Shown: piece after piece, positions 1 to 64,000 of the stretch
Numbering within the stretch: position 1 is the stretch's first letter
Layout of the letters: every line of letters starts with the position of its first letter
Assembly: GCA_937141405.1 (NCBI GenBank)
Contig: CAKZQQ010000006.1
Location: 248,001 to 312,000, forward strand
From: an uncultured Campylobacterota bacterium
GTDB lineage: Bacteria; Campylobacterota; Campylobacteria; Campylobacterales; Sulfurovaceae
Direction of reading: 5' to 3'
DNA length: 64,000 nt
The notes under the pieces: generated by a model
The model's database searches: none
Seen by the model: the letters and a program-made list of their open reading frames with translations, nothing else
Told to the model about the DNA's origin: nothing
Position numbers and translations under genes: made by a program

Positions 1-1
1 A

Positions 2-679
2 ATCGAGGGGAGTTTGCGTCGCTTGAAGGTAGATTACCTTGATCTCTATCAGATGCATTGGCCCGATACGCTTATCCCGATAGAAGAGAGTCTTAGAGCA
101 TTTGATGAGCTTGTTAAAGAGGGTAAGGTGCGCTATATTGGTACATCAAACGATAGTGCTTACGGACTTACGAAAGCCAATGAACGTGCCGCTAGATATA
201 GTCTGGCAAGATTTGAATCGATCCAAAATAACTTTTCCCTCAACAACCCAAGAGCGCTTGATGAGATAGCCAAGGTGTGCCAAGATGAGCAGATATCACT
301 TTTGCCATATTCACCTATAGCCGGTGGGGTGCTCAGTGGAAAATACAATGGAGATCTGATACCTCAAGATGCACGATATGGAGCCTATATCAATAACAAA
401 TCAGCAAGAGTGAGAGCACAAGCTACGCGTTTTGTCAACGAGAAAACACTTGCAACAACTGCAAAATATGCCGAGTTAGCTCAAGAGATTGGCATCCATC
501 CCGTTACTTTGGCGGTTGCCTATTCGAAACAGTTTGATTTTGTAGCTTCTACGATTATCGGCGCGACAAGCAAGGCGCAACTTGCTCCTTCGCTTGCTGC
601 TATGGATATGCATCTAAGTGATGAGACGATGACGCGTATTGCTGAGATTCAGCAAACGATCATGTACCCGATGGGGTAG
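2..679 (+). CDS. Aldo/keto reductase, 5'-truncated by window edge
   Basis: This is the C-terminal part (225 residues visible) of an NADPH-dependent aldo/keto reductase of the Tas-like type. The frame is open from base 2 with no convincing start, so the gene begins upstream of the window. Visible landmarks are the LDLYQMHWPD strand that carries the conserved active-site His, the GTSN strand, LLPYSPIAGGVLSGKY, and the late IIGATSKAQL segment that normally binds the cofactor phosphate. It converges with the efflux operon, with only 28 bases between the stop codons. The substrate cannot be inferred. Confidence 0.9.
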   Translation: MEGSLRRLKVDYLDLYQMHWPDTLIPIEESLRAFDELVKEGKVRYIGTSNDSAYGLTKANERAARYSLARFESIQNNFSLNNPRALDEIAKVCQDEQISLLPYSPIAGGVLSGKYNGDLIPQDARYGAYINNKSARVRAQATRFVNEKTLATTAKYAELAQEIGIHPVTLAVAYSKQFDFVASTIIGATSKAQLAPSLAAMDMHLSDETMTRIAEIQQTIMYPMG

Positions 680-707
680 TTTGAGATCTATTTTTTGCTT
701 TAGATGC

Positions 708-2129
708 CTAACGATTAGTCTTTTGTTGTGTCGCTATGTTAAATCCACCCCCGAGATTATAATAGACATTAACCGCTGACTTGAGTGCTTCAAATTTGAT
801 GCGCTCTTTCTCCATAGCAACAACAGAAGCCTCTCTTCTTGCATCCAAATACTCAAGATAGCTTATGTACCCTGATTTGTATTGATCTTTTGCAATCTTA
901 TTTTTTGTGCTGATTGCATAGTAGCGTTTTTGCTGTGACTTGAGCCTTTCTTTGTTGATGTTGTATGCCACAAGTGCTTTTTTGATATCTCCAAATGCAT
1001 TTCTTACTGCGTCTTTATACTCTATGAGTGCTAATTTTTGATCATTTTTTGCATTTTCAACAGTGGCTTTTATCTGACCAAGGTTCAAGATGGGTACAAA
1101 CAGATTCACACCTCCTGAGCTATCAGATGATTGTGACTTGACAAGGGTATTTAGATCACCGCTTGCATATCCCAGAGCTCCGGTAAGTGAGATTGTAGGG
1201 AAATAGGCACCTCTTGCAACACTGACGGAAAATGCAGTTGAGCGTACTTTTGCCTCTGCTGCTTGTATATCGGCTCTTTTGTTGAGTATGTTCGAAGGTA
1301 GATATGCCGGCACGGGGATATTTGGTGAGTATGTGGTGTTTTTGATATTGATGATACTGGTCGCATTAAATACATCATCGGGTGTTTTGCCAATCAAAAT
1401 AGCAACAGCAACTTTATAATTATCAAGTATCTCTTTTTGGGCAAGCATAGTATCATGCATACTCTCTAAAAGGGATTCCTCTTGGAGGAGTTTTCCTCTG
1501 TCTATAAAACCGCTCTTATATTGGCGTTTGATATTGTTGTAAGTCTTTTGTTGATCATAGTATTGTGATCGCGCTTCATTATAGAGTGATTGGTTTGATT
1601 TGAGTCCATAATAGGCGATGATGCTATCGCTAACAACTTGTTGATAAGTAAATGCTTGCACATAGTACTCTTGCATCATATCTTCATAAGCAGCCCTTGT
1701 GGCATTGGCTCTTTTGCCAAAAATATCTATCTCAAAAGATGCATTAAGCCCCAACTCATAAACATCATAGGACATCTCACTATTCATTGGCGGAGTATGC
1801 TTGTTTGTTTCATTGTGCGTACCGCTTCCATAACCTGTTAGTTCCGGTATCTGCTCATTTTGTTTGATAGCAAGAAACTGCTTGAAACGATCAATGTTGA
1901 TCGTTGCTTTTTGCAAATCACTATTATTTTTTAGAGCATACTCAACAAATACATTGAGCTCTTTATCATGGAAGTTTTCCCACCATCGCTCTTTAAGCAG
2001 AGCAGCATAAGCCGCATTATTTTCTGCACTTTGCGGCAGCTTCACGGTCGGCAAGTTTGGATCTTGCGTAATTAAAGAGCAGCCGCTAAAAAGAAGAGCT
2101 GCACTTACTAAAAATAGATATTTTTTCAT
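708..2129 (-). CDS. Outer-membrane efflux lipoprotein, NodT/CmeC family
   Basis: This is the outer-membrane channel of a tripartite RND efflux pump (TolC superfamily, NodT subfamily), 473 residues. The N-terminus is a lipoprotein signal ending in LLFSGC, so Cys17 is the predicted lipidated residue. Two long coiled-coil repeats follow, each with the family's DARR/NYKxAV-type segments (for example SYLEYLDARREAS near the C-terminus). Its ATG overlaps the stop codon of the pump gene by one base (TAATG), which indicates translational coupling. It is the last gene of the adaptor-pump-channel operon. Confidence 0.93.
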   Translation of the reverse strand: MKKYLFLVSAALLFSGCSLITQDPNLPTVKLPQSAENNAAYAALLKERWWENFHDKELNVFVEYALKNNSDLQKATINIDRFKQFLAIKQNEQIPELTGYGSGTHNETNKHTPPMNSEMSYDVYELGLNASFEIDIFGKRANATRAAYEDMMQEYYVQAFTYQQVVSDSIIAYYGLKSNQSLYNEARSQYYDQQKTYNNIKRQYKSGFIDRGKLLQEESLLESMHDTMLAQKEILDNYKVAVAILIGKTPDDVFNATSIINIKNTTYSPNIPVPAYLPSNILNKRADIQAAEAKVRSTAFSVSVARGAYFPTISLTGALGYASGDLNTLVKSQSSDSSGGVNLFVPILNLGQIKATVENAKNDQKLALIEYKDAVRNAFGDIKKALVAYNINKERLKSQQKRYYAISTKNKIAKDQYKSGYISYLEYLDARREASVVAMEKERIKFEALKSAVNVYYNLGGGFNIATQQKTNR

Positions 2130-5100
2130 TATGCTTCTCCTTTTTTTGCAGTCAGTTTAGATATCCAAATGAAAAATAGAGGGATAAACACAATAGCGAT
2201 AAATGTGGCAGCAAGCATACCGCCTATAACTCCCGTTCCGATAGCATGACGACTCGCTGCTCCCGCACCGCTACTGATTGCAAGCGGGAGGACACCAAAG
2301 GTAAATGCCAATGAGGTCATGATGATAGGTCGAAGCCGTATTTTTGCAGCTTCTAACGCCGCATCCTTTATGCTGAATCCTTCATTTATCTTTTGTGTAG
2401 CAAATTCTACGATCAATATGGCATTTTTAGCTGCCAGCCCCGCAAGAACTAAAAGTCCTACTTGAAAATATATGTCGTTTTCTAAGCCTCGTAAGAGAGT
2501 AGCGATGACCGCTCCAAAGATAGCAAAAGGAACCGCCATAACGACAGAAAACGGCAAGAGCCATTTTTCATAGAGCGCTGCTAGGATGAGATAGAGCAAA
2601 ATAAGACCAAAGACGAATGCCGTCGTTGAATCGCTGGCTATTTTTTTCTCTTGGTACGCGGTCCCAACCCAACTTATCCCATAGCCATCCGGAAGTACTT
2701 CATCAGCTACTTCTTCTATGGCTTTGAGCGCATCACCCGAGCTATATCCTGGGGCACTTTGTCCCGAAACTTTAGCAGCAGGAAAGAGATTGAATCGTTC
2801 GATAAGATCTGCACCGACGGTTTTTTCAAAATGAACCAATGTTCCTAACGGGATGATATCTCCTTTATCGTTTCTTACAAAAATGTTGTTAAGATCTTCA
2901 GGTGACTTTCTATCATCACCTTTTGCGGCGATGTTTACTTTATAAGTTCTACCGTATAAGTTGAAATCATTGATATAATAGTTTCCAAGTGTTGCATTGA
3001 GTGTATTATAGATGCTTGCTACACTTACACCTTTTGCTTTTGCTTCATCCAATTTTACGCTGACCTTATATTGTGGCACCATGGTATTGAGTGTCGTTCT
3101 TATGCCTGTAAGTTCAGGTCGTTGATTGGCTTTTTGGATGATCTCTTGCACATACTTATTAAGCTCAAGTGTGCTCGCGCCTTTTTTATTTTGTACATAC
3201 ATATCAAAACCACCCGATACACCCATGCCCATGATTGGCGGAGGAAGTACGGAGATAGAAAAACCATAAGGTATCTGCATGATCTCACCAGTAAATTTTC
3301 CCGCCAAAGTAGCAGCATGTTGTGAGATGTCAGGTCTTTCATCCCATGTATGAAGTTTGATAATGGTTGCAGCTGCATTTGTTTTTTGGGAAAAGGTTGT
3401 GAAGTCAAGTCCGTTAAGAGCAATAACATGGTTGACATTTTCATCTTCGGCAACACGCTTTTGTATGGCATCCGTGAGTGCTTCCGTTCTACTAAGAGAA
3501 GCGCCCGGAGGGTTGTAGCTAAAGACAAAGATCGTACCTTGATCTTCTTGCGGGACGAGTGCGCTTGGCATGGATTTCAACATTGAAAGACTTGCCAATA
3601 TGATTGCACCGAATATAAGGGCACTAATAAGGGTATGTCGCAAGGTTTTTTGCACGATAGCACTATATCCATGGGTGGCTTTCTCAAAAGTATTATTGAA
3701 CCATTTGAAAAATCCTTTTGGTTCACTATGAACGGGCTTTAAGATTGTTGCGCATAATGAAGGTGTGAGTGTAAGTGCAACAAAACCCGATATAACAACA
3801 GAGAAGGCAATGGTTATGGCAAACTGTTTATACATCTCGCCGCTGAGTCCTCCAAGAAATGCAACAGGGATAAACACGGAACAAAGTACGAGTACGATGG
3901 CTATGATCGCGCCACTTACCTCTTTCATTGCTGTTATCGTTGCTTCTCTTGGGGTTAGCCCCTCGCTTATATGCCGCTCAACATTTTCGATGACGATGAT
4001 GGCGTCATCAACAACGATACCGATAGCGAGCACAAGACCAAAAAGCGTGAGGAGATTGATACTAAAACCAAAAAGATACATACCGCCGAATGCTCCAATG
4101 ATAGCTACGGGAACTGCCAAGATAGGGATGATAGTTGCTCTCCAGTTTTGTAAAAAGAGAAAGATAACGCCCATTACGAGGATGATTGCTTCTATGAATG
4201 TCTTGATGACCTCTTTGATTGATATCTTGACATAATCAGTTGTATCGTAAGGTATCTCATACGCCATATCTTCGGGAAAACTTTCTGCAACATTTTTAAA
4301 TACCTCTTTGACGCCGTCTGCAGTATCAAGTGCATTTGCACCTGATTGCAAAAATACACCGATAGGAATTGCAGGAGATCCATCTAATTTTGTTGTTAAA
4401 TTATAACTGCTTGATCCAAGCTCAATAGTGGCAACATCTTTGAGTCTGAGTGCACCTCCATCGCTTTTTGAGCTAATGATAATTTTGCCGAAATCATCCG
4501 GCGAACTCAAACGCTCTTGAGAGAGGATGGTATAGGTAAACATCTGTTTCTCTTTGAGCGGCTCAGAAGCAAACTTACCTGCTGCATACTGTTCATTTTG
4601 TTCTTTTATGGCACCAATAACATCTTCCGGAGTCAATTTATACAGTGATAATTTTTTAGGGTCTATCCAAACTCGGATAGAGTAATCTTTTGCGCCGAAT
4701 ATGATAGCATCCCCAACGCCGTTGACTCTTTTGATCTCATCAGCAATATTGATGAGCGCATAGTTTGAAAGATAGGTGGTATCGTGTGTCGTATGTGGCG
4801 AATAGAGCATTCCGAACATAAGAACGCTTGGAGATCGTTCGCCGACATTCACACCCAACCTTTGAACAGCCTCGGGAAGTCTTGAGAGTGCAGCTTGTAC
4901 ACGGTTGTTGACATCTATTTTTGCATCATCAGCATTTGTACCGACCTCGAAGAAGACATTGATGCTTATAGCGCCACTATCATCTGAACTCGAATTCATA
5001 TAGATCATATCTTTCGCACCGTTTATCTGTTCTTCAAGAGGCGCTGCAACGGTTTTGGAAAGCGTCTCAGCACTTGCTCCCGGATAGTTTGCACTTACTA

Positions 5101-5233
5101 TAATTTGAGGCGGTACAACTCTTGGGTATTGCTCTATCGGGAGAGAGAGCATTGAAGCGAGCCCCGCCAATAGTATGATAATAGAGGATACTGCGGCAAA
5201 GACAGGATTTTTTATAAAATAGGAGGAGAGCAT
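2129..5233 (-). CDS. RND multidrug efflux pump, inner-membrane transporter (HAE1 family)
   Basis: This is a full-length (1034 aa) proton-driven RND pump of the AcrB/CmeB family. TM1 lies at about residues 8-28, followed by a large periplasmic porter domain, TM2-7 near residues 335-540, a second porter half, and TM8-12 up to the C-terminus. The TM4 relay motif VVDDAIIVIEN, with two adjacent Asp residues, lies near residue 408. The YPRVVPPQI and GASAETL signatures follow TM1. It sits between the adaptor (1 base away) and the outer-membrane factor, so the three probably form one complex. Substrates are probably hydrophobic drugs or detergents, by family only. Confidence 0.95.
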   Translation of the reverse strand: MLSSYFIKNPVFAAVSSIIILLAGLASMLSLPIEQYPRVVPPQIIVSANYPGASAETLSKTVAAPLEEQINGAKDMIYMNSSSDDSGAISINVFFEVGTNADDAKIDVNNRVQAALSRLPEAVQRLGVNVGERSPSVLMFGMLYSPHTTHDTTYLSNYALINIADEIKRVNGVGDAIIFGAKDYSIRVWIDPKKLSLYKLTPEDVIGAIKEQNEQYAAGKFASEPLKEKQMFTYTILSQERLSSPDDFGKIIISSKSDGGALRLKDVATIELGSSSYNLTTKLDGSPAIPIGVFLQSGANALDTADGVKEVFKNVAESFPEDMAYEIPYDTTDYVKISIKEVIKTFIEAIILVMGVIFLFLQNWRATIIPILAVPVAIIGAFGGMYLFGFSINLLTLFGLVLAIGIVVDDAIIVIENVERHISEGLTPREATITAMKEVSGAIIAIVLVLCSVFIPVAFLGGLSGEMYKQFAITIAFSVVISGFVALTLTPSLCATILKPVHSEPKGFFKWFNNTFEKATHGYSAIVQKTLRHTLISALIFGAIILASLSMLKSMPSALVPQEDQGTIFVFSYNPPGASLSRTEALTDAIQKRVAEDENVNHVIALNGLDFTTFSQKTNAAATIIKLHTWDERPDISQHAATLAGKFTGEIMQIPYGFSISVLPPPIMGMGVSGGFDMYVQNKKGASTLELNKYVQEIIQKANQRPELTGIRTTLNTMVPQYKVSVKLDEAKAKGVSVASIYNTLNATLGNYYINDFNLYGRTYKVNIAAKGDDRKSPEDLNNIFVRNDKGDIIPLGTLVHFEKTVGADLIERFNLFPAAKVSGQSAPGYSSGDALKAIEEVADEVLPDGYGISWVGTAYQEKKIASDSTTAFVFGLILLYLILAALYEKWLLPFSVVMAVPFAIFGAVIATLLRGLENDIYFQVGLLVLAGLAAKNAILIVEFATQKINEGFSIKDAALEAAKIRLRPIIMTSLAFTFGVLPLAISSGAGAASRHAIGTGVIGGMLAATFIAIVFIPLFFIWISKLTAKKGEA

Positions 5234-5234
5234 A

Positions 5235-6302
5235 CTATTTTCCCTCTTCTTGCATAATCGTCACTTTTGTATCAGGTCGTATTTTCATTATGTTATTGAT
5301 GATAACATCTTCACCGTCTTTTAGTGGACCGGTGACTATGATACCTTTTGGAGTGAGAATATCAGGTGTTACGGGTCTCGGTTTTGCTACACTGTCTTCT
5401 ACTACATAGATGATAGCCCCGTTTTGTGTTTGAAAGATCGCTTGTTCAGGGATAGTGATTGCATTTGGTATCTTCAAGCCTTCAAGAGCTACTTCGGTAA
5501 AATCTCCGGCTATAAATTCATTGTCATTGTTATCAAAGATAGCACGTAACTGCAATGTATTTGTAGTTGCATCAAGTTGTGGGGCAATATAATCTATCTT
5601 GCCGCTGGCTTTAGATTTTTCTCCGTTATTTTTGATAATTTTAACAACGATAGAAGGCTCTTTAAGTTGCGCTATAAATCTACCGGCATCATTTTTCGAG
5701 ATAGAAAAATTTACATAGATAGGATCGGTAGCGGTAATGGTTGTTAAAGGAGTGTTCGCTTGAATGAAGTTGCCGACATCCATCTTTTTTATCCCTACAA
5801 TACCGCTTATAGGTGCCTTTATTTCCGTATAGTCAAAATCAAGTTGTGCAAGTTTGAGATTTGCTTTTGCATCTTCATATGAGGCACGAAAATTATCATA
5901 ATCTTTATCGCTTATCGCTTTTGTTTTGTAAAGCTCTTTAGCTCTTTCGTAGTCATTGAGTGTTTGATTGTATTTTGCTTTTGCGAAATCGAGCTTTGCT
6001 CTATAGGCATCTTGCTCGATAGTATAAAGGTTTGTATCTTTTTCAACAAAAGCCCCCTCTTTAAAATGTTGCTTCTCTAGAACACCTTGAACTCTTGCAG
6101 TGATTGTAACTTCTTTATAGGGTTCAATCTCTGCACCGTATTTTTTCTCTAGAAATACATCCTGGTGTTGTATCTTGGCTGTTTTTACAGGTAATCCCGG
6201 TGCTTGTTGTGCTTGGGACGCATCACTATCTCCACATCCCATAAGCCCTAAAAGCAAAGCACCCATATAGATTATCCCAATATGCCCCTTGTGTAAATTC
6301 AT
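5235..6302 (-). CDS. RND efflux periplasmic adaptor (membrane-fusion lipoprotein)
   Basis: This is the periplasmic adaptor linking pump and outer-membrane channel, 355 aa from the chosen start. It has a lipoprotein signal with the lipobox LGLMGC, then a beta-barrel strand, a lipoyl half-motif (VQGVLEKQHFKEGAFVEKD), a coiled-coil hairpin, the second lipoyl half (IKAPISGIVGIKKMDVGNFI) and a C-terminal membrane-proximal domain. An in-frame ATG exists further upstream at 6353, but the ATG at 6302 has a GGAG ribosome-binding site 6 bases ahead and gives a normal lipoprotein signal, so it is preferred. It is the first gene of the efflux operon and is divergent from the MarR gene. Confidence 0.92.
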   Translation of the reverse strand: MNLHKGHIGIIYMGALLLGLMGCGDSDASQAQQAPGLPVKTAKIQHQDVFLEKKYGAEIEPYKEVTITARVQGVLEKQHFKEGAFVEKDTNLYTIEQDAYRAKLDFAKAKYNQTLNDYERAKELYKTKAISDKDYDNFRASYEDAKANLKLAQLDFDYTEIKAPISGIVGIKKMDVGNFIQANTPLTTITATDPIYVNFSISKNDAGRFIAQLKEPSIVVKIIKNNGEKSKASGKIDYIAPQLDATTNTLQLRAIFDNNDNEFIAGDFTEVALEGLKIPNAITIPEQAIFQTQNGAIIYVVEDSVAKPRPVTPDILTPKGIIVTGPLKDGEDVIINNIMKIRPDTKVTIMQEEGK

Positions 6303-6360
6303 TCTATCTCCAATTCTGTTATGCATAATTTTGCTTGATTTTATCATTTTCAAACTTAAT

Positions 6361-6382
6361 TTTATCTTCCTAGAAAGATAAA
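6361..6382. promoter_or_regulatory. Candidate MarR operator between divergent efflux operon and regulator
   Basis: The arms TTTATCTTCCT and AGAAAGATAAA form an abutting 22-bp inverted repeat with one mismatched pair. A further copy of the half-site AAAGATAAA occurs at 6394-6402. The site lies between the adaptor start (6302) and the MarR start (6437), where a MarR dimer would repress both directions. The palindrome is seen directly; that the neighbouring MarR binds it is inferred. Confidence 0.6.
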
Positions 6383-6436
6383 TGCTATTTTTTAAAGATA
6401 AACATAATAGAATAATAACAAATAAAAGGTTTTAGT

Positions 6437-6952
6437 ATGAAGAGCGACATTTTAAGTCTTATTGAAGAGAAGCAAAAACTATTACAAGATATGGTTTTTA
6501 AGGATCAAACTGACTGTCGTATCACTACCGGCATAGCACTTCCTTTGATGCTCGTTAATAAAATTTTGACAGAAAAAAAAGAGAAGATATTTACCGGAAA
6601 ATATGGTTTGACATCTTCTGAGTTTGAAGTACTTATCTCTCTCTTGGCACTCAATAAACGCTTAACGCCGACAGAGTTGTGTGAAAATATTATATTTTCT
6701 TCCGGCGGTATGACAAAAATTCTTAACAGATTAGAATTAAAAAGACTTATAAAAAGAGTTGATTCACAACAAGACAAGAGAAGCAGGTTTGTTGAAATTA
6801 CTCCAAAAGGTGCAGCGTTGATAAAGGCAGCCTTTAAGGAAGCCATTGCTTTTCATGTGGAGATTTTTGGTGTATTGGACGAGGATGAAAAAATCTTTCT
6901 TGAGAAGATATTAAAAAAGATGTTTCTAGCAATCATGAATGTTGATGTGTAG
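6437..6952 (+). CDS. MarR-family transcriptional regulator
   Basis: This 171-residue protein is a winged-helix regulator of the MarR family. The helix-turn-helix occupies roughly residues 70-105 (LTPTELCENIIFSSGGMTKIL). It is followed by the wing, whose QQDKRSRFVEIT matches the family's DxRsxxVxLT pattern. It is transcribed away from the efflux operon and is the obvious candidate local repressor of that operon and of itself. The inducing ligand is unknown. Confidence 0.9.
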   Translation: MKSDILSLIEEKQKLLQDMVFKDQTDCRITTGIALPLMLVNKILTEKKEKIFTGKYGLTSSEFEVLISLLALNKRLTPTELCENIIFSSGGMTKILNRLELKRLIKRVDSQQDKRSRFVEITPKGAALIKAAFKEAIAFHVEIFGVLDEDEKIFLEKILKKMFLAIMNVDV

Positions 6953-7144
6953 AGAGTTTTTTAACTATTTTTGGATTTTTTTAAGCAAATTTCGATAAAA
7001 TTATGCTCCATTTTAAGATGGATGTATAAATACTCATGTAGTTATTCCTTGTAATGGTTGCACAGGTTACTGTGTTGAGGGCTGCAGAGGTTTAAACCAA
7101 ATAAACGCTTAGCGTAAAAAATAACAAGATACCAAGGAGAAAAA
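6953..7144 (+). promoter_or_regulatory. rpsB-tsf upstream region, possible structured leader
   Basis: This 192-base gap precedes rpsB and holds no gene. An AT-rich promoter-like tract covers about 6960-7000. A short hairpin (CACAG-GTTA-CTGTG, 7061-7074) then sits in a GC-richer stretch, followed by the ribosome-binding site AAGGAG just before the ATG. S2 operons are autoregulated through their leader in other bacteria. Whether this leader does so is an inference from position only. Confidence 0.3.
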
Positions 7145-8167
7145 ATGGTAACAATGAAAGACCTACTTGAATGTGGTGTGCACTTCGGACACCAAACAAG
7201 AAGATGGAATCCAAAGATGAAAAAATTTATTTTTGGTGAGAGAAAAAATATATACATCATCGATCTACAAAAGACGTTGAGATACTTCAAATATACATAT
7301 AATGTTGTAAGAGATGCTGCGGCACAAGGTGAGACTGTACTTTTTGTCGGTACGAAAAAACAAGCAAGATCAGCAATCAAAGAGAGTGCCGAGAATTGCG
7401 GGATGCCTTATGTTTCAACAAGATGGCTCGGCGGTATGCTTACAAACTATCCGACAATTAAAAAATCAATTAGAAAACTTGAAATTATCGAACAGATGGA
7501 AGAGAACGGACAGATAAACCTTTTGACAAAGAAAGAGGCTTTGATGCTTGGTCGTACAAAACAGAAATTAAACTCATACCTAGAAGGGTATAGACATATG
7601 AAAAAACTTCCCGATATGATGTTTGTTGTTGATGCCGTTAAAGAGCATATCGCAATCAAAGAAGCAAGAAGACTCGGGATGAAGGTTATAGCTCCGCTTG
7701 ATACAAACTGCGATCCTGATCTTATCGATTATCCAATTCCGGGCAACGATGATGCTATTAGATCAATCGAACTTTTCTGTAAAGAGATAGCCGAAGCTAT
7801 CAATGAAGGAAAGGCTATTTATGCTGAAAACCAAGGCGAAGATGCTGAACAAAATGTTGCAATAAGTGAAGAAGAGATGGAGGCAGTTGTTGCTGAAACA
7901 AGTGAAGAGGCAGTTGTTGAAGTTGTCGAGGAAGTTGCGGTAAAAGTTGTTGAAGAAGAGACAAAAGAGATAGCAAAAGATGATCTTACAAAAATTGTAG
8001 GTATCGGTAAAGCATATCAAGAAAAACTCAATAATGAGGGGCTTTATACATATGCAGATATCGCAAACATGAGTGATGAGCAAATCGCTACAATGGAAGA
8101 GAAATATAGTTTTAAAGGTGATTTTAAAGAGAGTGTAGCAAACGCAAAAGAATTGGCAAAGGGGTAA
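7145..8167 (+). CDS. rpsB: 30S ribosomal protein S2 with C-terminal acidic linker and HhH-like tail
   Basis: The first ~225 residues are a complete S2, with the N-terminal [22 protein letters not shown] and the [10 protein letters not shown] motif of the family. A normal S2 is about 230-260 aa, but this one runs to 340. After the S2 core comes a Glu/Val-rich linker (about residues 225-275). A compact ~60-residue domain (about 278-340) follows, beginning [20 protein letters not shown]. That GIGxxxxxxL pattern is the helix-hairpin-helix type seen as small add-on domains of other ribosomal proteins. It is followed 3 bases later by tsf, the usual rpsB-tsf order. Confidence 0.96.
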
Positions 8168-8170
8168 TCG

Positions 8171-9232
8171 ATGGCAAATTTTGGACCAAGCGACATAAAA
8201 AAACTTAGAGAGATGACCGATGCAGGTTTGATGGACTGCAAAAAGGCACTTACTGAATCAGATGGCGATATGGACAAAGCCGTAGAGTGGCTCAGAGATC
8301 AAGGTCTTGGTGCTGCGGCTAAAAAAGCAGGAAAAGTAGCTGCAGAAGGTCTTGTTGCTATGAAAATCGAGGGTAAAAAAGCTGTTATTGTTGAAGTAAA
8401 TTCACAAACTGATTTTGTCGCCCAAAATGATAAGTTCCAAAAATGTGTTCAAGATGTTGTCGATCATGCCTATGCAAATGATCTTCAAGATGCCGAGGCT
8501 ATCAATGCATCAACAATCAACGATATGCCTTTTGGCGAGTATCTCTCGCTTCAAATAGCAACGATTGGTGAAAATATTGTTGTAAGAAGATCAGGGATGA
8601 TACAAGGCGGAGAGAATGATGCATTTAGCGGCTATATCCATGCAAATGGACAAGTTGGTGTTATCATTGCTGCTGAGTGTGACAGTTCAAAAACTGCTGA
8701 AGCTATGCAAGATGCACTCAAAAGTGTTGCAATGCACGCAGCAGCGATGAAACCTAAAACATTAAGCTATAAAGATTTCGATATTGCATATGTAGAAGAA
8801 GAGACGCAAGGGCGTATCACCAAGATAGAAAAAGAGAACGAAGAGAGAGCAAGACTCGGGAAACCACTTTTAAATATCCCTAAATATATCTCTATGGTAC
8901 AGCTTACTCCTGAGGTTTTGGCCACAGCTGAAGAGGAGATAAAAGCGAAGTTAAAAGATGAGGGTAAACCTGAGCAGATTTGGGACAGAATTATTCCCGG
9001 ACAGCTTGCAAGATTTATCTCTGACAATACAACACTCGACCAAGAGCAGTGTCTGCTTGATCAAAAATTTGTAATGGATGATGCTATCACGGTAGCCGAG
9101 TTCATAGAGAGTAAAGCAAAAGCAGCAGGTGGAAGTGCTACTATATCTTCATTTGTTCGTTTAGAAGTAGGCGAGGGGATAGAGATAGAAGAGGAAGATT
9201 TTGCAGCAGAAGTTGCGAAACAGATGTCATAA
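8171..9232 (+). CDS. tsf: Translation elongation factor Ts
   Basis: This is the guanine-nucleotide exchange factor for EF-Tu, 353 aa. The N-terminal UBA-like domain contains KKLREMTDAGLMDCKKAL. The core has the TDFVAxN motif (NSQTDFVAQNDKF). The inserted and C-terminal dimerisation parts make it longer than the E. coli protein (283 aa), as is usual for Campylobacterota. It lies 3 bases after rpsB, so the two are co-transcribed, and it ends at a strong hairpin. Confidence 0.97.
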   Translation: MANFGPSDIKKLREMTDAGLMDCKKALTESDGDMDKAVEWLRDQGLGAAAKKAGKVAAEGLVAMKIEGKKAVIVEVNSQTDFVAQNDKFQKCVQDVVDHAYANDLQDAEAINASTINDMPFGEYLSLQIATIGENIVVRRSGMIQGGENDAFSGYIHANGQVGVIIAAECDSSKTAEAMQDALKSVAMHAAAMKPKTLSYKDFDIAYVEEETQGRITKIEKENEERARLGKPLLNIPKYISMVQLTPEVLATAEEEIKAKLKDEGKPEQIWDRIIPGQLARFISDNTTLDQEQCLLDQKFVMDDAITVAEFIESKAKAAGGSATISSFVRLEVGEGIEIEEEDFAAEVAKQMS

Positions 9233-9235
9233 TCC

Positions 9236-9261
9236 CTATACAATCCATTTGGATTGTATAG
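9236..9261 (+). terminator. Hairpin downstream of tsf
   Basis: There is a perfect 11-bp stem, CTATACAATCC / GGATTGTATAG, with an ATTT loop, starting 3 bases after the tsf stop. No long T-run follows. It may act as a terminator or an mRNA 3'-end stabiliser between tsf and the converging hydrolase gene. Confidence 0.6.
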
Positions 9262-9302
9262 AATCTCTCTCAAAATAAAATCAACTTTTTCACCTCAATA
9301 TC

Positions 9303-10757
9303 CTATTTATTTGTAAATGCTTGGAGCATCGATTTTTTATCTAGAAATTTTTCCATTGCAATTTTTTTATTGTTTTTAATCTCTTTGCCGTCATGATAGA
9401 GCATCATTATCTTAAAGTTATCATCTTCTAGAGCATAAGAGGCTATATCATCAGGATTGACAACAAATCTATCGAGTGTTCTTGATGTGGGCCAAGGGAT
9501 ATCCCCGTAAGCCATATAGACGAGTTTTGAGCAGTATACCTTATCACAACTGTTTGCATCAAAGTTAAAGTCATATGCTTTGCCAAGCTGGCGGAAAGTA
9601 TTGAGGATAATCTCTTTTTTTGCATCATCTGTTAGCTTTTTATCTCTGATAACCGCTAAATCATCAATGTTTAAAAAGTGTTTCATGCTATTGATAACAA
9701 CACCTTCTCTGAGCGCCTCGATAATATTTTTACCGTTTCGTATTGCGCCGTGATAAGGCACAATGGCAGGATCATTCCATATGCCGAGCGCTTTAAGCTC
9801 TTTTTCATTCCCGACCCACAAAGCAGCATGTCCCCAGTGCCCCGGAATAAAACGATCTGTGAGTCTAAAAGGAGTCTTCTCTAGTAAGATATCACCGGCT
9901 TCTAGATTTGATTTACTCTTTAAAATCTTTCTGTTGTTGTAGAGTTTGCCTTTTCTTGTAGATACCATACCCACCGTATTACCAAAGAGTAAACTCACTA
10001 GGTTTATTGTCTCGTTTTTTACAGTTTTGCCCGCATCATAGACATCGTATGTTGTTTTTTTAATCTTAGTAGTAAAGAGCTTTGATGTATCATTTTTTTG
10101 TATCATCTCATATGAGGGGCTATTGATTATCAGTGTAGATAAATAGTTATAATTTTCAAAATCGACAGCATCATTTTTATGTTCTTTGTACCAATTTATA
10201 GCATTTTTTACTCGATCTCTTTTTCTTTTTGAAGCAAAAGATGAGGCCACCTTTCCAAGCTCCCTATAGCCTATATCATAGCCGCTATCCGGATTGTTGA
10301 GATGAAACCTAAGCAGGCTATCATTTTGATATTGCGAGACCGCTAACATCCAATTGTCATACATGATCAGTGTAGATGCTAAAGAGAGAGAAACTTTTGC
10401 GAGTTGTATATCTTTGGATATCTGATTTTTGGGCGTGGCGTTTATCTCTTTTTCATATTTGAGTGCCAGCTTATAAAGCTTTTTTCTCTGTTTTAAAAAA
10501 GTGCTTGTTCCGGCACTAAGCTCTTGAAGATCTTTGCCACTGAGGGGCTGTTTTTTTGAAGATTTGATATGGAGCCTATTGTAAGACTCTATCATTTTTT
10601 GTCTTGAAGCCAAAGACTCTTCGAAAAGTCTAATAGATTGAAAAATCTCTTGTTGTATCTGCTTTTTCGTCTCAATCTGATTTTCAGCCCATACAGATGT
10701 CGATACAAAAAGAAGAAGACCAAGTATACTTCCTATAAAATACCTTTTCCTAATCAT
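9303..10757 (-). CDS. Exported YiiX/YebB-type permuted papain-like cysteine hydrolase
   Basis: This 484-aa protein has a signal peptide (hydrophobic IGSILGLLLFVSTSVWA, likely cleaved after A), an alpha-helical N-terminal region of about 270 residues, and a C-terminal NlpC/P60-superfamily domain of the circularly permuted YiiX type. In that domain GHWGHAALWVG supplies the catalytic His. CDKVYCSKLVYMAYGDIPW, about 140 residues later, supplies the Cys; His before Cys is the permuted order. The second of two tandem ATGs is chosen because it is 5 bases from GGTGA. It overlaps the upstream membrane-protein gene by 8 bases, so the pair is co-expressed. The substrate may be an amide or acyl bond in the envelope, but this is not determinable. 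Confidence 0.82.
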   Translation of the reverse strand: MIRKRYFIGSILGLLLFVSTSVWAENQIETKKQIQQEIFQSIRLFEESLASRQKMIESYNRLHIKSSKKQPLSGKDLQELSAGTSTFLKQRKKLYKLALKYEKEINATPKNQISKDIQLAKVSLSLASTLIMYDNWMLAVSQYQNDSLLRFHLNNPDSGYDIGYRELGKVASSFASKRKRDRVKNAINWYKEHKNDAVDFENYNYLSTLIINSPSYEMIQKNDTSKLFTTKIKKTTYDVYDAGKTVKNETINLVSLLFGNTVGMVSTRKGKLYNNRKILKSKSNLEAGDILLEKTPFRLTDRFIPGHWGHAALWVGNEKELKALGIWNDPAIVPYHGAIRNGKNIIEALREGVVINSMKHFLNIDDLAVIRDKKLTDDAKKEIILNTFRQLGKAYDFNFDANSCDKVYCSKLVYMAYGDIPWPTSRTLDRFVVNPDDIASYALEDDNFKIMMLYHDGKEIKNNKKIAMEKFLDKKSMLQAFTNK

Positions 10758-11619
10758 CATCTTCACCTTTGTCGTTATAGACAACGATTTTGTAAAAAAA
10801 GGCAAGCCCTACGAACATCAAAGTTGTGCCTAAAAGCAACCAAAAAGCTGCAAGCATCTCTTTGTAATCGCCAAGCGCTATTTTGAAAACGACCATTAAA
10901 GTCTCGATAGATAAAGCAATAATAATCGATATCAAAAATCTTCCTAAAATTTTGTACTGCTTATTCTCTTCATTGTGGAAGCGTCTATAGAGTACCTCAT
11001 TTTCAAATATCTGTTTTGCTAAATCATAGATCGCAATTCCAAGTGTAATGGCAATGATTGATTGAAATATATTATGAAGAAGGTCAACCTCCTCTTTTAC
11101 AAAAAGAATTGCCACAAACATATATCCACCGTAAGCGACGAGTGCTACAGAGACGGCAGCAAGCAAAAAAGCGCCAAATATATAAAATGATTTTTTTATA
11201 TTTTCATAGGTTGAGTTGTACTCAATCAGCTTAAGCTCTTCAAGCAGTGCGATGAGGTCTATATCAAATACATAATACTTCTCTTCTTGCTTATGAACGA
11301 TAGAGACGCTTGCTTTCCCTGTTCTATAGTGAAGATAAGGGTTTGATATATAAAATCCTTTGCTATCTAGTTTCATTTTTGAGAAGTAGTGCTCTTTATT
11401 GCTGCCTTCTCTCTCTTTTTCGCTTCCTTTTTTACAGATAGTCGGAGAGATCTGAATATACTCTTTATTGACAGCATAGAGTAGCTGGATGGAGGAGTTT
11501 GCTTTAAAAATAGATGGGGCGTTTTCTATATATTTTTGAGGCGCACTTTTTATCATATTGATTATATATGCATCGACGGTACTTTTTTGCTTTCTATAGA
11601 TGTTGATGACTTCTTTCAT
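10750..11619 (-). CDS. Membrane protein with extracytoplasmic sensor-like N-terminal domain
   Basis: The protein is 289 aa. About 140 N-terminal residues look like a PDC/Cache-type ligand-binding domain: an N-terminal helix, then a HYFSKMKLDSKGFYISNPYLHY stretch typical of such sensors. There is no signal peptide ahead of it. The C-terminal half has about four transmembrane helices (around residues 150-175, 180-205, 225-245 and 255-280) separated by a short charged loop. No kinase, cyclase or methyl-accepting domain is present. It overlaps the downstream YiiX-type hydrolase gene by 8 bases, which argues for a joint function. The specific role is unknown. Confidence 0.7.
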   Translation of the reverse strand: MKEVINIYRKQKSTVDAYIINMIKSAPQKYIENAPSIFKANSSIQLLYAVNKEYIQISPTICKKGSEKEREGSNKEHYFSKMKLDSKGFYISNPYLHYRTGKASVSIVHKQEEKYYVFDIDLIALLEELKLIEYNSTYENIKKSFYIFGAFLLAAVSVALVAYGGYMFVAILFVKEEVDLLHNIFQSIIAITLGIAIYDLAKQIFENEVLYRRFHNEENKQYKILGRFLISIIIALSIETLMVVFKIALGDYKEMLAAFWLLLGTTLMFVGLAFFYKIVVYNDKGEDDD

Positions 11620-11717
11620 ACTCTTCTCCTTTTACAAGGTTATATTGTATCAAAAATGATGCTTTGAATATCTTTTAACAATAAGTATGCTACTATATGT
11701 CAAAAATTAGGTACTTT

Positions 11718-12368
11718 ATGCAACACCATCTTTTGCATGCTTCGGGCATATCACATACATTTGATTATAAACTTTTCGATGCGATAGATTTAGACTTAAA
11801 AGCACAAGAGTCGATAGCCATTGTCGGAAGAAGTGGCAGCGGCAAATCAACGCTTTTGCACAATCTTTCAACTTTCTTACAACCGACAAATGGAAATGTT
11901 GCGCTTTTTGGGGAAGATATTTATGGGTTGAGTGAGACCAAGATAGAGCAGATAAGACGCTATAAATTAGGCATGATATTTCAAAATCACTATCTTTTTC
12001 GCGGGATGCGTGCCGGGCTTAACATCGAGCTTTCTTCTTTACTTTGCGGCGTTTCTATAGAAAAGAGTATCCTCGATAAGCTAGAAATATCGGAGCTTCT
12101 AGACCAAAAGACTTCAGAGCTTAGCGGTGGTCAACAGCAAAGAATTTCCATAGCAAGAGTGCTTGCAAAAAAGCCGAAACTGATCTTTGCCGATGAGCCG
12201 ACAGGCAATCTAGATAAACAAAGTGCCAATCTTGTGATGGATGTATTGCTTGAGAATATCAAAGAAAATGATGGCGCCTTGATTGTTGTTACGCATGATA
12301 GTGAGATAGCTTCTCGTTGCGATAAGGTCTACCTTTTGAGTGATAAAAAGCTTACGCTTGTCCCTTGA
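11718..12368 (+). CDS. LolD-like ABC transporter ATP-binding protein
   Basis: This is an ABC ATPase of the LolD/MacB type, 216 aa from the chosen start. It has the Walker A motif GRSGSGKST, the Q-loop in MIFQNHYLFRGM, the signature LSGGQQQR, Walker B LIFADEPTGNLD, and the H-loop VTHD. An in-frame ATG lies 21 bases upstream, but the second ATG is preceded by TAGGT and gives the usual MQHHLLHASGI start. No permease gene is adjacent, so it probably works with a LolC/E-type permease encoded elsewhere, exporting lipoproteins from the inner membrane. It is followed by ffh. Confidence 0.85.
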   Translation: MQHHLLHASGISHTFDYKLFDAIDLDLKAQESIAIVGRSGSGKSTLLHNLSTFLQPTNGNVALFGEDIYGLSETKIEQIRRYKLGMIFQNHYLFRGMRAGLNIELSSLLCGVSIEKSILDKLEISELLDQKTSELSGGQQQRISIARVLAKKPKLIFADEPTGNLDKQSANLVMDVLLENIKENDGALIVVTHDSEIASRCDKVYLLSDKKLTLVP

Positions 12369-12431
12369 TTTTATATTTTTAAGCACCTCTTGGGTAAAAT
12401 CTAACAAATTTATTGGTTGGGATAGAAAGAT

Positions 12432-13781
12432 ATGTTTGCATCTATAACTGAAGGCTTTAAAAATACGGTCAATAAGATTCGTTTTAGAGATGATGAAAAA
12501 GCACTTAAAAAAGCAGTTGACGAGCTTAAAAAGTCACTGCTCAAATCCGATGTTTTTCATAAAGTTACTAAAGAGATCGTTGTTGCTGTTGAGCAAGAGA
12601 CAAAAGAGAGCGGGATAGGAAGAGATAATTTCCTAAGAGCACTGAAAAACCAACTTACCGCCATACTAACTGTCAAAGGCAATCAAGGGTTTGTGTTTGC
12701 ATCAAAACCGCCTACTGTTGTTTTGATGAGTGGATTGCAAGGTTCGGGAAAGACAACCACTACGGGAAAATTGGCGCACTTTTTAAAGACGCAGAAAAAA
12801 AAGAAAGTGATGATTATAGCCGCCGATTTACAGAGGTTAGCAGCAGTTGAACAGCTTAGACAGATAGCTGCAAAGATAGAGGTCGAACTTGTTGCTGACG
12901 AGCATGCTACACCTGCACAGATTGTCAAAGAGGGGTTACAAAGAGCAGAAGCTGAGCTCTATGATGTGGTACTCATAGATACCGCAGGTCGTCTTGCTAT
13001 TGATGCTGAGCTTATGGATGAGCTTGCAGTGATTAAGCAGATTGCAAGTCCTGATGAGATTTTTTATGTGGCAGATTCATTGAGTGGTCAGGATGCTGTT
13101 AGAACGGCGTTGAGTTTCAATGAAAAAGTTGGTATCACCGGAGTTATTTTGAGCAAGTTTGACGGTGATAGCAAAGGTGGTGTCGCCATAGGGCTCTCTC
13201 ATCAAGTGGGTGTGCCGTTACGATTTATCGGTGTGGGCGAAAAGATGGAAGACCTTGAGCAGTTTATCCCCGAGAGAATTGTAAATCGTCTGATGGGTGC
13301 CGGGGATATAGAATCTCTTGTAGAAAAAACAAGCGCTGTTATCGATGAAAAACAGGCAAAAGCGATCAATAAAAAAATCAAAAAAGGAAAATTTAACTTT
13401 AATGACTTTTTAGATCAGCTTGAGCAGATGAAAAAACTAGGTTCGATGAAATCGCTTATGGGCATGATACCGGGCATGGGAGCTATGGCAAAACAGATTG
13501 GCGATATGGATCTCGATAATTCAGATGAGATACGATATATAAAAGCGATGATATGCTCTATGACTAAGAAAGAGCGAGAAGATCCCGAACTTTTAACCAA
13601 TAGTAGAAAAAGAAGGCTTGCTATTGGGGCAGGGCTTGATCAGGTGCAAGTCAACAGAGCACTCAAGCAGTTCAAAAGTGCCGCGAAACTTGCTAAGCAA
13701 CTCTCGGGAAAAGGCGGAAGAGGAATGCAAGATATGATGAAGCAGATGCAAGGCGGTGGGTTTCCGGGCGGGCAGAGATAA
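12432..13781 (+). CDS. ffh: Signal recognition particle protein Ffh (SRP54)
   Basis: This is the GTPase subunit of the bacterial SRP, 449 aa. It has an N-terminal helical bundle, then the G domain with G1 GLQGSGKTTT (near residue 105), DTAGR, SKFDGDSKGG and the GVGEKMEDLE segment. A Met-rich M domain follows (GMIPGMGAMAKQIGDM, then the SRP-RNA-binding SRKRRLAIGAG). The C-terminus is Gly/Met-rich (RGMQDMMKQMQGGGFPGGQ). It heads the ribosome-maturation gene run that follows, 125 bases ahead of rpsP, as in other Campylobacterota. Confidence 0.97.
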   Translation: MFASITEGFKNTVNKIRFRDDEKALKKAVDELKKSLLKSDVFHKVTKEIVVAVEQETKESGIGRDNFLRALKNQLTAILTVKGNQGFVFASKPPTVVLMSGLQGSGKTTTTGKLAHFLKTQKKKKVMIIAADLQRLAAVEQLRQIAAKIEVELVADEHATPAQIVKEGLQRAEAELYDVVLIDTAGRLAIDAELMDELAVIKQIASPDEIFYVADSLSGQDAVRTALSFNEKVGITGVILSKFDGDSKGGVAIGLSHQVGVPLRFIGVGEKMEDLEQFIPERIVNRLMGAGDIESLVEKTSAVIDEKQAKAINKKIKKGKFNFNDFLDQLEQMKKLGSMKSLMGMIPGMGAMAKQIGDMDLDNSDEIRYIKAMICSMTKKEREDPELLTNSRKRRLAIGAGLDQVQVNRALKQFKSAAKLAKQLSGKGGRGMQDMMKQMQGGGFPGGQR

Positions 13782-13800
13782 AACCACTGTTTAATTCAAT

Positions 13801-13906
13801 TTTTATAATATTTATGGTATATTCGCATTCCTAAAAAGAGTGCTTACGAGTCTTTTGAGTTTGCAAGAGAGTTCTCAGCACTTTAAAAGTTAAAAAAAGG
13901 AACACA
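13801..13906 (+). promoter_or_regulatory. rpsP operon promoter and leader
   Basis: A TATATT box at 13818-13823 in an AT-rich tract is the likely -10 of the rpsP-KH-rimM-trmD-rplS operon. Downstream, AGTGCT (13839-13844) can pair with AGCACT (13877-13882) to close a leader hairpin just upstream of the rpsP ribosome-binding site (AAAGGA). The regulatory meaning of the hairpin is unproven. Confidence 0.4.
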
Positions 13907-14134
13907 ATGACAACAATTAGAATGACAAGAATGGGAAGAAAAAAGAAACCATTTTATAGAATAGTCGTAACTGACAGCAGAAAAAGAAGAGATGGTGGTT
14001 GGATAGAATCAATCGGACATTACAACCCTGTCTCTGAAGATAAAGCATTGGTTATCGATGAAGAGAGATTGAACTATTGGAAAAGTGTCGGTGCTCAAAT
14101 GAGCGATACTGTTAAAAAACTTACCAGTAAATAA
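13907..14134 (+). CDS. rpsP: 30S ribosomal protein S16
   Basis: This is S16, 75 aa, with the family signature [21 protein letters not shown] at the N-terminus and [10 protein letters not shown] following. It is the first gene of the rpsP-KH-rimM-trmD-rplS operon, and only two bases separate its stop from the KH-domain gene. Confidence 0.97.
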
Positions 14135-14136
14135 AC

Positions 14137-14379
14137 ATGGTTAGCGAATTTGTCTCATACTACGCTAAATTGTTAGCAAATTGCCCTGAGGCAATACGCG
14201 TTGAGATATATAATACAAGCGAAGACTATGATGATATATTGATCCATGCTGATAAAAGTGATGTGGGCAAGCTTATAGGCAAAGATGGGCGTATGATTAA
14301 CTCCATCAAAACACTAATATCCGGCTGTAAAGCCAAAGGCTCAAAAAACTACAAAGTAAAAGTAGTCTCCATCAATTGA
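14137..14379 (+). CDS. KH-domain RNA-binding protein (KhpA-like)
   Basis: This 80-aa protein is a single KH domain. The GxxG loop is seen in VGKLIGKDGRMINSIKTL, flanked by the expected beta-alpha-alpha-beta elements. Small KH proteins in this position, between rpsP and rimM, are conserved in many bacteria and belong to the KhpA/YlqC family, which binds many RNAs. Its stop overlaps the rimM start (TGATG). Confidence 0.93.
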   Translation: MVSEFVSYYAKLLANCPEAIRVEIYNTSEDYDDILIHADKSDVGKLIGKDGRMINSIKTLISGCKAKGSKNYKVKVVSIN

Positions 14380-14897
14380 TGCGATTTTTTATAGCACAAA
14401 TAGGTCGTACCGTTGGAATCAACGGCGATCTAAAGCTCCACATACACTCTGATTTTCCCGAACAATTTCAAGCTAACAATAGATTTGAAAGCGATATAGG
14501 CGTCCTTGAGATTAAGAGCTATGATCCCAAAAGAGGTATCATCGCTTTTGTCGGTTATGCTTCAAGAGAAGATGCCAAGAAGCTTACAAATGTTAAATTA
14601 TATGCAAGCGATGAGCAGACAAAAGAGCACTGTTTTTTAAAGCAAGGTGAGTATTTTTGGTTTGATATAGAGGGTTGCAAAATAGTAGATAATGGCGAAG
14701 ATTTAGGCACGGTAATCTCCATAGAGAGACTTGCAGATATAGATTATATGAGCATAGAGACATCAAGCAGCCTCGTAGAGCAAGGGTTTGCAAAGAGTTT
14801 TTTAATCCCGTATATTCCTAGATATATCGCGAGTGTCAATCTTGAGAAAAAAGAGATTACGACGCAAGACGCAAAAGAGATACTGGAGGCAAGTTGA
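14379..14897 (+). CDS. rimM: Ribosome maturation factor RimM
   Basis: This is the 16S rRNA processing factor that binds S19 during 30S assembly, 172 aa. The N-terminal RimM domain begins FFIAQIGRTVGINGDLKLH. A PRC-barrel-like C-terminal domain contains EYFWFDIEGCKIV and FLIPYIPRYI. An in-frame TTG directly precedes the ATG. The ATG is preferred because it overlaps the previous stop as TGATG. The gene overlaps trmD in the same way. Confidence 0.95.
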   Translation: MRFFIAQIGRTVGINGDLKLHIHSDFPEQFQANNRFESDIGVLEIKSYDPKRGIIAFVGYASREDAKKLTNVKLYASDEQTKEHCFLKQGEYFWFDIEGCKIVDNGEDLGTVISIERLADIDYMSIETSSSLVEQGFAKSFLIPYIPRYIASVNLEKKEITTQDAKEILEAS

Positions 14898-15601
14898 TGC
14901 ATTTTTCTTTTATAACTCTATTCCCTTCTCTTATCGAGGGTTATTTTAGTGATTCTATCATGAAAAGAGCACTTGATAGTGGGATGATAAGTATAGATTT
15001 TTGTAATCCAAGAGATTTTACACTCGATAAACATAAAAAGGTTGACGCCCCTATGGTGGGTGGTGGAGCAGGGATGCTACTGACGCCACAACCTCTCGTT
15101 GATGCCATTAGAAATGAGAAGAGAAAGTGTGGCGATGCGCATACTATCTTACTTACTCCTGTCGGAAAAAAGTTTACGCATAATGATGCCGTGAGACTCT
15201 CTAAAAAAGCACATATCATTTTGGTGAGTGGTAGATATGAGGGTGTTGATGAGCGCGTCATTGAGAGCCAGATTGATGAGGTTTTCTCGATAGGAGATTT
15301 TATATTAAGCGGTGGAGAACTCGCTAGTTTGGTATTGTGTGACGCGATAGCTAGAAATGTAAAGGGTGTGCTTGGTAATGAGGAGTCACTTAAAGAGGAG
15401 AGCTTTGAAGAGCATCTTCTAGAAGCCCCGGCATTTAGTAAACCCGATAACTTTGAAGACAAAAGTATAATTTCAGAGTTTCTAAAGGGTAATCATAGTA
15501 AAATCACAGCCTTAAAAAGAGAGTTGTCTTTGCGCAAGACACAATATTTTAGACCTGATTTATATAAAAAGGTCGACAAAAGGCACAAAAATGAGAAATA
15601 G
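14897..15601 (+). CDS. trmD: tRNA (guanine-N1)-methyltransferase TrmD
   Basis: TrmD makes m1G37 in tRNAs from S-adenosylmethionine and prevents +1 frameshifting; this copy is 234 aa. It shows the N-terminal [16 protein letters not shown], the [16 protein letters not shown] loop, and the trefoil-knot cofactor site with [13 protein letters not shown] and [11 protein letters not shown]. The start ATG overlaps the rimM stop (TGATG) and has GGAGG 7 bases ahead. It overlaps the start of rplS by 11 bases. Confidence 0.97.
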
Positions 15602-15950
15602 ATATATTGAGAGCTTTGAAAAAGCACAGACAGAGGGGAAAAACATTCCTTCATTTAGAGCCGGAGATACTCTAAAAGTTGCTGTTAATATCAAAGAGGG
15701 AAACAAAGAGAGAATACAAAACTATGAGGGACTATGCATCGCGATTAGAGGTGAAGGCGTAGGAAGAACTTTTATAGTAAGAAAAATGGGTGCAAACAGT
15801 GTCGGTGTTGAGAGAATATTCCCACTCTACTCTGAAAGTATTCAAAGTATAGAAGTCCTTAGAAGAGGAAGAGTAAGAAGAGCGAAACTCTTTTACCTTA
15901 GAGATCTTAAAGGTAAAGCTGCTCGTATCAAAGAGCTTAGACGCAAATAA
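15591..15950 (+). CDS. rplS: 50S ribosomal protein L19
   Basis: This is L19, 119 aa, with [20 protein letters not shown] and the [21 protein letters not shown] signature. It starts inside trmD and is the last gene of the operon. A hairpin follows directly and separates it from the converging smpB. Confidence 0.97.
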
Positions 15951-15955
15951 TCTTC

Positions 15956-15974
15956 CCCTTGGAATCCCCAAGGG
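15956..15974. terminator. Terminator hairpin between rplS and smpB
   Basis: A 7-bp stem, CCCTTGG / CCAAGGG, with a 5-base loop is followed on the plus strand by TTT. It lies in the 25-base space between the convergent stops of rplS and smpB and probably serves both directions. Confidence 0.65.
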
Positions 15975-15975
15975 T

Positions 15976-16437
15976 TTAATAACTCCGATTTTTTATCGCC
16001 TGTGCAGCTTCTCTATCTAGAGTTTTAGCTTTGAGTGTTGCTCTTTTATCGTGCAACTTTTTCCCTTTTGCTTCAGCAATTTGAACTTTGATGATGTTTC
16101 TTTCATTAAAATAGATCTTGAGCGGTACAACACTAAGCGCATCTTTTTCGATGCTGAGTTTTAACTTTTCGAGCTGTTTTTTGTGAAGTAAAAGTTTTCT
16201 AGGCGTTCTGGTTTCCGGTGTAAAGTGTTTGTTGGCAGTTTCCATATGAGTAATATGAGCATTCATCAGAAAGAGCTCATCCTTGATAAATCGGCAAAAG
16301 CTATCTTTGAGATTGGCTCTTTTTGCTCGAAGGGCTTTGACTTCACTCCCTTTGAGTACAACTCCTGCCTCGTATGTTTCGAGAATCTCATAATCGAATC
16401 TAGCCTTTTTGTTTTGAGCTATGATATCTATGGCCAA
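15976..16437 (-). CDS. smpB: SsrA-binding protein SmpB
   Basis: SmpB is the tmRNA-binding partner in trans-translation. It shows the family motifs YEAGVVLKGSEVKALRAKRANLKDSF, LFLMNAHITHMETANKH and KGKKLHDKRATLK. The frame can extend to an ATG at 16476 (166 aa). The TTG at 16437 is preferred: it has AAAAGGG 6 bases ahead and yields a normal 153-residue SmpB beginning near IDIIAQNKKARFDY. The ATG has no ribosome-binding site, and the segment between the two contains TTATAAT, which looks like the smpB promoter itself. The tmRNA gene is not in this window. Confidence 0.9.
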   Translation of the reverse strand: MAIDIIAQNKKARFDYEILETYEAGVVLKGSEVKALRAKRANLKDSFCRFIKDELFLMNAHITHMETANKHFTPETRTPRKLLLHKKQLEKLKLSIEKDALSVVPLKIYFNERNIIKVQIAEAKGKKLHDKRATLKAKTLDREAAQAIKNRSY

Positions 16438-16550
16438 CAGCAACCCTTTTTTAGCGATATTATAACATTTTATCATGCTATTTGAGAGGATGCGTAGCTC
16501 TTTTTTAACATAGGCTTGATTACAATAATGCGTTCAATTGAAGGATTAAA

Positions 16551-18089
16551 ATGAAAAGTACTTTTAAGGGTGATTTGTTCGGGGGAGTGACTGCAGCGAT
16601 TATCGCATTGCCTCTTGCGCTTGCTTTTGGGGTAGCAAGTGGTCTTGGAGCGAGTGCGGGGCTTTGGGGTGCTATTATATTGGGCTTTATTGCTTCACTC
16701 TTTGGAGGCACCTTAACACAAATATCAGGACCGACGGGCCCCATGACCGTTGTTATTGCCTCTTCTATAGTAACACTTCATTCTGATCTGAGACTCATAG
16801 TCTCTATGATACTGCTTGCCGGTGTTTTTCAGATCATATTTGGTGCTATAAAAGCCGGAAAATTTGTCCAATACATCCCGTATCCTGTCATCTCCGGATT
16901 TATGAGTGGGATTGGTATCATTATCATCATACTTCAGCTCAAGCCTCTTTTTGGTTTTGATGTAGATTCAAATGTCATACATACGTTGATTACACTCATC
17001 CCAAAATTAGATGAGATGAATATTGAGGCTCTTCTTTTGGGGGCATCGGCATTAGCGATAGTCTATCTAACACCACAAAAGATATCACGCTATATCCCTA
17101 CACCGCTTTTGGCACTTGTTGTCTTAACGGTTGCAAGTCTGCTTTTAGATTTGGATGTGCAAAAAATAGGGGATATTCCAAGTGGATTGCCCCCTTTGGT
17201 GATGCCGGATTTTGATCTAAAGCTTTACTCTACAGTCATCTCTTTGGCATTTACTTTGGCGATATTGGGCTCCATAGATACACTTTTAACTTCTATCGTT
17301 GCCGATTCCATAACGAGAACAAAACACAATCCCAATAAAGAGCTTATAGCGCAAGGGCTTGGCAATCTCTGTTGTGGCATCACGGGTTCAGTGCCCGGAG
17401 CGGGCGCTACTATGCGAACTGTTATTAATATCAAGAGTGGCGGTACGACAAGATACTCAGGCATCATCCACTCAATCGTTCTACTCTTGATAGCACTTCT
17501 ATTAGCGCCCCTTGCTTCTAAGATACCGCTCGCACTTCTTTCGGGAATTCTTATAAAAGTGGGGATTGATATCCTTGATTATAAGTTTATAAAGGTTTGG
17601 AGAGAGAGTCCAAAAAACGATCTTTTGGTGATGCTAAGTGTCTTTTTTATAACGGTCTTTTTCGATCTTATGATCGCAGTGGGTGTGGGTATTTTGCTTG
17701 CTTGTTTATTGGTTGTTTACCGTATAACAAAAGAGACGGATATATCACTTCAAGACAGTAAGGACTATAAAGATTTTGTTGTGCCCGAAGGGACGCGCAT
17801 CATCAGAATCGAGGGTGCTTTTTTCTTTGGCTCAAGTACCTTTTTCGAGAGTAAGATCAATACCATTTTGGATACACAAAGAATCATCATCGATATATCC
17901 TCTGTGCCTTTTGTTGATCTTACGGCGATATTTACGCTCAAAGAGTTTATAGCGAGATTAAAAGATGAGGGAGTAGAGATAGCAATCGTTGCTAAAAGTA
18001 AACACACCTCAAAGATTATGAAATTTAATCAAGATAAGATTTTTGAGGGAGTCAAGTTTTTTGAAAAATATAGTCAAGCTTTAGCTTAG
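16551..18089 (+). CDS. SulP/SLC26-family anion transporter with STAS domain
   Basis: This 512-aa membrane protein belongs to the SulP family. It starts directly with KGDLFGGVTAAIIALPLALAFGVASGLGASAGL, has the QISGPTGPMTVV segment of the substrate site, about 12-14 transmembrane helices to about residue 400, and a C-terminal STAS domain (residues ~410-512, FVDLTAIFTLKEFIARLKDEG). SulP proteins carry sulfate, bicarbonate or other anions; sequence alone does not tell which. It is transcribed alone, divergent from smpB. Confidence 0.92.
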   Translation: MKSTFKGDLFGGVTAAIIALPLALAFGVASGLGASAGLWGAIILGFIASLFGGTLTQISGPTGPMTVVIASSIVTLHSDLRLIVSMILLAGVFQIIFGAIKAGKFVQYIPYPVISGFMSGIGIIIIILQLKPLFGFDVDSNVIHTLITLIPKLDEMNIEALLLGASALAIVYLTPQKISRYIPTPLLALVVLTVASLLLDLDVQKIGDIPSGLPPLVMPDFDLKLYSTVISLAFTLAILGSIDTLLTSIVADSITRTKHNPNKELIAQGLGNLCCGITGSVPGAGATMRTVINIKSGGTTRYSGIIHSIVLLLIALLLAPLASKIPLALLSGILIKVGIDILDYKFIKVWRESPKNDLLVMLSVFFITVFFDLMIAVGVGILLACLLVVYRITKETDISLQDSKDYKDFVVPEGTRIIRIEGAFFFGSSTFFESKINTILDTQRIIIDISSVPFVDLTAIFTLKEFIARLKDEGVEIAIVAKSKHTSKIMKFNQDKIFEGVKFFEKYSQALA

Positions 18090-18090
18090 G

Positions 18091-18870
18091 CTATTTGATG
18101 GTAAAAAAAGTACTCCCACTTCCACTAAAAAGCCAATTTTTTGGCGCCTCATCTTCTAGCGGAGGATATGCTTTGAGGGCAGCTTTGTAGAGATCATTGA
18201 GTTTTTTTGGATCACTTTTTGCCTCCTCGATGATATCTTTTGTCTTCATGTGCATCCAGTGGATATATTTTTGCGGCTCTATATTTGCAAGGAAATTTTC
18301 TTCGAAAATTCTATAGACTCTCTTTGTATCGCATCGAATTTTTGGAAAAAAGAGCTCAAAATCTAGTGTATCTTCCTCAAAAGGCTCAACAATCTCACCA
18401 AATCCTGTTACATTTGCAGCATCATAATCATAAACAAAAAAAGCAACATCTGCGCCTATATTTGAGCCAATAGAGGCGAGTTCGTCTTTGGATAACTTGA
18501 GATCACAAAGTTCATGCGCAAGCCTTAAGAATGCTCCGGCATTGCTACTGCCGCCTCCAAGTCCTGATTGCATCGGGATATTTTTTTCTATGACGACTTT
18601 ATGTTTGTGAAAAAAGTTCATAAGATCAAGATCACCTGTATATCTGCCAAGTTCAACAAAAGCTTTATAGATGGTGTTCTCTTTCTTTTCAACATTCGTT
18701 ATACCTTCAATTGTAAATTCAGTACACTCGCAAGGAACAAAATGGACCACATCGTAGAGATTTTTTAGCTTTATAAATCTCGATATCAAAGTATGATAAC
18801 CATCTTTGCGACCTGTTATCTTGAGAAAACTATTTATTTTTGCATAGGATTTTATGCTGTACATTTTCAA
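18091..18870 (-). CDS. ispE: 4-diphosphocytidyl-2-C-methyl-D-erythritol kinase
   Basis: IspE is the GHMP kinase of the methylerythritol-phosphate isoprenoid pathway, 259 aa. It has the N-terminal SYAKINSFLKITGRKDGYH, the ATP-binding PMQSGLGGGSSNAGAFLRL, and the C-terminal LFSGSGSTFFTI motif. It overlaps the end of truB by 4 bases (ATGA type) in the order uvrD-truB-ispE. Confidence 0.95.
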   Translation of the reverse strand: MKMYSIKSYAKINSFLKITGRKDGYHTLISRFIKLKNLYDVVHFVPCECTEFTIEGITNVEKKENTIYKAFVELGRYTGDLDLMNFFHKHKVVIEKNIPMQSGLGGGSSNAGAFLRLAHELCDLKLSKDELASIGSNIGADVAFFVYDYDAANVTGFGEIVEPFEEDTLDFELFFPKIRCDTKRVYRIFEENFLANIEPQKYIHWMHMKTKDIIEEAKSDPKKLNDLYKAALKAYPPLEDEAPKNWLFSGSGSTFFTIK

Positions 18871-19694
18871 TCCTTTAAAAGAGGCATCCTGTTTATAAGA
18901 TATTTCACTTTATAATCCTCGATCTCAATGATAGCAAAAAAATGAGAAGTTTTTATAAGGTAGATGCCATTATCTTGTATCTTAAAATCATCAACGAGAA
19001 GTTTTTTCCCGAGTTCGATATCATTTTCATCTTTTTTGTAGCTGTTTTTTGGCAATGAGATGTACTCAAGCGGATTGAGTGCTTTTTCATCCTCATAAAA
19101 AAATCTCCCTTCTCTGAGCCGCTCTAAACTCGATAGACAACCGTCAACTTTTAATTTTTGCGCTATCATCTCCCCTAAAGATCGAATGTATGTTCCTTCA
19201 CTTACCGTTGCTTCAAAGTGTATAAATGGGTGGTTATAACACAGCAGTTTCATCTCATATATTTTAGAGGCTATCTTTTTAAGTGCATTCTTTTTGCCGG
19301 CTCTTGCATTTTTGTATGCCGCCACCCCATCTATCTTTTTAGCACAATATTGAGGAGGGTAGTAACTTATTTCTCCAAGTAACGAGCCCAGCGCTGCTTC
19401 AATCGCCTCTTTTGTATATGGTTTTGTCGATTCTATCGATTCGACTTGTTCGATATCAAGCGTAGGTGAAAGTGCTCCAAGCCAAAGAGTGGCTTTGTAG
19501 CTTTTTGGCGTTTTATCAAGATAGTTAAAAAGTTTTGTATATCTGCCTGTGGCAACTATGAGTGAGCCTGCAGCAAAAGGATCAAGCGTGCCTGAAAATC
19601 CAACCTTCTTTGTGTTGTATTTTCTCTTGACATACCCCATATACCTATTTGAGGATATCCATATAGGCTTTTTTACTACAAAGAGTCTATCCAT
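18867..19694 (-). CDS. truB: tRNA pseudouridine(55) synthase TruB
   Basis: TruB makes pseudouridine 55 in the T-loop of tRNAs; this copy is 275 aa. The catalytic Asp is in GFSGTLDPFAAGSL (Asp38). Other family motifs are YKATLWLGALSPTLDIE, YPPQYCAKKIDGVAAYKNARAG and SEGTYIRSLGEMIA. It lies 3 bases after the uvrD-type helicase gene and overlaps ispE. Confidence 0.95.
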   Translation of the reverse strand: MDRLFVVKKPIWISSNRYMGYVKRKYNTKKVGFSGTLDPFAAGSLIVATGRYTKLFNYLDKTPKSYKATLWLGALSPTLDIEQVESIESTKPYTKEAIEAALGSLLGEISYYPPQYCAKKIDGVAAYKNARAGKKNALKKIASKIYEMKLLCYNHPFIHFEATVSEGTYIRSLGEMIAQKLKVDGCLSSLERLREGRFFYEDEKALNPLEYISLPKNSYKKDENDIELGKKLLVDDFKIQDNGIYLIKTSHFFAIIEIEDYKVKYLINRMPLLKD

Positions 19695-19697
19695 TGT

Positions 19698-21758
19698 CTA
19701 TATGCTTTGGACAAATGAGCTCAGTATCTCTTTTTTATTACCGCCAAAATTGATAAGGAGCTTATACTCTTTGCCGACTTTATTGACACTTTGGACTCTG
19801 CCTATGCCAAAAATCTTATGTTTGACAAGATCGCCTTTTTTAAAGTTTGAGGATTTGGTTATCTTCATAGAACTATTTTCTATCAATCCTGCTTCGCCCA
19901 AAAATCTACTTTTTTCGATATTTTTTCTACGCCCTTTATAAAATCTACTATCGGCGTAACAGAGTGTGAGATCCTTTTTGGCACGAGTAATAGCAACATA
20001 CCCAAGTCTTCTCTCCTCTTCCATATTGCAGTCATCTCCTAAGAGTGGGAAAAACTCCTCCTCCATACCTATAACATAAAGGTGTTCAAATTCGAGCCCT
20101 TTTGAGGCGTGAATACTCATAATCGTGATGCTTTTGCCATCAAACTGATCTTGTTCGCTCTGCAAAGAGATATCATTGAGGAACTCTTCAAGAGTAAGCT
20201 CCGGATTTTTCTCTATGCTATCAAGAAAGTATCCGTAAAATTCATCGATATTCATAATTCTATCAAAGCTGTCAGGCATAGGAGCGTAGTGTTCTTTAAG
20301 CCTCACGGTATCCTCAAAGATAGAGGCAAAGTATCGGAGTGATTGTTTTTGGATAGCATCTTGGAGGGTCTCGATTCTCTCTACAAGATTTGCAAGTGCT
20401 TCAGAGACTTTTTTACTTACAAGTGTTTTGAGCGCATCATTGTTTTTTATAAAATCAAAAAGTGATTGTCTATTTTCAAAAGCACTTTTTTGAATCTTCT
20501 CGATTGATGTTTTACCGATGCCTCTTTTTGGTTTATTGATGATTCGGTTGAGAGAAAAATCATCATAAGGGTTTGTGATGACTCTAAAATAGGAGATGAT
20601 ATCTTTGATTTCACTTCTCTCGTAAAATCGGATGCCACCAATGAGTTTAAAACTAAGCTGCTCTTTTGTAAAACCCTCTTCAAGTGATCTTGAGAGCGCA
20701 TTGATACGGTAGAGTACGGCAATTCCCTCTGGATCGGCACCTTCGTCTATGAGCTTGTTTATCTCTCTGGCAATCTCTCTAGACTCAAGCGACTCATCGA
20801 GCGAGTGTAGCAATTTAACGCTGCCTCCTTCGCCTTTGTGGCTGACGAGTTTTTTACCGAGTCTTGATGAGTTGTGCTCTATAAGCATATTTGCAGCTTC
20901 AAGTATCGCACTATGCGATCTGTAGTTGGTCTCTAGCTTGATGACTTTAGTCTCTTTGTAGATATCGGCAAAATCAAGAATATTTCTGATATTCGCACCT
21001 CGCCAACCATAGATACTTTGGTCATCATCTCCAACAACACAGAGGTTGTTGTGCTCACTTACTAGATGTGTTAAAAGCTTGAATTGAAGCTCATTCGTAT
21101 CTTGATACTCGTCGACCATTATATAGCGGTATCTTTGGCTTGTTTCTCTTCTAAGCTCCTCATTCTCATCAAGTATTTTAAATGTAAGCATCAAAAGATC
21201 GTCAAAGTCAACAAGATTACCGTCACTTAGTTTTTGCTCATAGGCCTCATAAACTAAAGCCGCTTTTTTATACTCCATGAGTTCTGCTTTCTCTTTAACG
21301 ACCTCAGGAGAGAGTAGGGAGTTTTTATATCTAGATATTTCACTTGAGAGGAAAGAGATATTGAGATCCAACTTAAGTTCTTTGATGATGGTACGGAGTA
21401 TTCTTTTTTTATCATCGCTATCTATGATGACAAAATTATTTGCTCTACCGAGTTTTTCTATGTGAAATTTCAAAAAGAGCAGACCAAATTTATGAAAGGT
21501 GCAAAGGAGTGGAGGATATGAAGGGGAGTCTATCATATTAAGCGCTCTATTTCTCATCTCGGTTGCAGCTTTATTGGTAAAAGTAAGCGTAAGTGTATCG
21601 GCCGGATCGATACCTATCTCGCCGATGAGGTATGCCAATCTTGTTGTCAATGTTTTTGTTTTTCCACTTCCTGCACCTGCAAGTATAAGCAGTGGACCGT
21701 CAATATGTGTTACGGCTTCTTTTTGTGCATCATTAAGTTCGTTTATAATATGCTTCAT
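19698..21758 (-). CDS. UvrD/Rep/PcrA-family DNA helicase
   Basis: This 686-aa superfamily 1A 3'-5' DNA helicase shows Walker A AGAGSGKTKTL (residue ~28), TLTFTNKAATEM, FDDLLMLT, Walker B VDEYQDTNELQ, motif III GDDDQSIYGWRGA, motif IV LETNYRS, motif V SIHASKGLEFEHLYVIG and motif VI YVAITRAKKDLTL. The C-terminal Tudor-like segment (VKHKIFGIGRVQSVNK) is the RNA-polymerase-interaction domain found in UvrD/PcrA, which favours UvrD/PcrA over Rep. It leads the uvrD-truB-ispE operon. Confidence 0.94.
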   Translation of the reverse strand: MKHIINELNDAQKEAVTHIDGPLLILAGAGSGKTKTLTTRLAYLIGEIGIDPADTLTLTFTNKAATEMRNRALNMIDSPSYPPLLCTFHKFGLLFLKFHIEKLGRANNFVIIDSDDKKRILRTIIKELKLDLNISFLSSEISRYKNSLLSPEVVKEKAELMEYKKAALVYEAYEQKLSDGNLVDFDDLLMLTFKILDENEELRRETSQRYRYIMVDEYQDTNELQFKLLTHLVSEHNNLCVVGDDDQSIYGWRGANIRNILDFADIYKETKVIKLETNYRSHSAILEAANMLIEHNSSRLGKKLVSHKGEGGSVKLLHSLDESLESREIAREINKLIDEGADPEGIAVLYRINALSRSLEEGFTKEQLSFKLIGGIRFYERSEIKDIISYFRVITNPYDDFSLNRIINKPKRGIGKTSIEKIQKSAFENRQSLFDFIKNNDALKTLVSKKVSEALANLVERIETLQDAIQKQSLRYFASIFEDTVRLKEHYAPMPDSFDRIMNIDEFYGYFLDSIEKNPELTLEEFLNDISLQSEQDQFDGKSITIMSIHASKGLEFEHLYVIGMEEEFFPLLGDDCNMEEERRLGYVAITRAKKDLTLCYADSRFYKGRRKNIEKSRFLGEAGLIENSSMKITKSSNFKKGDLVKHKIFGIGRVQSVNKVGKEYKLLINFGGNKKEILSSFVQSI

Positions 21759-21889
21759 CTTTTAACCTCTACTATAAGAATATTGATTATATCTTTTGTT
21801 TGGTTAAAAATGAATGTGTTTAATTGACTCTCTTTCTAAAAAAGTTTTTTCTATTTTAAAAAATAAGTTGATGTTATATTTTTTTATAG

Positions 21890-21895
21890 TATAAT
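21890..21895 (+). promoter_or_regulatory. -10 box upstream of the LysR-family gene
   Basis: TATAAT lies in a very AT-rich tract 46 bases upstream of the LysR-family start. No clear -35 is present, in line with Campylobacterota sigma-70 promoters. The divergent helicase promoter should lie in the same 182-base gap. Confidence 0.5.
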
Positions 21896-21940
21896 CGATA
21901 AAATAAATATCTATATCGTCTATTTTTTTAAGGAGAGCGT

Positions 21941-22843
21941 ATGTTAAAAGATTTTGTAAAGATGGAAACTTTTTTAACGACTGTTAGGGAGAGAAGTTTT
22001 TCAAAGGCTTCGGCTAAATTAGGGGTTTCACAGCCGGCGGTGACACAACAGATAAAATTTATAGAGAAACAGTTAGGTGCGACGATTGTTGAGCGTAAAA
22101 AGAACGGCATACGTTTAACGGCTGAGGGGGAAGAGCTTTACAAGATTATAACAAAGCTTGAAAAGGCGATTCAGGTAGCAGAAAAAGATCTTTTAAAGAT
22201 TGTTGATAATGAGATCACATTTAGAATAGGTGCTTCTTATACTATAGGAACTTATGTAATTCCGGGTCAATGCCTCAATGATCTCAAAGAGACTATCCAT
22301 AATGATGTTTCACTCTCTTTGGGAAGTTCTCAAGATATTATTGATCAGCTTAAAGATAAAAAGCTAGATATCGGTCTTATTGAGTCACCGATTATGGATA
22401 ATGAACTGATTTATAGAGAGTGGCTTCAAGATGAGCTTGTAATTGTGAGTAATGTTCCTATCCCAAAATTTCTCCAAACAGAAGATTTGCAAACTTTTAG
22501 TTGGATATGTCGAGAAGAGGCAAGTCATACTAGAAAAATGATTGGAGAGGTTTTTGAGGACCTTGGAGTGTCGTGTGATACTTTTGATATTTTGAATGAG
22601 GTGAGTAACACAACAGCTGTGCTTCAAGGGATTAAAAAGAGCAAAAAGGATAGTAAAAAGCCGGTTGTTTCCATCATCTCTAAATATGCTATCGCTGATG
22701 ATGTCAAAGCGGGAATGCTTTTTGAGTCAAGAATTAGAGGTTACAATATGTTTAGAAATTTCTTTATCGTTTATACAAAAAACAATAAACGAAACACCTA
22801 TGTAGAAAATGTGGTTGATTTTATCTTAAGCGGGAACTGTTAG
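21941..22843 (+). CDS. LysR-family transcriptional regulator
   Basis: This 300-residue LysR-type regulator has an N-terminal winged helix with SFSKASAKLGVSQPAVTQQI (residues ~19-40), a linker helix, and a type 2 periplasmic-binding-fold effector domain (TFRIGASYTIGTYVIP onwards). The start has AAGGAGAG 4 bases ahead. The divergent neighbour is the helicase operon and the convergent neighbour is the SspB-like gene, whose end it overlaps by 23 bases. It has no obvious metabolic target gene next to it; the related CysB/CbbR-type roles are only possibilities. Confidence 0.92.
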   Translation: MLKDFVKMETFLTTVRERSFSKASAKLGVSQPAVTQQIKFIEKQLGATIVERKKNGIRLTAEGEELYKIITKLEKAIQVAEKDLLKIVDNEITFRIGASYTIGTYVIPGQCLNDLKETIHNDVSLSLGSSQDIIDQLKDKKLDIGLIESPIMDNELIYREWLQDELVIVSNVPIPKFLQTEDLQTFSWICREEASHTRKMIGEVFEDLGVSCDTFDILNEVSNTTAVLQGIKKSKKDSKKPVVSIISKYAIADDVKAGMLFESRIRGYNMFRNFFIVYTKNNKRNTYVENVVDFILSGNC

Positions 22844-23291
22844 TCTTTTTCTTCTTCTTGAGAAGATTTTTATTTTTTGGGTTGCTCAGCAATGCTTGCA
22901 TGGACTTTTCTCTTGAAGATGTGTCTGTTTGTTCGTTAAATGTTGAAAAGTTTAAGGTTAGTGGATTGCCATTGTAGATAATCTGCTTTATTGCCAGTAG
23001 CGGAATAGAGACACTTGATCCGAAATTTTGTGAGCCAAATCCGGCTTCAAAGTTCAAGCTCTCTTCATCAATCTCACCACTCTCGTAGCTATAGTCGCTA
23101 AGTAAAAAGTAGATTTTATCATCAAAATCTCCATATATCTCTTCAGGAAGCATGGGATCAAAAGAGATATTTTTTGTATCACATACAACGCCGAACTCTT
23201 CGTTTGCTTCAAAAAGTAGTTCGAGCATATCAAAGATATGTTTTTTGAGTATACTTTTATATTCTGTTGACTCTAAAAGATCTTTAGGCAT
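22821..23291 (-). CDS. SspB-like protein (candidate ClpXP adaptor), 156 aa
   Basis: I do not recognise an annotated family with certainty. The order of elements resembles SspB of the alpha-proteobacterial type: an N-terminal helix (YKSILKKHIFDMLELLFEAN), a strand region with ISFDP, DDKIYFLLSDYSYE, then NFEAGFGSQNFGSSVSIPLLAIKQI followed by PLTLNFS. SspB proteins have FxAxFG...VxVPxxAI in this position. A charged, disordered C-terminal tail follows (KKKKK then TNSSRLR), as SspB has a flexible tail, though no canonical ClpX-tethering motif is clear. It overlaps the class IV aminotransferase gene by 19 bases. SspB delivers ssrA-tagged proteins to ClpXP. Confidence 0.5.
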   Translation of the reverse strand: MPKDLLESTEYKSILKKHIFDMLELLFEANEEFGVVCDTKNISFDPMLPEEIYGDFDDKIYFLLSDYSYESGEIDEESLNFEAGFGSQNFGSSVSIPLLAIKQIIYNGNPLTLNFSTFNEQTDTSSREKSMQALLSNPKNKNLLKKKKKTNSSRLR

Positions 23292-23878
23292 TGCGCCTCC
23301 CTTTCTATTTTTGCTCTGTTTATTATCTCAAATCCTAACATAGCATTTATTAGAGCAAAATTTGTATATTTTTCAAGATCTTCTATTTTTATATCTTTCT
23401 CTTTTATAAGCCCCTTATCAAGGAGCTTTGCGCGCATTGTTCCACAAAGCAGTGCTCTTTTTGGTGTGAACCACTCCTCTCCTTTTAAAAGCGCAATATT
23501 GGCGATAGAGGTATCGGTAAGGTACCCTTTTTTTGTGATGATGATCTCTTTTTGCTCTCCTTGCACCTTGAGTGCTTCGATTGCACTTCTATCGGCAAAC
23601 TTATATCTATAATCAAGTTCAGATTCGACAAGCGTGAAGTTTTGTGGGAGCTTTTTAACATAGGGGAGGTACTCGATCTTTTCTATCTTTTCTCCGTAGG
23701 TAATCCTGCACTTATAGAGTGCTTGAGTGGGCGCATTGATCTCTTTGCTAAGCTCTATAGACTCTTGTGCTCCCCATAGCTCTTTTCTGGTTCTATCAAA
23801 CCTTGCTTGATGATAGTGGATATTGTGTGCGATATTATGCTCGATTTTGATAGTCTCAATGCATCTCAAATCTTTCAT
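23273..23878 (-). CDS. Aminotransferase class IV-fold protein (PabC/IlvE-like)
   Basis: This 201-aa protein resembles class IV PLP enzymes such as 4-amino-4-deoxychorismate lyase. It has HYHQARFDRTRKELWG near the N-terminus, the strand around EIIITKKGYLTDTSIANIALL, which corresponds to the family's E-x-x-x-x-N-[IV]-F region, and TPKRALLCGTMRAKLLDKG after it. It is shorter than typical PabC (about 270 aa), mostly at the N-terminal side. It lies directly after the carbonic anhydrase gene (adjacent ends) and may have a folate role. Confidence 0.75.
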   Translation of the reverse strand: MKDLRCIETIKIEHNIAHNIHYHQARFDRTRKELWGAQESIELSKEINAPTQALYKCRITYGEKIEKIEYLPYVKKLPQNFTLVESELDYRYKFADRSAIEALKVQGEQKEIIITKKGYLTDTSIANIALLKGEEWFTPKRALLCGTMRAKLLDKGLIKEKDIKIEDLEKYTNFALINAMLGFEIINRAKIEREAQCLKIF

Positions 23879-24520
23879 CTAGAGTGGCTCAAACCTATCT
23901 TCAATCTCGTTATAAAAGCTGATATTGCCGTTTTCTATCTCATAGTACCAGCCATGTAAAAAGAGATCTTTTTTAGCAACCCCTTTTTTTACCGAAGGGT
24001 ATGTGAGAAGATTCTCAAGCTGATGGATGACAGAGAGTTTTTCTGTCGCCTCTTTTTTTATCTCGATATCTTCATGCGGGATGATCTTCTCGACTTGATC
24101 CTTTGCTCCATAACCAAGCTCAAGCCATTTGAGTGTATGGATTACATCGAGTCTGTCTATCATCTTTGGCGGCTCAAAGAGCGCACTGATGGCTCCACAA
24201 TGGGAGTGCCCACAGACGATAATATCTTTTACCTTTAAAACACTTACAGCATATTCGATAGCAGCGGCTGTTGCATGAAAATCTTCATCTTCCTTGTATG
24301 GGGGGACAAAATTGCCTATATTTCTCGTGATAAAAAGATCGCCGGGTTTGGTATCCATAATAATCTCGGGCACGACTCTGGAGTCACTACACCCTATAAA
24401 GAGTGCTTTTGGGTTTTGACCGTTTTCTACAAGTTTTTTAAAGCGTGCTTCATTCTCTTTGAAGCCAAACTCTTTAAAACTCTTATAGCCGCTCTTAAGG
24501 GCATTGATATTCTCTTTCAT
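23879..24520 (-). CDS. Beta-class carbonic anhydrase
   Basis: This 213-aa enzyme interconverts CO2 and bicarbonate. The zinc ligands are Cys44 in GCSDSR (with the Asp-Arg dyad) and the His and Cys of IIVCGHSHCGA near residues 104-107. The N-terminus lacks a signal peptide, so the enzyme is cytoplasmic. Its ATG overlaps the pyrC stop by 4 bases (ATGA), linking bicarbonate supply with pyrimidine synthesis in one transcript. Confidence 0.93.
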   Translation of the reverse strand: MKENINALKSGYKSFKEFGFKENEARFKKLVENGQNPKALFIGCSDSRVVPEIIMDTKPGDLFITRNIGNFVPPYKEDEDFHATAAAIEYAVSVLKVKDIIVCGHSHCGAISALFEPPKMIDRLDVIHTLKWLELGYGAKDQVEKIIPHEDIEIKKEATEKLSVIHQLENLLTYPSVKKGVAKKDLFLHGWYYEIENGNISFYNEIEDRFEPL

Positions 24521-25524
24521 TGCACTTGCGATATCTTCCAGCTAATTGTCTCGCCTGCGTGCATCGGTACGATATCTCCATAGTTTTTTGGAATCGTAAA
24601 AGGCTCTTTTTTGAGAATAACACTCTTTTTTGGAGGTTTGATGCCGTAAATTTTCTTTGCATGATCGCTTATAAAGCCTTGAAGATTATCGAGCTTACCG
24701 TGCGCCTCAAAGAGTTCTGCTAAAAGCGGTAAAGCGATAGGAGCTGTAAATATACCTGCTGCGCATCCCGGGCACTCTTTTGCACTCTTTGGATGTGGTG
24801 CGGAATCAGAGCCGAACATCACTTTTGGATGTGCATTTACGGCTGCTTGAACGAGTGCGTCTCTATCTTCACCTCTTTTTGCGATCGGTTTACAAAAGAG
24901 GTGTGGGCGGAGCATACCACCTACTACATCATCAAGTGTGATAAGTAGATGGTGCACTGTGATTGTTGCATAGAGATTTTCATAGCGATCTAATGCTTGA
25001 AGGCTCTCTTTTGTGGTGATATGCTCCATGATGATCTTCAGCTTAGGAAAGGCGGCGGCCAATTTCTCATAGATAGGCACAAACTCAGCCTCTCTATCCA
25101 TCACAAAGCCATTTGTCTCCCCGTGGATACAAAGCGGGATGCCAAGCTCACTCATAGCTTCTAGAGGTGTTTTGAGCTTCTCTATATCAAAACCGCTCAC
25201 GCCCCCCTCACTATTGGTTGTGATGCCGGCAGGGTAGAGCTTGATCGCGCTCAACTCATCACGGATATTTGAAAGAAATTCATAGTCATAATCTCTTCTA
25301 AAAAAGAGTGTCATGAGCGGCATAAAATTTTCACTACCCATCGCTTCAAGGATCCTTTGTTTGTAGCTCAAAAGTGCCTCTTTGCTTTGAATCGGTGGTA
25401 TGGTATTTGGCATGATGATTGCGCCGCTAAAACTATGGGCACTGAGTGGGGCTGTAGTGTGGAGCATTTCACCATCTCTTAGGTGGAGATGCATATCAAG
25501 CGGATCATTGAGAATGAGTTGCAC
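24517..25524 (-). CDS. pyrC: Dihydroorotase (class II, PyrC)
   Basis: PyrC closes carbamoyl-aspartate to dihydroorotate in pyrimidine synthesis; this copy is 335 aa. Metal ligands are in DMHLHLRDG (His12, His14), the carbamylated Lys is in AIKLYPAGITTNS, and IHGE, MEHITT and MFGSDSAPH supply the remaining ligands. The length and motifs match the E. coli-type enzyme. It overlaps the start of the carbonic anhydrase gene, and its own start overlaps the yidD end by 20 bases. Confidence 0.95.
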   Translation of the reverse strand: MQLILNDPLDMHLHLRDGEMLHTTAPLSAHSFSGAIIMPNTIPPIQSKEALLSYKQRILEAMGSENFMPLMTLFFRRDYDYEFLSNIRDELSAIKLYPAGITTNSEGGVSGFDIEKLKTPLEAMSELGIPLCIHGETNGFVMDREAEFVPIYEKLAAAFPKLKIIMEHITTKESLQALDRYENLYATITVHHLLITLDDVVGGMLRPHLFCKPIAKRGEDRDALVQAAVNAHPKVMFGSDSAPHPKSAKECPGCAAGIFTAPIALPLLAELFEAHGKLDNLQGFISDHAKKIYGIKPPKKSVILKKEPFTIPKNYGDIVPMHAGETISWKISQVQ

Positions 25525-25858
25525 TGATATCCTTTATGATGTAATAGTTGTTTTTATCTTTTGGCACAAGCCAATATGTAATCTCCATTGTGCCATATTT
25601 GTTGTTAAGTTCTCTTTGAAGCAAAGAGAATTTTGGTGGGTTAAATCTTGTGAACGGATGATCAAAACCCCCTTTAAAAAGCTGATTGCATCTGAGTATC
25701 CGCAGTGTTGCATTTATAAGGGCGATAGGTGGTGCATTGTGTTCAAACTGTATCTTGGCATACTCAGAACATGTGGGGTAGTATCGGCAACTTGGCGGTG
25801 TGAGCCGTGAGAACTTCTGATACGCTTTGATAGGGAGTGTGAATATCTGTTTTAACAT
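25505..25858 (-). CDS. yidD: Membrane protein insertion efficiency factor YidD
   Basis: YidD is a small inner-membrane-associated protein that aids Sec/YidC insertion. This copy is 117 aa and has the diagnostic YQKFSRLTPPSCRYYPTCSEYA with its Cys residues, then LRCNQLFKGGFDHP. In many bacteria it sits in the rnpA-yidC cluster; here it lies between lnt and pyrC. The tail beyond about residue 80 is an extension rich in Tyr and Lys. Confidence 0.92.
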   Translation of the reverse strand: MLKQIFTLPIKAYQKFSRLTPPSCRYYPTCSEYAKIQFEHNAPPIALINATLRILRCNQLFKGGFDHPFTRFNPPKFSLLQRELNNKYGTMEITYWLVPKDKNNYYIIKDISATHSQ

Positions 25859-25875
25859 GGGTTATTATACTCTAT

Positions 25876-27147
25876 TCACTCAATAAAAGTGCTTTTGCCT
25901 TCACTTGTCATATAAGAGGGTGAGCCGTTGATTGCATGGTAGATAGTCGTACCGTAAAGAAGTGAATAGTACTCGATTATAAGGCGTTGTAGGGTCGGCT
26001 CGATAGAAGGAGTAAACCATTTGTTATTGCTAATAGCTATCATAAATTTGGGATCATTTGCATACATTTTCGGATTTGTTGCTTCAAAGCAGATGGCATT
26101 TCTATAGGTAGTCTCTCCAATTTGATAATCAGATATCTTCTCTACAGGTTTATAATCCACACCATCATCATAGATAATCTTATTGATCCAATCACCTATA
26201 AATTTTGGCAGAGGGTTGTACTCTCCAAAGGGGACAAGTACGACTTTATGCATAGCTGTGGAATCTCCTACCTTAAAAAGATAGGTTGAATTTCTTGGTG
26301 TTCCCTCGTCCCAATAGAGTGCACCGATGACTATGGTAATATCTTGTGATTTTGAGTTTAAAAGCTCTAAGATATTTGGTTCTTTATTGAGATATCTTCC
26401 GATGGTTGACTCGGGAAAGATGATAAGCTTTTTATCCCCAAGTATCGCACTATCAATCTTAGAAAAAACATCTCTGAGGATATCGATCTGATGTGTTTCA
26501 TCCCACTTCTCTTTGATGCCGATATTTGTACCTGCGATCTCTATAGTCGCAGGTAAAGTAGGTGAATTTTTTGAATGTGGCGTATAAGCAAGTATGATAA
26601 AAGCTAAAAATAGCAGATTTTTTTTGTATATACTCAGAGCTATAGCAAATATAACGATGCCAAATTGCCAAAGCTCAACGCCTAAATAGCTATGCAAAAA
26701 GAGTAGTTGAAGTCTAAACCAATCAAATCCAAAAGGGGTGATATAGTTAACTCCAAGCAAGAAAAGAGCAAGCCAAAAAAGAGCAGAAATCTTTAGGTAT
26801 TTTTGTGCCAAAATGGCAACTTTACAGCCAAAGAGAAATATAAAACCCTCGATAAGTCCAATACCGATCATCCCAAAAGGGATAGCCCATGTGATACCGT
26901 ATATGCGAAAACTTAGCGTTATCCACCAAAACCAAAGTAGAGCGATAAAAAATCCACTCCAAAACCATACCCCTTGCTTCGAATTTTGTAAAAGCAAATA
27001 GAGTCCCAGTAGAGCCAATACAGTGTTGATGAAATTACAAGTAATGCCAAAATATTCAAAATAGATAAAAGCAGATAATAAAAATGATATGAGCAAGCCC
27101 TTTGTTATATCATTAGTGTTAAAATATCGGCTAATTACAATTTTCAC
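25876..27147 (-). CDS. lnt: Apolipoprotein N-acyltransferase
   Basis: Lnt adds the third acyl chain to lipoproteins at the inner membrane. At 423 aa it has about six N-terminal transmembrane helices (to residue ~190) and a periplasmic nitrilase domain with the Glu-Lys-Cys triad: LIIFPESTIG (Glu), MHKVVLVPFGEYNPLP (Lys) and AICFEATNP (Cys). It is shorter than the E. coli protein (512 aa), as expected in Campylobacterota. The GTG start lies only 11 bases from the divergent yajC ATG, and both use the same palindromic Shine-Dalgarno sequence. Confidence 0.93.
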   Translation of the reverse strand: MKIVISRYFNTNDITKGLLISFLLSAFIYFEYFGITCNFINTVLALLGLYLLLQNSKQGVWFWSGFFIALLWFWWITLSFRIYGITWAIPFGMIGIGLIEGFIFLFGCKVAILAQKYLKISALFWLALFLLGVNYITPFGFDWFRLQLLFLHSYLGVELWQFGIVIFAIALSIYKKNLLFLAFIILAYTPHSKNSPTLPATIEIAGTNIGIKEKWDETHQIDILRDVFSKIDSAILGDKKLIIFPESTIGRYLNKEPNILELLNSKSQDITIVIGALYWDEGTPRNSTYLFKVGDSTAMHKVVLVPFGEYNPLPKFIGDWINKIIYDDGVDYKPVEKISDYQIGETTYRNAICFEATNPKMYANDPKFMIAISNNKWFTPSIEPTLQRLIIEYYSLLYGTTIYHAINGSPSYMTSEGKSTFIE

Positions 27148-27148
27148 A

Positions 27149-27158
27149 AGGAGCTCCT
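27149..27158. promoter_or_regulatory. Palindromic ribosome-binding site shared by divergent lnt and yajC
   Basis: AGGAGCTCCT is a perfect palindrome. On the plus strand AGGAG lies 5 bases before the yajC ATG (27159). On the minus strand the same site gives AGGAG 6 bases before the lnt GTG (27147). The two start codons are 11 bases apart, so each gene's promoter must lie inside the other's coding sequence. Confidence 0.75.
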
Positions 27159-27449
27159 ATGCAAGGTCAATCATCAGGCGGTATGTTAATGCAACTTTTA
27201 CCGTTAATCCTCATTTTCGTCGTGTTCTATTTTCTTATAATTAGACCACAACAAAAGCGACAAAAAGATCACGCTCTAATGGTCGCTGAACTTAAAAAAG
27301 GTGACAAAATCATCACGAGCGGTGGATTGATAGCTCTAGTTATCAAACCTGAAGAAGATTTTATCAAAATAGAGCTAAATGATAATACTCTTGTCAAACT
27401 TGACAAAGCCTTTGTAGCAAAGAAGGTTGAGGTAGTTGAAAAAGCTTAA
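27159..27449 (+). CDS. yajC: Preprotein translocase subunit YajC
   Basis: This is the small accessory subunit of SecDF-YajC, 96 aa. It has one transmembrane helix (MLMQLLPLILIFVVFYFLII) followed by RPQQKRQKDHALMVAELKKGDKIITSGG, which is diagnostic. It overlaps the start of secD by 14 bases. Confidence 0.96.
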   Translation: MQGQSSGGMLMQLLPLILIFVVFYFLIIRPQQKRQKDHALMVAELKKGDKIITSGGLIALVIKPEEDFIKIELNDNTLVKLDKAFVAKKVEVVEKA

Positions 27450-28983
27450 CTATAGATTAGTTCTCTTTGCTCTTGCACTTATCTTTGCTTTGAGTGTGCT
27501 TCTTAGCGGCAAAAGACCTACACTTGGACTTGATCTTCAAGGCGGTCTCCATATGCTTCTTGGGGTTAAAACCGATGTAGCTATAAAATCACGGGTAAAA
27601 TCGATGGCAACAAATGTTGCATATTTTCTTGATAAAGAAGATATATACTATGCTAATTTGGCGATCAAAGAGACAAGTATAAGTTTTGAGATACTCGATA
27701 AAGATGATGAGTTGCAAACAAAAGCACTTATTCAAGAAAATCTCGGCGATGCTGTAGAGACCAAAGAGAATGGTCTCAATTTTGAGCTTATCATGACAGA
27801 ACAAGAGAAACTCAATACAAAAGAGAACGCTATCAATCAAGCTGTTGATACAATCCGCAATAGACTTGATCAGTTTGGTCTTGCAGAGCCGACCGTTGCA
27901 AAACAGGGAAGTGATAAGATTCTTGTAGAGGTGCCCGGTATCAAGACACAAGAAGATGAGCAGCGCATTAGAGACCTTATAGCTAAAGCCGCGCATTTGC
28001 AACTTATGGCAGTGGATGAGGCTAGGAATACAAGGGTGACAACGATGAGTCCTGAAGAGGCGAGCAGTTTCGGCGATGTGATTCTCTATGATGCGAAGAC
28101 AAAAGAGCCTTATCTTTTAAGAGAGATTCCTATATTGGACGGTTCGATGCTCACCGATGCAAAAGTCGGTTATGATGATAACAATAACCCTTCTATTAAC
28201 TTCACACTCAATGGACAAGGTGCGAAGATATTTGGCGATTTTTCCGGTAAAAATAGAGGGAAAAGAATGGCGATTGTGCTGGACGATAAGATATATTCAG
28301 CCCCTGTTATCAAAGAGAGAATCGGTGGCGGTAAAGGACGCATAACGGGAGCATTTACTACCGAAGAGGCACACGATGTTGCTATCGCCCTTCGCTCAGG
28401 TGCTCTTTTGGCTCCTGTCGAGGTTATGGAAAAAAGGAGTGTAGGGCCAAGCTTGGGTGCTGATAGCATTAGAGCGAGTATGTTTGCACTCATCTTCGGT
28501 TTTGTTGTAGTTATTGCTTTTATGGTGCTTTACTATTCAGCTGCCGGATTGATAGCCAATGCTGCACTTATCGTCAATCTCTTGTTAATTGTAGCAGTGA
28601 TGGCTCTTTTTGGAGCGACACTCACACTTCCGGGGATGGCCGGTATCGTCCTAACAGTCGGTATGGCTGTTGATGCCAATGTTATCATCTCTGAGAGGAT
28701 ACGAGAGCTTTTAAAAGAGGGAAAATCCATCACAAAAGCGATAGAAGATGGCTATAGTAATGCCTTTAGCGCTATATGGGATGCAAATATCACGACACTC
28801 ATCGCTGCTGTTGCACTCTATGTGTATGGTACAGGACCGGTTAAAGGATTTGCATTGACGATAAGTATAGGGATCTTGGCATCAATGCTTACAGCGATTT
28901 TAGGTACGCACGGTATCTATGAGTACTTTTTGCCAAAGATCAATAAGAATAGGCTCAAATTTTGGTTTGGAATCAAAGGTTAA
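27436..28983 (+). CDS. secD: Protein translocase subunit SecD
   Basis: SecD couples the proton-motive force to late steps of Sec export. At 515 aa it has TM1 at the N-terminus, [15 protein letters not shown], a periplasmic P1 domain ([31 protein letters not shown]), and five C-terminal transmembrane helices with the [17 protein letters not shown] motif. The start is TTG at 27436 inside the end of yajC, preceded by GAGG. secF follows after 10 bases. Confidence 0.96.
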
Positions 28984-28993
28984 GGGGAGTTAT

Positions 28994-29965
28994 ATGGAAT
29001 TTTTTAAAAGAACCGATCCGATAGCCTTTATGTCGCAATCAATGCGATTTGGTGTACTCTCCTTAATTTTGGTTGTTGCCTCTTGGGCAATTGTTGCTCT
29101 TCAAGGGCTTAACTATGGTATAGATTTTGCCGGTGGAACGCTTATCCAAGTAAAATACGAAGGGAAAGCCCCTCTAGAAGAGGTTAGAAGCCTTATGAAT
29201 GGGAGCGAGCAGTTTAACGGTGCCCAAGTAAACTATTTTGGCTCAGAAGATGAGATAGTTATCAAGACAAAGACAAGCTCAAAAGTCGTAGGCGATGATG
29301 TGAGCGATGAGGCAAAAAAAGTTTTAAGTAGCAGCGGAAACTTTGAGATACGAAGAGTTGATATGGTCGGCCCAAAGATTGGAAGTGAGTTGAGAGAAAA
29401 GGGGCTTATGGCGATGTTGCTTGCTATTATGGGGATTCTTGCCTATGTCTCTTTTCGTTTTGAGTGGAGATTTGGTCTTGCTTCTGTGATAGCCCTTGTG
29501 CATGATGTGAGCATAACGCTTGGTGTTCTTTCCCTTGCAAAGGTCGAGATCAACCTCGATATCCTCGCCGCTCTTTTAACACTGCTTGGGTACTCACTCA
29601 ATGATACTATCATAGTTTTTGATAGGATCAGAGAGGGGCTTGGAAAGCTCAAAAATTTAGATCTTACAGCCATCATCAATACCTCAGTGACACTGACGCT
29701 CTCAAGAACGACACTCACGTCGTTGACAACTTTCTTTGTGGTGCTTTCGCTCTATCTTTTTGGAGGAGAGATTATAAAAGGGTTTAGCTTTACGCTCTTG
29801 GTCGGTATCATAGTAGGTACCTACTCCTCTGTATTTATCGCTTCACCACTCTTGATTTGGCTCAAACTTTCTGCACGTGAGTATCAAGCTCGTGAAGCCA
29901 AAAAACTCCAAAGAGAGAAAGAGAAAGAGCGGATGCGCGCTATGTATGAGAAAGGAACTTTATAA
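28994..29965 (+). CDS. secF: Protein translocase subunit SecF
   Basis: SecF is the partner of SecD, 323 aa from the ATG with AGGGGAG 5 bases ahead. It has the N-terminal [10 protein letters not shown], then [16 protein letters not shown], and the transmembrane motif [18 protein letters not shown]. An ATG further upstream in the same frame lies inside secD and is not used. The last eleven codons ([11 protein letters not shown]-stop) are the first part of a 136-bp tandem repeat that continues downstream. Confidence 0.96.
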
Positions 29966-29987
29966 TATGCAAATGCATCCGCTCTTT
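29924..29987 (+). terminator. Long-loop hairpin overlapping the secF stop
   Basis: The arms AAAGAGCGGATGC (29924-29936) and GCATCCGCTCTTT (29975-29987) are perfectly complementary over 13 bp, separated by 38 bases that contain the secF stop codon. TTTTC follows the stem, so it may terminate yajC-secD-secF. Only copy 1 of the tandem repeat has the full stem; copy 2 retains 7 bp. Confidence 0.5.
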
Positions 29988-30236
29988 TCTTGTCGAAGAC
30001 AAAGCTTTAGTGAGATGAAGTGGCAAATGGGCTCTGCTCATTGCTGCGAAGAATATAAAATAGTACGGATGCGCGCTATGTATGAGAAAGGAACTTTATA
30101 ATATGCAAATGCATCCGCTCTTTTCTTGTCGAAGACAAAGCTTTAGTGAGATGAAGTGGCAAATGGGCTCTGCTCATTGCTGCGAAGAATATAAAATAGT
30201 ACGGATGCGAGTTATGGATGAGAGAGGAACGCTTTA
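29930..30236 (+). repeat. 136-bp tandem duplication containing the secF 3' end, plus a degenerate third copy
   Basis: Copy 1 (29930-30065) and copy 2 (30066-30201) are identical over 136 bp by eye. A third partial copy (30202-30236) matches the first 35 bases at 28 positions. Each copy begins with the last codons of secF (encoding [10 protein letters not shown] or, in copy 3, MRVMDERGTL, then a stop) and continues into the downstream sequence. Within the unit, TTGTC-GAA-GACAA and an imperfect GCAAATGGGC / GCTCATTGC stem can fold. Because 136 is not a multiple of 3, each copy shifts frame. A 74-codon open frame runs across the junction but is a by-product. The region holds no recognised gene. 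Confidence 0.9.
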
Positions 30237-30241
30237 GTAGC

Positions 30242-30269
30242 ACATCTGCACTAAAAATTGTGCAGATGT
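30242..30269 (+). promoter_or_regulatory. Hairpin covering the dacB start codon
   Basis: ACATCTGCAC and GTGCAGATGT form a perfect 10-bp stem with the loop TAAAAATT. The ATG at 30266-30268, the best dacB start, is in the 3' arm. Such a hairpin would sequester the initiation site, so it may be a translational control element, or a remnant of the neighbouring repeat. Confidence 0.45.
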
Positions 30270-31942
30270 ATCAAGTACTTTTTCTCTTTGTAATTGCCTG
30301 CACATTTGCGCAGGCAGATTTTGTTCCCTCAGAGCTCCAAGCGCTTATCGATAAGTCAGGTATGCCTTCAAAAAAAATCAGTATTTATATCAAAGAGACA
30401 AAGAGCAATAAATTGATCGCTTCGCTCAATGCAGCTAAGCTAAGGAATCCTGCTTCCGTCATTAAGATAGCAACGACTTATGCGTCTGTATTGCAGCTTG
30501 GATATGATTATAGATGGGTGACGGATATAGGATATAACGGCTCTATCTCACAAGGTGTTTTGCGAGGTAATCTTATCATTAAGGGGGGAGGCGATCCTGA
30601 TCTTAAAGATGAAGATGTTTTTGAAATTGCTCAATATATCCGAGATAAAGGAATCAGAAAAATAGAGGGCAATATCATCTTAGATAGGTCAATATTTGAT
30701 ACGTCAGGCGGTAGTAGTGCTAGATTTGATGAAAATCCTTATAGTCCTTATAATGCCCTTCCTGATGCGATAATGTTCAATCAAAATCTTAGCCATTTTA
30801 TGATTACCCCACAAGGATCACAGATAGCAGCTTCAAAATCTTTTGATGATAGAAGTTATAAGATAAAAAATAGACTTAGGGCTGTCAATGCGGCTTGTCG
30901 CTATCGGTATTCATGGCCACGAGTAGATGTCGATCAAGGGAATTATCCGGCAGTTGTTACGCTGAGTGGAGACTATTCACTCAAGTGCCCTCAAAGAGAG
31001 CTTGATTATATCGTGACTCGATCCTATTATGCTTTTTATTTTGCACTTGTTGAAGCACTATCAGATCTGAGTGTATCCGTAGAGGGGAAATTGAAATTGG
31101 CATCTGCAAAAGGCTATAAAAAGCTTTTTAGCCATAAATCAAAAACTTTAGAAGAGATCATATCTGAGACAAACAAAGAGAGTAATAATCTCTTTGCTAG
31201 ACAGATATTTTTAATGCTTGGTTATGCAAGATACGGGGAGCATTCCGGCTTAAATAATTCAAGGGAAGCGCTTCGCAACATTCTATATGAAAAAGGGGTT
31301 ACTAACCTTTCCAAGATAAAGATCGACAACGGCTGCGGGCTCTCAAGAAGTGTTCGAGCAAATACGCTTTTTTTTGCTTCAATCTTAGATAGCGCCTATA
31401 AACACTTTGGAGATAGATGGCTTGCAAATCTATCAATTGCCGGAGTGGATGGGACAGTAGAGAAAAGATTTGATAGTGCACTTTATCGCAGAGCATGGAT
31501 GAAAACAGGAAGCTTGAGAAATGTAAAAAATATCGCAGGATATGTGGCGTCAAAAAATAGAAAACTCTATACGGTTGTTATCCTATGCGAGGGTGTGAAT
31601 GCAAAAAAAAGAGGTAAAAAATTACAAGATGAGATTATCCATTGGCTTTGGGAGGGCAACTTACATCAAAGCAAAATCATAGCGGAAGTCAAAGAGCAAC
31701 CAAAATCCCCACAAGCGCAAGATGGAGCGTATTATATCCAGGTGGCATCTACACTTCAAGAGCCAAATCAAGCGTTTTTAAACAAAATTATACAAGCAGG
31801 ATACGGCTATAGAGTCTATAAACAAAATGGGAAAAATAGAGTTTTTGTAGGTCCATATAGCCTTGAAAATGCAAAAGAAAAACTTTTTGGCGTTAAAAAA
31901 ATGATTAATTATGACGCTTTTATTGTAAAAATTATATTTTAA
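30266..31942 (+). CDS. dacB: D-alanyl-D-alanine carboxypeptidase/endopeptidase (PBP4, S13) with SPOR domain
   Basis: This is a penicillin-binding protein of family S13 that trims or cleaves peptidoglycan cross-links, 558 aa. The chosen ATG gives a clean signal peptide (YQVLFLFVIACTFAQA). A longer in-frame ATG at 30218 would add residues encoded by the repeat. The active-site motifs are SxxK in NPASVIKIA (Ser ~63), SxN in KESNNLFA (~305) and KTG in WMKTGSLRNV (~412). Residues ~485-558 form a SPOR domain (YYIQVASTLQEP ... FVGPYSLENAKEKL), which binds denuded septal glycan. PBP4 proteins usually lack SPOR, so septal targeting is suggested. Confidence 0.92.
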   Translation: MYQVLFLFVIACTFAQADFVPSELQALIDKSGMPSKKISIYIKETKSNKLIASLNAAKLRNPASVIKIATTYASVLQLGYDYRWVTDIGYNGSISQGVLRGNLIIKGGGDPDLKDEDVFEIAQYIRDKGIRKIEGNIILDRSIFDTSGGSSARFDENPYSPYNALPDAIMFNQNLSHFMITPQGSQIAASKSFDDRSYKIKNRLRAVNAACRYRYSWPRVDVDQGNYPAVVTLSGDYSLKCPQRELDYIVTRSYYAFYFALVEALSDLSVSVEGKLKLASAKGYKKLFSHKSKTLEEIISETNKESNNLFARQIFLMLGYARYGEHSGLNNSREALRNILYEKGVTNLSKIKIDNGCGLSRSVRANTLFFASILDSAYKHFGDRWLANLSIAGVDGTVEKRFDSALYRRAWMKTGSLRNVKNIAGYVASKNRKLYTVVILCEGVNAKKRGKKLQDEIIHWLWEGNLHQSKIIAEVKEQPKSPQAQDGAYYIQVASTLQEPNQAFLNKIIQAGYGYRVYKQNGKNRVFVGPYSLENAKEKLFGVKKMINYDAFIVKIIF

Positions 31943-32005
31943 TGTTACAATCCTTTATGATTGCTGTGATTTTTAATTTAATCAAGGTCCAAAGAGGAGG
32001 CAAGA

Positions 32006-32890
32006 GTGATAGAAAGAAGTATGTTGATATCTTTTGTAAAAAGAGGGTTGCTGGTCGGGTGTTTTAGTTTTCTCATGACGAGTTTTTCTTATGCGGATCC
32101 AAAAATTACGTTTGCTATTGATAAGATAGATGGCGAAATCCAATATGATATAACCAGTACCACCAACAATGGAGCATCAAGATTGGTCTTTCCATACGAC
32201 AATACGATTGCTGAGATTACGGCAACATACAATATCAATAAGTATAGAGTCTCCTTGAATGCGGCAGCATCTATAAACAAGGGAAGCACCCAAGGGCAAG
32301 ATTTTGACTGGGTGAATGGATTGCCTACAATATATTCAGAATCTCGCGCGAACATACAAGATATGATGAAATTTGGTATAGAGGTTGCAAGACAGTATAA
32401 AAATCATAAAAACATAGTATTGTTCGGGAGACTTGACTATAGAGATATGAACATGGATTGGACCGATACCAATCAAACAAGTGGCGGTGGATCGGTTTCT
32501 GTCAGCGGAAAGACGATTGACTTTAACCAAAAAGGACTCCTCTTTAGTACAGGCGTCAACTACTATATCCCGCTTTCTCCTTCCGTGTTACTAGTGATAA
32601 CTCCCTATTTGCATGTTGCTTACATTGATCTAGAGACAGAGTATTATGCAAGAGATCTTGTAACTTCACAAAAGAGTTACCCATGGGGTGCAGGTGCACA
32701 GCTTAATTTAGAGAAATCATTCAAAAAGTATGGTACTTTAGGTTTGCATCTTGGCTACAACTATGTTGAAGATTCAGATACAACGATGAAATTTAAAACA
32801 AAAAGCACAGGCGTTACCTATGCCAAGCTTCCTTCGGAGTATAAAGAGGATCGATTGAAATTCGGTATCTATTATCGTTATAATTTTTAG
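32006..32890 (+). CDS. Predicted outer-membrane beta-barrel protein, omptin-like in part
   Basis: This 294-aa protein has a signal peptide (LLVGCFSFLMTSFSYA, cleaved before DPK), alternating amphipathic strands throughout, and a C-terminal YYRYNF ending with aromatic Phe, as expected of a BAM-assembled barrel. GASRLVFPYDN and DYRDMNMDWTDTNQT recall the SRLxYPxD and DWTD-type segments of omptin-fold proteins. I cannot match a specific enzyme, and a plain porin-like barrel is possible. The GTG start has GAGGAGG 5 bases ahead. It is a single-gene unit. Confidence 0.65.
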   Translation: MIERSMLISFVKRGLLVGCFSFLMTSFSYADPKITFAIDKIDGEIQYDITSTTNNGASRLVFPYDNTIAEITATYNINKYRVSLNAAASINKGSTQGQDFDWVNGLPTIYSESRANIQDMMKFGIEVARQYKNHKNIVLFGRLDYRDMNMDWTDTNQTSGGGSVSVSGKTIDFNQKGLLFSTGVNYYIPLSPSVLLVITPYLHVAYIDLETEYYARDLVTSQKSYPWGAGAQLNLEKSFKKYGTLGLHLGYNYVEDSDTTMKFKTKSTGVTYAKLPSEYKEDRLKFGIYYRYNF

Positions 32891-32912
32891 TTGTCTTTCA
32901 GAGGGGCAATTA

Positions 32913-32948
32913 ACTCACTTTTTGGTATAATCTCATCAAAAAATGAGT
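32913..32948. promoter_or_regulatory. Inverted repeat flanking the -10 box of the DapC-like gene
   Basis: ACTCACTTTTTG (32913-32924) and CAAAAAATGAGT (32937-32948) are 12-base complementary arms with one mismatch. Between them lies TATAAT (32926-32931), the likely -10 of the aminotransferase-murC-mutS2 unit. A repressor site or 5'-end hairpin is possible. Confidence 0.5.
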
Positions 32949-32953
32949 GCTAT

Positions 32954-34078
32954 ATGAAATTTGAGTCTTACCCTTTTGAAAAACTAAATAATCTTCTTAA
33001 AGAGATAATCCCAAATCAAGATTTTAAACCCCTAAATTTGACAATCGGGGAGCCGCAATTCAATACACCGAGTTTTGTTCTTGATGCACTCAAAGATGAT
33101 GTTAAAGAGTTCAATAAATATCCAAAAACAAGAGGTGAAGCCTATCTTAGAGAAGCAATTTTAAGCTACAATAAAAAGAGATTTGATGTTGATTTAACAG
33201 ATGCGCAGATAGTACCGACATTTGGCACAAGAGAGGCACTCTTTAATTTTCCTCAATACCTTCTGCACGACAAAAAAAATGCACATATGGTGTTCCCTAA
33301 CCCCTTTTATCAGATATATGAGGGTGCTGCCATTGCATCAAGGGCTAAAGTCTCTTATCTTGAACTGAAATCGGCAAATAATTTTTTACCCGAGATAGAC
33401 AAAAAAATGCTCAAAAGTGCTGATTTGGTCATCCTTAATTCTCCAAATAATCCAACAGGAAGTGTTTTGGAGCTTGAAGATCTAAAAGCGTGGGTAAGAC
33501 TTGCTTTAGAGTATGACTTTGTGCTTGTAAATGATGAGTGCTATATCGATATCTATGCTGATGTGCCGATTCCCTCTATACTCAATGCCTCGTTAGAAGT
33601 CGGTAACGGTGAGTTTAAAAATGTCATTGCACTTAACTCGCTCTCCAAAAGATCAAGTGCGCCTGGGCTAAGAAGCGGTTTTTTGGCCGGTGATAAAACG
33701 ATACTTGAGGGGTATATGGAGTATAGAACTTATGTGGGGTGTGCATCGCCTCTTCCTTTGCAAAGAGCAGCAAGTAAAGCATGGGAAGATATGGAGCATG
33801 TTGGCATCTACAGAGAAAAATATAGACAAAATATGCAACTTGCTAAAGAGATGCTTGGTGTAGATGTTGCGCAAGCGACATTTTATGTTTGGCTTGATGT
33901 AGATGATGATTTAGCATTTGCAAAAGAGGCATATGAGCGTTATAATATCAAGGTTCTCCCGGGTTCTTTTCTTGGGCGCGATGGAGTAGGCAGGGGATAT
34001 GTGAGACTCGCTTTGGTGTATGAGCCAAATATTACACAAGAGGCACTCGCTAGAGTACAAGAACTTTTAAAGAGATAG
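32954..34078 (+). CDS. Class I/II PLP-dependent aminotransferase (DapC-like)
   Basis: This 374-aa aminotransferase is of fold type I. It shows LTIGEPQFNTPSFV at the substrate-binding N-terminus, SPNNPTGSVLELEDLKAW, NDECYIDIY (PLP-ring Asp and Tyr) and SLSKRSSAPGLRSGF, in which the Lys forms the Schiff base. Campylobacterota homologues in this subfamily are usually taken as succinyldiaminopimelate aminotransferase of lysine/peptidoglycan synthesis. The adjacency to murC supports a cell-wall link, but an aspartate aminotransferase role is not excluded. The ATG at 32954 is chosen over an earlier one that would overlap the promoter. Confidence 0.8.
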   Translation: MKFESYPFEKLNNLLKEIIPNQDFKPLNLTIGEPQFNTPSFVLDALKDDVKEFNKYPKTRGEAYLREAILSYNKKRFDVDLTDAQIVPTFGTREALFNFPQYLLHDKKNAHMVFPNPFYQIYEGAAIASRAKVSYLELKSANNFLPEIDKKMLKSADLVILNSPNNPTGSVLELEDLKAWVRLALEYDFVLVNDECYIDIYADVPIPSILNASLEVGNGEFKNVIALNSLSKRSSAPGLRSGFLAGDKTILEGYMEYRTYVGCASPLPLQRAASKAWEDMEHVGIYREKYRQNMQLAKEMLGVDVAQATFYVWLDVDDDLAFAKEAYERYNIKVLPGSFLGRDGVGRGYVRLALVYEPNITQEALARVQELLKR

Positions 34079-34088
34079 GTGGATAGTT

Positions 34089-35405
34089 TTGAAGATACAT
34101 TTTATCGGCATCGGGGGCATCGGTCTCTCGGCACTTGCAAAATTTTTAACAAATGATGGACATACGATCTCAGGATCTGACATCAGACAGAGTGAGATTA
34201 CCAATGATCTTGCAACAAGCTATAATGCAAAGATTACAATCCCTCATCATAAAGATGCAGTTGATGATGCCGATATGGTTATCTATTCGGCAGCCGTGCG
34301 TAAAAATAACCCTGAGTATATAGAGGCAAATGAGCGGGGTATTACACTGCTTTCTAGAAAAGATGCACTCAAATTTATACTCAAAGAAAAAGAGGTTTAT
34401 GCCGTAGGCGGTGCGCATGGTAAGAGTACAACTTCTGCGATGCTCGCTTCTTTGCTGCCTGAAAGTAATGCACTGATAGGCGCTATCTCTAAAGAGTTTG
34501 GCTCCAATGTAAGATCATACGATAATGATAAAGTCGTTTTTGAGGCCGATGAAAGTGATGCAAGTTTTTTAAATTCAAATCCTTATCTTGCCATAGTAAC
34601 TAATGTTGAGCTTGAGCATATGGAGTATTATGACTATGATGAAGAGCGATTTTATGGAGCCTATAGAAGATTTTTAGAGTTAGCCACTATTCGCATCATC
34701 AATGCCGAAGATCCATTTTTGGCCTCTTTGGAGCTCCCATCAATCAAACTCTACCCCTCAAAAGATATCAAAGATATCACTTATGTTTTAGTGGATTCTA
34801 AACCCTATAGTAGATTTAAACTCAAAAACCTTGGTACTTTTGAGGTCTTTGGTTTGGGCGAGCATATCGTCACTGACGCCGCTTTGGCGATATTGGCTTC
34901 ACTTGAACTTGGAGAAAAATTAGAAGATGTCAGAATGAGACTTAGAGAATATAAGGGGATTAAAAAGCGTTTTGATATCATACAAAATTTTGAAGAGTGT
35001 GTCGTGATTGATGATTATGCTCATCATCCCACAGAGATAAAAGCGACCATCAATGCGTTACAAAAGTTCAAAGAACTCCGAGGATTGCAGAAGATAACAG
35101 CTATTTGGCAACCGCATAAATATAGCAGAACACTTGACAATATCGATGGTTTTATAGAGTGTTTTAACGGGGTCGACGCACTAGTTATTTTACCTATTTG
35201 GTCGGCAGGAGAGCTCCATGTTGATATCGATCTCAAAGGGGCACTCTCTAAGCATGATCCTATCATGGCAGAGCGAATCAATAAAGAAGATGGGCGTGTA
35301 AAGATCTATAGTGATAATCATATCATCAATGAGTTTAGCGAAGGAATCATCGTGGCGTTTGGTGCAGGTGACATCACTTATCAGATCAGAGGGGAACTCC
35401 ACTAG
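34089..35405 (+). CDS. murC: UDP-N-acetylmuramate-L-alanine ligase
   Basis: MurC ligates the first residue of the peptidoglycan stem peptide; this copy is 438 aa. It has the N-terminal Rossmann IHFIGIGGIGLSALA, the ATP P-loop in GGAHGKSTTSAML, EADESDASF, NVELEHMEYY, IDDYAHHPTEI and WQPHKYSRT. The start is TTG, 10 bases after the aminotransferase stop, with GGTGG ahead. It precedes mutS2 by two bases and belongs to the same operon. Confidence 0.96.
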   Translation: MKIHFIGIGGIGLSALAKFLTNDGHTISGSDIRQSEITNDLATSYNAKITIPHHKDAVDDADMVIYSAAVRKNNPEYIEANERGITLLSRKDALKFILKEKEVYAVGGAHGKSTTSAMLASLLPESNALIGAISKEFGSNVRSYDNDKVVFEADESDASFLNSNPYLAIVTNVELEHMEYYDYDEERFYGAYRRFLELATIRIINAEDPFLASLELPSIKLYPSKDIKDITYVLVDSKPYSRFKLKNLGTFEVFGLGEHIVTDAALAILASLELGEKLEDVRMRLREYKGIKKRFDIIQNFEECVVIDDYAHHPTEIKATINALQKFKELRGLQKITAIWQPHKYSRTLDNIDGFIECFNGVDALVILPIWSAGELHVDIDLKGALSKHDPIMAERINKEDGRVKIYSDNHIINEFSEGIIVAFGAGDITYQIRGELH

Positions 35406-35407
35406 AG

Positions 35408-37618
35408 ATGTCCGATATATCTTTGATCAAAAAGCTCGATCTAGATACCTACATAGAGACATTTCAAAAATTTCTTGCAAGAGCCAAAGATATACCTATA
35501 CAAGGGGATATCAATATCCACTATAGGTATATCAAAGAGCTCTCAAATGTAGATTTTACTCCTCCAAAAGAGAGCAGAGCCCTTGAAGTTGAGTTGAATC
35601 GCCTTAAAAAACAAGCGCTTTTATCACTTGAAGATATATTTGAGTTTGTGAAGATTATTCGCTATTTTAGATATCTTCGCACACTCACTTTGCCACACTT
35701 GCTTCGAGAGTGGATGGAGGCGATTGTTGTTCCTGATGAGATCATGAGCATCATCGCCTCTTTTGATGATGAAGGCAGGATTGATTCAAGCAGAGATAGT
35801 GAACTTTTAGAGATCGATGCTCTGCTTAAAAATAATAAGATTGCCATCAGGGAGTCTCTGAAGAGAATCGTTAATCAAAAGAGACTCCAAGAATTTTTAG
35901 TCGATAGCCAGATTCACTATGTAAATGATGAGGAGACGATCCTTGTGCGCGGTGGTTTTTCGGGAGTGATAAAGGCGTCAGTTATTGCAAGAAGCGGCGC
36001 GGGGTACTTCTATGTCTTACCGCAAACTCTGAGTGACCTTAAAGATAAAGAGGCAGATTTATTGAGTAAAAAAGAGGTGATTCTTTTGCGCTATGCAAGG
36101 GAATTTTCTGCTACTTTTACTAAGCATGAAAGCTTCTTGAAGTTTATCAACAGAGAGTTTGATCGGTTTGATAACTATCAAGCGCGAGTCTTTTTTGCAA
36201 AAGCAAAAGATTATGAGTTTGTTTTGCCTCAAAAAGATGACACGATATGCTTGGAGAGTTTTAAACATCCGGCATTAAGTGATCCAAAACCTGTTAGTAT
36301 AAATTTTGATAAAAAGATTATGCTCATTACCGGTGTGAATGCCGGAGGAAAAACGATGCTACTCAAATCGATTTTAAGTAGCGTCTACATGAGTAAATAC
36401 CTTTTGCCTTTCGCTTGTGATGTTAGCAAGACGAAGATAGGCCATTTTAGTGCGCTAGATGCGATCATCGATGATCCGCAAAGCGTTAAGAATGATATCT
36501 CTACATTTGCCGGCAGGATGAGCGAATTCGCAGAGCTTTTTAAGCAAAAAGATATGATTGTAGGTGTTGATGAGGTTGAACTTGGAACAGATAGCGATGA
36601 AGCAGCAAGTCTGTTTCGAGTGATTTTAGAGAGTCTTTCAAGTCGCAATATCAAATTTATCATCACAACACACCACAAAAGACTTGCAGCCTTGATGGCA
36701 TCAAGCCGTGAGGTTGAACTTGTGGCTGCACTCTATGATGAAAAAAGAAGAGAGCCTACCTATACATTTTTGCAAGGGAGTATCGGTAAAAGTTATGCTT
36801 TTGAGACGGCAAAAAGGTATGGAATTCCTAAGCATATCGTTGCAAAAGCAATAGAGGTGCACGGCGAAGATAAAGAACGTTTAGGAGAACTTATAGAGCG
36901 ATCAAGTACTCTAGAGTTGCAAATGCGAGAAAAGCTTGAAGCACTTAAGCAATCAAAAGAGAGATATGAGAAGAAAAGTAACAATCTTGAAATACTTGCA
37001 GAACAGATGATGCATGAACAAAAAGAAGAGATATCTAAGATGGAGAAGATTTATAGTGATGCTCTTGCAAAAGTCCAAGATGCACTGAAAGTTCAAGAAT
37101 CTAAAGAGGGCAGAAGAGCACTCAATGAGGCTCATAAGATAAAACAAAAAGCCCAAAGAGCTCCAAAAGAGACCAAGCAAGAGCCCCTTAACGTGGGCGA
37201 TAGCATCAAATATAGATCGTATCGCGGCGAGATTCTCTCCATGCAATCTAGCAGTGCAACTATACTTGTTGAGGGGATGAAAATGAGTGTTCCTCTAAGT
37301 GAGTTAAAACGTTCAAAACTGCCAAAAATAGAGCAAAATAGAGCAAATGATATCAAAAAATCAAAAGTGAGTGTCGATAAAAATAGTGCAAGTATCAGCA
37401 TCAAGCTTATCGGGATGTTCGGCGATGAGGCGATAGATAAGCTCGATCGCGCTATCTCTGATGCACTTGTGAACGGCATTAGTGAAATGCAGGTGATTCA
37501 TGGCGGGGGTAAAGGGATACTCGCCAAGCTTGTCAAAGAGTATCTTTTAGGGCATCCGAAGATAAAGCATTTTTATAAGATGCAGGGGAATCTAGGCGTA
37601 ACCATCGTGGAGTTATAG
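35408..37618 (+). CDS. mutS2: Endonuclease MutS2
   Basis: This is a MutS2 paralogue of 736 aa with no mismatch-recognition domain. It has core lever helices, an ATPase with Walker A GVNAGGKTMLLKS (~residue 310), Walker B MIVGVDEVELGTDSDEAASLF and TTHHKRLAALM, a long coiled coil (about 495-590), a KOW-like SH3 segment (NVGDSIKYRSYRGEIL) and a C-terminal Smr nuclease domain with IHGGGKGILAKLVKEYL. MutS2 proteins suppress homologous recombination or rescue collided ribosomes in other species. It follows murC directly. Confidence 0.95.
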   Translation: MSDISLIKKLDLDTYIETFQKFLARAKDIPIQGDINIHYRYIKELSNVDFTPPKESRALEVELNRLKKQALLSLEDIFEFVKIIRYFRYLRTLTLPHLLREWMEAIVVPDEIMSIIASFDDEGRIDSSRDSELLEIDALLKNNKIAIRESLKRIVNQKRLQEFLVDSQIHYVNDEETILVRGGFSGVIKASVIARSGAGYFYVLPQTLSDLKDKEADLLSKKEVILLRYAREFSATFTKHESFLKFINREFDRFDNYQARVFFAKAKDYEFVLPQKDDTICLESFKHPALSDPKPVSINFDKKIMLITGVNAGGKTMLLKSILSSVYMSKYLLPFACDVSKTKIGHFSALDAIIDDPQSVKNDISTFAGRMSEFAELFKQKDMIVGVDEVELGTDSDEAASLFRVILESLSSRNIKFIITTHHKRLAALMASSREVELVAALYDEKRREPTYTFLQGSIGKSYAFETAKRYGIPKHIVAKAIEVHGEDKERLGELIERSSTLELQMREKLEALKQSKERYEKKSNNLEILAEQMMHEQKEEISKMEKIYSDALAKVQDALKVQESKEGRRALNEAHKIKQKAQRAPKETKQEPLNVGDSIKYRSYRGEILSMQSSSATILVEGMKMSVPLSELKRSKLPKIEQNRANDIKKSKVSVDKNSASISIKLIGMFGDEAIDKLDRAISDALVNGISEMQVIHGGGKGILAKLVKEYLLGHPKIKHFYKMQGNLGVTIVEL

Positions 37619-37639
37619 CTAATTTTTAACTCTTGTGGG

Positions 37640-37645
37640 TATAAT
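37640..37645 (+). promoter_or_regulatory. -10 box of the yfgM-bamB-xer-coaX-hisG gene run
   Basis: A TATAAT within GGGTATAATATTTG lies in the 54-base gap after mutS2, 28 bases before the GTG of the YfgM-like gene. It is probably the promoter for the six closely spaced genes that follow. Confidence 0.6.
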
Positions 37646-37672
37646 ATTTGCAGTTAATTATTAGGAGTGCCC

Positions 37673-38257
37673 GTGAGTATAAAAGATGGTCTAAAATATG
37701 CACAACAAGAGTTAAGCAGTGATGAGAAAGCTCTTGAGAGCGTCTTTAAAATGGAGCGTTTTTACAAAAAACACAAAAGCAAGATAATAGCACTTGTAGC
37801 ACTTGTGATTGTCGTTATCATCTACAGTATAGCCAGTAGCGAGATGAAGCAGTATAGACTTGAGCAAGCTAACACAGCGTATATGCAACTACAAGAAAAT
37901 CCAAACGATAAAGAGGCACTTGAGGCATTAAAAGCAAATAATCAACCTCTGTATGAGCTTTTCTCTTATCGTAAGGCAAATGTTGAGGGGGATACTCAGA
38001 CGCTAAAAGCACTTGAGGGGGCTAGCAATGAGTTGGTTGCAAGTTTGAGTGCGTATGCAGATGCGATGCTCAATAAAACACCAAAAGATTCGCTTGTATA
38101 TGCCGATTTCTCAAAATTGGCACAAGCTACCGAGCTTATGAAAAAAGATGAGTATGTAAAAGCAACAGATATTTTGAAGACTATAGATAGCAAATCGCCT
38201 GCATCTATGATTGCTTTACTCTTGGAACACTCTATGATCAAAAAGGGGAAAAAATGA
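37673..38257 (+). CDS. YfgM-like TPR membrane protein
   Basis: This 194-aa protein has a short cytoplasmic N-terminus, one transmembrane helix (IIALVALVIVVIIYSIASS, ~33-51) and a periplasmic alpha-helical region compatible with TPR-like repeats. E. coli YfgM has the same architecture and is a periplasmic chaperone partner of the SecYEG exit. Two GTG codons are available; the second is chosen because AGGAG lies 5 bases ahead. Its stop overlaps the start of the BamB-like gene, the same adjacency as yfgM-bamB in E. coli, which supports the assignment. Confidence 0.65.
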   Translation: MSIKDGLKYAQQELSSDEKALESVFKMERFYKKHKSKIIALVALVIVVIIYSIASSEMKQYRLEQANTAYMQLQENPNDKEALEALKANNQPLYELFSYRKANVEGDTQTLKALEGASNELVASLSAYADAMLNKTPKDSLVYADFSKLAQATELMKKDEYVKATDILKTIDSKSPASMIALLLEHSMIKKGKK

Positions 38258-39270
38258 TAAGAGAGATAGTCACTTTAATCGTCGCTAGTATAGTGGCGTT
38301 TGGTTTTTTTGGATGTAGTTCAAAGCAGTATTTTGAGCCCGAAAAGAGCTTTAGTGCTTCAGGAGCAACAAAAGGGGGATCTTTTGACATAGCCAATGCT
38401 TCAAGAGACGGAGCCACACTTACAAACAATACCTATATCGACAAATATGGTATCGGGACTACTACTTTGGGCGAGGGGTATCGTTTCGTCAATTCTGATT
38501 CGGCTCATATCTTAGCAAGTAATGATGAGGGAAATCTCAAGGTCATTGATCGTGCAAGCGGTGAGGCTGTATTGCTTGTGGCACTGCATACTCCTGTTGT
38601 GAGCGCAGCAGTTCACGGCAATACGATTGTTTATCTTTTGCAAAATAATGTCTTTGGTGTTTATGAGATACAAGGCAACAGAAAGATCGCAGAGCATAGA
38701 TCGGATTATGCATACTCTATAGACTCTAGAGCTGCAAATCCTATCTTTGTTGATGGGCTTATCGTTGTGCCGACATTGGATGGCAAGATCTTGATATCAA
38801 GTTTGCGAGATCCAAATATGACCAAAGTGATGTATATAAGTAGCGAAAACGGCTTTAACAATCTCATCTTTCTAGATCAGATAGGTGATGTGCTTGTAGC
38901 TGCGACGCCTTCAAGAGTTGTTTCGCTCGGAACAGGTGGAGCAAACAGCTACGATACAGGCGTTAGTGATGTTGCCGTTAGTGATAATGATGGCTATATT
39001 TTTGATAAAAACGGGGAGATTGTGCGGGTTGATTCCAAATTAAATCCTACTGCCAATATCAAATTTAAATTTGCAAAATATGTTGCCGGACAAGTCTATA
39101 ATGACAAGGTATATGCACTTGATTATAAGGGCTCATTGATCGTTCTAGACAAAGCACTTACAACCTATAAAATATATGATGTGGGAAGCGTAAGCTCTCC
39201 TGTTTTTATGGGCGGGGGTAAACTCTACAAAGACGGCAAGATCATTGATCTTGGCTCTCTAGGGCTATGA
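38254..39270 (+). CDS. BamB-like beta-propeller lipoprotein
   Basis: This 338-aa lipoprotein (lipobox VAFGFFGC, then SSKQYF) has repeated PQQ-like beta-propeller strands, for example ILASNDEGNLKVIDRASGEAV, PIFVDGLIVVPTLDGKILISS and KVYALDYKGSLIVLDKAL. BamB is the propeller lipoprotein of the outer-membrane BAM machine. Homology to BamB proper is only moderate by eye, and the assignment rests also on its position right after a YfgM-like gene. It overlaps that gene and the recombinase gene by 4 bases each. Confidence 0.65.
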   Translation: MIREIVTLIVASIVAFGFFGCSSKQYFEPEKSFSASGATKGGSFDIANASRDGATLTNNTYIDKYGIGTTTLGEGYRFVNSDSAHILASNDEGNLKVIDRASGEAVLLVALHTPVVSAAVHGNTIVYLLQNNVFGVYEIQGNRKIAEHRSDYAYSIDSRAANPIFVDGLIVVPTLDGKILISSLRDPNMTKVMYISSENGFNNLIFLDQIGDVLVAATPSRVVSLGTGGANSYDTGVSDVAVSDNDGYIFDKNGEIVRVDSKLNPTANIKFKFAKYVAGQVYNDKVYALDYKGSLIVLDKALTTYKIYDVGSVSSPVFMGGGKLYKDGKIIDLGSLGL

Positions 39271-40094
39271 GTGAGATAACCACCACCTTTGAGGAGTATT
39301 TGAGCGTTATCAAAGCATTAAATGCTGCTACAGTCTCCTCCTATATGCAAGATATCACACAGCTCGAACTTGCTATCGCACCCAAAAAACTCACAGACAT
39401 AACAACAGACGATGTTCTAAAATTTTTATCTACCTTTGAGAATAAAAGAACACTCAATAGAAAACTCTCCGCAATTAATACATTTTTTAGATTTTGTCAT
39501 GAGCATAAATTTAGCCACAACAGTGTCTCAATCCCGAGTGCTAAAGTATCTCAAAATCTCCCAAAGTATCTCTCGAGTGATGCTATCCAAAAAGCCATTA
39601 CGCAGATAGACAGAGGGACTCTGTTTGGACTTAGGGATTATGCGCTCATCCTTTTTTTGTATGCAAGCGGTTGCAGGATAAGCGAAGCACTCAATATCCA
39701 AAGAGGTGATATCTCGGGTGAATGGCTGAAAGTTCGATTTGCAAAGGGTGAAAAAGAGCGGATGGTTCCTTTGGCAGGCGTTGCACTTGATGCCATCAAA
39801 GAGTATCTTGCAAAAGTTGATTTTTCCAGTAGTTACATCTGGCTCAATTATAGAGGTGAAAAATTGAGTCGCATTAGTGCATTTAAGATTATCAAAAAGT
39901 ATCTAGGCGTATCACCTCATGTGCTCAGACACTCATTTGCCTCAGCGCTCATTATAGGTGGTGCCGATCTTAGAGTTGTTCAAGAGCTTTTAGGGCATAG
40001 CTCCTTAGTAACAACGCAGATATATACGCATATACAAAAGCAAAATCTCTCACAAACACTCAATAGTTATCACCCCATTAGGAGTTTCGCTTGA
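39267..40094 (+). CDS. Xer-type tyrosine recombinase
   Basis: This 275-aa site-specific recombinase has a SAM-like N-terminal DNA-binding domain (EEYLSVIKALNAATVSSY) and a catalytic domain with the Arg of ASGCRISEAL (~137), HVLRH (~218-222), LLGHSSLVTTQIYTH with the nucleophile Tyr near residue 253, and a Lys in AKGEKERMV. The size and order match XerC/XerD, so a role in chromosome-dimer resolution is likely. A dif site was not seen in the window. It is embedded in an operon rather than beside an att site, so it is not a phage or island integrase. Confidence 0.87.
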   Translation: MSEITTTFEEYLSVIKALNAATVSSYMQDITQLELAIAPKKLTDITTDDVLKFLSTFENKRTLNRKLSAINTFFRFCHEHKFSHNSVSIPSAKVSQNLPKYLSSDAIQKAITQIDRGTLFGLRDYALILFLYASGCRISEALNIQRGDISGEWLKVRFAKGEKERMVPLAGVALDAIKEYLAKVDFSSSYIWLNYRGEKLSRISAFKIIKKYLGVSPHVLRHSFASALIIGGADLRVVQELLGHSSLVTTQIYTHIQKQNLSQTLNSYHPIRSFA

Positions 40095-40423
40095 AAGATA
40101 TAGTGGATTTTTTTAACAAAGAGGGGATCATCTTTCAATCACTCAAAGAGATCACTCCTAAAGAGCTTGGCACGCGAAAAAAGATCGGTATCTATCTAGG
40201 TGTTGACATGAGAGGCTATTTTATTGATATAATGCAACTTGAGAAAAAGAGTAGAGTTTTGCTGAAAGAGGCCGGGGAGATAGACGCACTTCATGCAAAG
40301 CTTGAAGCATACAATGGGGGTCCTATCAAAAATAGATACATCATTATAAAAGCACCTCTTTGTTCAAAAGCAAAAAGTTATTTAAAATCAGGGGGATGGA
40401 GGGTTTGGAATATTGAAAGATAA
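40091..40423 (+). CDS. Conserved-type hypothetical protein, 110 aa
   Basis: I do not recognise a family. The protein is small and soluble, with a central strand-rich part (KKIGIYLGVDMRGYFIDIMQLEKKSR) followed by a helical segment and NRYIIIKAPLCSKAKSYLKSGGW. It starts at a TTG preceded by GGAG and overlaps the recombinase stop by 4 bases and coaX by 11 bases. It is therefore translationally coupled on both sides, and codon use looks like its neighbours. Confidence 0.8.
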   Translation: MKDIVDFFNKEGIIFQSLKEITPKELGTRKKIGIYLGVDMRGYFIDIMQLEKKSRVLLKEAGEIDALHAKLEAYNGGPIKNRYIIIKAPLCSKAKSYLKSGGWRVWNIER

Positions 40424-41048
40424 ATTATTAGTTGATATCGGTAATACAAGAGTGCATATGCTCCAAGGGGGGAAGATAGTGCATATCTCAAAAGAGCGAC
40501 TCTTTAGGCAATATGGCGAACGTAGGCTTTGCTATATCAATGTAAATCATACGCTTAACGCAAAGCTAGAGAGCAAAAAAAATTGGATCAATCTTGCTGA
40601 TTTTCTCTCTATAGAAGGCGAGTACGACACTATGGGGGTTGATCGTAAAGCGATATGTTTGAGTTATGAGAGTGGTATATTTGTTGATGCAGGGAGTGCG
40701 ATTACTGTTGATATTGTAAAAAAAGGGCGTTATATCGGTGGCTATATACTCCCGGGGATTAAAGAGTATCTCAAAGCCTATCAATCGATCTCGCCCGTAC
40801 TTGAAGTCAAGATCGATAAAGCATGTGATTTATCAAAATTGCCGAAAAAAACAAGTGGAGCTATAAGCTATGGTATAATCTCATCCATTATTAGTAGCAT
40901 CAAAAAAGAGAGAATGGCTCATAAGTTGCCACTCTATCTCACAGGTGGTGATGGAGCATGGCTCGCATCATTTTTTAAAGAGGCAACCTACGATGAGGGA
41001 TTGCTTTTTAAAGGGCTACAAAACGCAACAAAGGATAAGATATGTTAA
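40413..41048 (+). CDS. coaX: Type III pantothenate kinase
   Basis: CoaX phosphorylates pantothenate, the first step of CoA synthesis; this copy is 211 aa. It has the ASKHA-fold phosphate loop LLVDIGNTRVHML, GVDRKAICL, the catalytic FVDAGSAITVDIV and YLTGGDGAWL. The start is TTG within the preceding gene. It overlaps hisG by 7 bases. It is short for the family (about 250 aa), which is usual in Campylobacterota. Confidence 0.93.
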   Translation: MKDKLLVDIGNTRVHMLQGGKIVHISKERLFRQYGERRLCYINVNHTLNAKLESKKNWINLADFLSIEGEYDTMGVDRKAICLSYESGIFVDAGSAITVDIVKKGRYIGGYILPGIKEYLKAYQSISPVLEVKIDKACDLSKLPKKTSGAISYGIISSIISSIKKERMAHKLPLYLTGGDGAWLASFFKEATYDEGLLFKGLQNATKDKIC

Positions 41049-41650
41049 CGATTGCTCTTCCAAAGGGGCGTATTGCCGAAGAGACCTTGGAGATATTCTC
41101 AAAAGTATTTGGCGGAGAATTTGCTTTCGATAATAGAAAATTGATTTTAGAGAATCACGGATTTCGATTTTTAAATGTGAGAAGTCAGGATGTGCCTACT
41201 TATGTCTCATACGGCGCTGCTGATATAGGCGTTGTCGGACTTGATGTCATCACTGAGCAAAATCTCGATATCGTCGATTTGCTCGATATGCAACTCGGTA
41301 AATGCAAAGTTGCTATCGGGATTAAAAATGAAGATGAGTTAGATTGGAGTAGAGCCGATATCAAGGTGGCAACCAAAATGGTCAATATCACCAAGAACTA
41401 TTTTGCAAAAAAAGCTGTGGGTGTTGAAGTTATCAAACTCTATGGCTCCATAGAGTTAGCACCCCTCATTGGACTCGCTGATGCGATAGTCGATATCGTT
41501 GAGACAGGTTCAACCATGCGTGAAAATGGGTTGCAAGTTGCAGAAGATATCATGGAATCCTCAGCACACTTAATAGCCAATAAAAACAGTTTTTATGCTA
41601 AAAAAAGTGAGATTTTATCACTCAGTGAGAGTATAAAGAGATTTATTTAG
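41042..41650 (+). CDS. hisG: ATP phosphoribosyltransferase, short form
   Basis: HisG catalyses the first step of histidine synthesis. At 202 aa it is the short form (HisG-S), lacking the C-terminal regulatory ACT-like domain. It shows LTIALPKGRIAEETLEIF, the YGAADIGVVGLDVITE loop and the PRPP-binding DAIVDIVETGSTMRENG. Short HisG needs HisZ for activity and feedback control, and no hisZ is in this window. It is the last gene of the run. Confidence 0.95.
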   Translation: MLTIALPKGRIAEETLEIFSKVFGGEFAFDNRKLILENHGFRFLNVRSQDVPTYVSYGAADIGVVGLDVITEQNLDIVDLLDMQLGKCKVAIGIKNEDELDWSRADIKVATKMVNITKNYFAKKAVGVEVIKLYGSIELAPLIGLADAIVDIVETGSTMRENGLQVAEDIMESSAHLIANKNSFYAKKSEILSLSESIKRFI

Positions 41651-41657
41651 GGAGTGT

Positions 41658-41675
41658 ATGCCCCCAAGGGGGCAT
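41658..41675. terminator. Convergent terminator hairpin between hisG and rpsR
   Basis: ATGCCCCC-AA-GGGGGCAT is a perfect 8-bp GC-rich stem with a two-base centre in the 28-base gap between the convergent hisG and rpsR stops. No T-run follows on either strand, so it may act with Rho or as an mRNA end protector. Confidence 0.6.
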
Positions 41676-41678
41676 GGA

Positions 41679-41942
41679 TTATCTGATAAGCTCGAATGGA
41701 GAGTCAACTACATTTTTTCTATCTATGATATATGGAATAAGTGCAGTTTGTCTCGCTCTTTTGATTGCTATTGTTGCAAGCTCTTGGTGTTTTTTACAGT
41801 TACCTGTTAATCTTCTTGGCATAATTTTAAATCTTTCACTGAGCGTGAATTTAAGTAGACTTAAATCTTTATAATCGATACTATCGATTTTTGCTTCACA
41901 ATATTTGCAGTGTCTTTTTTTGAATTTTCTCTCTTTTGACAT
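41679..41942 (-). CDS. rpsR: 30S ribosomal protein S18
   Basis: This is S18, 87 aa. It retains the zinc-binding type N-terminus (HCKYC ... NCKKHQ, with Cys and His ligands) and the conserved [22 protein letters not shown] and [13 protein letters not shown]. It is the last gene of rpsF-ssb-rpsR. Confidence 0.97.
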
Positions 41943-41954
41943 ATATTCTATCTC

Positions 41955-42395
41955 CTAAAATGGTATTTCGTCGTCATCTATATCGATTTCCGGAACGCTC
42001 TCGTTCGCCTCTTTTTTTGTCTCTTGTTGTTGTCGTGGCTGTTCATATCCGCCTTGATTTGAGCTCTCTTTTGAGCCCAACATTTGCATAGATTCAACAC
42101 TTACAGAGTGTTTACTTCTCTTTGAGCCGTCTTGTGCAGTCCATTGGTCTAGCACCAATCTTCCCTCGATAAGCACTTGGCTTCCCTTTTTGAGGTATTG
42201 ATTTGCAACTTCTGCCGTGCGTCCAAAGAATGTAATGTCTATAAACATTACCTCCTCTTTTTGCTCGCCGTCAGCACTTTTGTAGCGACGGTTTGTCGCG
42301 ATTGCCGTGTTGCCTATCGCTGTATTGTTCGCACCTGCGTATCGTACTTCTATATCTCTTGCAAGATTTCCTGCGAGTATTACTTTATTGAACAT
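41955..42395 (-). CDS. ssb: Single-stranded DNA-binding protein
   Basis: SSB is 146 aa. The OB fold spans residues 1-105 (FNKVILAGNLARDIEVRY, VMFIDITFFGRTAEVANQYLKKGSQVLIEGRL). A Gln-rich linker and the acidic tip DIDDDEIPF follow, the partner-protein docking tail. It lies between rpsF and rpsR, the canonical arrangement. Confidence 0.97.
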   Translation of the reverse strand: MFNKVILAGNLARDIEVRYAGANNTAIGNTAIATNRRYKSADGEQKEEVMFIDITFFGRTAEVANQYLKKGSQVLIEGRLVLDQWTAQDGSKRSKHSVSVESMQMLGSKESSNQGGYEQPRQQQETKKEANESVPEIDIDDDEIPF

Positions 42396-42419
42396 GAAAG
42401 CCTCCTCTCTGGTTTGTGC

Positions 42420-42767
42420 TTATTTGCTCTCTTTTTTCTTTGCCGCTTCGGTCATTTTCTCAAAATGAGCAATCTCTTTTTTCTTGCTGTATTTGACGCT
42501 TAAAAATTTGATGATACTCTCATTGATTTTCAAGTTTCTCTCGATCTCTGCGATGCTTGCGCCCTCAGCTTTATAGTAGAGTACCGTATAGTAGCCTCTT
42601 AAGTGCTTATCTACAGGGTATGCAAGTTTCCTCATCCCCATAACATCTTCAGCGATGAGTTCAGCATTCTCTTTAGTAAGAACATCTTTGATCCTGTTGA
42701 TTTGAGCGGTAATCTCTTCTTCGGTGAGTGTAGGTTTGACTACAAAAAGTGTTTCGTAAAAGTTCAT
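42420..42767 (-). CDS. rpsF: 30S ribosomal protein S6
   Basis: This is S6, 115 aa, with FYETLFVVKPTLTEEE, GMRKLAYPVDKHLRGYYTVLYYKAE and NESIIKFLSVKYSKKKE. An ATG further upstream is in frame, but the one at 42767 has AAGGAAG ahead and begins as S6 does. It leads rpsF-ssb-rpsR, about 80 bases after holA. Confidence 0.96.
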   Translation of the reverse strand: MNFYETLFVVKPTLTEEEITAQINRIKDVLTKENAELIAEDVMGMRKLAYPVDKHLRGYYTVLYYKAEGASIAEIERNLKINESIIKFLSVKYSKKKEIAHFEKMTEAAKKKESK

Positions 42768-42847
42768 TAGCTTCCTTTGGTTATAGCCCATCGCTTTTTT
42801 AGCTTTGAGCAAGAATTTTTAAAGACATAAGATTACCACAATATAGC

Positions 42848-43831
42848 TTAAAGCCAAGTTTGTATGGAGGAGAGCGCCGTGTAGATAAGTGCCTCTTTTT
42901 GTTGCGCTTTAGCCTTTGACATCTCTAGCTCTGCACCCAGGAGGTGCTCTGCTATTTTGAGGATTGATTGTGACTTGATCTTATTGGCAAGATTTGCTTT
43001 TTGATCGACGATATTTTTTGGCGGGTTGTAGCCGAGTATCTCAGTAGCGTTGATGTAGCCATTGAGCTTGATGTACGCCTGAAACAAAAAGAGTTGATAG
43101 ACAAAGGCTTGTGTGGAGCGCAAGATGTTCATCTCATCTTCACCAAGCTCTAAGAGTTTGTGCAAAGTCTGCGTGACATCTGCTTTGTTAAAGAGTTCAA
43201 GCAAGAGTGTCTCGATAGAGAGTGGCGAGGTCGAATAGACAAGCTCGTCCACATCTTGTGCCGTGACTTTTCGCTCAAAGATAGAGAGTTTTTGAAGCTC
43301 ATTGATCGCTAAAGCAAGATTGCCATCGAGTGTATCGAGGAGTCTTGTGAGTGCGTGATAATCTATATCAACCCCAAGTGCTTTCGCCTCTTTTTCAAGG
43401 TGGGCGATGTTGTCTTTTGGGAAGTAGGGAAAGAAGCGCACCTCTACTTTTGTAGGCTTTTTATTGAAAAGCTTCGCCGTCTCTTTGATGCTTTTAGCAT
43501 CCCCGTAGTAGATATAAACAAGGTAGTTGTTCTCGTTTTTCATCGTGGCTTCTATAAGCAGTTCAAGGTTCTGTTTTTTGATGTTTTTTACTTTATCGTT
43601 TCTGATGATAAGCAGATTGATGCCTCCAAAGAGTGAACCTTGTGAGAGGTAATTTTTTGCTTGCTCAAAATCCCACTCCTCAAAGTAGAGCTTGAGCAGA
43701 TCATCTTTGGCATCAAGCGTGGTGATATAGCGCTGCAAGGTTTTCTCTATGGCATACTCATTCTCGCCATGCAAAAGGAGTGCCTTGGGGAGTGCTTTTT
43801 CGGCTATTTGTAAAAACTCTTTTTCGTACAT
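42848..43831 (-). CDS. holA: DNA polymerase III subunit delta
   Basis: HolA is the clamp-loader delta subunit that opens the beta clamp, 327 aa. It has the N-terminal ALLLHGENEYAIEKTLQRYI, the LSQGSLFGGINLLIIRNDK region, the helical YHALTRLLDTLDGNLALAINELQKL segment, and a C-terminal collar domain. The gene abuts the rnr stop; its ATG lies directly after it. Confidence 0.9.
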   Translation of the reverse strand: MYEKEFLQIAEKALPKALLLHGENEYAIEKTLQRYITTLDAKDDLLKLYFEEWDFEQAKNYLSQGSLFGGINLLIIRNDKVKNIKKQNLELLIEATMKNENNYLVYIYYGDAKSIKETAKLFNKKPTKVEVRFFPYFPKDNIAHLEKEAKALGVDIDYHALTRLLDTLDGNLALAINELQKLSIFERKVTAQDVDELVYSTSPLSIETLLLELFNKADVTQTLHKLLELGEDEMNILRSTQAFVYQLFLFQAYIKLNGYINATEILGYNPPKNIVDQKANLANKIKSQSILKIAEHLLGAELEMSKAKAQQKEALIYTALSSIQTWL

Positions 43832-45802
43832 CTACACCTCAGTCGTTTTGGAGGCTATCTTACGCACAAGTGTTGCCATGATGGTGGCTTGCGGTATCGA
43901 TACCTCTGTTATTGCTACCTCTATTGTATCAAATAGAGCCACATCATTACCTTTGATATAGACAACAATGCCTTGCATTTCTGCACGCAAGAGCGCTTTT
44001 GCGTAGTTGCCGACCTCGATAACTTCAGCTTCAAAGTATTGACCGGTTTGCCCTTCGGCCCATCTGGCAAATTTTCTATCTCGAAAGTCCCACTCGGCTT
44101 TTGTCGCCTCGCGCTCAAGCTCACTCACTCGTGCACAAAGCGGCTGCAAGTTTCGAAGCAGATATTCCATCTCTTGCTCATCTTTTGTAAGTTGGGCTTT
44201 GATGAGTCTATGGAGTATGAGGTCGCTGTAGCGACGAATAGGAGAGGTGAAGTGGCTATAGCTCTCAAAGCCAAGTCCAAAATGCCCCACATTTGTAGCA
44301 CTATAGCTTGCTTGTTTGAGCGACTTGATGATCATCTCATCAACTTCACTCTCAAGATTAAGCGCTTTTGCCTCTTTTTGGATGGCACGGATAAGCGAAG
44401 GCGAATCATCATACTCTTCGACATAAAGACCGATCGCTGCTAACTCGCTTAAAAGCTCTTCCATCTTACTGAGTTGTGGCGGTTCATGGATACGAAAGAT
44501 GCCGTCATTTTCGCCGGTAAATCGTTTGGCTGCCGCTTGGTTGGCTAAGAGCATACACTCTTCTATAAGCGAGTGTGAAGGGGTGCCTGTCTCTACTTGA
44601 GTCTGCGTCAGTAGGTGTGCATCATCGATAGTGAGTTTGATCTCTTGAGACCTAAAGTCAAAGCCCTGTTTAAGTCTCGCAGCTCTGAGTTGTTGCGTGA
44701 TCGCATAGAGGGGGATGATAAACTCTAAGAGTTTTGTTATGAGTGCATCATCACTTTTTGGCTCTTGAAGTAGGGCATCGATAGCATCATAGTTAAATCG
44801 ATGCTTTGAGTGGATGATTGCTTCAAAAAACTCCTCTTTAAGCGGTCGGAGGGTTGTTTTGTCAAGCTCCATCTTTGCTACAAAAGCAAGGCGGTTGACA
44901 CTTGGTTTGAGCGAGCAGATATCTTCACTCAGTTCTCTTGGTATCATGGGAAAGGCTTTGTGTGGCAAGTAGGTCGTAAAGCCTCGCTTCTTCGCCTCTT
45001 TGTCGATAGCACTATAGTAGGGCACATAATGGCTCACATCGGCGATTGCGACATAGAGGGTATGGGATGCCACATCAAAGTAGATAGCATCATCGAAGTC
45101 TTTTGCAGTGACGGGGTCAATCGTACAAAAATCAAGATGTGTCAGATCAATTCTTTCCGGATGATCTATAGTATCAATATCGGGCTCTATCGCTTTGGCT
45201 TCTTTGATGCACTCCTCAGGAAAAGCATCCTCTCTATGGTAGAGTCCAAGCGAGAGCTTTTCATCGACTTTAGGGTCATTAAGGTTGCCGATTTTAGTGA
45301 GTATCTTATCGCTATAGGCGTCTATCTTGAAAAGATCATAGATCTTGAATGTTTGTGTATCATACCCTGTAAAATCTACATTGAGAGGTGCTGCGTTTTT
45401 GATATTGAGCATCTCAAAACTACCATTTTGCATGCTGTTGATATAGCCAAAGGAGTAGAGCTCGGCTCTTTTTGCGATGAGCACGACCTTACCGCTTGCT
45501 CTACCTTTGCGCGCGATGATGCGCTTAGCAACAGCGATGTCGCCATGTCTTGCATCATCTAGGTGATCACTTTCGATAAGCAGATCAACCTCTTGTTTGA
45601 TCTCACTCTCGAGATATCCTCTGCCGTCTTTACTAAGATAAATTCTGCCTATACGATAGAGGCTCGTGAGCTTCAACACTCCTGCTTTATCTTGCTCTAG
45701 AGCACCTAAGGTTTGGAGCTCTTTGATGACATCTTTGTCTTCATCCTCGATATCATCTATCTTGCAGCCAAGGGTGAGCTGGAGTGCTAAAGCTGATGCC
45801 AT
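43832..45802 (-). CDS. rnr: Ribonuclease R-type 3'-5' exoribonuclease
   Basis: This is an RNB-family exonuclease degrading structured RNA, 656 aa from the chosen start. Cold-shock-like domains occupy the N-terminal third. The RNB catalytic domain includes LDFCTIDPVTAKDFDDAIYFD, with the metal-binding Asp cluster, and continues to NVGHFGLGFESYSHFTSPIRRYSDLILHRL. A C-terminal S1 domain follows (GQYFEAEVIEVGNYAKALL). The frame extends upstream into htpX without a stop, but the ATG at 45802, one base after the htpX stop, gives the normal N-terminus. Confidence 0.93.
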   Translation of the reverse strand: MASALALQLTLGCKIDDIEDEDKDVIKELQTLGALEQDKAGVLKLTSLYRIGRIYLSKDGRGYLESEIKQEVDLLIESDHLDDARHGDIAVAKRIIARKGRASGKVVLIAKRAELYSFGYINSMQNGSFEMLNIKNAAPLNVDFTGYDTQTFKIYDLFKIDAYSDKILTKIGNLNDPKVDEKLSLGLYHREDAFPEECIKEAKAIEPDIDTIDHPERIDLTHLDFCTIDPVTAKDFDDAIYFDVASHTLYVAIADVSHYVPYYSAIDKEAKKRGFTTYLPHKAFPMIPRELSEDICSLKPSVNRLAFVAKMELDKTTLRPLKEEFFEAIIHSKHRFNYDAIDALLQEPKSDDALITKLLEFIIPLYAITQQLRAARLKQGFDFRSQEIKLTIDDAHLLTQTQVETGTPSHSLIEECMLLANQAAAKRFTGENDGIFRIHEPPQLSKMEELLSELAAIGLYVEEYDDSPSLIRAIQKEAKALNLESEVDEMIIKSLKQASYSATNVGHFGLGFESYSHFTSPIRRYSDLILHRLIKAQLTKDEQEMEYLLRNLQPLCARVSELEREATKAEWDFRDRKFARWAEGQTGQYFEAEVIEVGNYAKALLRAEMQGIVVYIKGNDVALFDTIEVAITEVSIPQATIMATLVRKIASKTTEV

Positions 45803-45803
45803 C

Positions 45804-46637
45804 TTAGAGCTTTTTGAGTGCTTCGAGTCGCTCGACTCTCTGCTCAGTTGTAGGGTGGGTGCTAAAGAGGTTACGCATCGAGAAGTTTTTGCCCGTAAGA
45901 GGATTGATGATAAACATATGCGCACTCTCAGGTTCGGCATTTTGCATCATATTACCTTTGGCATAACTCTCAAGTTTAAGTAACGCACTTTGAAGCCACT
46001 CAGGGTGTCCCGTGATCTTTGCTGCACCCTCATCTGCCATAAACTCTCGGCTTCGACTCACACTCATCTGTATAACAGAAGCAGCAAGAGGCATGATGAG
46101 CATAAGAGCGATCATGACGATAGGATTGGGACGATTTTCGCTATGACCAAAAAATATCCCAAAATTTGCAAGTAATGCGATCGCTCCGGAGATGGTCGCT
46201 GCTACCGTGCCTATGAGCATATCGTAGTGTTTTATGTGGCTGAGCTCATGCGCTAAGACTGCTTCGATCTCCTCTTTAGTGAGTAGTTTTAAAAGTCCCT
46301 CTGTGACCGCAACCACGGCATGATCGTAGTCTCTACCTGTTGCAAATGCGTTTGGAACGCCATCGGGGATGATGTAAATCTTAGGCATCGGCAGTTCTGC
46401 TTTTCGTGTCAACTGCTCGACGATCTCATAGAGTTCTCTAGCAGAGCCTCTCTCAACAGGCACGGCTTTGTAGTGTTTAAGCACCATCTGATCACTATAA
46501 AAATAGGCATAGAAGTTCATACCAAGCGTGATAACAAATGCGATGATCATACCGGTTTGACCGCCGATGAGACCACCAAACCAGATAAATAGAACGGTTA
46601 AACCTATCATCAGTCCATAGGTTTTTAATCTTTCCAT
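45804..46637 (-). CDS. htpX: Membrane metalloprotease HtpX (M48)
   Basis: HtpX is a zinc metalloprotease of the inner membrane involved in quality control, 277 aa. It has two N-terminal transmembrane helices, the zinc motif AHELSHIKHYD (HExxH, ~129-133), two further helices, and SRSREFMADEGAAKITG with the third zinc ligand. A TATAAT box (minus strand, 46672-46677) lies 35 bases ahead. It leads the htpX-rnr-holA-rpsF-ssb-rpsR run. Confidence 0.95.
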   Translation of the reverse strand: MERLKTYGLMIGLTVLFIWFGGLIGGQTGMIIAFVITLGMNFYAYFYSDQMVLKHYKAVPVERGSARELYEIVEQLTRKAELPMPKIYIIPDGVPNAFATGRDYDHAVVAVTEGLLKLLTKEEIEAVLAHELSHIKHYDMLIGTVAATISGAIALLANFGIFFGHSENRPNPIVMIALMLIMPLAASVIQMSVSRSREFMADEGAAKITGHPEWLQSALLKLESYAKGNMMQNAEPESAHMFIINPLTGKNFSMRNLFSTHPTTEQRVERLEALKKL

Positions 46638-46745
46638 TTTGTCTCTCCTTATAGGTGTTTAGTTTTTTGGGATTATATCCAAAACGGTGAAAAAATCGTG
46701 GAATTAATAATAGGATGATTATAGCATTTTTTGTAAACGAGAGGT

Positions 46746-46822
46746 AAATATGTCACATTGCCATATTTTTTAGCCTGCTATTTCTTTTGTATTAAGATTT
46801 GATAATCGGAGGCAAAAAATGG
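46746..46822 (+). repeat. Duplicated upstream segment, copy A1 (before the RhuM/PLD gene)
   Basis: About 77 bases from AAATATGTCA to the start codon are repeated at 47761-47836 upstream of the toxin gene. The ends are identical (AAATATGTCA; GATTTGATAATCGGAGGCAA) and the middle differs by substitutions and small gaps. The segment includes the ribosome-binding site CGGAGG and probably the promoter. Confidence 0.85.
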
Positions 46823-47682
46823 CAGATTTGGTTATATATAATGACGGTGAATTGGAATTGGATGTTTCTATAGATGATGAAACGGTATGGTTGAGTAGAA
46901 AACAAATGTCAGAATTGTTTGGAAGGGATATTAAAACAATTGGAAAACATGTCAATAATATATTTAGTGAAGGCGAGCTAAATAAGTTGGCAGTTGTCGC
47001 AAATTTTGCGACAACTGCCAAAGATGGCAAAACATATAATGTTGAATATTATAATTTGGATGTAGTCATTTCTGTTGGCTATAGGGTTAAATCTCAAAAA
47101 GGTGTTAATTTTAGGCAGTGGGCAACTTCTATTTTAAAAAAATATATTTTAAATGGTTATGTGATAAATGGAGAAAAACTTACAAACCAAAGATTTAAAG
47201 AACTTGAAGATGATGTAATCGCTCTCAAATCAAAAGTAGAAAACATCTCAAATTCTTTAGAAGATAAATCTCTCAAGCCAAAACAAGGTATCTTTTTTGA
47301 TGGGCAGATATTTGATGCATATCTATTTGTAAGTAAACTTGTTAAAAAAGCTAAAAGCTCCATAATCTTGATAGATAACTATTGTGATGAGACAACTCTT
47401 TCGATTTTAAGCAAGTGCGAGCCAAAAGTAAAAGTAACGATATTGACTAAAAGCATCACAAAAGAGCTCAAGATAGACCTACAAAAACACAATGCCCAAT
47501 ATCCCAATATGAACGCCAAAGCGTTTACAAGTTCGCATGATAGATTTCTCATCATCGATGAGGTGGAGATATACCATATCGGTGCAAGCCTCAAAGACCT
47601 TGGCAAAAAATGGTTTGCGCTCTCTTTGCTTGAAGTGGAGAGTTTTGGACTTATGGGGAGAGTAAAGAAAGCGATGGGGTAA
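46819..47682 (+). CDS. RhuM-family protein fused to a PLD-like C-terminal domain
   Basis: The 287-aa protein begins with a RhuM/virulence-type DNA-binding domain (residues 1-115: VWLSRKQMSELFGRDIKTIGKHVNNIF, TYNVEYYNLDVVISVGYRV, FRQWATSILKKYILNGYVI). A coiled-coil linker follows (~120-150). A C-terminal domain of phospholipase-D-like type contains ILIDNYCDETTLSIL and SSHDRFLIIDEVEIYHIGASLKDLGKKW, the half HxD/HKD-like signature. Such proteins are found in restriction, prophage and island loci, and their function is not established. The gene contains a perfect palindrome (46987-47021), and its 3' end is duplicated beyond the toxin gene. Confidence 0.82.
   Translation: MADLVIYNDGELELDVSIDDETVWLSRKQMSELFGRDIKTIGKHVNNIFSEGELNKLAVVANFATTAKDGKTYNVEYYNLDVVISVGYRVKSQKGVNFRQWATSILKKYILNGYVINGEKLTNQRFKELEDDVIALKSKVENISNSLEDKSLKPKQGIFFDGQIFDAYLFVSKLVKKAKSSIILIDNYCDETTLSILSKCEPKVKVTILTKSITKELKIDLQKHNAQYPNMNAKAFTSSHDRFLIIDEVEIYHIGASLKDLGKKWFALSLLEVESFGLMGRVKKAMG
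46987..47021. repeat. Perfect 35-bp palindrome inside the RhuM/PLD coding sequence
   Basis: The arms TTGGCAGTTGTCGCAAA and TTTGCGACAACTGCCAA are exact reverse complements around a single T. The palindrome encodes the LAVVANFATTAK stretch of the protein. Any mRNA would form a very stable hairpin here. On the reverse strand it creates a similar peptide in an artefactual open frame. Confidence 0.97.
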
Positions 47683-47727
47683 GCCGTCATTGCGAACGAA
47701 GTGTGGCAATCTAACCAACCGTCATTC
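47602..47727 (+). repeat. Duplicated downstream segment, copy B1 (3' end of RhuM gene plus REP-like sequence)
   Basis: The last 27 codons of the RhuM/PLD gene and about 45 bases beyond are repeated at 48408-48533 at an offset of 806 bases. The coding part is identical, and the non-coding part differs at several positions. Confidence 0.9.
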
Positions 47728-47760
47728 CTGCGAAGGCAGGAATCCATACCAATCGTATCG
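47683..47760. repeat. REP-like dispersed repeat hairpins
   Basis: Two elements common as dispersed repeats in many proteobacteria are present: GTCATTGCGAACGAAGTG-type (47687 onwards, ATTGC / GCAAT stem) and GTCATTCCTGCGAAGGCAGG (47721 onwards, perfect stem ATTCCTGC-GAAG-GCAGGAAT). A second copy of the first lies at 48491-48516. They mark recombination-prone accessory DNA. Confidence 0.75.
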
Positions 47761-47836
47761 AAATATGTCATTTTGCCATATTTTTAAATACACTCTATTT
47801 TTTGCGTTAAGATTTGATAATCGGAGGCAAAAATGG
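47761..47836 (+). repeat. Duplicated upstream segment, copy A2 (before the PemK/MazF-type gene)
   Basis: This is the second copy of A1 (46746-46822), placing the toxin gene behind the same upstream sequence and CGGAGG ribosome-binding site as the RhuM/PLD gene. The offset between copies is about 1015 bases. Confidence 0.85.
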
Positions 47837-48192
47837 GCAAAAGGTACGATGATTGGAATGAGGTCAAAAAGCATACGGAAAATGCAGAGAACTATTTACA
47901 ATTTAAATCTCGCGAGATATACAATGCTAAAATCGGAGAAAACATAGGTTTTGAACAAAACGGCAAGGGCGATGAGTTTGTTCGCCCTGTATTGATCTTG
48001 AAACGGCTGACAAAAGATATGTTTTTCGGGATGCCTCTTTCTACGATCCATAGAGATGGAAGTTTTTTCTATAATTTTGAATTTATCGAAGGAGTGCAAA
48101 GTACAGCCTTATTGGTACAAACAAGACTTTTTAGCCCCAAAAGATTGCTTAATAAAATTAGAATGATAAACAAAGAAGATTTTTTAAATTAG
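47833..48192 (+). CDS. Orphan PemK/MazF-family toxin, probably C-terminally truncated
   Basis: This 119-aa protein resembles the longer PemK/MazF-type toxins of Campylobacterota. It has an N-terminal helix (DDWNEVKKHTENAE), REIYNAKIGENIGFEQNGKGDEFVRPVLIL, the PLSTIHRDGSFFYNFEF core and TALLVQTRLFSPKRLLNKI. MazF-type proteins are mRNA interferases. No antitoxin gene is visible on either side. After KEDFLN the frame meets TAG (48190-48192) and continues in frame as RKKLNDLMFDGDFTLPKDI up to 48276. This looks like the family's normal C-terminal helix, so the stop may be an inactivating mutation. Confidence 0.78.
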   Translation: MGKRYDDWNEVKKHTENAENYLQFKSREIYNAKIGENIGFEQNGKGDEFVRPVLILKRLTKDMFFGMPLSTIHRDGSFFYNFEFIEGVQSTALLVQTRLFSPKRLLNKIRMINKEDFLN

Positions 48193-48407
48193 CGAAAAAA
48201 ATTAAATGATTTGATGTTTGATGGAGATTTTACCCTGCCAAAAGATATTGACAGGTCGTCCCGAAGGAAATTATAAAAGCATTATATCATTATTGGTTGT
48301 GATTGTCAAATTTAATTGCGGATGTTAAGTATGCATTCTCGTCGAAACGATTGGAACGAGCAAACTATTCAGAAATACTTATTAGTTCAAGAAGAGAGAA
48401 AAAGAGA
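48193..48407 (+). other. Degenerate segment between toxin gene and RhuM 3' copy
   Basis: The first 84 bases read in frame with the toxin (RKKLNDLMFDGDFTLPKDI then a stop at 48274-48276). A second frame gives GRPEGNYKSIISLL, which suggests a frameshifted tail. Around 48334-48410 another open stretch reads NDWNEQTIQKYLLVQEE, possibly a fragment of a further lost gene. No intact gene is present. Confidence 0.5.
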
Positions 48408-48533
48408 GGCAAAAAATGGTTTGCGCTCTCTTTGCTTGAAGTGGAGAGTTTTGGACTTATGGGGAGAGTAAAGAAAGCGATGGGGTAAGTCGTCATTGCG
48501 AACGAAGTGCGGCAATCCACTAAACCGTCACTC
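48408..48533 (+). pseudogene. Fragment: duplicated 3' end of the RhuM/PLD gene (copy B2)
   Basis: This segment encodes GKKWFALSLLEVESFGLMGR and the remaining C-terminus exactly as in the intact gene, then the REP-like sequence. It has no start, no RhuM domain and no catalytic region, so it is a remnant. The left junction is at GAGGCAAAAAATGG, a string that also spans the start codon of the RhuM gene, which suggests microhomology or homologous exchange there. Confidence 0.85.
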
Positions 48534-48683
48534 TGATGTAGCAAAGCGAAATCTCGCAGGGTAAGTTTGAAGGTAATCTGCGTCTAAAAAATAGATAAGT
48601 GAATAAACTAATCTATTATTATCAGTTTCTTATAATAATGGGAGTAAAATAAATGAATTTAGTTGGGGGATTGAGGATTAAAT
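48534..48683 (+). promoter_or_regulatory. Upstream region of the OLD-family gene
   Basis: After the repeat remnant, an AT-rich stretch carries a TATAAT box at 48631-48636. An ATG at 48653 with GGAG ahead opens a 16-codon frame (MNLVGGLRIKYESCQI) that overlaps the OLD start codon in another frame and could be a leader peptide. This is only a possibility. The OLD gene has its own GAGGA 6 bases before its ATG. Confidence 0.45.
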
Positions 48684-50489
48684 ATGAAAGTTGTCAAATT
48701 TAGAATAAAAAACTATAAATCAATAACAGATTCTGGCGATTGCTATTTTAGTGAACAGATTACTATATTGGCTGGTAAAAATGAATCAGGCAAGACATCA
48801 GTGCTTGAAGCACTAGAAGATTTTCATGAGGATAGAACAATTAGAGAAGAAGCGAAACCACTCAACAGTGAGGAAAATCCTGAGGTTTCGATAACTTTTG
48901 AATTGTCTCCAAGTGAGATTAAAGATATCTTTGCTGACCTTGAAATTAAAATATCTATAAAAGAGAATATAAATATAACATTAACCAAAAAATATGGAAG
49001 TACAGAATATTTTTTAGATGATGAGAGTAAGAAATTACTTAATTTTGAAAGTTATTACGTGGAGTTAAAAGAGAAAATTATTGAAATTTCTACCCAGATT
49101 AAAGAAATAGCTCAAAATGAAGATTTTGAAATACCTCAAATTGATGGAAAAAAAATAGAAGAATATTTGCAAGAATTAAATGCTTTTCAAACCCATCTTG
49201 CGAGACAACATTTTCAAAATAATGATGCTAAATTGCATGATGCCAAAAAAATTATAATTGACACTGTAGAATATTTTTCTAAAAAAACTACAGAAAATTT
49301 TGTAGAAAAATTTATTGAGAAAAAATTACCTTACTTTATATTGTTTTCATCTTTTGAGGATGAGTTTCCCTCCGAGTTAGATATAAAAAGTATAAAAGAA
49401 AATGAGTGGGCGAAAGATTTAGAAGTAATCAGTAAATTTAATATAGACAGTATTTCTTCTGAAGATCCACAAAAAAGTAAAACTCATGAAAAAAGTGTAA
49501 ATGTGGATTTTGGTGAAAAATTCAAAAAATTTTGGACGCAAGATGAAATTAAATTAGAAATAAGTAAAGATGGAGAAAAAATAAATTTTTGGATCGCCGA
49601 AGATGATAAATTGTATTATCCTAAGCAGCGCAGCAAAGGACAACAATGGTATTTAAGTTTCTATATAAAAATAGTAGCGAGAATAAATGAAGGTAAACCC
49701 AATGTTATTTTAATTGATGAACCCGGCTTATATTTGCATGCAAAAGCTCAAAAAGACTTGTTGGAAGTTTTAAATAAGCATAGCAGCAATTATCCTATAG
49801 TTTTTTCTACACATTCACCTTATTTGATTGAGGTAGATAATTTAGAATCTGTGCGTCTTGTAGAAAAGATAAATAGTCAAAAAGGTAGTGTCGTTTTGGG
49901 GAAAGTGCATGCTCATAGCAAGGCAAGTAAAGAGACATTAACGCCCATACTAACAGCAATAGGTTTGGGAATGAATGATTCAATTACTAACTTAGAGCAA
50001 GCAGATAATGTTATTGTGGAAGGACCGTCAGATGTTTTTTATTTACAGGCATTCAAAAAGATGTTCCCCGAGATTACAAAGGTTAATTTTATAAATGGTG
50101 GCGGTGCACTTAATATGGGGGTTGTTGGCGCTATACTTGAGGGGTGGGGCTCAAATGTTGTGTATTTGTTTGATAATGACTCAGGTAAGAAGCAAGGAGT
50201 TAAAAAATTAGCTTCTTGGAAGGTTTTGGATGAGCAAATTAAAGATATTTTAGATAATGGCAATACTGCCATAGAAGATATTTTTACCATTGATGATTTT
50301 AAGACATATGTTTTAGAAAATAGCGCATTGCTTTATAACAAAAAAAACTCTGAACACATGAAGGGGAAAGACAAAGTTCTAACATCGCGAAAATTTCTTC
50401 AAAGCTTAAATGGTGAAATACCGCCTCTAAGCGAGGAAACGAAAGTAAATATTAAAAATCTTTTAAAGAAATTTAACAATATGTTTTAA
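48684..50489 (+). CDS. OLD-family ATP-dependent endonuclease (ABC-type ATPase plus TOPRIM)
   Basis: This 601-aa protein combines an SMC/RecF-like ATPase with a TOPRIM nuclease. Walker A is GKNESGKTS (residues 31-39), an RSKGQQWYLSFY signature lies near 315, Walker B ILIDEPGLYLH near 343, and FSTHSPYLIEVDN is the switch His region. From ~440 the TOPRIM domain shows VIVEGPSDVFYLQ (acidic Glu), INGGGALNMG and LFDNDSGK. This is the layout of OLD nucleases such as P2 Old and GajA. There is no GajB helicase or reverse transcriptase next to it; instead a membrane protein gene follows after 11 bases. Base composition is visibly more AT-rich than in core genes, suggesting transfer. Confidence 0.9.
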   Translation: MKVVKFRIKNYKSITDSGDCYFSEQITILAGKNESGKTSVLEALEDFHEDRTIREEAKPLNSEENPEVSITFELSPSEIKDIFADLEIKISIKENINITLTKKYGSTEYFLDDESKKLLNFESYYVELKEKIIEISTQIKEIAQNEDFEIPQIDGKKIEEYLQELNAFQTHLARQHFQNNDAKLHDAKKIIIDTVEYFSKKTTENFVEKFIEKKLPYFILFSSFEDEFPSELDIKSIKENEWAKDLEVISKFNIDSISSEDPQKSKTHEKSVNVDFGEKFKKFWTQDEIKLEISKDGEKINFWIAEDDKLYYPKQRSKGQQWYLSFYIKIVARINEGKPNVILIDEPGLYLHAKAQKDLLEVLNKHSSNYPIVFSTHSPYLIEVDNLESVRLVEKINSQKGSVVLGKVHAHSKASKETLTPILTAIGLGMNDSITNLEQADNVIVEGPSDVFYLQAFKKMFPEITKVNFINGGGALNMGVVGAILEGWGSNVVYLFDNDSGKKQGVKKLASWKVLDEQIKDILDNGNTAIEDIFTIDDFKTYVLENSALLYNKKNSEHMKGKDKVLTSRKFLQSLNGEIPPLSEETKVNIKNLLKKFNNMF

Positions 50490-50500
50490 AAGGATTAACA

Positions 50501-51037
50501 ATGTTTGCTGACTGTCATGCGATATTGCCATTTTTGGGTATTTTAATCAGTGCCTGCATAGCTCTCTTCATTTATTCAAAAAATCGTCGTTATGATATCG
50601 CAAAAGAAAAACTCAAGTATCTCTACAATCCGTTAAATGCACTCATTGAAAAGAAAACAAGATATTTTGATTTATTGAAAATGCGAGATAAAAGGCGTCA
50701 TGAGATAGAGTATTATAAATTCTTTTTGCAACTTCGAGATGTTTATCTTGACCATGCTTTATATGGAGATACCAGATTAAAAATGGCTTTTTATTCATTG
50801 CATTTTACGCATGATGGAGAATTTCACCATGCTGATAGTGGAAATATTTCAGAAGAGGAAATGGCAGAAAACATTGCAAAATTTGAACTTAATAATAAAG
50901 TTGACAAGGACGGTGACAGTGAGTTTGAACGAAAAATGGAAGAATTGATACAAACAATTAGAGAAGAGCAAAGTAATCTAAATGAAGAGATGAATTTTAA
51001 TTCTTTTTTTAATAAACAATGGAAAAATGATGCCTAA
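50501..51037 (+). CDS. Single-pass membrane protein paired with the OLD nuclease
   Basis: This 178-aa protein has one N-terminal transmembrane helix (ILPFLGILISACIALFIYS, ~8-26), a basic stretch (KNRRYDIAKEKLKYL), and a long, mostly helical charged domain (about 30-178) ending in a likely coiled coil (EFERKMEELIQTIREEQSNLNEEM). I recognise no enzyme motif. It follows the OLD gene by 11 bases, with AAAGGA as ribosome-binding site, shares its AT-rich composition, and overlaps the start of the next gene by 11 bases. Pairing suggests a membrane-associated partner or effector of a defence unit; this is inference. Confidence 0.75.
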   Translation: MFADCHAILPFLGILISACIALFIYSKNRRYDIAKEKLKYLYNPLNALIEKKTRYFDLLKMRDKRRHEIEYYKFFLQLRDVYLDHALYGDTRLKMAFYSLHFTHDGEFHHADSGNISEEEMAENIAKFELNNKVDKDGDSEFERKMEELIQTIREEQSNLNEEMNFNSFFNKQWKNDA

Positions 51038-51701
51038 AATACTTCTTACTTTCACACTGCTTTTAAATGTTGCGCTTTACGCAGAGGAAGTGCCATACAA
51101 ACTCGACATCACCCGCGACGGTAAAGTTTCCACCCAAGTAGCCTATAATTTTTGGAGTGGAGAATACCCAAGCCCTGTCATCAATATCCATGCAGGAACA
51201 GATGGAAAAACGACCATAGAGGGCTATGTCTCTCTGAGAGATAAAAAAGAGCGCAAGGTATGTACGGTAAAAAACGGACTCTATCATCCATGGGCAAAGG
51301 GGAAAGATTCGCTTATCAACTTTTACACTATCGTGCCCATAGAGAGCTATAAAGTTTTGGTGGAACTTCCCGATGAAGTCCAAAGCAGTTTCAGCGATCC
51401 GGATTTAAAAGTTGGCGATGAGATACGAAACATCGTTTATCTTGCCGAAGGAGAATCGCAGGGCATTATCCATGGCGATAAGAGAGCAGATGAGACAGTC
51501 TATTTTCAAACAAATATCTTTGAAAACAATCCAAAGATATTTCAACGCATAGAAAATATAAGCACTCTTGAAAAGAATGAGCAGTGGTTCTATCTCAAGT
51601 GTGATGAGGGGTACAATGTATTTGTAGAAGATGTTGATCTACTTGAGCAAGAGGGCATCAAAAAGGGGCAGATAACAGGCTATGGGAGCGTCTCTCCATA
51701 A
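51027..51701 (+). CDS. Exported protein of unknown function, 224 aa
   Basis: It has a signal peptide (PKILLTFTLLLNVALYA, cleaved before EEV) and a mature part rich in beta-strand, including DLKVGDEIRNIVYLAEGE and a C-terminal GYNVFVEDVDLL. I recognise no family. Two ATGs are in tandem at 51027 and 51030. Codon use is closer to core genes than to the OLD pair, so it is probably the first native gene after the island even though it overlaps the membrane-protein gene. Confidence 0.7.
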   Translation: MMPKILLTFTLLLNVALYAEEVPYKLDITRDGKVSTQVAYNFWSGEYPSPVINIHAGTDGKTTIEGYVSLRDKKERKVCTVKNGLYHPWAKGKDSLINFYTIVPIESYKVLVELPDEVQSSFSDPDLKVGDEIRNIVYLAEGESQGIIHGDKRADETVYFQTNIFENNPKIFQRIENISTLEKNEQWFYLKCDEGYNVFVEDVDLLEQEGIKKGQITGYGSVSP

Positions 51702-51755
51702 GCTTCTTTAAATCAACTTTCACTACAATAAACCATATTTTCACAAGGATACCAT

Positions 51756-52742
51756 GTGCGTTTTTTTAGACTACTTTTGCTCATCATCTTTTCAGGCTAT
51801 TTTGTAAGTGCCAATGACGACAGACCTCCTATAGCGTATGATTTTCTTGCTAAAAAAGAGGTGCGGGCATTTGTAGATATGATGGTAAAAAAGCATGGAT
51901 TTGAGCGAAGCTACATAGAGAGTGTACTAAGAGGTGCTAAGCTTGATCGTGACACGCTCGCAAGATACACGGGCAAATATAAGGTCGGCTCTACCAACGG
52001 ACCGTGGGAGCGATACAAAGCGCATGTGCTCGATGATATATCGTTACAAAAGGCGAAAGATTTTAAAAAGCGTTATAAAAAGACACTTGAGCGCGCGAGC
52101 AAAGAGTATGATGTGCCTGCAGAGTATATCGTGGGATTCATAGCCGTTGAGAGTAAATTTGGAGAATACACGGGCGATTATCGCGTCCTAGATGCACTTG
52201 CAACGCTGGCTTTTCATCACAATCGTATGCAAAAGTTTTTCAAAAATGAGCTCATATATCTCTTTATAGTCTCAAAAGAGCAGGGCTATGATATCACCAA
52301 GCTCCAAGGCTCATTCGCTGGTGCTATGGGGTGCGTGCAGCAAGTGCCTTCCGTCTTTAGAAAGTTTGGCATGGATTACAACAAAGACGGTGTGAAGGAT
52401 CCGTGGGATTTAGAGGATTGTATCGGGATTATCGCAAGATTTATGCATCAAAACGGATGGCGTAATGATAGATGTGTGGCGGTACGAACCAACTTTAAGG
52501 AGAAGCGCTATAGAGGGATAACTCCAACGCATAAAAAGAAGTATAGCATCAAGACACTGCAAAAAAACGGACTCTATGCCACAGAGCCGTTTAACGAAGA
52601 GAGTGCATATCTGCTTCGTTTGCGCAATGATACGCATGATGAGCTCTGGTTCGGTGGAGCGAATTTTCGTGTGTTGACGCGGTATAACAATGCCGCAACC
52701 TACGGCATGGCGATCCACCTCATAGCTGAGGCGGTCAAGTAG
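51756..52742 (+). CDS. mltB: Lytic murein transglycosylase B
   Basis: MltB cleaves the glycan strand of peptidoglycan with 1,6-anhydro product formation. This copy is 328 aa, with a signal peptide (FFRLLLLIIFSGYFVSA) and the family core: catalytic Glu in EYIVGFIAVESKFGEYTGDYRVLDALATLAF, then KLQGSFAGAMGCVQQVPSVFRKFGMDYNKDGVKDPWDLEDCIG, and NFRVLTRYNNAATYGMAIHLIAEA at the end. No lipobox is visible, so it may be periplasmic rather than lipid-anchored. The start is GTG with AAGGAT 5 bases ahead. Confidence 0.93.
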   Translation: MRFFRLLLLIIFSGYFVSANDDRPPIAYDFLAKKEVRAFVDMMVKKHGFERSYIESVLRGAKLDRDTLARYTGKYKVGSTNGPWERYKAHVLDDISLQKAKDFKKRYKKTLERASKEYDVPAEYIVGFIAVESKFGEYTGDYRVLDALATLAFHHNRMQKFFKNELIYLFIVSKEQGYDITKLQGSFAGAMGCVQQVPSVFRKFGMDYNKDGVKDPWDLEDCIGIIARFMHQNGWRNDRCVAVRTNFKEKRYRGITPTHKKKYSIKTLQKNGLYATEPFNEESAYLLRLRNDTHDELWFGGANFRVLTRYNNAATYGMAIHLIAEAVK

Positions 52743-52757
52743 CCGTAGACTATTTGA

Positions 52758-53300
52758 TTATTGTTGCGCAGGCGGAGGTGTGCCCATCTTTTGCTGCATC
52801 TGTGTTGCTTGATGTTTTGTAAATTCATCAGCCGTTACATTACCGTCACCATTGGCATCGATATCACTAAAGGCAGGTGCACTGCCGGCATTTTTCATCA
52901 TCTTGCCTGCTTCGGCATTTTGCTTCATGCGTTCTGCGCGCGCTTGATCAAACTCTGTTTCAGGGACTACGCCATCACCGTTGAGGTCAAAATCACTAAA
53001 ACTCGGTCTGTTTATCATACCTTGTCCCATTCCTTGTCCTTGCCCCATACCATTGCCCATACCTTTTCCTTGGCCCATGCCATTACCCATGCCTTTTCCC
53101 TGTCCGACACCCATGTATTTTTGACGCTCTTCGGGGGTAAGTGTTTGCATACGCTTTTGCATCTCTTGTTGGAAAGCAGGACGCTCATCGAGTGAAACCG
53201 TTCCTCGCATATTCATCAACTCTTCCGTGCTCATTTGAGAAAAATCTGTAGCCCAAAGAGCCATACAAGCAAGTGCTGATATGATCATAATCTTTTTCAT
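52758..53300 (-). CDS. Secreted EF-hand protein with Gly/Met repeat
   Basis: This 180-aa exported protein (signal MKKIMIISALACMALWA) has a DUF1104-like N-terminal helix pair (MSTEELMNMRG ... EERQKYMG), a low-complexity Gly-Gln-Met stretch made of near-identical GQGKGMGNGM units, and two EF-hand loops, DLNGDGVVPETEF and DANGDGNVTADEF, with the canonical Asp/Asn/Gly/Glu calcium ligands. The C-terminus is Gln-rich (QATQMQQKMGTPPPAQQ). It probably binds calcium in the periplasm; the role is unknown. A TATAAT box on the minus strand near 53353-53362 lies upstream. Confidence 0.8.
   Translation of the reverse strand: MKKIMIISALACMALWATDFSQMSTEELMNMRGTVSLDERPAFQQEMQKRMQTLTPEERQKYMGVGQGKGMGNGMGQGKGMGNGMGQGQGMGQGMINRPSFSDFDLNGDGVVPETEFDQARAERMKQNAEAGKMMKNAGSAPAFSDIDANGDGNVTADEFTKHQATQMQQKMGTPPPAQQ
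53020..53106 (-). repeat. Coding tandem repeat in the EF-hand protein gene
   Basis: A 30-bp unit encoding GQGKGMGNGM occurs twice in near-identical form, with a partial third (GQGQGMGQGM). It is a length-variable low-complexity coding repeat, not a CRISPR. Confidence 0.75.
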
Positions 53301-53498
53301 CGTTATTCCTTTGGTAGGTGGTTTGTCGCATCTATCTTTATATGATAGGGCAACTGTGGATATTATAACGAAGATATGTTAACTGATTTTAAAGGGATTT
53401 GATGGATAGCACAAGAAGTGTGAAAGCGACAAAGAACAATTGATTTTAATAGGGATTTGTTAATATGCTCCCATGCAAAGCATGGGATGAGAGAAGTG
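53301..53498. other. Intergenic region between SPFH and EF-hand genes
   Basis: The 198 bases hold the minus-strand promoter for the EF-hand gene (TTATAATAT) near 53355 and the hairpin described at 53469-53487. I see no gene in it. Confidence 0.5.
53469..53487 (-). terminator. Hairpin downstream of the SPFH gene
   Basis: TCCCATGC-AAA-GCATGGGA is a perfect 8-bp stem 12 bases beyond the stop of the minus-strand SPFH gene. There is no T-run. Confidence 0.5.
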
Positions 53499-54356
53499 TT
53501 ATTTCTTAAATACATTGCCGAGCATGCCTTTGATGGCACCTTGAAGGTCGGCAGGATAGATGACAAATTTCGAATTTGGACTTTGGCTTATCTTGTGAAG
53601 TGAATCTATATAACGATCCCCAAGCAAGAACATAGCAGGGAGTTCTTGATCTTTGACATTTTCGCTAATCATTTTGATGGCTTCAGCCGATGCATTTGCG
53701 AGCGTGATTTGTGCTTGCGCTTCTCTTTTGGCTGCTTCGAGTTTCCCGTCAGCCTCCAATATCGCTGCATTTTTATTCCCCTCAGCCGTTGTAACGATCG
53801 CTCTACGCTCTCTCTCCGCTGCTGCTTGTCGCTCCATGGATGCTTGCATGGAACCGCTTGGTGCGATATCTTGTATCTCTACAGATTTGACCGTGACACC
53901 CCAGTCAGCAACATCATCGATGATAGAGTCTTTGAGTTTCGTCTTGATATGTTCTCTATTTGAGAGTGCTTCATCGAGCTTCATTTCTCCTAAGATCGAA
54001 CGTAAAGTCGTCATAACAAGATTTTGAATGGCGAGTTTAAAATTTTCAACTCCATAGATCGCATCAGCAGGTTTGGTAACTCTGATGAATGTGATGGCGT
54101 TTGTATGGATGACGGCGTTATCCATTGTGATGACCTCTTGTTCGGGAACATCGAGGATGATGTCTCTTGTGGAGACTCTTTGTCTAATTGATTCAATATA
54201 AGGGACGATGATGTTAAGGCCCGGAGTGAGTGTACGGGTAAATTTTCCAAGACGCTCTACTATCCACTCTTCACCTTGCGGGACGATATTGACCCCCTTG
54301 TAGAGGGTGACGATGACCAAAACGGCCAGGACTACAGTTATATTTAAAAATTCCAT
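53499..54356 (-). CDS. SPFH/Band 7 membrane protein (QmcA/stomatin-like)
   Basis: This 285-aa protein has an N-terminal hydrophobic anchor (LNITVVLAVLVIVTLYKGVNIV), an SPFH domain with VPQGEEWIVERLGKFTRTL, VITMDNAVIHTNAITFIRV and VEIQDIAPS, a coiled coil with MQASMERQAAAERERRAI, and a C-terminal hydrophobic segment. QmcA-type proteins are scaffolds of membrane microdomains and work with NfeD proteins. Its gene follows the NfeD gene by 12 bases. Confidence 0.92.
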   Translation of the reverse strand: MEFLNITVVLAVLVIVTLYKGVNIVPQGEEWIVERLGKFTRTLTPGLNIIVPYIESIRQRVSTRDIILDVPEQEVITMDNAVIHTNAITFIRVTKPADAIYGVENFKLAIQNLVMTTLRSILGEMKLDEALSNREHIKTKLKDSIIDDVADWGVTVKSVEIQDIAPSGSMQASMERQAAAERERRAIVTTAEGNKNAAILEADGKLEAAKREAQAQITLANASAEAIKMISENVKDQELPAMFLLGDRYIDSLHKISQSPNSKFVIYPADLQGAIKGMLGNVFKK

Positions 54357-54368
54357 ATGTTTCTCCTT

Positions 54369-54824
54369 TTAGTTGATGGGTTTGACTTCGATAAGCTGAC
54401 CATTGACTTGAACGATCATAACGCGTGTATCTTTTGCGATATCCTCTTTTGCGGTGGCAGGCCATTTGGTATTGCCTAATACGGGAATATCAAAGGTTAC
54501 TTCACCTCTTGCATTTGCTGTGATATCTTTTGTGATTGTTCCAAGGGTGTCGAGTCTATAGTTTGACTGCCCACTGTCAGTGATCTGCTTGATCCTAAAT
54601 TTTTTATACCATATCGCTATAAATACCACTGAAATGATAAGCCATATAAGTATCTGCAAACTAAAAGGAATATCAAGCCATAAGGCTAAAAGACCTACGA
54701 TTGTTGATGCAAAAGCAAGACCGAGGATAAAGAATGTACCTATGTTGAGTTCAATCACAAGCAGTATAATTCCCAAGATTACCCAGTGCCACCAGAGTAT
54801 ATTTTGATCTAGCATTTCTAACAT
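54369..54824 (-). CDS. NfeD family membrane protein (YbbK-like)
   Basis: This 151-aa NfeD-family protein has about three transmembrane helices (WVILGIILLVIELNI, ILGLAFASTIVGLLALWL, LQILIWLIISVVFIAIW) and a C-terminal OB-fold domain (GEVTFDIPVLGNTKWPATAKE ... VNGQLIEVKPI). Short NfeD proteins pair with SPFH proteins, as here. A TATAAT on the minus strand (54854-54859) is the likely promoter. Confidence 0.92.
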   Translation of the reverse strand: MLEMLDQNILWWHWVILGIILLVIELNIGTFFILGLAFASTIVGLLALWLDIPFSLQILIWLIISVVFIAIWYKKFRIKQITDSGQSNYRLDTLGTITKDITANARGEVTFDIPVLGNTKWPATAKEDIAKDTRVMIVQVNGQLIEVKPIN

Positions 54825-54904
54825 AGCAACTCCAATATTTTATTGATGTGGGTATTATAGCATACGAAATCCCTCAAATATAAAAAGTTAAAGTAATATT
54901 TGGT

Positions 54905-54910
54905 TATAAT
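54905..54910 (+). promoter_or_regulatory. -10 box of ilvC
   Basis: TATAAT in TGGTTATAATCGCCC lies 33 bases before the ilvC ATG. A minus-strand TATAAT for the NfeD gene lies in the same gap. Confidence 0.6.
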
Positions 54911-54924
54911 CGCCCAAATTCTAG

Positions 54925-55982
<1,058 letters not shown>

Positions 55983-56225
55983 TGTGTCATCTTCGCAAGA
56001 GTTTACTCGGTCACTTACTTGTCGTAAGCTCCCTTGTAACAACTTGCAAATTTAACACAAACTATTCTAAAAATTTAGTGAGTTTATAAAATATCTCTAC
56101 TTTCTTATTTTCAATCTTTCTATAAACTTTCAAATTTATGCACAACTTCAAAACGGTTATTATCTTCATCTCTATAATTAAAACTTTTTCGCTAAAATAA
56201 TCTTAGATTACATAGTAAGGTTTAT

Positions 56226-57284
56226 ATGGCAGTAAAACGAAAAAAAAGAGGAAGACCGGCGAAAAAAAAGAGCAGTGATTTTAGTAAAAATATCATCATT
56301 CCTCTGAGTGTTATAGCCGCTGTTTTACTTGTAATATTTGGCTACTATCTTGCTAAGATGAATGCCAATGAAAACGCCGCACCAAAGACAAAGATATCCA
56401 CACCGCAAAAACAGAGTCAAACGACGATAAATCCTTACGAAAAGAGCATTGTTAGCGATAATTCTCATACGATCAACCGGGTCAAAAAAGAGCCCGCTAA
56501 AGTCATAGAGCCAAGACAAGAAACGCTAGAAAATGAACAAGAAGAGACTCAAGAGAAGCAACCCAAAAATGTTATCACTTATAAAGATGCTCCGATCCTT
56601 GTTGTTAAAAAAGAGCCGATGCGTGTAGGTAAGAGGGCAAAGCTCGTGATCATCATCGATGATGTGCATCTTCAAAGGCAGATCGATAGCATCAGAGCAA
56701 CGGGACTCAAGATCACACCATCTATCTTTCCTCCTTCAGAGATAGCAGAACATACCGACATCCTTGCACAAAAACTTACCCACTATATAGTGCATCTGCC
56801 GCTTGAGTCGGGTAGCGCGCAGATGAACAAGATGCGAGGCACACTTATGGTTACAGATACACCCGATAAGGTGCTAGAGAGAATCGAAGAGATCAAGAGG
56901 CTTTTTCCAAATGCCAAATATATCAACAACCATACAGGGAGCGTCTATACTTCCAATTATCAAGCGATGAAAGTGCTCTACGCTCTTTTAAAGCAGGAGG
57001 GTATTACCTTTATCGATAGTAGGACTGATACGCACACGCAAGTACCAAGAGTGACACAAGATCTGCATGAACGGTATATAAGCAGAGATGTTTTTTTGGA
57101 TAATGCAAGAGATGTGAGTAGCATACGAGCACAACTTAAAAAAGCGATAAAAGTTGCAGAGAAACAGGGGTATGCTATAGTGATAGGCCATCCATACAGT
57201 GTAACAATGCAGGTGCTTAAAAATTCTCAAAATCTGCTCAAAGATGTCGATGTTGTCTATGTCGATGAGCTTTTTGGAGGCTAG
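56226..57284 (+). CDS. Divergent polysaccharide deacetylase-fold protein (YibQ-like), AT-hook-like N-terminus
   Basis: This 352-aa protein has a basic cytoplasmic N-terminus KRKKRGRPAKKKSS, whose RGRP core resembles an AT-hook DNA-minor-groove motif. One transmembrane helix follows (IIPLSVIAAVLLVIFGYYLA, ~25-44), then a charged periplasmic linker and a YibQ/DUF610 deacetylase-like domain: LVIIIDDVHLQRQ, GLKITPSIFPPS, YIVHLPLESG, NNHTGS, FIDSRTDT and VIGHPY. The two Asp and the His residues fit a metal site. It is known as a divergent deacetylase family, with no activity established. Its end overlaps no gene; the DASS transporter starts 1 base later. Confidence 0.82.
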   Translation: MAVKRKKRGRPAKKKSSDFSKNIIIPLSVIAAVLLVIFGYYLAKMNANENAAPKTKISTPQKQSQTTINPYEKSIVSDNSHTINRVKKEPAKVIEPRQETLENEQEETQEKQPKNVITYKDAPILVVKKEPMRVGKRAKLVIIIDDVHLQRQIDSIRATGLKITPSIFPPSEIAEHTDILAQKLTHYIVHLPLESGSAQMNKMRGTLMVTDTPDKVLERIEEIKRLFPNAKYINNHTGSVYTSNYQAMKVLYALLKQEGITFIDSRTDTHTQVPRVTQDLHERYISRDVFLDNARDVSSIRAQLKKAIKVAEKQGYAIVIGHPYSVTMQVLKNSQNLLKDVDVVYVDELFGG

Positions 57285-57285
57285 T

Positions 57286-58611
57286 ATGCGTCTTTTATCT
57301 CTCTCTTTACTTGTTTCTTTTGGAAGCTATTTTCTCTTCGCTCTCTTTTTTAATGCATCTCAATCAGCTCTTTTGGCAAGTGTGCTTTTCCTTGTTATCG
57401 TCTGGACTAATGAGGCGCTCCCTATGGGTGTGGTCTCTTTGTTGCCGGTAATTCTGTTTCCAAGTTTTGGCATACTTAATATCAATGATGTATCAAGCGG
57501 TTACGCCAATCCTATCATATTTCTTTTTCTCGGCGGTTTTATGCTCTCTATCGCCTTTGAAAAGACGAAATTACACTCCATAGTAGCCAGAAAAATCATG
57601 CATATTTTTCCCCAGACGGTCATTGGGGTTATCTATGCACTTGCCGTTACATCGGCACTCTTAAGTTCTATGCTCTCCAACACAACGGTCGCTTTGATGT
57701 TGTTGCCCGTGGCTTTGAGTTTGAGCCCAAAGAAAGAGCTCAAAGCTGTTTTTTTGTTAGCGATTGCATATGGTGCAAGTATAGGTGGTACGCTGACTCC
57801 AATCGGCACACCTCCAAATCTGATTCTTTTTGGATTTTTAGAAAAGCAAGGAGAGTCCTTTCTTCCTTTTGCCGAATGGGTCTTTAAACTTTTGCCGCTT
57901 GTTGTGGTGATGCTTACGGTTATGCCTTGGGTGATTGCGCGTGGGGTAGATAAAGAGCTACATATCGGAGTTGATGATATCACTCCAATCGCATTTAATA
58001 AGACACACAAAAGATTGACACAAGTGCTTCTATCGCTTATCATCATCTTAGCGCTTAACGCATTTGCCAAACAGATGTTTGATATCGCGCTTGACGAGAA
58101 GATACTTTTGCTCGGTTTTGGTCTCCTTATGTTTGTGCCAAAAGTCGGATTTTTACAGTGGAGCGACACCAAAAAAATCCCCTATGAGATCATCTTCTTA
58201 TTTGGTGCAGGATTTAGCATAGCCGCAGCATTTATGCAAACCGGACTCGCTGCAAAGCTTGCTACTATGCTTTTGGGATTTTCGACGCTCAATTTTTTTG
58301 TCCTCCTCATCGTCGTGGCAACGCTTATCGTTTTTTTAACTGAAGTGACAAGCAATACTGCACTCATCTCTATGATGGTGCCCATACTTTTTAAGTTTAC
58401 GCAACTGCTCGATCCGCACGAAGCGATCATCGTACTTATGCTAGCAACCGTGAGCGGCAGTTTTGCCTTTATGCTCCCGATTGCCACACCACCCAATGCT
58501 ATCGTGGTCTCTTCGGGTGATGTTCAGATCAAGCAGATGATAAAAGCAGGGTCCATCTTGAACATTATAGGCATAATTATCGTCGCAATTATTGGTTATT
58601 TTTTTTGGTAA
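57286..58611 (+). CDS. DASS/SLC13-family anion:sodium symporter
   Basis: This 441-aa transporter is of the divalent anion:Na+ symporter family (dicarboxylates, sulfate, phosphate). Two SNT motifs with flanking Gly-Thr-Pro-Pro loops identify it: MLSNTTVALMLLPVAL with GTLTPIGTPPNLI, and LTEVTSNTALISMMVPILF with MLPIATPPNAIVVSSG. About 11 transmembrane helices are visible. The ATG at 57286 has GGAGG ahead; an earlier in-frame start lies within the previous gene. The substrate is not determinable. Confidence 0.92.
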   Translation: MRLLSLSLLVSFGSYFLFALFFNASQSALLASVLFLVIVWTNEALPMGVVSLLPVILFPSFGILNINDVSSGYANPIIFLFLGGFMLSIAFEKTKLHSIVARKIMHIFPQTVIGVIYALAVTSALLSSMLSNTTVALMLLPVALSLSPKKELKAVFLLAIAYGASIGGTLTPIGTPPNLILFGFLEKQGESFLPFAEWVFKLLPLVVVMLTVMPWVIARGVDKELHIGVDDITPIAFNKTHKRLTQVLLSLIIILALNAFAKQMFDIALDEKILLLGFGLLMFVPKVGFLQWSDTKKIPYEIIFLFGAGFSIAAAFMQTGLAAKLATMLLGFSTLNFFVLLIVVATLIVFLTEVTSNTALISMMVPILFKFTQLLDPHEAIIVLMLATVSGSFAFMLPIATPPNAIVVSSGDVQIKQMIKAGSILNIIGIIIVAIIGYFFW

Positions 58612-58615
58612 CATG

Positions 58616-58652
58616 AAGAGAGCATAGATGCTAAAATGGTCCCTCTTTTTTT
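58616..58652 (+). terminator. Possible Rho-independent terminator after the DASS gene
   Basis: AAGAGAG pairs with CCCTCTT with one mismatch around an inner GCAT-AG-ATGC stem, followed by a run of T. It sits 5 bases after the stop. Confidence 0.4.
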
Positions 58653-58728
58653 ATTGAAATATGACAATATGAAATAATTTTCTTTCTCCTTTTTTGTGCA
58701 TGTTATACTTTGAAAAAAGGATTTTTTG

Positions 58729-59511
58729 ATGCGAGAATTGGAGCACTCGAAGCTTAAGAAGTATCTCTCAAGTTTGAAAAAGATACCTAAAAGTATGAGC
58801 TATAGAGGGGATCTCTCTCTGCTTGAGAGACCAAAAGTTGCGATAGTCGGCAGTAGAAATCCAACGCTCTATACGCAAAAATATACTTACTTGCTTGCAA
58901 AAGCGTTAGCGCAAAGAGGTGTCTGTGTCGTCAGTGGTGCAGCTATGGGAGTGGATGCTTTAGCGCATGAGGGCGCAGGCGCTGCAAATACTATAGCAGT
59001 TCTTGGGTGTGGTATCGACCTTGTTTATCCTGCGATTAATGCACAAATGATAGTTGATATCGCATACAAAGGTTTGGTGCTGAGTCAATTTGAGGCCGAT
59101 TTTAGAGCAACGAAGTGGAGCTTTTTGTTGCGCAATGAGGTTGTGGTCTCCTTGGGCGAAGTGCTTATAGTCACACAAGCCGATATTGATAGCGGCTCTA
59201 TGCACTCGGTTAAGTATGCGAAAGAGCAGGGTAAAGAGATATATGTGTTGCCACACCCGATAGGTGAGAGTGAAGGGAGTAATGGATTATTGGCTAGCAA
59301 ACAGGCGCAAGCTATTTATGATATAGAGCTTTTTGCTTCAAGATATGGAAATGCGATAGAGCGAAGTGAGGTTATCAAAGATGAGTTTTTCTATTTTTGT
59401 CAAAAAAATCCAACACTCGATGAGGCTGTAGAGCGATTTGGTGATAGAGTTTACACAGAAGAGCTCGAGGGCTCTTTAGTGATAAGAAATGGACGTGTTA
59501 TGATGCTTTAG
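58729..59511 (+). CDS. dprA: DNA processing protein DprA
   Basis: DprA binds incoming single-stranded DNA in natural transformation and loads RecA; this copy is 260 aa. It has a Rossmann-like fold with VAIVGSRNPTLYTQKYTYLLAKALAQRG, VVSGAAMGVDALAH, TIAVLGCGIDLVYP and VLPHPIGESEGSNGLL. The N-terminal helix is short, as usual in Campylobacterota, and a small C-terminal wHTH-like part remains. The ATG is preferred over a TTG before it. It overlaps the convergent thioredoxin gene by 14 bases. Confidence 0.93.
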   Translation: MRELEHSKLKKYLSSLKKIPKSMSYRGDLSLLERPKVAIVGSRNPTLYTQKYTYLLAKALAQRGVCVVSGAAMGVDALAHEGAGAANTIAVLGCGIDLVYPAINAQMIVDIAYKGLVLSQFEADFRATKWSFLLRNEVVVSLGEVLIVTQADIDSGSMHSVKYAKEQGKEIYVLPHPIGESEGSNGLLASKQAQAIYDIELFASRYGNAIERSEVIKDEFFYFCQKNPTLDEAVERFGDRVYTEELEGSLVIRNGRVMML

Positions 59512-60037
59512 GTTTTTGTGGTTTTTTTAGCTCAGCGATAATCTCTTCAAAAGTTTTCTCATCTATCATACCGGTGTGCATGAGCTGCACAACCCCTTTA
59601 GCGTCAATGATAAGTAAGAAGGGGATGCTTCCTTCCCATTCGGCACGTACAGTGATATAGTTGAGGAAGTCGTACGCTTCATCTTGGGAGACCAATCGGT
59701 AATTGATCCCCTTTGATTTGCCAAATCCTTTGAGCTCTTCACTGGTGAGCCCTTGTACCTCTACTCCTACTACAACGATATCATCCTTATATTTCTTTTG
59801 GATATTTTTGTAAATATCTATCGATGCAAGGCAAGGGGGGCATTGGTGTCCAAAGAAATCCAAAAAGACAATTTTGCCTTTAAAATCTGCAAAGTCTAGC
59901 CCTTCTTGTATCCCCTTTATAGTGTAGGTTGTACCCTCGATATCTTTAATAGTAAAAGTCTCATCGTTTTCTTGGGAAAATGCAAATGAGGTAAAGATCA
60001 GCATGAGAGCAGTGATCATATTTATAGCTAACTTCAT
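59498..60037 (-). CDS. TlpA-like thioredoxin-fold lipoprotein/periplasmic oxidoreductase
   Basis: This 179-aa protein has a signal peptide (INMITALMLIFTSFAFS) and a thioredoxin fold with IVFLDFFGHQCPPCLASIDIY (CPPC active site), then a GVEVQGLTSEELKGF loop and the cis-Pro region in GSIPFLLIIDAKG. TlpA/ResA-type proteins reduce periplasmic disulfides, often for cytochrome c or copper-site assembly. The ATG at 60037 is chosen because the longer frame adds residues before the signal peptide. Confidence 0.88.
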   Translation of the reverse strand: MKLAINMITALMLIFTSFAFSQENDETFTIKDIEGTTYTIKGIQEGLDFADFKGKIVFLDFFGHQCPPCLASIDIYKNIQKKYKDDIVVVGVEVQGLTSEELKGFGKSKGINYRLVSQDEAYDFLNYITVRAEWEGSIPFLLIIDAKGVVQLMHTGMIDEKTFEEIIAELKKPQKPKAS

Positions 60038-60164
60038 TACGCCCGCCTTTTTTTGATTTTCAAGATTATACAATTTTTATTTGAATTAATCGTGAAAATA
60101 TTCTACTTCTTGTTAAGTTCTTTTGATTATACTTTGTTTATATCTCTCATTATAAGGTGCAAAG

Positions 60165-61265
60165 TTGAAAGTCAAAACTCTTTTTTTATCTGCGGTAGTT
60201 TTTTTTGGGTCTATTGTTTATGCCGAGTCGGTTCAAGATCTCGAAAAAGAGATCGGATCTATGCTTATGGTTGGATTTTACGGAACAAGCGTGAGTGAAA
60301 AAAGTCAGATATGCCAAGATATCAAAAGGTATGATCTTGCAGGCGTAATCCTCTTTGATTATAACCCGATAGATAAAAATAAGCCTAAAAATATAGCCTC
60401 CAAAGAGCAGCTTAAAACCTTGAGCGCACAGCTTCAGGCGTGCTCAAAAGATAAAAAATTACTCATAGCACTCGATCAAGAGGGTGGAAAAGTGCAGCGG
60501 CTCAAAAGTCAATATGGATTTTACGGTAAATTTCCAAGCGCAGCAGGTGTTTCAAAAATGAGTAGTGCCGATACGCTTGAGGCTTATCGTAAAATGGGAA
60601 AAGAGCTTAAAGATGCCGGCATCAACTATGATCTTGCTCCTGTGGTTGATCTCGCTATAAATAGTAAAAATCATGTGATCTATGAGCTTGGAAGGTCGTA
60701 TGGAGCCAATCCAAAAGATGTTGCTACGAGTGCCACTCTTTTTTTACAAGCCATGCATGAAGAGGGAGTGTTAACTTCATTGAAGCATTTCCCGGGACAT
60801 GGTTCATCATTGGGGGATACGCACAAAGGGTATGTTGATGTTACAAAGAGTTGGAGCAAGCAAGAGCTTGAACCTTTTAAACTCCTCAAGAGTGAAGCCG
60901 ATAGCATTATGGTTGCGCATGTTTTCAATGCGAGTATCGATCCAAAATATCCGGCAACACTCTCAAAAGCGACCGTTCAAGGGTTACTGCGAGATGAGAT
61001 AGGCTTTCAAGGAGTAGTCATCACCGATGATTTGCAAATGGGCGCGATAGCTAAAAGCTATTCATTGAGTCAGACGCTTAAACTCGCGATTGGTGCAGGT
61101 GATGATATCTTGCTCTTTGGCAATCAGCTCGATCCAAAAAATGTGGTTTCCACAGAAAAATTGGTAAAAACTATCAAAGAACTCATCAAAAACGGCGAGG
61201 TTGATAGAGACGATATCCAAGATGCAAGTGCGCGGGTACAAAGGCTTAAGAGTAGTTTGCCATAA
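60165..61265 (+). CDS. Beta-N-acetylhexosaminidase, GH3 (NagZ-like), exported
   Basis: This 366-aa glycoside hydrolase family 3 enzyme has a signal peptide (VKTLFLSAVVFFGSIVYA). Conserved segments are GMLIALDQEGGKVQRL-type (here LLIALDQEGGKVQRL), TSLKHFPGHGSSLGDTHKGYVDV with the catalytic His/Asp dyad, and VVITDDLQMGAIAK with the nucleophile Asp. Cytoplasmic NagZ lacks a signal peptide, so this form is likely periplasmic and acts on peptidoglycan. The start is TTG with AAGGTG ahead. Confidence 0.88.
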   Translation: MKVKTLFLSAVVFFGSIVYAESVQDLEKEIGSMLMVGFYGTSVSEKSQICQDIKRYDLAGVILFDYNPIDKNKPKNIASKEQLKTLSAQLQACSKDKKLLIALDQEGGKVQRLKSQYGFYGKFPSAAGVSKMSSADTLEAYRKMGKELKDAGINYDLAPVVDLAINSKNHVIYELGRSYGANPKDVATSATLFLQAMHEEGVLTSLKHFPGHGSSLGDTHKGYVDVTKSWSKQELEPFKLLKSEADSIMVAHVFNASIDPKYPATLSKATVQGLLRDEIGFQGVVITDDLQMGAIAKSYSLSQTLKLAIGAGDDILLFGNQLDPKNVVSTEKLVKTIKELIKNGEVDRDDIQDASARVQRLKSSLP

Positions 61266-61301
61266 ACTTTTTTTAAGGTTCATAGCGTTACAATCTCTTA
61301 A

Positions 61302-61320
61302 TTGACTGACGGTCGGTCAA
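61302..61320. promoter_or_regulatory. Candidate TetR operator upstream of the second efflux operon
   Basis: TTGACTGAC-G-GTCGGTCAA is a 9+9 inverted repeat with one mismatched pair, 16 bases before the TetR start codon. It has the size and symmetry of TetR-family operators and is placed for autoregulation of the whole operon. Confidence 0.65.
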
Positions 61321-61335
61321 AGGAGATGAATAGAT

Positions 61336-61932
61336 ATGGCAATTATTGTAGATAAAGAGAAAAAAAGAAGAGAGATAGCCCTTTCATCAAGAGAATTACT
61401 CTTAAAAGTGGGTATTAAAAATATCACTGTTGCAGAGATATCCAAAACTGCAGGGGTTGGTAAAGGGACTATCTACGAATATTTCTCAAACAAAGAGGAT
61501 ATAGTTTTTGAGATCATTGCTATCTATATGGATGAGCATGCAAAAGAGTTATCGGAGATATCAGACAGTAGTGAGGAGATTAAAGAGAAGCTTAAGTCAT
61601 TTATGTTGTTAGTTTTTAATTCAGAAAATTCTGAGCAAGAGCTTATGATATATAGGGAGTTTATCGCTATCGCACTTACATCACGCATAAAGGAGATGAG
61701 CGATTTTGCCAAAAGCTGCAAATTAAAAATCGCAAATATATTGCGAGATATGTTGCAATCCCATGTTCAAAGCGGTGATATATCCGCACTCTCTTTAGAG
61801 TTTGTAGACCCTATTTTATATTTTTTGAAAGGCGTCGTCGTGGAACAAGGTATGACGCAAATAGAGGCAAAACAAGAGGTACTCAATTTTATAGAGAGTT
61901 GGTTTGCACTTATCAAGGTGAGTAAACAATGA
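61336..61932 (+). CDS. TetR-family transcriptional regulator
   Basis: This 198-aa regulator has the TetR helix-turn-helix at residues ~28-50 (ITVAEISKTAGVGKGTIYEYFSNKEDIVFEI) and a helical ligand-binding C-terminal domain. It is the first gene of an operon with TolC, adaptor and RND pump, and overlaps TolC by 4 bases. It is the probable repressor of that operon through the 61302-61320 palindrome. Confidence 0.93.
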   Translation: MAIIVDKEKKRREIALSSRELLLKVGIKNITVAEISKTAGVGKGTIYEYFSNKEDIVFEIIAIYMDEHAKELSEISDSSEEIKEKLKSFMLLVFNSENSEQELMIYREFIAIALTSRIKEMSDFAKSCKLKIANILRDMLQSHVQSGDISALSLEFVDPILYFLKGVVVEQGMTQIEAKQEVLNFIESWFALIKVSKQ

Positions 61933-63173
61933 GAATCCTGTTTTTATTCGTCCTTATCACATTTGCAGGGTATGCACAAAGCTTGCATCTTGGAGATCTC
62001 ATCGCAAATACAAAAGCAAATAATTATGAGATAAAAGCAAAAGAGTTAGAGGCAAAGTCGAAACAATCTCTTGTACAATCTCAGAAAAGCGACTACTATC
62101 CCTATATCGATATAGGTGGCCAGTATGCGATACAAAATAAGGCTACCGCATATGGAGCAAGCGAAGCAAGAAGCGGCTTCATAACAGCGGGTATCAAGAT
62201 ATTTGATGGTGGAGAGAGAAGTTCGCTTCTTAAAAAGAGTGATTATGAATATAAGGCATCTTTGCTTGAGAGTAGCAACTTTAAAAACAATAAGATACTT
62301 GAACTTGCACAAAATTACTATGCACTTCTTAAACAAAAATCTTTTTTACAAGCGGTTATTACAAAAAGAGATACGCTCGGGTATCAATTGCAACGACTCA
62401 AGGATTTCTATAAAGCAGGATTGACACCGAGAGAAGAGGTAGATAGGATTCAAGCTTCTTATGATGCAAGCCTCTATAATATCGAGTCGATAAAACTCTC
62501 AATCGAGCAGATTAAAAATGCTTTAATGCTCATTAGCGGCAGAACAATCACTGATGTGAGCGAAGATCGTTTAATGGAGCCAAAAGGAGAGATGCCATTA
62601 GAGCCGCTTGATAGCATCAAAGCGCTTACAGCACAACAAAATGCGCTAGAGCAAGGTGCAAAATCAATCGAAGCATCTAAGTATCCGACCATTAAACTAG
62701 AAGACACCTACACAAGGTCTGAGTATTCAAAGCTCTCTTCTCCTGTGGCTGAAGAGTTTCTACTTCCAAGCCAAAATACGGTTACCGTGAGTGCCAATAT
62801 GCGACTTTTTGACGGCGGTAAAAGAGATAAAAACAAAGAATCTTTGCAGTACCAGAAACTCTCTTTGGAGAGCCAAAAGAACTATATGCTTGAGAGTCAA
62901 CAGAGTGACTTTGATCTCTCAAAGAGAAGAATAGAAGCGGTAAGTGCGCAGCTAAAAAGCACCAAAAGCTCACTCAATGCTTCAAAGAGCACGTATGAGT
63001 CTATCAAGGAGCAGTATGAGGCGGGGGTAGTTGATTATCTCTCCTATCTTGATGCACTTGATCAAAAGATAGATTCACTCGCGAGATACAAAGAGGCACT
63101 CTATGAGTATGAGATGGCAAAGGCTCTTTATTACTACTATGCCGGGAAAAATATCGAGGAGTACATCCAATGA
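61929..63173 (+). CDS. TolC-family outer-membrane efflux protein
   Basis: This 414-aa TolC-family protein has a signal peptide (ILFLFVLITFAGYA). It has the two repeats of the family: IKAKELEAKSKQSLVQSQKSDYYPYIDIGGQY and IEASKYPTIKLEDTYTRSEY, and a closing YLDALDQKIDSLARYKEALYEYEMAKALYYYYAGKN. No lipobox is present, unlike the first operon's channel. It overlaps the adaptor gene by 4 bases. Confidence 0.92.
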   Translation: MRILFLFVLITFAGYAQSLHLGDLIANTKANNYEIKAKELEAKSKQSLVQSQKSDYYPYIDIGGQYAIQNKATAYGASEARSGFITAGIKIFDGGERSSLLKKSDYEYKASLLESSNFKNNKILELAQNYYALLKQKSFLQAVITKRDTLGYQLQRLKDFYKAGLTPREEVDRIQASYDASLYNIESIKLSIEQIKNALMLISGRTITDVSEDRLMEPKGEMPLEPLDSIKALTAQQNALEQGAKSIEASKYPTIKLEDTYTRSEYSKLSSPVAEEFLLPSQNTVTVSANMRLFDGGKRDKNKESLQYQKLSLESQKNYMLESQQSDFDLSKRRIEAVSAQLKSTKSSLNASKSTYESIKEQYEAGVVDYLSYLDALDQKIDSLARYKEALYEYEMAKALYYYYAGKNIEEYIQ

Positions 63174-63883
63174 AAAAAATACTATTTATTCTGTTTTTTA
63201 TAAATCTTTTAAGAGCCGAGGATGTCTATGCAACTTTTGATGTCCAAGCGGAACAGGAGGCTGCGATTGCGTTTAGCAGTAGCGGTATCATAAAGAATAT
63301 ATATGTCAAAGAGGGCACAAAAGTTAAAAAGGATGATGTAGTAGCAACACTTGAAAATAGTGACACTAAAGCTATGGTAGAGCGAGCAAGGGTTGCATTG
63401 AAGTATGCAAAAAAAGACCTTGATAGACAATACCAAGTTAAAAAATATCTTGATCAAGCGAGAATCGATAACTATCAAAAACTCTATGAGAGTGCAAAAG
63501 CGGAGTATGATTATCAAAATGCGCTTTATGAGAAAACTATACTTAGAGCTCCGTTTGACGGGACGATAACATCCAATCTCGTTGAAATCGGTGATGTTGT
63601 GAGCGGACAGATGATAACGAAGGCGTTTGAGATAGCTTCGCTTGATGATATAAAATTGGTCCTTACTTTTGATTCGAGACACTACGATAAGGTAAAAGTG
63701 GGGAGTCTATTTAGATACAAGATTGATGGCTCAGACAAAGAGTATACAGATAAGATTGAGCGTATCTACCCTGCAGTTGATAGCGCAACAAACAAGATAA
63801 CAGCCGAAGTGAAAGTCAAAGATTTTCCTGTAGGGCTTTTTGGTGCAGGCTACATCGTAGTCGATACGAACGGAACCAAGTAG
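63170..63883 (+). CDS. RND efflux periplasmic adaptor (HlyD/MFP family)
   Basis: This 237-aa adaptor has a short signal peptide (ILFILFFINLLRA), a lipoyl half (GIIKNIYVKEGTKVKKDDVVATLENSD), a short alpha-hairpin (about 65-120), the second lipoyl half (ILRAPFDGTITSNLVEIGDVVSG), and a C-terminal beta-barrel. It is short for the family, with a reduced membrane-proximal domain. It is followed 1 base later by the RND pump. Confidence 0.92.
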   Translation: MKKILFILFFINLLRAEDVYATFDVQAEQEAAIAFSSSGIIKNIYVKEGTKVKKDDVVATLENSDTKAMVERARVALKYAKKDLDRQYQVKKYLDQARIDNYQKLYESAKAEYDYQNALYEKTILRAPFDGTITSNLVEIGDVVSGQMITKAFEIASLDDIKLVLTFDSRHYDKVKVGSLFRYKIDGSDKEYTDKIERIYPAVDSATNKITAEVKVKDFPVGLFGAGYIVVDTNGTK

Positions 63884-63884
63884 T

Positions 63885-64000
63885 ATGTATAAGTTTGCGA
63901 TCAATAGACCCATCACGACACTCATGGGGGTGTTGGCATTTATAGTTTTCGGGCTAATCTCTTATAAGACGATGCCGGTAAATCTTTTCCCTAATGTTGA
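63885..64000 (+). CDS. RND efflux transporter, truncated by window edge
   Basis: Only the first 38 codons are present: MYKFAINRPITTLMGVLAF, TM1, and then YKTMPVNLFPNV. The N-terminal motif and the LFPNV that follows TM1 identify an RND pump of the HAE/CusA-type group. It completes the TetR-TolC-adaptor-pump operon. Confidence 0.85.
   Translation, partial: MYKFAINRPITTLMGVLAFIVFGLISYKTMPVNLFPNV

Follow-up and report, generated by a model that had tools for sequence, protein, structure and literature searches.

The window, by which we mean the whole 64,000-nt stretch of DNA analysed here from an uncultured member of the Sulfurovaceae (Campylobacterota), carries a secF gene (28994–29965, + strand; TIGR00966 transloc_SecF, 310 bits, above the cut-off) and, starting within its 3' end, two identical 136-nt units in tandem (29930–30065 and 30066–30201, +). 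These are followed from 30202 by a partial third copy, in which 28 of the first 35 bases are those of the unit. On the assembled contig, this bears out a preliminary description of the locus, which had reported two identical 136-bp copies and a diverged third, each beginning with C-terminal codons of secF; the copied codons are the last 11, together with the stop. Chance repetition is ruled out by the 136 identical bases. Each unit opens with 36 bp copied from the secF tail, followed by a 13-nt segment termed A' and an element of ~77 nt termed E, within which hairpin H1, CUUUAGUGAGAUGAA, hairpin H2 and an A-rich end succeed one another. Unit 1 (all parts on the + strand) thus resolves into the tail copy B1 (11 codons and stop, 29930–29965), A' (29975–29987, placed 1 base 5' of H1), H1 (29989–30004), the conserved core CTTTAGTGAGATGAA (30005–30019), H2 (30020–30047) and GAAGA with the A-rich end (30048–30065), which abuts the next tail copy. 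Unit 2 repeats this arrangement, with its tail at 30066–30101, A' at 30111–30123 and E extending to 30201, and the diverged third tail copy, B2, lies at 30202–30236 (+). The 13-bp stem across the secF stop, also noted previously in the first copy, is a perfect inverted repeat (29924–29936/29975–29987). Its left arm, A (29924–29936, +), is the reverse complement of A' and is assigned, from this repeat and from the junction geometry, as the left arm of a helix H0 enclosing the secF stop; it straddles the left edge of the tail copy, with 6 nt to the left and 7 nt to the right of 29930. Folded together with the left arm, unit 1 is predicted to form three hairpins at −44.7 kcal/mol (z −3.5), an energy matched by 1 of 200 shuffles.

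Downstream of the repeat lies a gene for a PBP4/DacB-type carboxypeptidase (30218–31942, +; TIGR00666 PBP4, above the cut-off), whose true start, judging from a signal-peptide-like beginning, may be the ATG at 30266. By eye, a perfect 10-bp stem (ACATCTGCAC/GTGCAGATGT) was seen at 30242–30269, just 5' of and over this likely dacB ATG. The repeat was rejected as a promoter or terminator, given that no promoter-like site was detected in 29600–30600 and that the sole terminator-like site in the same scan (a hairpin with a T-rich tail, 30294–30317) falls inside the start of the dacB open reading frame. Another reading frame, 29877–30101, crosses one unit and ends in the next tail copy; it does not represent a conserved small protein, since by eye the same frame stops early at a second locus (L011) and has no start there at a third (L249). 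Elsewhere in the window, a 30-bp tandem repeat of 2.8 copies was observed at 53016–53099.

Compared with its own genome, the unit gave weak, dispersed matches to its 3' part, and four of these places have in common AAGCTTNAGTGAGATGAA between two hairpins. The core pattern CTTNAGTGAGATGAA was found in 61 of the 175 genomes of the window's family, and the same pattern read backwards in two. From 33 aligned copies, RNAalifold proposed H2 unaided, and 11 of the 12 pairs of this hairpin changed on both sides in some sequence; the H1 stem covaries also. None of 500 shuffles reached the observed covariation score in any of three alignments (A1, 33 copies; A2, 105; A3, 68), and the score lay far above that of slid controls; a model of the A1 structure guided the fitting of A2 and A3, and both are biased towards that structure, while A1 was not fitted and A3 shares members with A1. 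E is therefore a structured RNA, as shown by compensatory base changes. The earlier view of the repeat as a duplicated secF end plus a hairpin holds for the tail and for the hairpins, but the unit contains more than duplicated secF sequence, as ~77 nt of every unit are the conserved element. Mutual information further couples one base of the core with another situated 3' of H2, in combinations that do not follow Watson–Crick rules (U-A 71, G-G 52, G-A 12 and U-G 0 among the 135 elements with both bases read; of the 163 elements collected, nine lacked a readable second base and the remainder a readable core). This linkage is not due to kinship alone, because both types occur within one genome (L161 and L211, both from G011). 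Elements of the G type carry a Shine–Dalgarno-like AAGGAGA after H2, often 7–8 nt before a start codon. No match over E was returned by Rfam 15 at an E-value of 1 or below, either in 29500–30700 of the window or at 13 other loci; RNase P and tRNA matches around E were to the host genes. Group I introns have a catalytic core (P3–P9) that is longer than E, and this class was rejected on the grounds of E being too short for such a core and having no Rfam intron match.

Model searches recovered six strong and two weak matches in the window's own genome and detected E in 103 of the 175 family genomes, which represent 9 of the 11 genera and carry as many as 14 copies each (model R1, E-value ≤0.001). 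Across the phylum, 68 of 397 sampled genomes (16 of 68 genera) contained E, all of them within the window's order (model R2, E-value ≤1e-4). These genome counts are lower bounds, as the strict filters drop weak matches. Carriage by phages or plasmids was rejected, since neither 50,697 phage records nor 72,556 plasmid records yielded a match; four pattern matches on viral contigs were, by eye, without H2. The stems are mostly unlike between the E copies of the window's genome, and recent transposition within that genome is therefore not seen. Over half of the genomes of one family thus harbour a structured element without an Rfam match, which adjoins rRNA, ribosomal-protein and other housekeeping genes.

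The genomic neighbourhood of E was surveyed in 163 distinct elements from 100 regions, which are mostly the best-scoring genome matches and not a random sample; array copies are undercounted in this collection and in the tally of linked bases, because adjacent copies in tandem overlap one another when searched with the model. The next open reading frame lay on the same strand in 126 of the 163, a longer opposite frame was present in 24 (including tRNA loci and cases, that of the window among them, where the examined stretch ended short) and none was found in 13, whilst a same-strand gene preceded E in 130. The median distance from the end of the model to the first in-frame ATG was 11 nt. E is hence mostly sense and just 5' of housekeeping genes, the position expected of a cis-regulatory RNA leader. 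The 136 downstream proteins fell into 85 clusters, which dismisses a hairpin specific to secF, and include guaB (n = 6), metK (n = 6), argF (n = 6) and murI (n = 5). All 16 downstream proteins tested were named by NCBIfam: guaB, metK, argF, murI, L27, L11, clpX, infA, dnaK, groEL, L13, L9, hslV, trpB, transketolase and prfB, of which dnaK and transketolase are cut by the end of the locus and scored under the cut-off of their TIGR models. Beyond protein genes, two copies stand directly 5' of 16S rRNA (L128 and L138), and four lie within the RNase P RNA gene (L194, L196, L197 and L199; element at 1501–1582, spanned by RF00010), presumably as or in the P12 arm. Six more are antisense between tRNA genes, with the 3' end of E no more than 2 nt from the tRNA 3' end (L127, L142, L209, L231 and two in L245); the 3' ends of tRNAs and genes are usual harbours of mobile DNA. 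At six further loci (L215, L227, L229, L230, L255 and L296), we observed a variant with a small open reading frame (ATGAAA...) that begins where the preceding gene stops, traverses E and continues as far as the following start codon; the beginning and the end of this frame are complementary.

As to function, our likeliest guess is that E may be a module for translation initiation or RNA processing of the gene that follows, because it is sense, sits near the start codon, has a Shine–Dalgarno-like end in one type and also occurs beside rRNA. Its position at our locus would fit an effect on dacB. A role in translation does not agree with the antisense copies next to tRNAs or with those within RNase P RNA, which favour a mobile element that these sites simply tolerate. 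If E does act in translation or RNA processing, it would constitute a shared regulatory part of this order.

Neighbouring E cores were also encountered in tandem elsewhere, with 18 distinct pairs 60–160 nt apart among the loci examined, most with periods of 74–81 nt. Growth in tandem is thus characteristic of E as such and is not peculiar to secF. Together with secF loci that carry the unit zero, one or two times, these pairs agree with the suggestion in the preliminary description that the locus is prone to copy-number change. The identity of the two units in the window, and a sister genome whose contig ends inside the same element, would also be expected had assembly produced the second unit, so that one cassette, or some other number, were really present. 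We consider such an artefact very improbable, given that tandem E arrays occur in single-contig genomes (G062, 92 bp; G233, 74 bp), and one unit alone would still leave the order of tail, A', E and diverged tail.

The arrangement at secF reads A, tail B1, A', E, tail B2, and its parts recur at other elements. Direct repeats flanking E (score ≥15) were detected in 24 of the 159 elements testable for them, compared with 1 of 159 mismatched control pairs; tandem arrays are among the 24, and most elements (135 of 159) have no tail duplication. An inverted match 5' of E (score ≥11), corresponding to A', was present in 22 of 161 testable elements against 1 of 161 controls, and ended at H1 in 18 of the 22 as read from the list of matches. 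Tail duplications of genes, of variable length (23–57 nt), were found at 18 loci, namely 14 secF, 3 lepA and 1 other. In 11 of these 18, the exact match between A and A' crosses the left edge of B with 2 nt or more to either side; among the remaining seven, it is shorter, shifted or absent. The junction in lepA lies at two positions, one in L283 and the other in L282 and L284 (lepA was identified by TIGR01393 in L282 and L283, and in L284 by its matching tail), and A' matches each. A' thus tracks the junction in two genes, secF and lepA, and, as it follows both lepA junctions, is tied to the insertion point rather than being a hairpin needed by one gene. A spare gene tail and an inverted target edge point to an insertion mechanism that is open to testing. 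A reading along the lines of the preliminary description would be that ordinary slippage duplicated the secF tail with its neighbouring sequence, that a later event made the second unit and that the hairpins are by-products. Slippage and unequal exchange commonly duplicate DNA in tandem and would explain two identical units, but the part of this view that concerns E is already contradicted by conservation of the element at many unrelated genes, and other genomes show the order of tail, A', E and tail again, both at secF and at lepA; we therefore regard slippage as very unlikely.

On a SecF tree of 100 rows, the presence of E changed at least 10 times, nine of these changes being forced by the starred branches, and E has thus been gained or lost repeatedly at secF. 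The tree was built by a quick method with the tail left out and has some long branches; ten of its rows were added for carrying E, two (L009 and L301) have the same sequence, and two rows cut by contig ends were left uncounted. Within the window's genus, 10 of 11 genomes had a secF match, with E there only in the window's genome and in G006, whose contig ends inside E. The closest pair of filled and empty sites is L252, with E, and L050, a near-empty site without it. The downstream tail and flank of L252 are the native tail and flank of L050, whilst its upstream tail differs by synonymous changes, and therefore the insert consists of [B1–A'–E], the native tail having been shifted 3' of it. This is the single clean pair for polarity, two others (L202/L048 and L034/L063) being ambiguous. 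No donor of the L252 upstream tail was found in the 175 genomes. By analogy with this pair, from which we infer the polarity of B2, the third copy in the window is probably the displaced native secF tail, and the two identical tail copies would have come with, or arisen from, the cassette. The earlier interpretation of the third copy as an older duplication is accordingly probably wrong, the downstream tail at the filled site being native and the upstream one having come with the insert. Separately, a different repeat (AACGCCAGCGTTGCGAGCCGTCCGCTGAGGACA...) was noted in several copies 3' of secF in L048 and L202.

The same history could alternatively be read as one of loss, with E at secF old, vertically inherited and often removed by recombination between the tails, the identity of tails maintained by gene conversion, and E a conserved cis-acting RNA whose patchiness reflects its loss. 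Such loss would be easy through a direct repeat, and the same genes are found behind E in several genomes. Vertical inheritance is at odds, however, with the upstream tail of L252, which is unlike the native tail while its downstream copy equals that of the empty relative, with tails that are identical within a genome and different between genomes, and with lepA junctions that differ. We judge this reading unlikely, though with a claim to be weighed.

Our preferred account, which we hold to be probable though well short of assured, is that E is a structured RNA family which, at gene 3' ends, spreads as a tail-copying cassette. Small structured RNA elements of one Campylobacterota order would occupy operon gaps just 5' of genes and, at gene 3' ends, a cassette of tail copy B1, A' and E would enter at a point within A. 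In this way the target gene would still end in a functional tail, and its native one, B2, would persist downstream as non-coding DNA; at secF of the window, the cassette would be present twice in tandem. The first insertion may copy the tail of the target and fold back on the target edge, producing A'. Recombination within the shared tail could then carry copies from one strain to another, and unequal exchange between the 136-bp units could alter their number. First insertion, spread and unequal exchange would in this way account for B1, A' and B2 and for the zero, one or two units observed, with E itself putatively acting in RNA as the module of the next gene suggested by its place and structure.

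A resident reverse transcriptase was rejected as the mobilizing enzyme of E: the window's genome has E and no RVT_1 domain, and this domain is encoded in 56 of the 175 family genomes and is missing from many that bear E. The window's genome encodes three Y1_Tnp genes (L310, L311 and L312, of which two are near neighbours on a single contig). These genes, along with the tandem arrays and hairpins, would suit a DNA repeat of REP-like or MITE-like kind that a Y1 transposase of the IS200/RAYT type mobilizes, and the RNA structure of which would only mirror its DNA hairpins. We find this very improbable in view of the 15-nt unpaired conserved core, long target duplications and strong sense bias of E, and no E match was obtained near the Y1_Tnp genes in the own-genome search. 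More speculatively, and decidedly unlikely in our estimation, E could serve as scaffold to a minimal mobile unit guided by RNA, in which A', immediately 5' of this scaffold, would pair across the uncut target and set the insertion point and the unit would bring a gene tail that keeps the target whole. An A' that spans the junction, in a unit of ~134 bp without a gene of its own, would in that case resemble the pairing at intron splice sites or that of a guide RNA.

Several known systems share features with this cassette. Integrative elements in the 3' ends of tRNA or protein genes bring a replacement 3' end, such that the target gene stays whole; unlike these, the cassette is ~134 bp and has no integrase or coding genes, and A' has no known counterpart. 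The rtT repeats of the E. coli tyrT locus reportedly comprise tandem units that each start with the 3' end of the upstream gene. They concern a tRNA gene in one bacterial group, whereas here a protein gene is combined with a conserved RNA that also stands alone at many genes, and the Rfam scans of window positions 29500–30700 and 13 loci gave no match to rtT. ERIC, Correia and similar non-autonomous repeats are short, structured and located in transcribed gaps, yet show inverted repeats at their ends or short duplications of the target in place of the 23–57-nt gene-tail duplication and inverted target edge seen with E. Derivation of E as a MITE of an insertion sequence was likewise rejected, since the tail duplications vary and the inverted copy comes from the target and not from E's own end (terminal repeats judged by eye). 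REP or BIME sequences with RAYT proteins, according to PMC3733652 and PMC2817692, are like E in their small size, their hairpins and their dispersal through intergenic DNA, at times as arrays. REPs are described there as palindromes of 20–40 bp tagged GTAG or CGTC (PMC3733652) and, as repeats other than E, are reported from Sulfurovum sp. NBC37-1 (PMC3733652, PMC2817692). E differs from them in its ~77 nt, in two hairpins around an unpaired conserved core, in its sense bias and in copying the target tail at some sites; membership was rejected on this size and structure and because no GTAG or CGTC tag occupies a fixed place in the A1 rows by eye. Within the same phylum, the candidate motifs of Arcobacter sp. 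L are structured and intergenic, with most said to be confined to Arcobacter (PMC6429828); some overlap with E may exist, the comparison being one of descriptions rather than of sequences. The accessible parts of the literature on RNA motifs in this group (including PMC3733652, PMC6429828 and PMC3847290) contained no description of E. What lacks a placed counterpart is the cassette that copies a tail and carries the target edge inverted, whilst E itself belongs in kind with the small structured intergenic repeats.
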